NCBI GenBank assembly: GCA_902530685.1
Contig: CACAAZ010000014.1
Span: forward strand, 1-35,321
Direction: 5' to 3'
DNA: 35,321 nt
From: an uncultured Alphaproteobacteria bacterium
GTDB taxonomy: Bacteria > Pseudomonadota > Alphaproteobacteria > HIMB59 > GCA-002718135
Both the position numbers and the translations under genes were made by a program. This document shows, piece after piece, positions 1 to 35,321 of this stretch; position 1 is the stretch's first letter; the number at the start of each line of letters is the position of its first letter. The notes beneath the pieces were generated by a model. That model was not told the origin of the DNA. It searched no databases and saw nothing but the letters and a program-made list of their open reading frames with translations.

Positions 1-1
1 G

Positions 2-373
2 TATGCAGTTGTAGAAAATCCACCATTAATTATTCCTCCTGATTTTAATCTTATGCCTCCTGATCAAATAAAATCAAAAAATATTGATAATACTGAAAAA
101 GAACTAGCTAAAGAAATCCTTTTTGGTTTAGATGAAAATGAAAGTCAATTAAACAATAATGATAATTTAATAAGTGAAATTATCAGAGAAACTGATGCCA
201 ATAACGTGAACTCTAATATTAGGGATTCAATAAACCAAGATTTTGCTGGAATAAAATCAAGTTCAAAAGATGAAACAGTTTTTGAGAATGAACAAGAATT
301 AAATGATGCAATAAAAAAAACAAATGAAATTAGTGGCACAAAAGAAAATTTAAAAGAGAATCAAAAGTTCTGA
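2..373 (+). CDS. DUF3035 (BamF-like) lipoprotein, C-terminal part
   Basis: The reading frame is open from base 2, so the listed ATG at 53 is internal and the gene enters from the left edge. The first visible residues read YAVVENPPLIIPPDFNLMPP. This proline-rich stretch is the hallmark of the alphaproteobacterial DUF3035 family, whose members are outer-membrane lipoproteins linked to the beta-barrel assembly (Bam) complex. The later segments AKEILFG and NIRDSI also fit the family. The tail is rich in Asn, Lys and Glu, as expected in an AT-rich genome. The signal peptide and lipobox lie outside the window. In many alphaproteobacteria this gene follows ileS-lspA. Here it converges on ileS, with 125 bases between and no lspA. 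The family call is fairly sure; the molecular role is not proven. Confidence 0.7.
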   Translation, partial: YAVVENPPLIIPPDFNLMPPDQIKSKNIDNTEKELAKEILFGLDENESQLNNNDNLISEIIRETDANNVNSNIRDSINQDFAGIKSSSKDETVFENEQELNDAIKKTNEISGTKENLKENQKF

Positions 374-498
374 ACATAAACTAAATCAAAATATTCATTG
401 ATTTCTATTGATTGGTTTAAATATAAATTATCTTGAATTAAATATTTAGTTAGTAAATCAAAAAAAATTAATGATACTAGTATAAATAATTTAATCAC

Positions 499-3273
499 TT
501 AACTTATTGCATCATTACAGCGATTGCAAATTTCATTTTTGACTAATTCTTGTTCGTATTTCCAGCATCTTTGACATTTTTGCCCACTAACCTTTGATGA
601 TTGTACCTTTACATTTACAATATCGTCTATTGAAAAACCATGGGTGTTTTCATCAAGTGTGTGCAGTTTAAATGATGAGGTAATTGCAATTTCATCAAAC
701 ATAACTTCATTAACTTTATCAAAACTTTCTTTAGAAATAAATATATCCAAATGAGCTTCTAAGCTTGAACGTATAATTTTTTCTTCTCTAATTTTCTCAA
801 TAGCACCCGTACAAACTTTTCTTATACTTTTAATCAAATTCCATTTTTCATTTAGTTTATTGTTTTGATATTCTTTACTACAATTTAAAAAATCTTGAAG
901 ATGTATACTTTCAGTATTTCCCATAGCTTTCCATGCTTCTTCAGAAGTGAAAGATAGAGAAGGCGCAAACCATCTTACTAAATGATTAAATATTATATTT
1001 AAAAGAGTTCTTGTAGAGCGTCTTTTAATCGAATTTTTACTATCACAGTAGATGGTGTCTTTTCTAATATCAAAATAAAAAGCAGAAAGATCATTTGAAC
1101 AAAAATTTAAAAGTGTAGTAAACATCAGATGAAAATTAAAAGTTTTTACACATTTTTGCACAGTTTGATCAACTTCCCACAATCTATGAAGAAGATATTT
1201 TTCTAATTCTGGAAACTCTTTTTCATCTATCGACTCGTCATTTTTAAAATTGTTTAAATTTCCAATTAAAAAACGAAACGTATTTCTAATTCTTCTATAA
1301 GACTCAGCTTGCGATTGGAGGATAGCATTATCAAGTTTAAGATCATCATAATAATCAGACGCGACTACCCACAATCTTAAAATATCTACTCCATATTTTT
1401 TTAATATATCATCTGGAGAAATAACATTACCTAAAGATTTAGACATTTTACGTCCTCTTCCATCAACAACAAATCCATGTGTTAGAACACTTTCATAAGG
1501 TGCTTTACCTCTGGTGCCAGAAGACTCTAAAAGTGATGAGTGAAACCATCCTCTGTGTTGATCACTTCCTTCTAAGTACATAGATGCAGGCCATTTTAAA
1601 TCTTCTCTTTGTTCTAGACAAAATGCATGTGTTGAACCACTATCAAACCATACTTCAACTACATCTTTTACCTGTTCATAATCATCAAGTGAATATTCAT
1701 CCCCTAAAAACCTTTGTGGATCTTCAGTAAACCATGTATTACTTCCTTCTTTTTCATATATTTCAGCTATTCTATTGATAATATTTCCATCTCTTAAAGG
1801 TTGACCTGTTTTTTTATTGACAAATAATGGTAAAGGTACACCCCAAACTCTTTGTCTAGAAACACACCAATCTGGTCTAGTCTCTATCATTGATTTAAGC
1901 CTTGTTTGACCTTGAGGAGGATAGAAAATAGTTTCATCAATAGATTTAAGAGCAATTTCTCTTAAATTATTTTTTTCCATCGAGATGAACCATTGTGGTG
2001 TATTTCTATAAATAAGAGGTGCTTTAGATCGCCATGAATGTGGGTAGCTATGACGAAGAGTCCCTTTAAATAATAATTTTGAAAATTCTTCTAATTTATT
2101 TGCAATTTTGTGATCTACTTTATAAATGTGTTCTCCTTCAAAACCAACTGCATGTTGATTATATTTTCCATCATCTTGAACTGTCTGGATAATATCGACA
2201 TTATTGTTTATGCCTAAGACATAATCGTCATCTCCGTGTCCTGGAGCTATATGTACAACTCCTGTACCCTGTTCTAAATTTACAAAGTCCCCATGAAACG
2301 GTTTGACAACAAAATCATATCCCAGTTTTTTAAAAGGATGTTCACATTCGCAAGTAGATAAATTGTCTCCTTTAAATTTCTTTTTTGTGCTAAATTTTTT
2401 AATTCCAATTTCTTTAGTTACACTCTCCAAAAGTTCTGATGCAAATATTAATTTATCATTTTTTTTGACTAAACTATCCTCTTCTAATTCTTCAACAACA
2501 ATAAGTGAATAATCTAATTCTTTACCGTAAGCCAGGGCTCTATTGCCTGGAATAGTCCATGGAGTTGTAGTCCAAATAACAATGCTTGAATCAATTAAAT
2601 CCTTGTCATTAGAATTTTTGATTAAAAACTTAACATATATAGTGTTTGAAGTATGATCTTCATATTCAACTTCAGCATCAGCTAGAGCTGTTTTTTCTAC
2701 AACTGACCACAAAACTGGTTTTGCACCTTTATACAAACTTTCATCAAGAAGAAATTTTCCAAGCTCTCGAACAATTTGTGCTTCTGCTTGATTTGACATT
2801 GTAAGGTAAGGATTTTCCCAATCTCCTTCAACACCAAGTCGTCTAAATTCTTTTTTTTGTATCTCTATCCATTTTTCTGCAAACTCTCTACACTCATTTC
2901 TAAATTGAACAATTGGGACATCATCCTTGTTCTTTCCTTTTTTTCTATATTCTTCCTCTATTTTCCATTCAATTGGTAAACCATGACAATCCCATCCAGG
3001 AACATAAATAGAATCTTTACCAGCCATTTGTTGTGTCCGCACAATTACATCTTTTAAAATTTTATTTAAAGCCGTTCCCATATGAATATGTCCATTTGCA
3101 TATGGAGGACCATCATGAAGTACAAATTTTTCTCTACCTTTTGATCTGTCTCTTAGCTTTTTAAAAATATTTTCTTTATCCCAGTCCTCAATTATTGCAG
3201 GTTCTTTTGAAGGAAGGTTAGCTCTCATTTCAAAAGATGTTTTGGGAAGAAAAATTGTATCTTTATATTCCAT
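499..3273 (-). CDS. ileS: Isoleucyl-tRNA synthetase
   Basis: Charges tRNA-Ile with isoleucine in the cytoplasm. It is a full-length class I synthetase of 924 residues. The HIGH-type motif is GHIHMG at residues 61-66 and the KMSKS loop is at 609-613. The editing (CP1) region lies between them. The C-terminus carries a Cys4 zinc element (CQRC ... CNRC), which marks the bacterial type. The ATG overlaps the ribF stop by one base (TAATG), so the two are probably translationally coupled in one transcript. The downstream intergenic region shows no convincing GC-rich terminator. Confidence 0.97.
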   Translation of the reverse strand: MEYKDTIFLPKTSFEMRANLPSKEPAIIEDWDKENIFKKLRDRSKGREKFVLHDGPPYANGHIHMGTALNKILKDVIVRTQQMAGKDSIYVPGWDCHGLPIEWKIEEEYRKKGKNKDDVPIVQFRNECREFAEKWIEIQKKEFRRLGVEGDWENPYLTMSNQAEAQIVRELGKFLLDESLYKGAKPVLWSVVEKTALADAEVEYEDHTSNTIYVKFLIKNSNDKDLIDSSIVIWTTTPWTIPGNRALAYGKELDYSLIVVEELEEDSLVKKNDKLIFASELLESVTKEIGIKKFSTKKKFKGDNLSTCECEHPFKKLGYDFVVKPFHGDFVNLEQGTGVVHIAPGHGDDDYVLGINNNVDIIQTVQDDGKYNQHAVGFEGEHIYKVDHKIANKLEEFSKLLFKGTLRHSYPHSWRSKAPLIYRNTPQWFISMEKNNLREIALKSIDETIFYPPQGQTRLKSMIETRPDWCVSRQRVWGVPLPLFVNKKTGQPLRDGNIINRIAEIYEKEGSNTWFTEDPQRFLGDEYSLDDYEQVKDVVEVWFDSGSTHAFCLEQREDLKWPASMYLEGSDQHRGWFHSSLLESSGTRGKAPYESVLTHGFVVDGRGRKMSKSLGNVISPDDILKKYGVDILRLWVVASDYYDDLKLDNAILQSQAESYRRIRNTFRFLIGNLNNFKNDESIDEKEFPELEKYLLHRLWEVDQTVQKCVKTFNFHLMFTTLLNFCSNDLSAFYFDIRKDTIYCDSKNSIKRRSTRTLLNIIFNHLVRWFAPSLSFTSEEAWKAMGNTESIHLQDFLNCSKEYQNNKLNEKWNLIKSIRKVCTGAIEKIREEKIIRSSLEAHLDIFISKESFDKVNEVMFDEIAITSSFKLHTLDENTHGFSIDDIVNVKVQSSKVSGQKCQRCWKYEQELVKNEICNRCNDAIS

Positions 3274-4202
3274 TACAGTTGATGATATCTTTTAGCTTTA
3301 TTTATATCTTTGTTGATTTGCTTGGTTAATTCTTCAAAATTATTAAATTTTTGTTCAGACCTAATAAATGTAAGGAATTCAACAGTCAATTCTTTACCAT
3401 ATATTTCTTCACTAAAATTAAACATATGTGTCTCTAGAAGGAGTTTACTACCTTTTACTGTTGGTCTAAAACCAAAATTAGATACACCTTTATATTTTTT
3501 ACCTTCTAATAGTACAACTACACAATAAACACCTCTTTTTGGTAATATGTGTTGATCTGGTATAATATTTGCAGTTGGAAAATTGATTTGTCTTGCTCTT
3601 TTGTCACCTTCAATTATGGTTCCTTTCATATGCCAAGGCCTTCCTAAAGACTCTGCAACATCTTCCATATGACCATCTTTTATTTGTGATCTAATTATTG
3701 AGGATGAATATTTATCTGATTTATCAGCAAGCATGATAGGATCAATTAAATAAATATTAAAATTATTTTTTTCAACGTACTTTTCTAATGTTTTAAAATT
3801 ACCTTTTCTATCTTTTCCAAATTTAAAGTCAGTACCTATGACTAAATATTTAATGTTTAATTTATCTACAAGAATATTTTTTACAAAATCATCAGCTGAT
3901 AATATTGATAAATTATTATCAAAAGAAAAATCTATAAATATATCTAGGCCCGATTGTTCAAGAAAATTTATTTTATCATTTTGAGTATAAATATTAAAAG
4001 GTTCATTAATTTGATTAAAAAATACACGAGGATGGGGATTAAAACTCATAATAGAGGATGATAGATTATTACTTGATGCTATTTCTTTAATTTTATTAAT
4101 TATTTCTTGGTGTCCTTTATGCAAACCATCAAAATTACCAATTGCTAGACATAGATCTAATTTTGCAAAATCTGTCTTTGTGTCTAATGTATAAATTTTC
4201 AT
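3273..4202 (-). CDS. ribF: Bifunctional riboflavin kinase / FAD synthetase
   Basis: Makes FMN from riboflavin and then FAD. The N-terminal nucleotidyltransferase domain shows GNFDGLHKGH at residues 22-31. The C-terminal riboflavin kinase domain shows a GDKRARQINFPTAN motif, the family's GFPTAN box. The length of 309 residues is normal for bacterial RibF. Its stop overlaps the ileS start by one base, and the ribF-ileS order is common in proteobacteria. Upstream, xylA on the same strand ends 42 bases away and is probably a separate unit. Confidence 0.95.
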   Translation of the reverse strand: MKIYTLDTKTDFAKLDLCLAIGNFDGLHKGHQEIINKIKEIASSNNLSSSIMSFNPHPRVFFNQINEPFNIYTQNDKINFLEQSGLDIFIDFSFDNNLSILSADDFVKNILVDKLNIKYLVIGTDFKFGKDRKGNFKTLEKYVEKNNFNIYLIDPIMLADKSDKYSSSIIRSQIKDGHMEDVAESLGRPWHMKGTIIEGDKRARQINFPTANIIPDQHILPKRGVYCVVVLLEGKKYKGVSNFGFRPTVKGSKLLLETHMFNFSEEIYGKELTVEFLTFIRSEQKFNNFEELTKQINKDINKAKRYHQL

Positions 4203-4244
4203 AATATTTATAAAACTAATTGTATAGAAACTTATGATTAGTAA

Positions 4245-5558
4245 CTACAAATATTTATTAAAGATATTTTCTAAATACTCTTGCCTTCCCGAACGAGGTT
4301 CTGGTTCAATATTGTCATCAATTACTTTTTTATTTATATCATCTAATCCAGTAGCTTTATTGTGAATAAACTGACCTAAATTTTTATTCCAGTCATCATA
4401 TCTATCTTCGATAAACTTAGGAATAACATTATCATTCATTAACTTTTCAACAGCAATAAGAGTTTTTGCACAAACATCCATTCCACCAATATGAGCATGA
4501 AATAAATCTTCAGGGTCAATAGATTGTCTTCTTATTTTTGCATCAAAATTCATTCCACCTTGACCTAAGCCACCATTTTTGAAAATAAAATAAAATGACA
4601 TAAGTAAATCTGCAGGATTATTTGGAAATTGATCTGTATCCCATCCTAGCAAAGTATCTCCCCTATTAATATCAATACTTCCTAATGAACCATTTGAAGT
4701 TGCGTATGCAATTTCATGTTCAAAATTATGACCAGATAAAGTTGCGTGATTAACCTCAATATTTAGTTTAATTTCGTTTTCTAAACCTGCTTTTCGTAAA
4801 AATGCTAAACAACTAGCAGAATCAAAATCATATTGATGTTTGGTTGGCTCGTGAGGTTTTGGCTCCAACAAAATTTGACCTTTAAAACCTATCTTATGTT
4901 TATAATTAACGACTAATTCTAAAAATCTTTGAAGATTAGCAGTTTCCTTTGCCATATCAGTGTTGAGTATAGTTTCATATCCTTCTCTTCCACCCCAAAG
5001 AACGTAATTTTGACCACCTAATCTCATTGTAGCATCCATGCAATCTTTTACTTGTGCAGCTTTGTAAGCAAAAACTTGAGGGTCTGGATTTGTGGAAGCA
5101 CCACTCATGTATCTTTTGTGAGAAAAAGCATTTGCAGTCCCCCAAAGTAATTTTATACCTGTGTCATTAATTTTTTGTTCCATTAAATCAATAATATGAA
5201 AAAAATTTTTTTGTGTTTCAGCATACTTTGAACCTTCAGGAGATATATCTCGATCGTGAAAGCAGAAAAAGGGAGTTTTGATTTTTATAAAAAAATCAAA
5301 TGCTGCGCTAAGTTTCATTTCAGCCATTTTAATTTCATCACCAACTTGCATCCAAGGTCTATCAAAAGTTTGACCACCAAAAGGATCAAGGCCAGGCCAA
5401 GTAAATGAATGCCAGTAACAAGTCGCAAATCTTAGATGCTCTTTCATTGTTTTGCCTAAAACAATTTTTTTTTCATCATAAAATTTAAAAGATAAAGGGT
5501 TAGTAGATTCTGATCCTTCAAATTTTATTTCTGGTATATTTGCAAAATATTTTGACAT
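4245..5558 (-). CDS. xylA: Xylose isomerase
   Basis: Interconverts D-xylose and D-xylulose, with two divalent metals. Its 437 residues match the class II enzymes. The active-site pair H101 and D104 sits in FHDRD. The metal-site regions LWGGREGYE, EPKPHEPTKHQYD and NIEVNHATLSGHNF are all intact. The gene stands alone: no xylulokinase (xylB) or xylose regulator is visible in the window, although a sugar importer lies several kilobases away. It is divergent from gloA across a 65-base AT-rich gap. The N-terminus matches the usual family start. No clear Shine-Dalgarno sequence is seen. Confidence 0.95.
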   Translation of the reverse strand: MSKYFANIPEIKFEGSESTNPLSFKFYDEKKIVLGKTMKEHLRFATCYWHSFTWPGLDPFGGQTFDRPWMQVGDEIKMAEMKLSAAFDFFIKIKTPFFCFHDRDISPEGSKYAETQKNFFHIIDLMEQKINDTGIKLLWGTANAFSHKRYMSGASTNPDPQVFAYKAAQVKDCMDATMRLGGQNYVLWGGREGYETILNTDMAKETANLQRFLELVVNYKHKIGFKGQILLEPKPHEPTKHQYDFDSASCLAFLRKAGLENEIKLNIEVNHATLSGHNFEHEIAYATSNGSLGSIDINRGDTLLGWDTDQFPNNPADLLMSFYFIFKNGGLGQGGMNFDAKIRRQSIDPEDLFHAHIGGMDVCAKTLIAVEKLMNDNVIPKFIEDRYDDWNKNLGQFIHNKATGLDDINKKVIDDNIEPEPRSGRQEYLENIFNKYL

Positions 5559-5623
5559 TTTAATTTATTATTAAAAGATATTTTAATTGTAGTCTAATTT
5601 CAAATTAAATATTATAAATAATT

Positions 5624-6049
5624 ATGAAATATTTACACACAATGGTAAGAATAGAAAATATTGAAAAGTCTTTATATTTTTACTGTGATCTTCTTGGCCT
5701 TAAAGAGGTAAGAAGAAAAGAGAGTGAAAAAGGAAGATTTACTCTTATTTTTTTAGCTGCTGAAAATAGTGATGAAAAAACTGGTTTATTAGAGTTAACG
5801 TACAATTGGGACAGTGAAAAATATTCTGGAGGAAGAAATTTTGGTCACCTTGCCTACCATGTAAAAAATATTTATGACTTATGCGACAAATTAAAAAAAA
5901 ATGGTGTAACTATTAACAGACCTCCAAGAGATGGTCATATGGCTTTTGTGAAATCCCCAGACGGAATATCTATAGAATTACTTCAAGATGGTGAACCTTT
6001 ACCTGAACAAGAACCTTGGAAGTCTATGGGAAATTCTGGTACTTGGTAA
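5624..6049 (+). CDS. gloA: Lactoylglutathione lyase (glyoxalase I)
   Basis: Converts the methylglyoxal-glutathione hemithioacetal to S-lactoylglutathione. It is a VOC-fold protein of 141 residues. The four metal ligands of the family are in place: H5, E57, H75 and E118. The short length and HTM start match bacterial GloA. A TATAAA-like element lies just upstream and no Shine-Dalgarno is seen, so a short-leader transcript is possible. The gene ends 8 bases before the convergent Gfo/Idh/MocA gene. It detoxifies by-products of sugar breakdown, which fits the region but is also common housekeeping. Confidence 0.92.
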   Translation: MKYLHTMVRIENIEKSLYFYCDLLGLKEVRRKESEKGRFTLIFLAAENSDEKTGLLELTYNWDSEKYSGGRNFGHLAYHVKNIYDLCDKLKKNGVTINRPPRDGHMAFVKSPDGISIELLQDGEPLPEQEPWKSMGNSGTW

Positions 6050-6057
6050 AATTTATC

Positions 6058-7203
6058 TTATTTTAATAATTTCATAATTTCATAATCTTGAAATGGAAGA
6101 GGTTTTTCACAATTCGTTCTTAAATCAACCTCTACTTTATAAATAGAAGATATCATTGCACACTCTATAATATCGAGAACATGCAAAGCAAGATTACCGT
6201 TGCATCTATGTTGTCTTTTATTTTCAATTGCATCAACCATTTCAGATAAACCAATCCCACGATAATTAGATTGTTTAGATGCTTCATTTATTCTTCCACT
6301 ATGATTTTCAATATTAGTTTTTCCTAGAGGTTTTTCTTCAACACTATGATTAACCCAGACTGATCCTAATTCTTTTGATACTGAGACAGGTCCTCCAAAC
6401 ATATTTGGATCTGGGACGATAATTGATCCGTGAGTTCCATATAACTCCATATGATTTCTTCCATGATTCTGAACATCAAAAGAAATAAATCCTTGTATTA
6501 TTGTTTCATTAACAAATTCTAAATTAAACATATAAGAGGTAGGTATCTCGACATCAAAAAGTTTACCTTTATTAGGCCCAGCTTTGTATTCACGCTTATC
6601 ACTAAATTTAACTCCTCTACCCCTAATGTTTTTAGCAGGTCCTAATAGATTTACTAATGTTGTGAAGAAGTAAGGACCCATATCAATAACTGGTCCACCA
6701 CCTTCTTGATACCAAGATTCAGGACTTGGATGAAATTCTTGAACACCAGGAAAGGCAAAAATAAAATTGCCTGTTAAAATTTTTCCAATTTCACCTTTGT
6801 CTATTATTTCTCTAGATAACTGACCTCCCCCACCTAAAAAAGTGTCTGGTGCATTTCCAATATATAGATTTTTTTCTTTTGCCAAATTTACGAGTTCTTT
6901 TGCTTGATCAAATTTTACACTCATAGGTTTTTCGGAATAAACATTTTTTCCTGATAAAAGACACTTTTTCGAAACCTCATAGTGTGCTTGTGGAATTGTT
7001 AAGTTTAATATTAAATCAATATTTTTACTGTTGAGCATTTCATCAATAGTTAAAGCCTCGACATTATGTTCAATTGATGCTTTTTTTGCAGCTTCAAGAT
7101 TTATATCAGAACATGCTATAAAATTAATATTATTAAAATAATCTTGAGCACGAAAATAAGTTTCTGCAATATTGCCACAACCCATTACACCTACATTCAT
7201 CAT
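6058..7203 (-). CDS. Gfo/Idh/MocA-family oxidoreductase
   Basis: NAD(P)-dependent sugar or cyclitol dehydrogenase of 381 residues. The N-terminal Rossmann motif is GCGNIAE (8-14). The catalytic lysine motif is EKP at 91-93. The second catalytic segment reads GGGPVIDMGPYF. The Asp (174) is present, but the position that is His in inositol dehydrogenases is Tyr (178). That variant is typical of a DMGPYY-type subgroup whose substrates are poorly known. The two ATG codons at the start are adjacent. It is convergent with gloA and divergent from the DsbA-like gene. Substrate not assigned. Confidence 0.85.
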   Translation of the reverse strand: MMNVGVMGCGNIAETYFRAQDYFNNINFIACSDINLEAAKKASIEHNVEALTIDEMLNSKNIDLILNLTIPQAHYEVSKKCLLSGKNVYSEKPMSVKFDQAKELVNLAKEKNLYIGNAPDTFLGGGGQLSREIIDKGEIGKILTGNFIFAFPGVQEFHPSPESWYQEGGGPVIDMGPYFFTTLVNLLGPAKNIRGRGVKFSDKREYKAGPNKGKLFDVEIPTSYMFNLEFVNETIIQGFISFDVQNHGRNHMELYGTHGSIIVPDPNMFGGPVSVSKELGSVWVNHSVEEKPLGKTNIENHSGRINEASKQSNYRGIGLSEMVDAIENKRQHRCNGNLALHVLDIIECAMISSIYKVEVDLRTNCEKPLPFQDYEIMKLLK

Positions 7204-7224
7204 AATATTTATTGTAAATTAATT

Positions 7225-7878
7225 ATGAAAAGATTAAAGAAAAAATTAATGAAACGAATTTTTATATTCTTTTTTTATTTTATTTTATTTGGAGTATCTA
7301 ATATTGGAAGCTCAGCTGAAATAAATTTTAAGCCACTATTTGACAAATCAGACAAAGTATTTGCTCATAAAATATTAGAAATTATGCCTTCTTTAAATAA
7401 TGTCAGGATAGGAAACCCCAATGCTAAAAATATAATTATTGAATTTGTTGATTATAACTGTGGTTACTGCAAAGCTATTCATAAAGAAATTATAGATTTA
7501 GCTAACAATACAGAATTGGATTTAGTTGTTTATTTTTTTCAATTTCCAATTTTAAGTGATAGTTCAAGACTATATTCAAAAATACTGCTCTCAGTTGCTG
7601 AGCAAAACACAGGTGAAGCAATTTTATTACATGACAAATTAATGAATGTTAAAGGAAATTTAAATGAAAATAAATTAAATGATATTTTATCGTCGATAAA
7701 TATTAATCAAGAAAAGTTTGAAAAAGACATTGTAAGTCTAGAAATTGAGGAGAAAATAGAAGTTTCATATTATGTTGCTCGAAGAATAGGTGGAACTGGC
7801 ACACCTCTTTTAATAATTAATAATTTTGTTGAACAAGGTTTTCGAACTAAAGAAGAAATAATTAATATACTAGATTAA
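7225..7878 (+). CDS. DsbA-like thioredoxin-fold protein, exported
   Basis: Thiol-disulfide protein probably acting in the periplasm. A basic N-terminus is followed by a hydrophobic stretch (IFIFFFYFILFGV) and a likely cleavage after SSA. The redox motif is CGYC, in DYNCGYCK. A cis-proline loop is seen at GGTGTPLLI. This resembles the DsbA/Com1 family. The ORF-track start at 7144 would overlap the divergent gene and place an implausible segment before the signal peptide, so it is rejected. I chose the ATG at 7225; the in-frame ATG at 7249 (MKRIF) is an equally possible start. The gene ends 6 bases from the convergent dioxygenase gene. Oxidase versus isomerase role is not resolved. Confidence 0.85.
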   Translation: MKRLKKKLMKRIFIFFFYFILFGVSNIGSSAEINFKPLFDKSDKVFAHKILEIMPSLNNVRIGNPNAKNIIIEFVDYNCGYCKAIHKEIIDLANNTELDLVVYFFQFPILSDSSRLYSKILLSVAEQNTGEAILLHDKLMNVKGNLNENKLNDILSSININQEKFEKDIVSLEIEEKIEVSYYVARRIGGTGTPLLIINNFVEQGFRTKEEIINILD

Positions 7879-7884
7879 ATTTAT

Positions 7885-8733
7885 CTATTTTGCTTTATAA
7901 CCAATACCAATTTCATTTTTTGATTTACTTGTATCCATGATTTTAGGATAGGGATAATTGAATCCAAGAAGTTGTTTGACTCTATGAGAACAATTTTCTT
8001 TAAAATTGTGATCTAGATATGAGACTAAATCTTCTACAGGTTTTATATACTTTGGCAGAAATTCAATTAATAAAACTGCTCTTTGATGATCGGAATTATT
8101 CGGCATTGCACCATGCCAACAATTGCCATTAAAAAATACTAAATCTCCAGGATTAGCAATCATTTGTTCCATTTTACTAAAATCATCATTCTTATTTGGG
8201 TACTTTAGTTTTTTTTGTGATCCAGGTATAAAAGCTGTTGCACCTGATTTATTTGAACACACGTCTAAAGGTATAGTGGCTTGGCAATTTTGAAGAAATG
8301 AACCATTGAGGCCATCTGGAAAGGTTTCATGTTCATAAAAATCCCAGTATGGATAATCTATGTGTAATTCTTGACCAGGAGCCCCTGGCAAAAGCCTACT
8401 TGCACAATAAGAACCGGTAATAAATTTTGTACCTAGTAATTTTGACATTAATTCAAAAATTAAATCATGAGTAATTAATTCACTGAAAATTTTATCTTTA
8501 CCAAATAAATTCCAAACTCTCTGCTGCAAATGAATTTTACCGGATGCTTCAGCTTCGGCATTAAAATGTGTTTCTTTGGTTTCTTGATTTTCTGCAAAAT
8601 TATTAATTACTTCTCTTGCTGAGGAGATTTGTTCTTCAGAATAAACATCTTTAATAACAATAACTCCAGAACCTTGAGTTATCTCATATTTAAAATCATT
8701 ATAATTTATAGTTTCAGTATTAAAAACCTTCAT
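7885..8733 (-). CDS. Phytanoyl-CoA dioxygenase (PhyH) family protein
   Basis: Predicted non-heme Fe(II)/2-oxoglutarate oxygenase of 282 residues. Numbering from the ATG at 8733, the iron-binding facial triad is H124-x-D126 (LHIDYPYWD) with H207 (CWHGAMPNN). R218 (QRAVLL) is a likely 2-oxoglutarate contact. The ORF track begins at a TTG at 8757, but the first ATG (MKVFNTE) gives a better family start. The substrate cannot be told from sequence; PhyH relatives act on acyl chains, osmolytes, phosphonates and antibiotics. No CoA-binding or partner gene sits beside it. Confidence 0.85.
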   Translation of the reverse strand: MKVFNTETINYNDFKYEITQGSGVIVIKDVYSEEQISSAREVINNFAENQETKETHFNAEAEASGKIHLQQRVWNLFGKDKIFSELITHDLIFELMSKLLGTKFITGSYCASRLLPGAPGQELHIDYPYWDFYEHETFPDGLNGSFLQNCQATIPLDVCSNKSGATAFIPGSQKKLKYPNKNDDFSKMEQMIANPGDLVFFNGNCWHGAMPNNSDHQRAVLLIEFLPKYIKPVEDLVSYLDHNFKENCSHRVKQLLGFNYPYPKIMDTSKSKNEIGIGYKAK

Positions 8734-8816
8734 ATTTAAATAATATTCATAAAACAAAAAAAATCAAAAGAAATCAATGTTTTTTAAATTTACTTATGAT
8801 ATGTATATTTCTTATT

Positions 8817-8822
8817 GGAGGG
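8817..8822 (+). promoter_or_regulatory. Ribosome binding site of the orphan binding-protein gene
   Basis: GGAGGG lies 4 bases before ATG 8827. The ORF track calls a TTG at 8815 as the start, but that TTG is part of this Shine-Dalgarno sequence, so the start should be 8827. Confidence 0.85.
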
Positions 8823-8826
8823 ATCT

Positions 8827-10056
8827 ATGAAAAAAACTATTTATTTTTTAATCGTTTTCTCACTTTTGTTAACTTCAAAAATAAGTTTTGCAAATTGTGA
8901 CTTAACTCAAATTGCGGATTTAGAAAGAAAGAAAGATGGAGCAGTTCGTCTTTTTGCTAGAACAGGTACATTTGAAAAAAATATATTAGATAAGTCATCA
9001 GATTGTGCATTGGATGACATAATTGTAGATTTAACCCAACAAGAAACAATAGATTATTTTGATTTTGTAAATAAAATGAAATTAGCTCCTGCTAGGTATA
9101 CTGCATACATCGCTGAAAATGATACTATAGGTATACTCCAATATGAAGGATTAGCTGCCCCCTTAGATTATTATCTACAATCAAATAATATTGAATTTCC
9201 TTCAGATCAAATGCTCAAACTTGGTGGAAGAAACACTATTGCAGTTGCGTATTCACAGAATACAAAACAGCTTTATGCAAATGATGAAATTATAAAAAGC
9301 AATAATCTTACAATTCCAACTACCTATGAAGATTTGCTCGGTATATTAGAACAACTAAAATCATCAGGTGTCGAATTCCCAGTCTCAGGAATGTTTAATA
9401 ATAAAAGAGATTTAGCAATAATGTTTGTAAATATTTATTTAAGCTTAGGTGGAGAATTATTTAAAGATTCTGAAAGTCCAAAAATAGCTATAAGAAATAA
9501 AATTGGTATTAAGGCATTGGAAATGATGAAGGCAATTGCCGAGTATTCAAATCCTGAGCACTTTGATGCTGATACACAAGCGGTCGAACAAAACTGGAAA
9601 GATGGTAATGCTGCCTTTGGTTTTTTTTGGGCTTCTCAATATGCTAGATTAGAAAGTGATAGCACTTCTATCCATGGCGCATTAAGTTTAGAAGGAAGCA
9701 ATTATCCAGCATCTACTATTTGGTTTAAAGGTTTCACGGTAGCTAGATATGTTGTTGAATCTGAAGCAGTAGCAGCTATGAATGCAATGAAATATAGTTT
9801 TGATGATCAACTATCAAATTCTAATCTTGAATTATGGATCAAAGATGGATTTACAGATTCTAAGTCTTCAGCATTAAAGGCGAATATTGATAATGGTGTA
9901 CCAGATTATCCAATAAGTCCATATGTTAGCCTGTTAACGGAGAGTGTTGGAGGTGCAATTAAGGAATACTTAACTGATGGAGGAAAAGCTAAATCAGTTT
10001 TAAAACAAATGGAGAAAGATTACACTAACTTAGCTAAAGAATTAGAATACAGATGA
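8827..10056 (+). CDS. Extracellular solute-binding protein, sugar ABC importer (orphan)
   Basis: Periplasmic binding protein of the carbohydrate (MalE-like, family 1) type, 409 residues. The N-terminus MKKTIYFLIVFSLLLTSK is a signal peptide with probable cleavage after SFA. The body shows the family layout, including a GGRNTIAVAYSQNTKQLYAN segment (first lobe and hinge) and a late PASTIWFKG segment. A strong GGAGGG Shine-Dalgarno fixes the start. No permease or ATPase of the matching MalFGK type is in the window, so it either works with a distant importer or is a leftover. It converges on the sugar isomerase-like gene with only 5 bases between stops. Ligand unknown. Confidence 0.85.
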   Translation: MKKTIYFLIVFSLLLTSKISFANCDLTQIADLERKKDGAVRLFARTGTFEKNILDKSSDCALDDIIVDLTQQETIDYFDFVNKMKLAPARYTAYIAENDTIGILQYEGLAAPLDYYLQSNNIEFPSDQMLKLGGRNTIAVAYSQNTKQLYANDEIIKSNNLTIPTTYEDLLGILEQLKSSGVEFPVSGMFNNKRDLAIMFVNIYLSLGGELFKDSESPKIAIRNKIGIKALEMMKAIAEYSNPEHFDADTQAVEQNWKDGNAAFGFFWASQYARLESDSTSIHGALSLEGSNYPASTIWFKGFTVARYVVESEAVAAMNAMKYSFDDQLSNSNLELWIKDGFTDSKSSALKANIDNGVPDYPISPYVSLLTESVGGAIKEYLTDGGKAKSVLKQMEKDYTNLAKELEYR

Positions 10057-10061
10057 ATTAT

Positions 10062-10943
10062 TTATAATTGATTAAGATATTGCAAACTTTTCTTTGCATA
10101 ATCTATAGCATTTATATCTAAAGAAGGATCTAAATCTTGCTCAATCGTTGCGTAACCTTCATAATGAATTTTATTTAAGTTTTTATAAACTTTTTTAAAA
10201 TCGACCATACCTGTTCCTAATGGGGTAAAAACGCCTTTTGAAACCGCTGTATCAAAATCCAATTTATTTTTATAAACAGTATCTAAAACTTCTTGTTTTA
10301 TGTCTTTAAAATGCATATGTTTTACTAGTGATCCATATTTAAGTATTGCTGCGTAAGGATCAATACCGCTATATGTTAAATGTGCTGTATCTAGACATAA
10401 AGATAAATAACTATTATTTAATTCGTTAAATAAATTATCAATTTCATCTTCATACTCAATATAAGTACCTGCATGAGGGTGAAGTACAGGAGTTAAATTA
10501 AATTGCTCTTTTACTATATTACAAATATCTCTTATAAAACTTACCATTAATTTATATTCTTCAGAATGCAGGGGTTTAGATATTTGTCTATTTCCAGAAG
10601 TTTTCATGCGTTCCTCAGAAATATGATCAATTATTACAAATACTTTTGCATTAAGTTTATTTAAAAGATCGCAAGTTGAAATTATTTTTGTTTTTATACG
10701 GTCATGTTGTTTAGATTGATTTAAATGATCGAAAATAAACCCACCAACTACCTTTAAATTTTGTTCATTTAAATAATCAGACGTTTGCTCATATTCTTTT
10801 GGTAAATATCCATATGGGCCAATTTCACAATACTTATAGCCTGCATTAGAAATTTCTTTAAATACATCTTTCCAATTCGGATTATTAGGATCATCAGCAT
10901 AATCAACTCCCCAAGAACATGGTGCATTAGCAATTTTGACCAT
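10062..10943 (-). CDS. Sugar isomerase/dehydratase-like TIM-barrel protein (IolE-like)
   Basis: AP-endonuclease-2/xylose-isomerase-like TIM barrel of 293 residues. It begins with ANAPCSWGVDY. Likely metal ligands sit in VLHPHAGT (around 154-160), CLDTAHL (D185), HMHFKD (H211) and ATIEQD (E268). This family includes IolE (inosose dehydratase) and IolI (inosose isomerase). It directly follows the iolG-like gene with a TAATG overlap, and that pairing supports a cyclitol role. Exact activity is not fixed by sequence: epimerase, isomerase or dehydratase all remain possible. Confidence 0.8.
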   Translation of the reverse strand: MVKIANAPCSWGVDYADDPNNPNWKDVFKEISNAGYKYCEIGPYGYLPKEYEQTSDYLNEQNLKVVGGFIFDHLNQSKQHDRIKTKIISTCDLLNKLNAKVFVIIDHISEERMKTSGNRQISKPLHSEEYKLMVSFIRDICNIVKEQFNLTPVLHPHAGTYIEYEDEIDNLFNELNNSYLSLCLDTAHLTYSGIDPYAAILKYGSLVKHMHFKDIKQEVLDTVYKNKLDFDTAVSKGVFTPLGTGMVDFKKVYKNLNKIHYEGYATIEQDLDPSLDINAIDYAKKSLQYLNQL

Positions 10944-11944
10944 TAATATTTTACCATTATTTTTTTTCCTAATTTAGCTGATTTAGTTAATGCTTCTGCA
11001 ACTATTAATGAATTCCTTCCATCAATTAATGTTGGCGTTGGTATAGATTTTTTAATAATACAATTTATAAAACTCTCAGTTGCAGCAAAATAAGCATCTT
11101 TATATCGCTCCATGAAATGGTATGAAAATTTATCTTTATTTATACCTTCCGCTGTCATAACATTGACTGCTGTCTCATGCTTATTGTCTAATTTTATATT
11201 ACCTTTTTCACAAAATACTTCAATACGTTGGTCGAAACCTGGAGTGTGTCTTCTCGAGTTTATTATTTGACAGATAACTCCAGATTTTGATTTTAGTATA
11301 GCTGACATTGTATCAAAATCAGGAACACGTTTAATTTTGTTATCAACTAATACATTACCTAGTGCAAACACTTCTGTAATTTCTTCTTCTAAAAACCATC
11401 GAAGTACATCAATACTATGTATTGACATGTCTTTAAAAATACCTCCAGATACTTTTAGATAATTTATTGGTGGTGGTGATGGATCTCTATCAAACATCAC
11501 TATTTGTTCAATTTTCCCATACTTTCTTTTTTTTAATAAATTTTTAATTTTTTGATGAGAAATATCGTATCGTCTATGAAAACCTAACTGTATTCTATTT
11601 TTGTGATTTTTTATTTTTGTTAAGCATCTATTCACTACATTAATATCTAAATGAATTGGTTTTTCACAATATGCATGTTTGTTAAATTTATGTGATAGTT
11701 CTAAATACTTAACATGCGATGCAGTATCACTACATATAAATACAGCTTTAATTTCATTATCTTTAAAAATTTTTTTATCATCATCGATAGCATTAGCGTT
11801 TAATTTATATGAGAGTTTTTTGGCTAATTGATAGTTGATATCATAAATAGATTTGACATTTACTTTTGGATGTAAACTTAAGTTATTTGCATGGAAACTT
11901 CCTATTCTCCCTGCACCAATGACAGCAATGGATAGTTTATTCAT
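10943..11944 (-). CDS. iolG: Inositol 2-dehydrogenase-like oxidoreductase
   Basis: Gfo/Idh/MocA family, 333 residues, predicted NAD-dependent oxidation of myo-inositol or a related cyclitol to the inosose. Rossmann motif GAGRIG (10-15); catalytic EKP at 94-96. The motif GGIFKDMSIHSID gives D172 and H176, the Asp/His pair used by inositol dehydrogenases. It is followed with a 1-base overlap by the IolE-like gene, and iolD lies further right. Gene symbol is a best guess, because D-chiro-inositol, scyllo-inositol and sugar dehydrogenases share these motifs. Confidence 0.75.
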   Translation of the reverse strand: MNKLSIAVIGAGRIGSFHANNLSLHPKVNVKSIYDINYQLAKKLSYKLNANAIDDDKKIFKDNEIKAVFICSDTASHVKYLELSHKFNKHAYCEKPIHLDINVVNRCLTKIKNHKNRIQLGFHRRYDISHQKIKNLLKKRKYGKIEQIVMFDRDPSPPPINYLKVSGGIFKDMSIHSIDVLRWFLEEEITEVFALGNVLVDNKIKRVPDFDTMSAILKSKSGVICQIINSRRHTPGFDQRIEVFCEKGNIKLDNKHETAVNVMTAEGINKDKFSYHFMERYKDAYFAATESFINCIIKKSIPTPTLIDGRNSLIVAEALTKSAKLGKKIMVKY

Positions 11945-11953
11945 ATAATTATT

Positions 11954-12829
11954 TTAAATATTTTTATTTTCTAAACAATATGAAGTAGCAAAATAATGTG
12001 CTTTTTTTAAAGATAATTTTGTAATAGCACCTGATGTTACTGCATCATTTAAAATACATGATGCAAAATTATCACCTGCACCAAGAATATTAAGTTTTTC
12101 ATATATTTTGTTATTATATTTAAATTCTATTATTTTTTTATCATTTAAATAAATTGACTTATTCTTACTATGAACAATAATGTGTGGTACAGTCTTATTT
12201 AGATCTTGGAGTTTTTTTAATACTATTGGGCTAAAGTTTTTATAATTACTTCCTTCTAATATCGAATTTAATTCTTTTGTGGAAAAAATTAAAAAGTCAA
12301 AAAAAGGTAAATATTTTTTTACATTAGTATTTTTAAAAGTCTTATTAGAAATATCAGCAGAAAAAATCTGTTTATTTTTCTTATTTAAAATAATATTCGC
12401 GTAAATGTCTAAGAACTCCTTATTATCTATATACATAAAATGGATCCATTTAGTATCGTGTAAATAAGGTAATTTTTTTGGTTTTTTATGAAATGTTCTT
12501 GGAAATACTGTTTTGGAATTATTCTTTTGATTAACAATTATAATATCATCGTTAGTTTCTTTGTCTCTAATAATTTTATTTGTATTAATTTTTAGCTTTT
12601 TTAATTCTTTGACAGCATCATTGCCAACGTGATCTTTACCTAAAATTGTAAAAACATCTATTTTTATTTTTTTATTTAATTTTCTTAAACCTTTAATAGT
12701 ATTAAATATACCTCCAAATTGTTTTTTGACAATAGGATTTCTGATATCATCTCTTTCTTTAGGAAAACTTTTTAATAAATAAATAATATCAAAATATGTG
12801 TGACCACAAATCGTAATATCAAATTTCAT
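11954..12829 (-). CDS. PfkB-family carbohydrate kinase
   Basis: ATP-dependent sugar or sugar-acid kinase, 291 residues. The N-terminal glycine region is GGIFNTIKGL. The C-terminal motif ILGAGDNFASC carries the catalytic base D253. It is very Lys/Asn-rich, as expected for the base composition. It lies 6 bases after the E1 beta gene and 9 bases before iolG, so it belongs to the E1-pfkB-iolG-iolE unit. An IolC-like role (phosphorylating 2-deoxy-5-keto-gluconate) is possible from context, but the N-terminus is not clearly IolC. Substrate unassigned. Confidence 0.85.
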   Translation of the reverse strand: MKFDITICGHTYFDIIYLLKSFPKERDDIRNPIVKKQFGGIFNTIKGLRKLNKKIKIDVFTILGKDHVGNDAVKELKKLKINTNKIIRDKETNDDIIIVNQKNNSKTVFPRTFHKKPKKLPYLHDTKWIHFMYIDNKEFLDIYANIILNKKNKQIFSADISNKTFKNTNVKKYLPFFDFLIFSTKELNSILEGSNYKNFSPIVLKKLQDLNKTVPHIIVHSKNKSIYLNDKKIIEFKYNNKIYEKLNILGAGDNFASCILNDAVTSGAITKLSLKKAHYFATSYCLENKNI

Positions 12830-12835
12830 AAAACT

Positions 12836-13831
12836 TTAGGTTATGATTTTTTTTGCATAATCAATAATTCTATCTACTGTAGGTACATAATTCTTTTCTA
12901 GATTTGGTGCCACAGGGACAGGAGTATCTTCAGCTGTATACCTAATAACCGGTTTTTTTAAAACTTTAAAACAGTTTTCAAATATTATGCTGGTTATTTC
13001 ACTTGCAACTCCAGTAGTATAGTGTCCTTCACTTAAGACAAGTGCATGTCTAGTTTTTTTAACTGAGTTAATAATTGTATTTTTATCTAGAGGATTCAAG
13101 GTGCGAAGATCAATAATTTCTGCTGAAATATTATCTTCTTTTAGTTTTCTCGCAGCTTCTACTGCAAAGTTTGTCATCCTTGAATAGGCTATTATTGAGA
13201 TGGAATTGCCCTCTTTTAATATATTTGCTTTTCCAAATTGTACTTTATTTTTTTTATCTAAGGGGCCTTCAAAATTGTACAAAAGTTTATGTTCAATAAA
13301 AACAGTTGGAGTATTGGTTTTTAATGAGTCTCTTAAAAGGTGATATGCATCATTTGGATTTGAAGGCATTACTAAATATAATCCTGGTATATACATTATC
13401 CAAGATTCTAAACTTTGAGAATGTTGTGCTCCACCCGAACGTCCTGTTCCACCTTGTGTTCTAATAACCATTGGAACAGAAATTTGTCCTCCAAACATAT
13501 ATCTTATTTTTGCTGACTGATTGCCAATTTGATCCATAGACATGCCAAAAAAATCAACATACATTAACTCTGCAATAGGTTTTAGACCCGTCATAGCTGC
13601 TCCAATTGCAGTACCAACTATAGTAGGCTCAGAAATTGGTGTATCGATAACTCTGTCACTGCCAAATTGCTCAAGTAAGTTTTTTGTAGCTCCATATGCG
13701 CCACCGTATTTAGCAACATCTTCCCCTAAAATAATAACATTTTTATCGTCCTTCATCTCATCATACATAGCAAGACGAAGTGCATCTCTAAAAGTTATCT
13801 TTTCAAAAAAATCTTGCTCAGGTATTTTCAT
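12836..13831 (-). CDS. 2-oxo acid/acetoin dehydrogenase E1 component, beta subunit
   Basis: Partner of the alpha subunit in a TPP-dependent heterotetramer that decarboxylates or cleaves a ketone or 2-oxo acid and passes the acyl group to lipoate. The 331 residues start with ITFRDALRLAM. The TPP-contact glutamate is in PISEPT (E68). The segment ELMYVDFFGMSMDQI and AKIRYMFGG resemble the AcoB/PdhB family. A conserved histidine is in GGAQHSQ (H137). Its ATG overlaps the alpha-subunit stop (ATGA). No E2 acyltransferase or E3 gene follows; a PfkB kinase gene does. Acetoin versus pyruvate-like substrate is not resolved. Confidence 0.88.
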   Translation of the reverse strand: MKIPEQDFFEKITFRDALRLAMYDEMKDDKNVIILGEDVAKYGGAYGATKNLLEQFGSDRVIDTPISEPTIVGTAIGAAMTGLKPIAELMYVDFFGMSMDQIGNQSAKIRYMFGGQISVPMVIRTQGGTGRSGGAQHSQSLESWIMYIPGLYLVMPSNPNDAYHLLRDSLKTNTPTVFIEHKLLYNFEGPLDKKNKVQFGKANILKEGNSISIIAYSRMTNFAVEAARKLKEDNISAEIIDLRTLNPLDKNTIINSVKKTRHALVLSEGHYTTGVASEITSIIFENCFKVLKKPVIRYTAEDTPVPVAPNLEKNYVPTVDRIIDYAKKIIT

Positions 13832-14847
13832 TTATTTTTTAAAATATTATTAATTCTAGAATCAACGCTTTCAATTGTATAACTTTTATCATAAACATCT
13901 GTAAATATTTCTGCTTCTTCGTTAAGTGGAGAATTAATCGCATAATTCATAGAAACATCCATTTCTTTATCAACAGTCATTTCAATACTTTTTATTTCTT
14001 CTTCGTTTAATATATTTTGCGTTAGAATATTTTCTTTTGCAAAAGCAATTGGATCAAGTTTACGATTTTCAATTTCTTCATCTTCATTACGGTATGGACT
14101 TTTATCTTTTCTTGCATGTCCATAAAAACGATAGCATTCTACTTCAATAAATGATGGTTTATTATTTCTAGTGTTATCCACTATTTCTCTTATATCCGTA
14201 TAGGCTTTTTCGGCATCTAGATGATTAACATGCAAACATTCAAGTCCAAAAGATTTTGCTCTTAATGAAAAATCTTTTACAGCAACTGCATCATCAATTT
14301 TAGTACCCATTCCGTATTGGTTATTGATACAACAGAATACAACAGGTAATTTCCATAGAGCAGCCATGTTCATACTTTCATAAAGTATCCCTTGTTGCAT
14401 TGCTCCATCACCAAAGAAGGCAATTGATACATTTTTTTTGTTTAAATATTTATAACTCAAAGCAGCTCCTACAACTGTAGGAATACCACCCCCAACTATG
14501 GCGTTTGCTCCTAAATGTCCTAAACTCATATCTGCGATATGCATTGAGCCGCCCTTACCTTTGCAGTAACCATCTTTTTTTCCCGCAATTTCAGCCATCA
14601 TTTTATCTGGATCCCCACCCCTGGCTAAAAAAATACCGTGACCTCTGTGATGTGTTGTAAATGTATCACCATCTATCATTGCTTTTGTTACACAAGCTGG
14701 TCCGAGTTCTTCTCCTATCGAAAGGTGTAACATTGATCCGGCTGTCTCACCCCTTACAAATAATTCGGCTACTCTTTCTTCAAAAACTCTAATTCTTTTC
14801 ATTGTGGTATAGAGTTCTTGTAAATTAGTATTAGATTTTGAGTTCAT
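13828..14847 (-). CDS. 2-oxo acid/acetoin dehydrogenase E1 component, alpha subunit
   Basis: TPP-binding subunit, 339 residues. The TPP motif runs from GDG (146-148) to NN (175-176). The loop KGKGGSMH (97-103) is typical for the family, and a second loop of the NQYGMGT type follows the NN. This is the first gene of a leftward unit: E1 alpha, E1 beta, PfkB, IolG-like, IolE-like. It diverges from the fructokinase-like gene across 45 AT-rich bases, which must hold both promoters. PdhA and AcoA both resemble it; there is no E2/E3 to decide between them. Confidence 0.88.
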   Translation of the reverse strand: MNSKSNTNLQELYTTMKRIRVFEERVAELFVRGETAGSMLHLSIGEELGPACVTKAMIDGDTFTTHHRGHGIFLARGGDPDKMMAEIAGKKDGYCKGKGGSMHIADMSLGHLGANAIVGGGIPTVVGAALSYKYLNKKNVSIAFFGDGAMQQGILYESMNMAALWKLPVVFCCINNQYGMGTKIDDAVAVKDFSLRAKSFGLECLHVNHLDAEKAYTDIREIVDNTRNNKPSFIEVECYRFYGHARKDKSPYRNEDEEIENRKLDPIAFAKENILTQNILNEEEIKSIEMTVDKEMDVSMNYAINSPLNEEAEIFTDVYDKSYTIESVDSRINNILKNK

Positions 14848-14892
14848 ATTAAATGATATATGTATATATTATTTATTTAGTATAATTAAAAC

Positions 14893-15837
14893 ATGATTTT
14901 TGTAGCTGGTGAAAATTTAATTGATAGTATTGCCTATAAAAATAGTAAAAATATTTTTAAAACTTTTGTAGGTGGCTCAACCTTAAATACAGCACTAGCC
15001 TTGGGAAGATTGAATTCAAATGTCCATTTTTTCTCAAGGATTTCGAATGATTTTTTTGGAAAAATGATAGTAGATCATCTAAAAAAAAATAATGTAAATG
15101 TTAATTTATCTCAAAGAACGAATGATCAAACTACTATTGCATTTGTAAGTAATAAAAAAAAACCTGAATTTATATTTTATAGCAAGGATACAGCTTTTAA
15201 AAATATGAAAAGTTTTAATTTAAGTAATTCTATTCAAAATAAAATTAAGTTATCTCATTTTTCTTCAATCTCATTAGCATTGAAACCATCTGCAAATACA
15301 TTACTGAAATTAATTAAGTATTTAAAAAAAAATACTAAATCAGTAATATCTATAGATCCTAATGTTAGGCCAGGAGTGATTGAAAATAAAAAATGGTATT
15401 TAAAACGATTTAAAGATTTTTTATTTTATGGAGATATAATAAAAATGTCTGATGAAGATTATAAATATATTTCTAAGAGATCTTATAAAAATCAAATTGC
15501 AAGTTGGATTAAAAAATATAACATAACTTTATTTATTCTAACTTTAGGAGATAAAGGTGCAATATTATTTACAAAAAAATATTACATTAAGATCAAAGCA
15601 AAAAAAGTTTATACAAAAGATACAGTTGGAGCGGGTGATAGTTTTATTGCAGGAGTAATTTTTTATCTAGAAAAATTTAAAAAACTTAATTTAAAATCTA
15701 TGGACAAACTAAAAAAAGAGAACTGGATTAATTGCATTGAATTCGCAAGCGTTGTAGCATCAAAAAATTGTTCTAGGGAAGGTTGTGATCCACCTTTCAT
15801 AAAAGAAGTAAATAAATTTATAAAGTTTCAAAAGTAG
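14893..15837 (+). CDS. Fructokinase-like PfkB sugar kinase
   Basis: ATP-dependent sugar kinase, 314 residues. The N-terminal signature VGGSTLNTALALGRL and following SRISNDFFGKM match bacterial fructokinases of the ribokinase fold. The catalytic base is D249 in TVGAGDSF. TATAAT lies only 6 bases before the ATG and there is no Shine-Dalgarno, which would suit a leaderless transcript. The 3' end overlaps the convergent lipoyl-domain gene by 20 bases. Fructose is the best guess, but 2-keto-3-deoxygluconate and other kinases of the fold cannot be excluded. Confidence 0.85.
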   Translation: MIFVAGENLIDSIAYKNSKNIFKTFVGGSTLNTALALGRLNSNVHFFSRISNDFFGKMIVDHLKKNNVNVNLSQRTNDQTTIAFVSNKKKPEFIFYSKDTAFKNMKSFNLSNSIQNKIKLSHFSSISLALKPSANTLLKLIKYLKKNTKSVISIDPNVRPGVIENKKWYLKRFKDFLFYGDIIKMSDEDYKYISKRSYKNQIASWIKKYNITLFILTLGDKGAILFTKKYYIKIKAKKVYTKDTVGAGDSFIAGVIFYLEKFKKLNLKSMDKLKKENWINCIEFASVVASKNCSREGCDPPFIKEVNKFIKFQK

Positions 15838-16057
15838 CAATCACCCCACCGACTTCTATTTCTTGACCCTCATTCACAAGGATTTTGACAAGTTTTCCAG
15901 CCTCTAAAGCAGGTAATTCAACTATTGTTTTATCACTTTCTATTTCAGCAATTGTTTGCCCTCTTTCAAATGTTTCATCCTCTTTTATTAACCACTTGGA
16001 GATATTGCCTTTTTCCATTGTCTCGCCTAAGCGAGGAAGAGTTATCTCTTTTTCCAT
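15818..16057 (-). CDS. Free-standing lipoyl (biotinyl-lipoyl) domain protein
   Basis: Just one lipoyl domain, 79 residues. LPRLGETMEKGNI is the usual start of an E2 lipoyl domain, and the lipoylated lysine is K43 in ESDKTIVELPA. After the domain the protein stops at once: the peripheral-subunit-binding and acyltransferase domains of an E2 are absent. The downstream frame overlaps the convergent kinase gene, so there is no room for them. It sits at the end of an importer operon, 19 bases after the ATPase gene, about 1 kb from the E1 genes. It is likely a swinging-arm carrier for those E1 subunits. Biotin instead of lipoate is possible but the flanks look like lipoyl. Confidence 0.85.
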   Translation of the reverse strand: MEKEITLPRLGETMEKGNISKWLIKEDETFERGQTIAEIESDKTIVELPALEAGKLVKILVNEGQEIEVGGVIATFETL

Positions 16058-16076
16058 CTATTTAATCAAAAGTAAA

Positions 16077-16811
16077 TCAGGCACTTTTAATAGCACCAGT
16101 TATGAGTCCTGTAATTTCCTCAGGAGTACATAAGTCTTTTGATTTATCACAAACTTTTTCACCAAGTCTCATTACAACAATTCTATCACAAACTTTCATA
16201 ACATCTGGAAGTCTATGACTTATTAATAAAACAGCAATTTTCTGTTTCTGTAAGTTTTTTATATATTCTAATATTACAGGAACCTGTGCAACACTAACAG
16301 CAGCTGTAGGTTCATCCATTAAAACTATCTTGGGCATTGATAATCTTGTTCTAGCAATCGCAACTGCTTGTCTTTGACCACCAGACATGCCTGAAACAAC
16401 ATCGTTGGGTCTTGCAGAGGAGTTTAACTGATCTAGTATTCCCTGAGATGTATCGTTCATATGTTTATGATCCATTAAAAAGAAAAATTTCTTTTTTTCT
16501 CTACTGAGATAAATATTTTTTGAAGCCGTTAAGTGATTACATAACGCAAGATCTTGATACACTACCTCTACACCTTGCTTCCTTGCATCATTAGGAGAAT
16601 TGAATACTACATCTTTTCCCATAAAATTTACGGTACCCGATGAAGCCAAATAATTTCCTGCTAAAATTTTTAATATAGTAGATTTTCCAGCGCCATTATC
16701 ACCCATTAAGCCAACTATTTCACCTTCATTTACAGACATACTAAAACCACTTAAAGCCTGAACAGCGCCAAAGTTTTTATAAATGTCATTTACATGCAAT
16801 ATTTCTGACAT
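16077..16811 (-). CDS. Sugar ABC importer ATP-binding protein (system 2)
   Basis: Single nucleotide-binding domain of 244 residues, like FrcA, rather than the double RbsA form. Walker A GDNGAGKST (37-45), signature MSGGQ (142-146), Walker B IVLMDE (162-167) and the switch histidine H199 are intact. Its ATG overlaps the permease stop by one base (TAATG). It drives import with the permease and binding protein just upstream. It would work as a homodimer. Confidence 0.93.
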   Translation of the reverse strand: MSEILHVNDIYKNFGAVQALSGFSMSVNEGEIVGLMGDNGAGKSTILKILAGNYLASSGTVNFMGKDVVFNSPNDARKQGVEVVYQDLALCNHLTASKNIYLSREKKKFFFLMDHKHMNDTSQGILDQLNSSARPNDVVSGMSGGQRQAVAIARTRLSMPKIVLMDEPTAAVSVAQVPVILEYIKNLQKQKIAVLLISHRLPDVMKVCDRIVVMRLGEKVCDKSKDLCTPEEITGLITGAIKSA

Positions 16812-17803
16812 TATTTATTTCCTTTGTTTTTGAGCTGATCAAAGAAGACAACAACTACAATTAGAAGACCAGTTATTATTCTTTGCCAATAAGGATCAAA
16901 TTTAAGTAAGTTTGCTCCATTATTAATTGTAGATAAAAGTGTTGCTCCAAGAACAGGACCGAATACTCCACCTACAGCTCCAAAGAGACTAGTACCTCCA
17001 ATAACTGATGATGCGACAGCTTTTAATTCCCAAGTAAAACCATTTGAGGCAATACCTAAACTTAATCTAGCAGCTACAAGAATTCCAACAACTGACGCAC
17101 AAAAACCAGAAAACATGTATGCAAAAAATATGGTTCTCGTTACTGGGACTGCATTCAATTCCGAACCAGGCATATTACTTCCTATAGCATAAAGATGATT
17201 ACCAAGAGGGGTGTGATTTAAAATAATATATGTAGGAATCATGATTCCTATGACACACCAAAACAAATTTGGAATTCCAATAAAGTCACCTCTTGAAAAT
17301 TCTTTAAAGTCAGCTGGTAAGTTACCTATTGGCATTGCACCAGTTATCAATAAAGCTACACCAAACCACCCTGTTAAACCAGCAAGTGTCATTATAAATG
17401 GAGGCAATCTTCCTTTTGTAATTCCTAAGGCATGAATAGCTCCAACACCAAGGCCACATAACATAGTAAAGATAACTGAAACCGAAATTGGATACCCTTT
17501 GTTTAGCATTAAGGCAACAATACAACTTGTTAATCCAACAACTGATCCAATAGACAGATCAATTCCTGCTGTAATTAAAACTACAGTTTGACCAATTGCA
17601 ATTATGGACCAAAGAGAGGATTGTCTTAATACATTTGTAATATTGTTTACAGTGCCAAAAGTGTCGGTAGCGATTGTTAATGCCAACCAAATCATTGCTA
17701 CTATAAAAAATACTGCAAGATTATTTAAATACATTCTTATTCTTGCTACTCTAGGGTCAGCAAGTTTGTTTTTTCTACCACCTAATAATTCCTGTAAATT
17801 CAT
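16811..17803 (-). CDS. Sugar ABC importer permease, RbsC/FrcC type (system 2)
   Basis: Inner-membrane permease of 330 residues with about ten hydrophobic segments. The RbsC-family signatures are ITAGIDLSIGSVVGL near residue 90 and the cytoplasmic coupling loop HTPLGNHLYAIGSN. The length is normal for the family, in contrast to the 530-residue permease of the neighbouring system. It is separated from the binding-protein gene by a strong hairpin and coupled to the ATPase gene by TAATG. Sugar specificity is not readable. Confidence 0.92.
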   Translation of the reverse strand: MNLQELLGGRKNKLADPRVARIRMYLNNLAVFFIVAMIWLALTIATDTFGTVNNITNVLRQSSLWSIIAIGQTVVLITAGIDLSIGSVVGLTSCIVALMLNKGYPISVSVIFTMLCGLGVGAIHALGITKGRLPPFIMTLAGLTGWFGVALLITGAMPIGNLPADFKEFSRGDFIGIPNLFWCVIGIMIPTYIILNHTPLGNHLYAIGSNMPGSELNAVPVTRTIFFAYMFSGFCASVVGILVAARLSLGIASNGFTWELKAVASSVIGGTSLFGAVGGVFGPVLGATLLSTINNGANLLKFDPYWQRIITGLLIVVVVFFDQLKNKGNK

Positions 17804-17823
17804 AGCTTTATTGTTTGTTTAAA

Positions 17824-17848
17824 CTAACCCCTCAAAAAGAGGGGTTAG
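17824..17848 (-). terminator. Intercistronic hairpin between binding-protein and permease genes (system 2)
   Basis: A perfect 10-bp stem, CTAACCCCTC / GAGGGGTTAG, with a 5-base loop, stands out in AT-rich sequence. On the transcribed strand only a short T run (TTTAAAC) follows. It is therefore probably a leaky terminator or a 3'-end stabiliser that yields more binding-protein mRNA than permease mRNA. Confidence 0.75.
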
Positions 17849-17861
17849 AAAATTAAATTTA

Positions 17862-18821
17862 TTAAGGCTTACAATCCAAAGATGGATTTAATTTTGCATC
17901 AACTGCTGGATCATTTATATTAGCTTTTGTAACTAATGTAGCTCCAGTATCAACGAAAGGAGCTAGCGCTTTTCCGTTAATTGCAGCATCGTATGCAGCT
18001 TTTACACCCATATTGCCCATACCCCAAGGATCTTGAATTATAAGACCTTGAAGAGTACCGTCATTGATGTAGTTAATTAATTCATCACTACTATCAAAAG
18101 TAACAGCAAGTATTTCACCAGCTTTACCAGTTTCTTGAAGTGCTTGACCAGTTCCTAATCCGCCAAATAGAGCGTCATCAAAAATACCTCTTAAATTTGG
18201 AAAAGTAGTAATTAAGTCAAGTGTATCATTTAACTGTCTAGTTGTAGTAAAATCTCCAACTTTTGTTGCCACAAGTTTAATACCTGGGTAACTGTCGAAA
18301 ACTTCATTACAACCTTGTATTCTGTCTCTTAATGAGCTTGGTCCAGCACCGTAGTTTACGATAGCAACTTCACCCTCTGGTGCACCATGCTTTTCTTCAA
18401 TAAGATCTACAAGATGTTGGCAACCCATTCTTCCACCTTCAACGTTATTAGTTGTCATGAAAGAAGAGTGATTTTTTGAATCAGCAATTGAGTCAATAAC
18501 AACAACTGGAACTGATTTAGCTGCTTCATCAATTGGAGCACCTAAACCTTCAAAAGAAGTTGCTGCAATAACAACAGCATCAGAACCTGCAGCAACTGCA
18601 TCCTCTAAAACGTTAATTTGTCCTGCAATATCTGCCTCAGAAGTAGGACCTAGTAGTGGAACATCAATTCCAAGTTCAACACCAGCCGTACAACCACCAT
18701 CTAAAACAATCTGCCAAAATGGAGATGTACTGTCTTTAACAATAACTGGAATTGAAACAGCATTTGCGCCAACACTTCCAAATAAAAGTGTAAAAGCTAT
18801 AGCTATATGCTTTAATTTCAT
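17862..18821 (-). CDS. Periplasmic sugar-binding protein, RbsB type (system 2)
   Basis: Type I periplasmic binding protein, 319 residues. Signal peptide MKLKHIAIAFTLLFGSVGANA with cleavage before VSIP. The mature protein starts with a ligand-site strand (IVKDSTSPFWQ) and contains VVIAATSFEGLG and TFDSSDELINY, as in the ribose/galactose-binding group. A strong AGGAGGA Shine-Dalgarno precedes the ATG and a promoter-like pair lies upstream. The hairpin after the stop fits the high expression usual for binding proteins. The ligand may be a hexose, a pentose or a cyclitol; the nearby fructokinase-like gene hints at fructose but this is weak. Confidence 0.92.
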   Translation of the reverse strand: MKLKHIAIAFTLLFGSVGANAVSIPVIVKDSTSPFWQIVLDGGCTAGVELGIDVPLLGPTSEADIAGQINVLEDAVAAGSDAVVIAATSFEGLGAPIDEAAKSVPVVVIDSIADSKNHSSFMTTNNVEGGRMGCQHLVDLIEEKHGAPEGEVAIVNYGAGPSSLRDRIQGCNEVFDSYPGIKLVATKVGDFTTTRQLNDTLDLITTFPNLRGIFDDALFGGLGTGQALQETGKAGEILAVTFDSSDELINYINDGTLQGLIIQDPWGMGNMGVKAAYDAAINGKALAPFVDTGATLVTKANINDPAVDAKLNPSLDCKP

Positions 18822-18824
18822 ATT

Positions 18825-18831
18825 TCCTCCT
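18825..18831 (-). promoter_or_regulatory. Strong ribosome binding site of binding-protein gene (system 2)
   Basis: AGGAGGA, complementary to the 16S tail, sits directly before the ATG at 18821 with only about 4 bases between AGGAGG and ATG. Most neighbouring genes have no such site. Confidence 0.85.
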
Positions 18832-18842
18832 AATTTTTTGAT

Positions 18843-18871
18843 ATTTAAAACATGCCTTAAAAATATTTCAA
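18843..18871 (-). promoter_or_regulatory. Candidate sigma-70-type promoter for system 2
   Basis: On the minus strand TTGAAA and TTAAAT are 17 bases apart, upstream of the Shine-Dalgarno of the binding-protein gene. The -10 matches consensus at only 4 of 6 positions, and AT-rich DNA gives such matches by chance. Confidence 0.4.
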
Positions 18872-18922
18872 GAACTTTTTTTAATATTTTTCTTGTTTAA
18901 TATTCTTACTTAATATTTAGAA

Positions 18923-19690
18923 TTACTCCATAACTGCACCACCACTTACATTTAATGTCTCACCGGTAGTTTCGCTAAAAGTATTTGAACAAAAACCCAC
19001 AATAGCCTTAGCAATGTCTTCTGGCATTTGATACCTTCCCATCGGAATTCTATGAAGCCAATCATGTTCAACTTCTTCTCTGGTTTTTTCATATCCACGA
19101 TTAATTCTCCAATTAATTTCATTATCTATGATTTCTGTGCCAATTGTACCTGGACTAATCGCATTAACTCTTATTTTTGGAGCTAGCTCTAATGCAACTG
19201 CTCTCGTAAAACCAATAACACCCATCTTTGAAGCATTGTAATGAGAAGTAAATCTTTGTGCCCTTCTTGCAGCTTGCGAGGAGATATTTAATATGCTTCC
19301 TTTATCATTGAATATAGGTATTGCATGCTTGGTCATTAAAAACATTCCTCTTAAATTTACGCGCATTACCAAGTCCCAATCATCTACGCTCAAATCTTTG
19401 CAAAGGTTTAATGTTGCTACTCCAGCATTGTTTATTAAATGATCTACGCCACCATGATCAGATTTAACCTGATTATAAAAATCTTTAACTTTTTTTTCTT
19501 CTGTTATATCTAAATCAAAAAATAATAAATTTTTTGAATCATTAGCTTTTCTGAATTTACTGATTTTCTCTTTATTGTTATCAACGCAAAGAACTGTTGC
19601 TTTACTTTGAAGAAATGCCTCGCAAGTTGCTTGTCCAATACCGCCAGCGCCACCAGTAACTATTATAATTTTTGATTTAAAGTCATTCAT
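18923..19690 (-). CDS. Short-chain dehydrogenase/reductase
   Basis: Classical SDR of 255 residues. Cofactor motif TGGAGGIG (12-19), NNAG (87-90), and the catalytic set S138, Y151 and K155 (YNASK). Asp at 37 after the second strand favours NAD over NADP. It follows the 2-hydroxyacid dehydrogenase gene with 29 bases between and lies between the two importers. A sugar or cyclitol dehydrogenase role is likely from context. An L-fucose/sugar dehydrogenase step, missing from the fuconate cluster, is one possibility but is unproven. Confidence 0.88.
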   Translation of the reverse strand: MNDFKSKIIIVTGGAGGIGQATCEAFLQSKATVLCVDNNKEKISKFRKANDSKNLLFFDLDITEEKKVKDFYNQVKSDHGGVDHLINNAGVATLNLCKDLSVDDWDLVMRVNLRGMFLMTKHAIPIFNDKGSILNISSQAARRAQRFTSHYNASKMGVIGFTRAVALELAPKIRVNAISPGTIGTEIIDNEINWRINRGYEKTREEVEHDWLHRIPMGRYQMPEDIAKAIVGFCSNTFSETTGETLNVSGGAVME

Positions 19691-19719
19691 TAATTTAAGA
19701 TTAAATTCAATTTAAAAAT

Positions 19720-20679
19720 TTACAAGATTTTTTTGTTAACAATATTATTTATATTCGTTTTATTTTGGAGATGGTTTAAGATATTTTCAATAGTTTCAAT
19801 GGACATTCTAGCTCTACATTCGACAGTAAGGGCAGCATTATGAGGAGTAAAAATTATATTTTTTGCAGATAGAATAGGGTCATCTTTATCAGGAGGCTCC
19901 TTTGTGTAAACATCTAAACCTGCGCCTAATATTTTTCCTTTATCTAATGCTAATTTCAAATTTTCTTGATTTACTATTCCGCCTCTAGAAGTATTGACTA
20001 AAATTACATCATTATTCATTATAGAAAACTCTTTTTGAGAGATAAAATTTTTTGTATCACTAGACAAAGGTATATGAATGGTAATGAAATTTGCGTTTTT
20101 TAATCCTGTTTTCAGATCTACAAATTTAAATGGTGGTTTTGCTTCATTCATATTTTTCAAATATGGATCATGTATTAAAATTTCACAATTAAACATCGAT
20201 AATCTTTTAGCAACTTCTCTACCTATTCTTCCATAACCTATTATTAGAACCTTTTTGTTGAATATCTCTACAGTTTTTTGAATCATAGTTTTTTGAAGAT
20301 ATTCACCATTTTTAACTAAATTGTGACAATCAATAATCCTTCTTGATAATGCTAGAAACATAGTAATAACATGTTCAGCAACTGAAACAGCATTACTTGA
20401 GCCAGTTATTGCCAGGGGTATTCTTTTTTCATTCAAAAATTCAATATCAACAGAGTCGTATCCAACACCATGCCTTGCAACAATTTTAAGTTTTGCACAA
20501 TGTGTCAAAACTTCCTTAGGAAGTTTGGCTGTTCTAATTCCAATACCATCACAATCCGCAAGTTCTTTTTTCAAATTATCTAAAGTATAGTCAAATATTT
20601 CAATATAATTAATATTGTTTCTTTTAAGAATTTCTTTTCCAGCATCATGGAATTCGCCAATTAAAGCAATTTTTGTCAA
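19720..20679 (-). CDS. D-isomer-specific 2-hydroxyacid dehydrogenase
   Basis: NAD-dependent 2-hydroxyacid dehydrogenase related to SerA/glyoxylate reductases, 319 residues. The cofactor motif is GYGRIG (148-153). The catalytic triad R232, E261 and H280 is intact. The start is TTG, directly after the stop of the ATPase gene (TAA then TTG), with no in-frame ATG before the conserved N-terminus, so TTG appears real and coupled. It has no ACT domain, so it is unlikely to be SerA itself. It may interconvert a 2-oxo acid made from the imported compound. Confidence 0.87.
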   Translation of the reverse strand: MTKIALIGEFHDAGKEILKRNNINYIEIFDYTLDNLKKELADCDGIGIRTAKLPKEVLTHCAKLKIVARHGVGYDSVDIEFLNEKRIPLAITGSSNAVSVAEHVITMFLALSRRIIDCHNLVKNGEYLQKTMIQKTVEIFNKKVLIIGYGRIGREVAKRLSMFNCEILIHDPYLKNMNEAKPPFKFVDLKTGLKNANFITIHIPLSSDTKNFISQKEFSIMNNDVILVNTSRGGIVNQENLKLALDKGKILGAGLDVYTKEPPDKDDPILSAKNIIFTPHNAALTVECRARMSIETIENILNHLQNKTNINNIVNKKIL

Positions 20680-21459
20680 TTATAACTCTAGTTCTTTAGC
20701 GAGGTCTCCGATTTGTGCACCCCCGGCCATTAATCTCTTTACATCCTCACCACCTAGATCATTTGCTAACCCACTACCTATAACTTCTCCTAGACTTAAG
20801 AATGTATATCTATCGGCAATAAGTCTTGCGTGTATTTCATTATGTGTAATTAGAATGATTGCTATGTTGCCAAGTCTTTGAACTTTTTTTATTGTTTTTA
20901 AAACTTCCATTTGTTGTTTTTGACCAAGAGCGGAAGTTGGTTCATCTAAGATTAATATTTTTGCTCCAAAATAAATTGCTCTAGCTATTGCTAAAGTTTG
21001 TCTTTGTCCTCCTGACATGGTTCCTACTTTTTGATTAGGATCAGCGATATTTATTCCAATTTTAGACATTTCTTCAATTGTTATTTTATGCATTTCATCC
21101 ATTTGCATAAGGCCAAACGGTCCTGGTCCTTTTTTTAATTCTCTTCCTAAGAAAAAATTTAATGTAACAGAGGTTAAATTATTTAGAGCAAGATCTTGAT
21201 ATACTGTTCCAATACCTGCATCAGAGGCTTGTCTAGGAGAAGCAAATTTTACAAATTCTCCATCTACTTTAATTTGACCTTTAGTTGCAGGATGCACACC
21301 AGATAAAACTTTAATTAAGGTTGATTTACCTGCACCATTATCACCAAGTAATGCATGCACTTCCCCAGGATATACGTCGAGTGATACTCCATTGAGCGCT
21401 GTAAAACTTCCAAATTTTTTTACCAAATCTTTAATTTCGATTAGAGGCTTTTTATTCAT
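20680..21459 (-). CDS. Sugar ABC importer ATP-binding protein (system 1)
   Basis: Single-domain ATPase of 259 residues, FrcA-like. Walker A GDNGAGKST (39-47), signature MSGGQ (148-152), Walker B ending LDE (171-173), and H206. The ATG overlaps the permease stop by one base. Sequence differs enough from the system 2 ATPase that the two are separate importers, not a recent duplication. Confidence 0.93.
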   Translation of the reverse strand: MNKKPLIEIKDLVKKFGSFTALNGVSLDVYPGEVHALLGDNGAGKSTLIKVLSGVHPATKGQIKVDGEFVKFASPRQASDAGIGTVYQDLALNNLTSVTLNFFLGRELKKGPGPFGLMQMDEMHKITIEEMSKIGINIADPNQKVGTMSGGQRQTLAIARAIYFGAKILILDEPTSALGQKQQMEVLKTIKKVQRLGNIAIILITHNEIHARLIADRYTFLSLGEVIGSGLANDLGGEDVKRLMAGGAQIGDLAKELEL

Positions 21460-23051
21460 TAAATACTACCTACAATTCTTCTTCTTATATTTTCATTTGT
21501 TAAAGCAGCAGTTACCAGCACAGCACCTAAGAAGACACGATAAAAGGAGCCATCTACACCAGGAATATAAAAGAATGCTTCTTTAGCAATACCAAATATT
21601 ACAGCTCCAAGCATTATGCCCATAATTGATCCAAAGCCTCCAGTAAGAACTACACCACCGATCACGGCCGCAGCAATTGCTTCTAATTCTTTTAAATTTC
21701 CTTTAGCAGTGTCAGCAGTATTTACCTCAAATACTTGGCAAGCAGCAAAAATTGTTGCACAAAAAGCTGTAAACATAAAAAGGCCAATTTTTACTTTGTT
21801 CGTGGGTACACCATTTGCCTGAGCAGCAGAAAGATTGCCACCTGTCGAATATATCCAATTACCTACTTGTGTTTTACTTAAAACAAAGTAACAAATTATA
21901 GCAAGTAAAACCCAAATCATAACGCATGAATAAAATCCTGGAGCAAATTTGTTTCCAAACATATTTACATTCCAGTCTGCTGTAAAATATAACCAATCAA
22001 AAAAAGGCTCTAAAATGTCGCCGCCAAAAAAGTTGGCTACTGGTCTAGCTGTTATAAAGGTATCTATATAAGCTCTTGCTAAATCTAACTCTGTAACTGA
22101 TTTCGCAGCAATTTCTGGAACTTGAATACCAGCATCTATCTTTTTTTGTATAGCCTCAACCATCGATTCATTTCCAGATTTTTGAGCATTTTCTAAAGTT
22201 TTTTGCATAGTATCTACCATTTTTTGTTTTTGTAAAAGAGTTTTGGTAATTGCTACTTTCTCATTAATGTATGTTAATTGTTCTGTAAGTTTCTCAACTG
22301 TACTTTGAGGTGCTGTTTTCAAAATTTCTAATAATTCATCATTAGATAATGCTTTAGCTGCATCTCTTTCTATTTCACCGTGACCAGGAACATTAATTAT
22401 ATTTTTTATATCTGGAAGATCGGTTACTGTTGTTGATCCTGCCGTTTGATCAGGAGCTTTATTAAATGCTCTGTAGCAGACTTCAGTTAAACCTCTTAAA
22501 AAAAATAATCCACCTAAGGTAACTATAAAAGAAGCAATTCCACTTTTTACAATTACATACCCTTGAAACCAACCGAATGACAATGTCATTACTAGAGTAA
22601 TTAATAAAGCTGTTAGTGGCGATACATTAGTTATTTCAAAAATTTTGAGTCCTTCAAAATGAAAGCCTCCTTCAAAAGAAATATAAGGTATTACAATAGC
22701 AAAACCCCATTTAAGAATAATTGCCATTGCTCCACCAGCAAATCCAATCATTGATCCAACACTCAAATCAAATTCACCAGCGATAATCAACATACCAGCA
22801 CCAAGAGCTACAATCCCTAGTTGGGAAATGACACGAAAATTATTTCTTATTCCAAGTGCATTAAAACCTTCTCCTGCAAAAGGGTTTAAAGAAAACTCAC
22901 CCTGTGGAATTGAAAAATAACCGAGCATTGCAAAAAGAAGCAGCATAACACCTAGAGGCCCAATTTCTGGTCTTGCAAAGATTTTAGAATACCATCTACT
23001 TGGTTTTAAGCGATCAGACTCTTGTCTTTTTACTTCTTGGCTGGAATTCAT
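21459..23051 (-). CDS. Sugar ABC importer permease with large inserted domain (system 1)
   Basis: RbsC/FrcC-family permease, but 530 residues instead of about 330. Conserved parts are GEFDLSVGSMIGF (near 92-104), FIVTLGGLFFLRGL (175-188), the coupling loop KTQVGNWIYSTGGN (393-406), and AAVIGGVVLTGGFGS (461-475). Between the last transmembrane segment before residue about 195 and the next at about 375 lies an insertion of roughly 170 residues. Its middle (about 235-306) is Gln/Lys/Glu-rich and looks helical or coiled-coil. By family topology this loop faces the periplasm. The N-terminus also has an extra charged segment of 25 residues. No frameshift is seen. Confidence 0.9.
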   Translation of the reverse strand: MNSSQEVKRQESDRLKPSRWYSKIFARPEIGPLGVMLLLFAMLGYFSIPQGEFSLNPFAGEGFNALGIRNNFRVISQLGIVALGAGMLIIAGEFDLSVGSMIGFAGGAMAIILKWGFAIVIPYISFEGGFHFEGLKIFEITNVSPLTALLITLVMTLSFGWFQGYVIVKSGIASFIVTLGGLFFLRGLTEVCYRAFNKAPDQTAGSTTVTDLPDIKNIINVPGHGEIERDAAKALSNDELLEILKTAPQSTVEKLTEQLTYINEKVAITKTLLQKQKMVDTMQKTLENAQKSGNESMVEAIQKKIDAGIQVPEIAAKSVTELDLARAYIDTFITARPVANFFGGDILEPFFDWLYFTADWNVNMFGNKFAPGFYSCVMIWVLLAIICYFVLSKTQVGNWIYSTGGNLSAAQANGVPTNKVKIGLFMFTAFCATIFAACQVFEVNTADTAKGNLKELEAIAAAVIGGVVLTGGFGSIMGIMLGAVIFGIAKEAFFYIPGVDGSFYRVFLGAVLVTAALTNENIRRRIVGSI

Positions 23052-23057
23052 AAAAGA

Positions 23058-23077
23058 AAGCCGCCCGAGGGCGGCTT
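23058..23077 (-). terminator. Intercistronic hairpin between binding-protein and permease genes (system 1)
   Basis: The stem AAGCCGCC / GGCGGCTT closes a four-base loop. On the minus strand it is followed by TTTCTTTT immediately before the permease ATG. It looks like an intrinsic terminator or attenuator and is markedly GC-rich for this genome. It would limit read-through from the binding-protein gene into the permease gene. Confidence 0.8.
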
Positions 23078-23090
23078 AGTTAAATTAAAA

Positions 23091-23999
23091 CTATCTGTCT
23101 ATTCCAGCTAGAGCTGAAACAGAAGCAGCGTTTGATTTATCAACAAATCCTGGTCCAGATGGAATATTTGCACCTGGTAAAAGGCCTGCGCTGTTGTTGT
23201 ATAAGTGTAATACAATAATAGGCATATAACCTTGTAATCTTTGTTGTTGATCAATTGTGAATGATACTTTGTCAGCTGCGATTAAGTCCATAACACCTGG
23301 GCTTAAATCGAAACATGAGTGGTGAATACCGCTCATACCAAGATCATCCATTGCTTTCGCAACACCTTCACATACGTGAGGTCCTACAGATAAAATAGCG
23401 TCAATATCTGTATTAGCTTGTAAAGCTGCAGTTGCACGAGTTACAATTGTTGCTGGATCAGAAGTTGTGTCAACATATTCCATTGGAATTGTTTCTCCAT
23501 AACCTTCACATCTATCAACTAGAGCAGTGTTATATGCTTCTTGGATCATACATAATCCTTTTGAAGCACCTTCAGACTTAGCTCTTTGACCAGCTTTTTG
23601 ACCTGCAAGATATTCAGGCTGACCAACGTGCATTAAAGCACCTAAAGCAGCTGAGTTTTCAAGACCTGAGTTCATTGTTACAACAGGTACACCTGCAGCA
23701 ACAGCAGCTTTAATTGCTGGGCCTAATGCATCAGGATCAGGTAGTGAAATTACCATTCCATCAGGTTGAGTTGCAGCAGCAGCTTGAATTGAACTTGCCA
23801 TATCTGCCATATCAGCTGAAGGGTTGTATATATATTCGAAGTCAGCACCGATTGCTCTTGCTGCATCTTCTCCACCTTTTTGTACAACTGGCCAGAAAGG
23901 ATCTTTACCTTCACCATGAGTTACCATAACGTATCTCTCAGCTAAGGCTGCACTTGTAGCAAATACTAGTGCTACGATTGTCATAAGAATATTTTTCAT
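23091..23999 (-). CDS. Periplasmic sugar-binding protein, RbsB type (system 1)
   Basis: Type I periplasmic binding protein, 302 residues. Signal peptide MKNILMTIVALVFATSAALA, cleaved before ERYV. The ligand site starts with THGEGKDPFWPVVQKG, and further family landmarks are PDGMVISLPDP, TMNSGLEN and SFTIDQQQRLQGYM. The gene has a strong AGGAGGA site, and visibly more GC-rich, optimised codons than its neighbours, which suggests high expression. It lies next to iolD, so inositol or a related cyclitol is a reasonable ligand guess. Ribose, fructose and similar sugars are alternatives. Confidence 0.92.
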   Translation of the reverse strand: MKNILMTIVALVFATSAALAERYVMVTHGEGKDPFWPVVQKGGEDAARAIGADFEYIYNPSADMADMASSIQAAAATQPDGMVISLPDPDALGPAIKAAVAAGVPVVTMNSGLENSAALGALMHVGQPEYLAGQKAGQRAKSEGASKGLCMIQEAYNTALVDRCEGYGETIPMEYVDTTSDPATIVTRATAALQANTDIDAILSVGPHVCEGVAKAMDDLGMSGIHHSCFDLSPGVMDLIAADKVSFTIDQQQRLQGYMPIIVLHLYNNSAGLLPGANIPSGPGFVDKSNAASVSALAGIDR

Positions 24000-24002
24000 T
24001 AT

Positions 24003-24009
24003 TCCTCCT
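24003..24009 (-). promoter_or_regulatory. Strong ribosome binding site of binding-protein gene (system 1)
   Basis: AGGAGGA is placed directly upstream of the ATG at 23999, in the same arrangement as in system 2. Confidence 0.85.
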
Positions 24010-24026
24010 AATAATTATAATTATTA
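24009..24026 (-). promoter_or_regulatory. Perfect 18-base AT palindrome upstream of system 1 binding-protein gene
   Basis: TAATAATTATAATTATTA reads the same on both strands and ends at the Shine-Dalgarno. It could be a repressor operator, but pure AT palindromes occur by chance in this base composition. Confidence 0.3.
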
Positions 24027-24064
24027 AAAATACCTATAAAAGGGAGTGAATACAAATCAAGTGT

Positions 24065-24092
24065 TAAATTTGTTAATTATTTGACAAATTTA
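24065..24092. repeat. Inverted repeat at the iolD stop
   Basis: Arms TAAATTTGT and ACAAATTTA (9 bases each) are separated by 10 bases. The right arm includes the iolD stop codon. No T-run follows on the transcribed strand, so this is a weak terminator at best. It might also be an operator for the importer promoter. Confidence 0.4.
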
Positions 24093-25934
24093 CACACCTT
24101 TTCTTTGTATATTTTTGCCATCCATATGTTCTTGAAAAGCTTTTTTATTGGCATCAGAATTACCAATCTCTAAAGTTGGACTTTCCCAATACGCTGTGCC
24201 ATCTAACCATTCGTATCCATGTGTTTCTATAGAAATAACATAGGTTTTATCAGATTTTTTTGCTCTCTCAAAAGCTGCTTCTAAATCTGTTATTGATTTT
24301 ACTGTTTCAGCATTTGCACCCATACTTTTCGCATGAGCTTCAAAATCAACAAATTGTAGTTGAGACGCATTTGCAGCTCTTAGGTTACAAAGATACTCTT
24401 TACCTCCCTTTGCTAATTGAAGTCGGTTTATGACCATATGTCCACCGTTGTCACAAACTACAATTATTAATTTCTTATTATAAATTACCGAACTGTAAAT
24501 ATCACTATTATGCAGTAGGTATGAACCATCACCAACAAAGACGATAACATCTTGATTAGGTTTTGCCATCTTAATACCAAGTGCGCCAGATATTTCGTAA
24601 CCCATACAGCTAAACCCCCACTCAGTCTCAAAAGTATTTCGTTGTTTTGGTTTCCAAATTTGTACAGTTTCACCTACAAGGCCGCCAGCTGCTGTTACAA
24701 CAATATCAGATTTATCTGCTTTTCTGTAAACCGCACCAACTGCGTGTGCATAAGAGGGTATTTCTTGATTAGTTGGGCCACTTTGTTTTTCTATGTAAGT
24801 TTCCCATTCTTTTTTTTCTTTAAGAGCTCTAACGTACCATTGCTCAGGAGCCTTCCAATCACCTAAAACTTTTGAGAGTTCTTGTAAACCAATTTTTGCA
24901 TCACTTATCATTGGTGAAGCTCTATGTTTATTAGAATCAAATCTCGAAGTATTTATTGAAGCTAATCTAAAATTATCATTTTGAAAATTTGTCCATGATC
25001 CAGTTGTAAAATCAGAAAGTTTAGTTCCAATTGCTAGAGCTAAATCAGTATCTTTTGAGAGGCTATTTGATGAACCATCTCCTAAACATCCAATAGCACT
25101 TATATAATAAGGATCATCTTTATCCATACAGCCAATACCCATAACTGTTGAAGTAACAGGTATATTATGCTTTTTTGCAAAGTCTGATAGTTCATTTTCT
25201 GCTTCAGAATAAAGTACTCCACCGCCTGAAATAATTATTGGTTGTTTAGATTGTATTATCTCCTTAGCAACCCTCTCAACTTGTCTTGGATCAGGGTGAA
25301 TGCGTCTAATTTCATGAACCTTTTCCTCAAAAAATACCTCTGGATAATCATATGCTTCTCCTTGAACATCTTGAGACATTGATATTGTTGCAGGGCCACA
25401 TTCTGCTGGATCTAACATTACTTGGATTGCTTGTGGTAGAGAAGATAGAATTTGCTCTGGTCTTGTTATCCTATCGAAATATTTTGAGACTGATTTAAAA
25501 GCGTCGTTTTGAGTAGTTGTGGGGGAATTAAAATTCTCTACTTGTTGTAAAACTGGATCTGGGAAACGACTAGCAAAAGTGTCACCGGGAAGTAGTAAGA
25601 TTGGTAGTCTGTTGCTTAGAGCAACTGCTGCTGCAGTAACCATGTTTGTGGCTCCGGGTCCAACAGATGAAGTAGCAATAAATATTTGTTTGCGTCTCAT
25701 TGCACGGGAATAACCAATACCAGTTAATGCCATGTTTTGTTCATGATGCCCTCTATAGCCTGGAAGTTGATCTTTGAATTCCTCCATAGCTTGACCTAAA
25801 CAAGCAACATTGCCATGACCATATATTCCAAAGGCTCCAGGAAATAATGGGAGTTTATTTCCATTAATAATAATTTTTTGAGCTATAAGATATTTAAAAA
25901 GTGCATGTGAACAAGTAAGCTTTTGAGTTTTCAT
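24090..25934 (-). CDS. iolD: Trihydroxycyclohexane-1,2-dione hydrolase (IolD)
   Basis: TPP-dependent ring-opening enzyme of myo-inositol breakdown, 614 residues (usual about 620-640). IolD-specific segments are GAFGIYGHGNVACLG (near 33-47), the TPP-activating E65 in GHHEQNMA, TSSVGPGATNMVTAAA, and LLPGDTFASRFPDPVLQQ. The C-terminal TPP motif is GDGSYLLHNSD. A GGAGG site lies 4 bases before the ATG. The IolG-like and IolE-like genes are 12-15 kb to the left, in another unit. IolB, IolA and a clear IolC are absent from the window. Confidence 0.93.
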   Translation of the reverse strand: MKTQKLTCSHALFKYLIAQKIIINGNKLPLFPGAFGIYGHGNVACLGQAMEEFKDQLPGYRGHHEQNMALTGIGYSRAMRRKQIFIATSSVGPGATNMVTAAAVALSNRLPILLLPGDTFASRFPDPVLQQVENFNSPTTTQNDAFKSVSKYFDRITRPEQILSSLPQAIQVMLDPAECGPATISMSQDVQGEAYDYPEVFFEEKVHEIRRIHPDPRQVERVAKEIIQSKQPIIISGGGVLYSEAENELSDFAKKHNIPVTSTVMGIGCMDKDDPYYISAIGCLGDGSSNSLSKDTDLALAIGTKLSDFTTGSWTNFQNDNFRLASINTSRFDSNKHRASPMISDAKIGLQELSKVLGDWKAPEQWYVRALKEKKEWETYIEKQSGPTNQEIPSYAHAVGAVYRKADKSDIVVTAAGGLVGETVQIWKPKQRNTFETEWGFSCMGYEISGALGIKMAKPNQDVIVFVGDGSYLLHNSDIYSSVIYNKKLIIVVCDNGGHMVINRLQLAKGGKEYLCNLRAANASQLQFVDFEAHAKSMGANAETVKSITDLEAAFERAKKSDKTYVISIETHGYEWLDGTAYWESPTLEIGNSDANKKAFQEHMDGKNIQRKGV

Positions 25935-25938
25935 TGTA

Positions 25939-25943
25939 CCTCC
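25939..25943 (-). promoter_or_regulatory. Ribosome binding site of iolD
   Basis: GGAGG followed by TACA and the iolD ATG. Apart from the binding proteins, iolD is the only gene here with such a clear site. Confidence 0.8.
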
Positions 25944-26030
25944 ATTAATTACATTAAAACTAATAAGTAAATAAATACAATAATTATTTTATTTAATATT
26001 ATTTGTTTAATAAAAACAAAGCCAAAAAAT

Positions 26031-26351
26031 CTATATATTTAGATAAAGGCTACCTTTGTCTTCTATAATATCGAATATTTTTAAAGGAATTTGATCTAGA
26101 TCTGAAGTAGGATCTCCAGATACTATACTGAAAGTATTTCCGCAACTTGGACACTCAAGTTCTTCTCCTTCGATACTTGATTCACTTAATAAAGATCGGT
26201 CTGCACATGTACAATTACCCTGTGTTGCAAAAAAACCAGCCTCGATTCGAAATATTGCATAGTTGATTTCATCGTGTTCAAAATTTTCAACAGTGCCAAT
26301 TTCTATATCTTCAACTTCTCCAATCAACAGCGGTTCAAAATCATCATTCAT
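26031..26351 (-). CDS. Rieske-type ferredoxin with four cysteines (MocE-like)
   Basis: Small soluble protein of 106 residues with the fold pattern of Rieske ferredoxins such as MocE or the NdoA/BphF type. Normal Rieske proteins use CxH and CxxH. Here the motifs are C47-T-C49 and C67-P-S-C70-G, so both ligand histidines are cysteine (TGT and TGC codons, checked in the bases). The spacing, the GNxxF after the second motif, and the terminal KIFDIIEDKGSLYL strands fit the family. It could hold a Cys4 [2Fe-2S] cluster, or instead zinc or another centre. No oxygenase or reductase partner is adjacent. It follows lldD after 63 AT-rich bases and precedes iolD. Confidence 0.75.
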   Translation of the reverse strand: MNDDFEPLLIGEVEDIEIGTVENFEHDEINYAIFRIEAGFFATQGNCTCADRSLLSESSIEGEELECPSCGNTFSIVSGDPTSDLDQIPLKIFDIIEDKGSLYLNI

Positions 26352-26414
26352 ATTCCAAAAATTTTAGAATAATTTTTAATGAGAATAAATAATTATTTTT
26401 ATAAAATTGTTAAT

Positions 26415-27569
26415 TTATCTGAATCTTAAATTTTTACGTGACAATTCTGAGATATTATTTACCCCCATTAATTTCATGTCTCTTTCAATTTCATTTCTCA
26501 TATTAGTCATTGCTCTATCAACACCTTTTTGTCCACCAGCTGCAAGAGCATAAAGGTACATTCTACCTCCCGAACATGCTTTTGCACCTAAGGAGAGTGC
26601 TTTTAAAACATGGGTACCACGTCTAATACCACCTTCACATATTACATCTATTTTATCGCCAACTGCATCTACTATTTCAGCAAGTTGATCAAATGGAGAT
26701 CTGGAACCATCTAGTTGTCTACCACCATGATTGGATATCATTATTGATGTCGCTCCAACGTCTACTGCCCTTTTTGCATCTTCAACTGACATGACCCCTT
26801 TTATAGCAAATTGACGACCCCATTGTTTATTAATAGCTTCAACATCTTTCCAACTTAGCGAATTATCTAACATTTTAGTAAAATAATCTCCAATTGTAGT
26901 CATAACTTTAGTTCCCTCACTTATATGATCTTTTAAATTACTTAGTTCCCATTTTGGTCTTATAAAATAATTTAATGCCCACATTGGATGAATAGCAAAA
27001 CTAAGTATGCTACTTAGTTTTAATTTCATAGGTATTGTAAACCCTGTATACAAATCTCTTTCTCTGTTACCTCCTACAGCTGTATCGACCGTTACTGCCA
27101 TAGCCTCAAAATTAGACTCTTTACACCTCTCTATAAGCGCATTATTTAATCCTTTGTCTTTATGAACATATAGTTGAAATAGTTTTGGGGAGCTGACTAA
27201 ATTTGAAATTTCCTCAATACTTGCAGTTCCAAGTGAGGAAATACCAAACATAGTTCCATGTTTTTCAGCTGCTTTTGCAACAGCTATTTCTCCTTCATGA
27301 TGAAACAATCTTTGGAGAGCTGTTGGGGCACAATATATTGGAATGTCTAATTTTTGCCCCATGACTGTTGTTGACATATCTACTTTATCAACCCCACTTA
27401 AGACATTTGGAACTAAATCACATTTCTCAAATGCTTCCGTATTTCTTTTGTAAGTTATTTCATCATCTGCTGCACCATCTATGTAATGAAAAATTGGTCC
27501 AGGTAATTTCTTTTTAGCTAGCTTTCTAAAATCTTTTACATTGTGACAGTTGTTAATACTACCTATCAT
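26415..27569 (-). CDS. lldD: FMN-dependent L-lactate dehydrogenase / 2-hydroxyacid oxidase
   Basis: Oxidises an L-2-hydroxyacid, most likely L-lactate, to the 2-oxo acid, passing electrons to quinone or oxygen. It has 384 residues. YIDGAADDE (29-37) is the family start, the catalytic H281 is in SNHGGRQLDG, and GIRRGTHVLKAL binds the FMN phosphate. The start overlaps the FAH-hydrolase stop by one base. It follows genes that would produce L-lactate plus pyruvate from a diketo acid, which supports lactate as substrate. Glycolate or mandelate oxidases share the fold. Confidence 0.87.
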   Translation of the reverse strand: MIGSINNCHNVKDFRKLAKKKLPGPIFHYIDGAADDEITYKRNTEAFEKCDLVPNVLSGVDKVDMSTTVMGQKLDIPIYCAPTALQRLFHHEGEIAVAKAAEKHGTMFGISSLGTASIEEISNLVSSPKLFQLYVHKDKGLNNALIERCKESNFEAMAVTVDTAVGGNRERDLYTGFTIPMKLKLSSILSFAIHPMWALNYFIRPKWELSNLKDHISEGTKVMTTIGDYFTKMLDNSLSWKDVEAINKQWGRQFAIKGVMSVEDAKRAVDVGATSIMISNHGGRQLDGSRSPFDQLAEIVDAVGDKIDVICEGGIRRGTHVLKALSLGAKACSGGRMYLYALAAGGQKGVDRAMTNMRNEIERDMKLMGVNNISELSRKNLRFR

Positions 27570-28417
27570 TATGCAGAGATTGTTTTTTGTCTTTGTTCTC
27601 CAAGACCTTCTATTCCAAGCTTTATTTCATCACCCGCTTTTAAGAATACTTGTGGGTTCATACCCATTCCAACTCCTGGTGGTGTACCAGTAGATATAAC
27701 ATCACCTGGTTGTAATGACATAAACTGGCTTAGGTAACTAATTAAAAAATTAACACCATAAACCATTGTATTAGTTGACCCATCCTGCATTCTTTGCCCA
27801 TTAACATCTAACCACATTTTAAGATTTTGTGGATCTGGAACTTCATCAGGAGTAACTAAATATGGCCCAATTGGTCCAAACGTGTCACAGGATTTACCCT
27901 TGACCCATTGACCTGAGTGTTCAATTTGAAATTCTCTTTCACTTAAGTCGTTAATTACACAATATCCAGCTATGTGTGATTGAGACTCTTTTTCTGAAAT
28001 ATATTTTGCTTCTTTTCCTATTACAACTCCAAGCTCAACTTCCCAATCAGATTTTACAGATTTTTTTGGAATTTCAACGTCGTCATTAGGACCAATAATT
28101 GCACTTGTTGCTTTAAAAAAAATTACAGGTTCAGGAGGTACTTCTAGACCCGACTCTTTTGCATGGTCTGCATAATTTAAGCCAATGCAAATAAATTTAC
28201 CTATACTTTTTTTACAAACACAAGGTGCTATACCATCACTATTATCAACTTTAGGTAATGAATTAATATCTGCATTTTTTGCTTCAGTTAATTTTTCAAC
28301 AGTAACATTTTCACTATCCCAATCTTTTACTATGCTTGAGGCATCACGTATATTACCATCTATATCTAAAATTCCTGGCTTCACTTCGTTTCCAATTCTA
28401 TATCTAATCGTTTTCAT
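27569..28417 (-). CDS. FAH-family hydrolase, probable 2,4-diketo-3-deoxy-L-fuconate hydrolase
   Basis: Fumarylacetoacetate hydrolase family, 282 residues. Motifs: GLNYADHAKESG, PVIFFKATSAIIGP, the metal-binding SDWEVELGVVIG and NDLSEREFQ. I moved the start from 28429 to the ATG at 28417, because MKTIRYRIGNEVKPGILD fits the family N-terminus and gives the TAATG coupling with the preceding SDR seen elsewhere here. Its context (FucD, SDR, LldD) points to splitting a diketo-deoxy acid into pyruvate and L-lactate, as in the Xanthomonas-type L-fucose route. That substrate is inferred. Confidence 0.85.
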   Translation of the reverse strand: MKTIRYRIGNEVKPGILDIDGNIRDASSIVKDWDSENVTVEKLTEAKNADINSLPKVDNSDGIAPCVCKKSIGKFICIGLNYADHAKESGLEVPPEPVIFFKATSAIIGPNDDVEIPKKSVKSDWEVELGVVIGKEAKYISEKESQSHIAGYCVINDLSEREFQIEHSGQWVKGKSCDTFGPIGPYLVTPDEVPDPQNLKMWLDVNGQRMQDGSTNTMVYGVNFLISYLSQFMSLQPGDVISTGTPPGVGMGMNPQVFLKAGDEIKLGIEGLGEQRQKTISA

Positions 28418-29154
28418 TATAAGGTCCATCCTCCATCTATTAGGTTCAAAGTTCCGGTCACAAAATCAGATTCATCACTTGCTAAATAAGTTGCAAGGGA
28501 TGCAATTTCTTCTGGTTGAGCAAGCCTGCCCATGGCTTGTCTTGCAATAAAATCTTCTCTAGCTTTTATTGGATCTTCAGCCATATTTACTCTTCCTGTC
28601 CATGAAGGTGTTTCAACTGTGCCAGGTAAAATTGCATTACATCTAATACCTTGTTTTACATAGTCTATAGCTAAAGCTTTCACAAACCCGTTTAAAGCTG
28701 CTTTGGTTACACCGTAGATAAATCTATTTGGCGCACCTTTGACACTTGATGCTGCAGAAGATACGATAATTATATTTCCTTTACCTTTTGTTATCATTTT
28801 AGGTAATAAATTGTAACTCATTAGGTAAGCTGAGTATATATTAACATCGATTGATCTTTTAAATTCATCATCATTGCAATCCATTAATGTGCCATGATGA
28901 ACGAAACCAACAGCATGAAATAGAATGTCAACATCATCTAAGCTTGTACAGAATTTTTCTACTGCTATTTTATCAGTTGCATCAAGTTGCTGGATTTGAA
29001 TATCTGAATTTTCTTTAGCTAACTCAGCTAATTTTTCTTTATTAATATCTGTAGCAGTAACTAAAGCACCTTCCTTTGCAAAATTAATTGCTGTTGCTTT
29101 TCCAATGCCTTGTGCTGCAGCTGTTACAATTATTTTTTTATCTTTCAGTCTCAT
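28417..29154 (-). CDS. SDR, probable 2-keto-3-deoxy-L-fuconate dehydrogenase
   Basis: Short-chain dehydrogenase of 245 residues. The cofactor motif is TAAAQGIG (11-18), the active site is S133, Y147 and K151, and Asp36 (TATDIN) favours NAD. GFVHHGTLMDC is a characteristic stretch shared with the BDH2 / 2-keto-3-deoxy-L-fuconate dehydrogenase group. It overlaps the fuconate dehydratase gene by ATGA and the hydrolase gene by TAATG. The gene order equals the pathway order, so oxidation of 2-keto-3-deoxy-L-fuconate at C4 is the likely reaction. Confidence 0.87.
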   Translation of the reverse strand: MRLKDKKIIVTAAAQGIGKATAINFAKEGALVTATDINKEKLAELAKENSDIQIQQLDATDKIAVEKFCTSLDDVDILFHAVGFVHHGTLMDCNDDEFKRSIDVNIYSAYLMSYNLLPKMITKGKGNIIIVSSAASSVKGAPNRFIYGVTKAALNGFVKALAIDYVKQGIRCNAILPGTVETPSWTGRVNMAEDPIKAREDFIARQAMGRLAQPEEIASLATYLASDESDFVTGTLNLIDGGWTL

Positions 29155-30452
29155 ATTTGATTTTTCCAGTATTCTCCATTAGGAAAAGAAAACTCATTAA
29201 CAGACTTTTCTTTCATTTCAATAGAATATCCATGATCCATAGGCGGCATATAATTACCATCTACAATTTTGCATGGGTAAATAAAGTGCTCGTGAAGACT
29301 ATCCTGATACTCAACTACTTTATTATCTTTGGAGCCATTAATTAATACATAATCAATCATGCATAAATGTTGTACATATTCACAAAGACCAACTCCACCC
29401 GCATGTGGGAAAACTGGTACATTAAATTTATGCGCCATAAGTAAAACTGTTAGTATTTCATTGATACTTCCTAAACGACAGCTATCCAATTGGCAAATAT
29501 TCATCGCACCAGACTCTAAGAACTGTTTAAACATAATTCTACCTCCACATGCTTCTCCAGTTGCCAGTCTTACATCACCAACTTCCTTTTTTATTTTTAC
29601 AAAACCCAAAACATCATCTGGACTAGTTGGCTCTTCAACAAAAAATAAATTAAATTTTTTATACGCATTTATATGTCTTATTGATTGTTCAATGCTCCAT
29701 TGTTGGTTGGCATCAACCATTATGAAACATTCTTCTCCAATCGTCTTTCTTATTAGATCTAATCTTTTTACGTCTGCTTCTAAATCTAAACCAACTTTAA
29801 TTTTAAAGTGCCTCCATCCCATTGAAATATAACGGTTACAAAGCTCAATAATTTTATCATCACTGTAGCCCAACCAGCCAGCAGCTGTAGTGTAAGATGG
29901 ATAACCTTCATTTAAAATTGTTTTTATTCTTTCATTTTTTTTTGCTTGATTATTTTTAAGAATTTTTAATGCTTCTTCTGGAGTTAAAACATCTTCAATA
30001 TATTTAAAAGTTAACCAAGAAAGAATTTTTTCTGGTTCAGTATCTACAATAAATTTCCAAAGTGGTTTTTTATTTTTTTTTGCTATTAAATCCCATAAGC
30101 AATTAAATATAGCAGCAACTGCCATATGGACGACGCCTTTTTCTGGGCCTAGCCATCTTAATTGGCTGTGATCTACACACTTAAACCATAGTTTTCCTAT
30201 GTCATTTTCTAAATTATCTAAAGACATATTTTCAAAGATCGGAAAAAAATGTTTGATACATTCTGCAACAATGTCGTTCCCTTTTCCAATTGTAAAAGCA
30301 ATACCGTAACCCTTTAAATTTTTATCATCAGTATATGCTGTTACATAAGTAGCTGAATAATCAGGATCTGTATGAATTGCGTCTGAACCAGTTAAATCTT
30401 TGGATGTTGGGAACCTTACATCATTAACTGTAAAATTTATTATCTTGGTCAT
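29151..30452 (-). CDS. fucD: L-fuconate dehydratase
   Basis: Enolase-superfamily acid-sugar dehydratase, 433 residues, removing water from L-fuconate to give 2-keto-3-deoxy-L-fuconate. The family-typical start DLTGSDAIHTDPDYSATY separates it from other dehydratases. Catalytic K217 and K219 (KIK), metal ligands D247, E273 or E274, and E300, and H350 (PHAGGVGLCEY) are present. L-galactonate and D-arabinonate are known side substrates of the family. L-fucose dehydrogenase and fuconolactonase genes are not in the window. Confidence 0.93.
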   Translation of the reverse strand: MTKIINFTVNDVRFPTSKDLTGSDAIHTDPDYSATYVTAYTDDKNLKGYGIAFTIGKGNDIVAECIKHFFPIFENMSLDNLENDIGKLWFKCVDHSQLRWLGPEKGVVHMAVAAIFNCLWDLIAKKNKKPLWKFIVDTEPEKILSWLTFKYIEDVLTPEEALKILKNNQAKKNERIKTILNEGYPSYTTAAGWLGYSDDKIIELCNRYISMGWRHFKIKVGLDLEADVKRLDLIRKTIGEECFIMVDANQQWSIEQSIRHINAYKKFNLFFVEEPTSPDDVLGFVKIKKEVGDVRLATGEACGGRIMFKQFLESGAMNICQLDSCRLGSINEILTVLLMAHKFNVPVFPHAGGVGLCEYVQHLCMIDYVLINGSKDNKVVEYQDSLHEHFIYPCKIVDGNYMPPMDHGYSIEMKEKSVNEFSFPNGEYWKNQI

Positions 30453-30454
30453 GT

Positions 30455-31561
30455 TTATATTCTTTTGAAAGTTGTATTATCAATGAAATCCCAATCTAGA
30501 TCAATGCCTAAACCAGGGTCATTTGGTAAATGCGCAAAACCATCTTCAACTTTAATTGATTTTTTTAATCCAAAATTAAAATAATCATATGGTACTAGAA
30601 CTTCAAAAAATTCAGAATTTTTTATAGCTGCACAACAATGCAGATTAACTAATTCTAAAGGATGATAAATTGCCGTATGAATTTCACATTGAACTCCAAA
30701 ACTTTCTGCTAAATGTGCTGTCTTCATTGTAGCAGTTATTCCACCACTCCATGAAACATCTGCTCTCACCATATCAACAACTCTAGTAGATATACATTCT
30801 GCAACACTATATGGATGTTTAGCTATAACTTCAGTTCCAATTATAGGGATATCTAATATCCTAGTTAATTCTCTTAAATTATGAAAATTTTCATCAAATA
30901 ATGGTTCTTCATACCAATAATAATTTAATTTTTCTAACTCTCTTCCAAATCGTAAAGCTTGTTCAAATGTATATGGTGCAACAGGATCACTCATTAACTT
31001 AAAATTATTACCTACAGCTTCACGTGTTTTTCTATGAGCTTCTAAATCAAAATCATATTTTCCTGGGGGATGTAATTTATAAGCATTAAATCCTCTTTCT
31101 TTATATTCAACAGCTTCCTTTGCATAAGCTTCAGGAGTATCAAGCACAAGAGAACTTCCGTAAATTGGTACTTTATCTCTATAAGCACCCAAGTATTTGT
31201 AGAGTGGTTGACCAGCTTGCATTGATGATAATAACCAACAATTAATGTCAAAGGGACCATAACTATAAATAGGAGCGTGATTCCACCAACGATCAGCCGT
31301 TCTGTATTCGTGCCAATGCTGTTCACGATACAATGGATCCCGACCTATAAAAAAAGGTTTAAATATTGAATTTGCTATCTCGCCTGCCATTTCTGCTCCA
31401 CGTCCAGCAAAACCAAAAGTGGAGCTAGATAAACCCTCATCAGTATGAAAGGTAATAACAAGAAACTCTAAATCAGATTTTTTACCATCGCGCATTTCAG
31501 AATCTTTCATCACAGGTTCTTTATGGCGACACATACGAATTTCTATATCTTTAATTTTCAT
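30455..31561 (-). CDS. Mandelate-racemase/muconate-lactonizing family protein
   Basis: Second enolase-superfamily enzyme, 368 residues, probably an acid-sugar dehydratase or epimerase. Metal ligands are D192, E218 or E219, and E244. The D268-H295 dyad is present. The usual KxK pair reads K162-L-H164, so the second basic residue is histidine. This puts it outside the classic galactonate or mandelate KxK pattern. It overlaps the CoA-transferase gene by ATGA and ends 2 bases before fucD. Its place between a CoA-transferase and FucD is unusual, and its substrate is unknown. Confidence 0.85.
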   Translation of the reverse strand: MKIKDIEIRMCRHKEPVMKDSEMRDGKKSDLEFLVITFHTDEGLSSSTFGFAGRGAEMAGEIANSIFKPFFIGRDPLYREQHWHEYRTADRWWNHAPIYSYGPFDINCWLLSSMQAGQPLYKYLGAYRDKVPIYGSSLVLDTPEAYAKEAVEYKERGFNAYKLHPPGKYDFDLEAHRKTREAVGNNFKLMSDPVAPYTFEQALRFGRELEKLNYYWYEEPLFDENFHNLRELTRILDIPIIGTEVIAKHPYSVAECISTRVVDMVRADVSWSGGITATMKTAHLAESFGVQCEIHTAIYHPLELVNLHCCAAIKNSEFFEVLVPYDYFNFGLKKSIKVEDGFAHLPNDPGLGIDLDWDFIDNTTFKRI

Positions 31562-32706
31562 TCAATCCCAAACTCTTTTTTAATATTATTATTATCATTT
31601 CCAATTTTAGGAGCAGCTTTATTAGACTTAAATATTTCACCATCTATTTTAATTGGACACCTTAAAGTTTCAATATTTAATCCATCATCTCTTCTAATTC
31701 TTTGAACCATATCTAGTATTTTAAAACCTTCGTGCTTAACCATTTTTTCCCAATCTAAAACCTCAGCACACCATATATCAGCTGGCTCCAGAATACTGAG
31801 CCAATGTTCAGTGGTTTTCTTTTTAATCCAATCTCCAATTGATTTTTTTATTTCATCCCTTTTTGTAAACCATACTTTTTGATCATGAAGCTCCTTGATT
31901 GAATCTAAATTGAGCAACTTACCTAATTGAGGTAGTGGTGTCATCGCTATAGCTATGTAACCATTTGTGGTTTGATAAATACCATAGGGGGCTGATAAAT
32001 AAGCATGCGCATTATTATAGGAACTTCTTTGAGGTTTCCTGTTTCCATCATTAAAGTATGTAGTTAGTACTTCAAACTGAAAATCTAATAAAGCTTCAAC
32101 TAAACTAGTTTCAACATGAGAACCTATATTAGTTCTAAATCTTTTTATAACTGCTGCAAGTAAACCCTCTACTAAAGTATGTCCTGCTAACATATCAGCA
32201 ACTGCCAATCCCATTGGTGTTGGTGCTTCTCCGCCGTTTCCATTTAACCAAACCAAACCCGTTCTTGATTGAGCTAGTAAATCTTGTCCGGGTAATGAGC
32301 TCCATGGCCCTTCTGATCCGTAACCAGAAATTGTGCCATAAACTATTTTTGGATTTATTTTTTTAACATTTTCATAATCTAAACCAATTCTTTCAATAAC
32401 TCCGGGTCTAAAATTTTGGGTGATAATATCCGCCTTCTCAATTAATTTTTTAACCACTTCAAGCTCGGTAGGATCTTTTAAATTTGCTGAAAAGCTCTCT
32501 TTATTTCTATTTATCGCATGAAATAAAGTACTGTCACCTTCTAAATCAGTATCACTAATATATAAATTTCTACAAAGATCTCCTACATCAGGTCTTTCAA
32601 TTTTTATTACCCTTGCTCCCAAGTCAGCTAATCTTAATCCAGCATATGGACCAGACAAAAACTGACTAAATTCTAAAACAGTTAATCCTTCTAAAGGTTT
32701 ATTCAT
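31558..32706 (-). CDS. CaiB/BaiF class III CoA-transferase
   Basis: Moves CoA between carboxylic acids; 382 residues. Family motifs: LEFSQFLSGPYAGLRLADLGA at the N-terminus, then NFRPGVIERIGLDY, YGTISGYGSEGPW, and the catalytic aspartate D142 in GQDLLAQSRTG. The gene lies 8 bases after the solute-binding-like gene and overlaps the enolase-family gene by ATGA. Substrate acid cannot be told; mesaconate/itaconate-type and hydroxy-acid systems often pair a CaiB enzyme with a MaoC hydratase, as here. Confidence 0.92.
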   Translation of the reverse strand: MNKPLEGLTVLEFSQFLSGPYAGLRLADLGARVIKIERPDVGDLCRNLYISDTDLEGDSTLFHAINRNKESFSANLKDPTELEVVKKLIEKADIITQNFRPGVIERIGLDYENVKKINPKIVYGTISGYGSEGPWSSLPGQDLLAQSRTGLVWLNGNGGEAPTPMGLAVADMLAGHTLVEGLLAAVIKRFRTNIGSHVETSLVEALLDFQFEVLTTYFNDGNRKPQRSSYNNAHAYLSAPYGIYQTTNGYIAIAMTPLPQLGKLLNLDSIKELHDQKVWFTKRDEIKKSIGDWIKKKTTEHWLSILEPADIWCAEVLDWEKMVKHEGFKILDMVQRIRRDDGLNIETLRCPIKIDGEIFKSNKAAPKIGNDNNNIKKEFGIE

Positions 32707-32714
32707 AATATATC

Positions 32715-33848
32715 TTATTCTTTAAAACTTTTATTGTACATGTCGCATAATTTTTCACAAATACTTTCAGCTGAAATATTTGATTGCAAATACTCATTAA
32801 TTAAATCTCCACTTTTATCCTGAAATTCCATATACCCATTATGTCTTGGCCTAACCCATGCAAGTTCTAGCGTTTTACGAGTACCTTTGAAAAAATTGGA
32901 GGTTTCTAAATTTATTTTTTTATCCTCCCATGCTTCAGAGTTTCCAGGTTGTCCACCACTTTCGTAGAATAATGATTTCTGACACTCTGCACCAGCTATC
33001 CAAAAAGCATATTCTAGTGCTAAGTCTTTATTCTTACTTACATTTGATATGGCTATACCTGTTCCTCCTAAATGTGTTCCGGCTGGACCCTTGCCTGATA
33101 AATTCATAACATCAATATATTTTAAAATATTTTTTCTATAATTTTTTCGTGAATAATTAGAAAAACCATAAATGTATGGACAATAATAAAAATCATTCGT
33201 CTCTGTCATTAATTCAGCGGTTTGAATTGGGTCCATTGTTAAACAATCTTTTATTAATTCGTTAGATACAGCTTTCATCATATTAAGAGTTTTAGTTCCA
33301 AAATCTTTATCTATAAAATCTTTTCGTTCTGGAATTAATTCCTGGGTCAAATTATTATAAATACTATAAAAACTGCTTATTGCATGAACAGGTTTTAAAG
33401 GCCAAAGCACTCTATTATTTTTTGCTAAACCAATTAAAGCATTCCAATTTAAAGGATGGCTTCCAATCAGGTCATCTCTATAACAAGCAGTTTGTGATGC
33501 TGCATCAATAGCTAATGCCCATTGTTTATTATCAATAAAATAACTTTGGTGTGATTTTCCTACAGACTGCAATTTTAATTTTTTTATCTGTGACTCATAT
33601 TGAGGTAAATCTAAATTTTGAAGTAAACCTTTACTGGCCACTTCGCCAACATGCGGATAGTCTATGACAATCATATCATAATCATCAGTCATCTCCTCAA
33701 TGGGTCTATCAGCAAATGCTTGTAAAGGTCTTTTATCCCAATTAATTACAACTTTATTGTTGTGTAACTCTTGAAATTTTTTTGAAGTTGCAACCATAGG
33801 ATCAAATCCTCTAGAATGATCCCAAGTCATCCCTTTCAAAGTAATCAT
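32715..33848 (-). CDS. Solute-binding-protein homologue without signal peptide
   Basis: 377 residues resembling extracellular solute-binding proteins (family 1): a [21 protein letters not shown] strand-helix segment, [18 protein letters not shown], and [26 protein letters not shown]. The N-terminus ([16 protein letters not shown]) has no hydrophobic stretch or lipobox. Because the start overlaps the maoC stop (ATGA), there is no room for an export signal. It is thus predicted to stay in the cytoplasm, between a MaoC-type protein and a CoA-transferase. It may be an intracellular ligand-binding or regulatory protein, or an enzyme on this fold. No importer genes are adjacent. Confidence 0.75.
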
Positions 33849-34408
33849 TTTTTTTCGTATTTATCTTTAAAATCTTCTGGCTTTTTATATAAAACTGAAT
33901 GAAGGTGTTCACAGTATAAAACTATTTCTCCTTCTCCTTTGAAAACTTCATAACTAGTTCGTACAAGTCCCATTTTTTCGTACTTTGGTTTTTTTTCCAT
34001 ATTGGTTCTAATTGTATAAATCGTATCGCCAATAAAAACTGGTTTTATAAATCTTAGACGGTCATAGCCATAGCTAAATGAGTTAACACAATTCGTTGCC
34101 ACTAATCCCAAACCATAAGAAAAGACCATCGCACCCGCAACCAATCTTTTCTGAAACATTCCTTCATTTTTTGCAAAATGCTCATCTCCAACATAAGGAT
34201 GCATATCTAATACCATACAATTAAATTGCATGGCCTCTCCCTCAGAAATTGTTCTTCTTAGCGATCTAATCTTATGGTCAATAATTACATCTTCGTAAAA
34301 CCAATTTTCTGAATTCCAAACAGGTAATGCAGAATGATCGTTGGGCATATCTTTAGGATATGTACTACTTAATCCAATTGTCGGTTCAAATTTTGAATTA
34401 TCATTCAT
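33845..34408 (-). CDS. MaoC-family (hotdog) protein, probable acyl-CoA hydratase
   Basis: Hotdog-fold protein of 187 residues. The hydratase-2 motif normally reads GD-x-NP-x-H, but here it is [13 protein letters not shown]. Asp68 and Pro71 are kept, His70 replaces Asn, and the catalytic His position is Val73. Other parts ([27 protein letters not shown]) fit well. This suggests altered chemistry or a thioesterase/binding function. It is first in the maoC-SBP-caiB-enolase string and starts 67 bases after the eda homologue. Confidence 0.8.
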
Positions 34409-34475
34409 ATCTGAGTATTAATCTAATATTAAAAAAAGATATAAACAATCAATTTTTATCATATAACTATGTAAT

Positions 34476-35036
34476 TTAATTAAATCTAAACTTTGTTGAG
34501 CCCACAGATATAACATTTGGTAGTTCAAGATAAGTATTATAATTTTCTAGTGTAATTCCTCCAGTTGGTATAAATTTTATATCCTCGAAAATTTCATTTA
34601 TAATTTCAAGAGATTTTGTTCCACCATTTTTTTCTGCATGAAAATATTTTAAAATTTTTTTCTCATATTCTAAAGCCATCATAATCTCTGATGGAGTTGA
34701 TACTCCAGGTATATAGTTTAAATTTTTTTCTATTGTATAATTTAGAATTTTTTGATTTATTCCAGGAGACACGTAGAAATCAAAATCAAACTTCGAAGCC
34801 TCTTTAAGAATATTTAATGATGTTATTGAACCCAAGCCAATGATGGCTGTAGAAAATTTTTCTTTCAAAATTACGGCAACATCTAAAGCCTGCTTAGATC
34901 TTAAGGTTATTTCAACTATTTTGAATTTCTGATCAATTAGTTTTGAAAAAGTATCAAATATCTCAGATGGTGCTTCTTTTCCTATAATAGGAATTTTTTT
35001 TTGCAATTCTATTTCCTTTACTATCTTAGCATCCAT
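34476..35036 (-). CDS. eda: KDPG/KHG-type aldolase
   Basis: Class I aldolase that splits 2-keto-3-deoxy-6-phospho-sugar acids to pyruvate and an aldehyde phosphate. It has 186 residues, slightly shorter than usual (about 205-213). E42 and R46 (EITLRS) and the Schiff-base K130 (LKYFHAE) are retained, and SPG and PGVSTPSE match. Family position FPAE is FHAE. Its ATG overlaps the kinase stop by 11 bases. Together with that PfkB kinase it makes a kinase-aldolase pair for a keto-deoxy acid. Gluconate or galactonate type cannot be chosen. Confidence 0.88.
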   Translation of the reverse strand: MDAKIVKEIELQKKIPIIGKEAPSEIFDTFSKLIDQKFKIVEITLRSKQALDVAVILKEKFSTAIIGLGSITSLNILKEASKFDFDFYVSPGINQKILNYTIEKNLNYIPGVSTPSEIMMALEYEKKILKYFHAEKNGGTKSLEIINEIFEDIKFIPTGGITLENYNTYLELPNVISVGSTKFRFN

Positions 35037-35321
35037 AATTTTTTAATTTAAAATTTTCTTTTCTAATTATTGCACCATTAACATTAGCTACATCCCGACC
35101 TAGTTTATGGGCAAACTGTAGACATTCTTTAATATTAAAATTGTTAAAATAATAATATAAAAAACAAGCGTTAAATGCATCTCCACAGCCTGTTGTATCT
35201 TTAACTTTTTTTTTGAAAACAAAATTAAAATTAGAGAATTGCAGTTTGTCATATACCAAAATATTTCCTTTTTTTGATCTTATTATAGCTAACTTATTTC
35301 TAAAATTTTCAAAAATAAATT
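35026..35321 (-). CDS. PfkB-family kinase, C-terminal part
   Basis: The frame stays open to the right edge (the track's start at 35259 is a TTG inside the gene), so the gene begins outside the window. The catalytic motif is DTTGCGDAFNACF with the base Asp. GCGD replaces GAGD, a known variant. The end reads KNYGC. It is probably a 2-keto-3-deoxy-sugar-acid kinase because it overlaps the aldolase gene. Only about 98 residues are visible. Confidence 0.8.
   Translation of the reverse strand, partial: FIFENFRNKLAIIRSKKGNILVYDKLQFSNFNFVFKKKVKDTTGCGDAFNACFLYYYFNNFNIKECLQFAHKLGRDVANVNGAIIRKENFKLKNYGC

Follow-up and report, generated by a model that had tools for sequence, protein, structure and literature searches.

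The window, as we term the whole stretch of 35,321 nucleotides that was analysed, encodes a Rieske-fold protein in which both histidine ligands of the metal site are replaced by cysteine. A pair of histidine ligands is the defining feature of Rieske proteins and governs their potential and proton coupling. The protein, for which we use the working name R4C, represents a conserved and natural four-cysteine Rieske-fold family; elsewhere our searches met a four-cysteine site only as a laboratory mutant, and the open-access literature that we searched contained no natural four-cysteine Rieske protein. Our preferred reading, to which we assign a probability of roughly 45%, is that R4C holds an all-thiolate [2Fe-2S] cluster on its four cysteines. 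In the literature found, the four-cysteine scaffold has been tried only by mutagenesis and its direct version largely failed; the R4C clade offers ready sequences with which to ask how the loop geometry accepts four thiolates and which metal results, and two coexisting alleles provide a population-level handle on the purpose of the site. The gene and its two ligand loops are positioned as follows:

26031..26351, minus strand: R4C, a 106-aa Rieske-fold protein with a four-cysteine site (from profile, PDB match and predicted model)
26205..26213, minus strand: codons of loop 1, Cys47-Thr48-Cys49, with Cys49 in place of the first ligand histidine (alignment)
26142..26153, minus strand: codons of loop 2, Cys67-Pro-Ser-Cys70, with Cys70 in place of the second ligand histidine (alignment)

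R4C (MNDDFEPLL...GNCTCADRSLLSESSIEGEELECPSCGNTF...YLNI, 106 aa) has a pI of 4.05, its composition including 24 aspartate and glutamate residues versus four lysines and arginines. Cysteine occurs at residues 47, 49, 67 and 70 only, all four being ligand positions (CTC-x17-CPSC), and the sole histidine, residue 26, lies outside the positions of the metal site. The protein scores 22.1 bits against the Pfam Rieske profile PF00355, above the curated cut-off of 20.3, and its best sequence match in the PDB (phmmer, E = 4e-11) is CarAc, whose ligand histidines fall on Cys49 and Cys70 in the alignment; a search of PHROGs returned nothing useful. The AlphaFold2 model, predicted from an alignment of 25 orthologues, has a pLDDT of 83 and resembles complete Rieske ferredoxins (Foldseek TM 0.81–0.86; VIA Z 15.8, rmsd 1.9 over 100 residues). 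This modelled likeness spans the whole domain of the ferredoxins of dioxygenases, namely CarAc (1vck), BphA3 (2e4p) and the toluene dioxygenase ferredoxin (3dqy), with a TM of 0.81–0.86 and a Z of about 15–16; unlike R4C, however, these proteins have two cysteines and two histidines and are encoded together with an oxygenase. The CxH...CxxH ligand set (two cysteines plus two histidines) is absent from R4C and its orthologues, all of which have CxC...CxxC. An earlier note on this DNA had described CTC and CPSC motifs instead of CTH and CPxH, with Rieske spacing retained. The motifs are real, all four ligand positions being cysteine by alignment, and the C-x-C-x17-C-x2-C spacing does lie inside the Rieske range, with x17 also in BphA3 and x16 in the MocE-like relatives.

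In order to establish how widely the four-cysteine site is conserved, orthologues were surveyed in 101 genomes, of which 61 belong to the genus of the window (g1, its own genome included) and 40 to the sister family. Counting matches of at least 57% identity, R4C orthologues were found in 49 of the 61 g1 genomes (57–75% identity), and when 84,980 species genomes were scanned, 64 loci turned up, every one in the same clade. One genome of this clade, AG-891-K05 (locus L092), is the reference of family GCA-002718135 in order HIMB59 (PMC10734472); we infer that the clade corresponds to AEGEAN-169 bacterioplankton, the naming being drawn from that one record (PMC10734472). Cys47, Cys49, Cys67 and Cys70 are invariant in all 47 distinct orthologue sequences, as are Gly45 and Gly71, and the pattern is always CxC-x17-CxxC. 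By comparison, position 48 is free to be N, P, Y, T, H, L, V or S, the pair inside the CxxC of loop 2 may be PS, PT, VG, AS or others, and the cysteine codons switch between TGT and TGC. The median dN/dS of 0.10 over 348 pairs indicates purifying selection.

The family exists as two deep types, A and B, recognised by comparing near-identical loci (26031–26351 of the window and L033–L096). Type B accounts for 20 of the 64 loci and has two further cysteines, Cys42 and Cys81, present in 20/20 type B sequences and in none of type A. Seven more fixed differences separate the types (in the table of fixed differences the type A row L077 enters with an offset; its four cysteines are intact in the orthologue alignments), which are about 69% identical in DNA. 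The four-cysteine site is kept in both.

These data bear on whether the site could be an isolated mutation, a pseudogene or a sequencing artefact. Relatives found outside the R4C family all carry CxH...CxxH, as such an accident would predict; nevertheless, 47 distinct four-cysteine orthologues, mostly from independent single-cell genomes, together with the low dN/dS, reduce its probability to practically nil. Decay is excluded because the four-cysteine site is conserved under purifying selection, in agreement with the view of the earlier note that the change is not decay. As an outcome that would count against its reading, that note had named homologues that are mostly CxH, with this copy as an isolated mutant: the first half describes the proteins outside the family, whereas the second is contradicted by a whole clade with four cysteines.

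The R4C profile was further run on genomes from the class (385) and from the phylum (398). The nearest relatives beyond the orthologues, about 46 in number, all have CxH-x16-CxxH, and among them is a two-histidine MocE-like paralogue in the window's own genome (G000:C9:6622-6930). No four-cysteine relative beyond the R4C family was detected in these class and phylum genomes, nor did the scan for close relatives in the 84,980 species genomes give a four-cysteine match outside the clade, the reach of both searches being such that four-cysteine proteins in other Rieske subfamilies would escape. As far as searched, the R4C family thus appears limited to one marine family. One distant match, on a plasmid, carries the annotation of an oxygenase ferredoxin subunit.

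The R4C sequences form a single clade (support 100/100) in a 58-sequence tree, placed inside the two-histidine MocE-like group with the exact sister left as an open fork; the stem of the clade measures 2.2 changes per site. Because the clade is single and nested among two-histidine MocE-like relatives, both His-to-Cys changes fell on this one long stem branch and were kept thereafter. No intermediate between the two-histidine and the four-cysteine site was found among the relatives searched, and a change in one step and a change in two are indistinguishable in these data. R4C has in common with the MocE-family ferredoxins (TIGR02377) and their MocE-like relatives the fold, the length, the acidity and a GFFATxGxC...ECP framework, albeit its score against TIGR02377 is 31.3 bits, well under the cut-off of 136.15. 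The ligands differ (CxH...CxxH with x16 in the MocE-like proteins, CxC...CxxC with x17 in R4C), and so does the gene neighbourhood: in two members of the genus MocE adjoins ferredoxin-reductase and desaturase-like genes, which R4C does not. At L141:6886-10860 and L144:6440-11844, the two-histidine MocE-like paralogue is clustered with a ferredoxin-reductase-like gene and desaturase-like genes; the latter are presumably of the MocD type, and the cluster might encode a system for rhizopine-type oxidation in these open-ocean bacteria.

Which metal the four thiolates hold can be approached through engineered variants of the Sulfolobus protein ARF. Two of these, H44C/H64C and H44I/K45C/H64C, place four cysteines on a Rieske scaffold, as in R4C (PMC2946596, its reference 153), but they are laboratory-made, whereas R4C is natural and conserved, with loop 1 still CxC. 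The scaffold can tolerate an extra thiolate, because ARF H64C holds a low-potential [2Fe-2S] cluster on three cysteines and one histidine; the H44C variant fails (PMC2946596). In H44C/H64C, the closest engineered equivalent of R4C, cluster assembly largely failed (PMC2946596), and a [2Fe-2S] cluster in R4C is therefore not to be assumed. Loop 1 of R4C, CxC, is the same as in the failed double mutant. The long R4C branch possibly leaves room for a compensating change relative to the ARF double mutant. R4C has one more residue between loops 1 and 2 than the MocE-like group, a length also seen in the two-histidine BphA3.

Also counting against [2Fe-2S] is loop 2 (CPxCG), which reads like a knuckle of rubredoxin or of a zinc protein. 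The four thiolates might instead hold a single ion, either structural zinc or rubredoxin-like iron, and we regard this as a real, if tentative, possibility. The geometry of the Rieske loops is that of rubredoxin and zinc-ribbon loops, and the redesigned ARF H44I/K45C/H64C, in which loop 1 is CxxC, carries a rubredoxin-like mononuclear Fe(Cys)4 site (PMC2946596). Many R4C sequences have CP[ST]CG as loop 2, which yields weak matches to the zinc ribbons LysW (15.3 bits, cut-off 27) and Trm112 (14.8 bits, cut-off 22). These scores lie far under the curated cut-offs and concern the region of this single loop, and R4C was not accepted as a member of a zinc-ribbon family. Moreover, the two CxxC knuckles of the rubredoxin type are not present, loop 1 being CxC in every orthologue rather than the CxxC of rubredoxins and zinc ribbons.

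A Rieske fold may also do without metal, as in NirD, which has kept the fold without the ligands. R4C could accordingly be metal-free, its cysteines working as a redox switch of the disulfide or thiol kind. The predicted R4C model resembles such ligand-free folds, and the two additional fixed cysteines of type B would suit a switch; against the NirD profile (TIGR02378), however, the protein scores 29.3 bits (cut-off 74.65). It is precisely the four ligand positions that are invariant, with the chelating loops kept, and a ligand-free fold would be expected to need neither, so that we consider a metal-free R4C improbable. NEET proteins, which bind [2Fe-2S] with three cysteines and one histidine in a different fold, are comparable to R4C in the non-standard mix of cysteine and histidine at a [2Fe-2S] site. 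Returning to the preferred four-cysteine [2Fe-2S] site, we infer that R4C binds metal, has a potential lower than that of a Rieske protein and acts in electron transfer.

The genes upstream of R4C, all on its strand, are the following:

26415..27569, minus strand: FMN-dependent alpha-hydroxyacid (L-lactate) dehydrogenase-like gene, lldD (PF01070, E 6e-130)
27569..28429, minus strand: FAH-family hydrolase (best match 2,4-didehydro-3-deoxy-L-rhamnonate hydrolase, 390 bits, cut-off 500)
28417..29154, minus strand: SDR dehydrogenase of the R4C operon (profile matches, gene order)
29151..30452, minus strand: enolase-superfamily sugar-acid dehydratase-like gene of the R4C operon (profile matches, gene order)
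30455..31561, minus strand: second enolase-superfamily sugar-acid dehydratase-like gene of the R4C operon (profile matches, gene order)

R4C is the last gene of this deoxysugar-acid operon, 63 bp downstream of lldD in the window. Nearly all loci show the order dehydratases, SDR, FAH hydrolase, lldD and R4C on one strand, with R4C starting 42–63 bp after lldD; no terminator was found between the two genes, although this is a weak test in AT-rich DNA. FAH and LldD match families of sugar-acid pathways, albeit below the curated cut-offs (for LldD, 312 bits versus 376 for PRK11197), and the substrate, putatively a deoxysugar acid, would yield lactate and pyruvate. The earlier note had placed R4C between an L-lactate dehydrogenase gene and iolD with no oxygenase nearby, and for the immediate neighbourhood both statements hold. 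R4C goes with the lldD side, however. Beyond R4C, nearly all loci have an oppositely oriented D-2-hydroxyacid dehydrogenase gene followed by iolD; L033/G028, a near relative, and the window itself have this dehydrogenase gene at another place, and therefore iolD adjoins R4C in both. Since this opposite-strand gene separates R4C from iolD in most relatives, the association is incidental and iolD was rejected as a true partner.

The gene lldD encodes the only flavin redox enzyme of the operon by profile annotation, and R4C could be the dedicated electron acceptor of this FMN lactate dehydrogenase and of nothing else, an idea compatible with either metal reading. The two genes are constantly adjacent. 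Of the 61 g1 genomes, 49 have both and the other 12 have neither, a co-occurrence that is trivial in part, since the genes lie side by side and the genomes are incomplete. Other genomes speak against such exclusivity. In the sister family, lldD (65–82% identical) occurs without R4C in the same operon (L146) as well as in a rhamnose-type operon (L147, L150–L152); the latter operon includes a kinase and a 693-aa SDR-containing protein. Conversely, in L076/G841, a MAG from an oxygen-minimum zone, FAH is followed directly by R4C (L076:1247-2493), lldD being absent from both the operon and the assembly, and in G001/L065 a TGA breaks lldD while R4C is intact. No lldD or FAH residue was convincingly associated with R4C type (best p of 0.016 in 15 tests and of 0.10 in 101). 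An obligate partnership is weakened by all of these observations, and a dedicated one appears doubtful; because the sister family has lldD without R4C and one genome R4C without lldD, the link is weak and only plausible.

In our proposal, R4C belongs among the MocE-like Rieske-fold ferredoxins, and both its ligand histidines would have been exchanged for cysteine in the ancestor of the marine alphaproteobacterial family GCA-002718135 (order HIMB59 / AEGEAN-169). The exchange would have created an all-thiolate metal site that selection then kept, most likely a four-cysteine [2Fe-2S] cluster with a potential below that of a Rieske cluster. R4C is probably an electron carrier, as its fold and its acidity, similar to that of soluble ferredoxins, suggest; small and soluble, it would move single electrons for the deoxysugar-acid catabolic operon, exchanging them in either direction with a flavoprotein. 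The identity of the latter is a guess, LldD next door and the reductase serving MocE being the candidates.

The two types of R4C are distributed over the loci in an unexpected way. L093 (type B) and L043 (type A) are 99.3% identical in lldD and 69.5% in R4C, while L093 and L092, both of type B, are 100% identical in R4C and 94.5% in lldD. The stretch in which A and B diverge runs from about the start codon to just past the stop codon, and by sequence comparison the R4C alleles are swapped at the ORF boundaries between chromosomes whose flanks can be up to 99% identical. Mapped on the lldD tree, R4C type requires 16 changes, at least nine of them forced by well-supported branches, which is close to the mean of 17 for shuffled labels, and the allele is therefore almost unlinked from lldD. 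It is conceivable, though in our judgement rather unlikely as a whole, that ocean bacteria evolved a natural all-cysteine [2Fe-2S] cluster on the Rieske scaffold once and have since maintained it in two ancient allelic forms, 4-Cys and 6-Cys, which are swapped gene-exactly among otherwise near-identical chromosomes, as if diversifying or balancing selection acted on the properties of the cluster. Exchanged, sharply bounded stretches of divergence also occur in the adjacent D-2-hydroxyacid dehydrogenase gene (L043/L061, L050/L080), and the region may therefore simply recombine often; the slot between lldD and iolD may be a recombination hotspot.

Elsewhere in the window, positions 21459–23051 encode an ABC sugar permease of 530 aa, related permeases being about 330 aa long. 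The protein has a central, charged and coiled-coil-like insert of very roughly 130–150 residues, which matches PspA/IM30 weakly.
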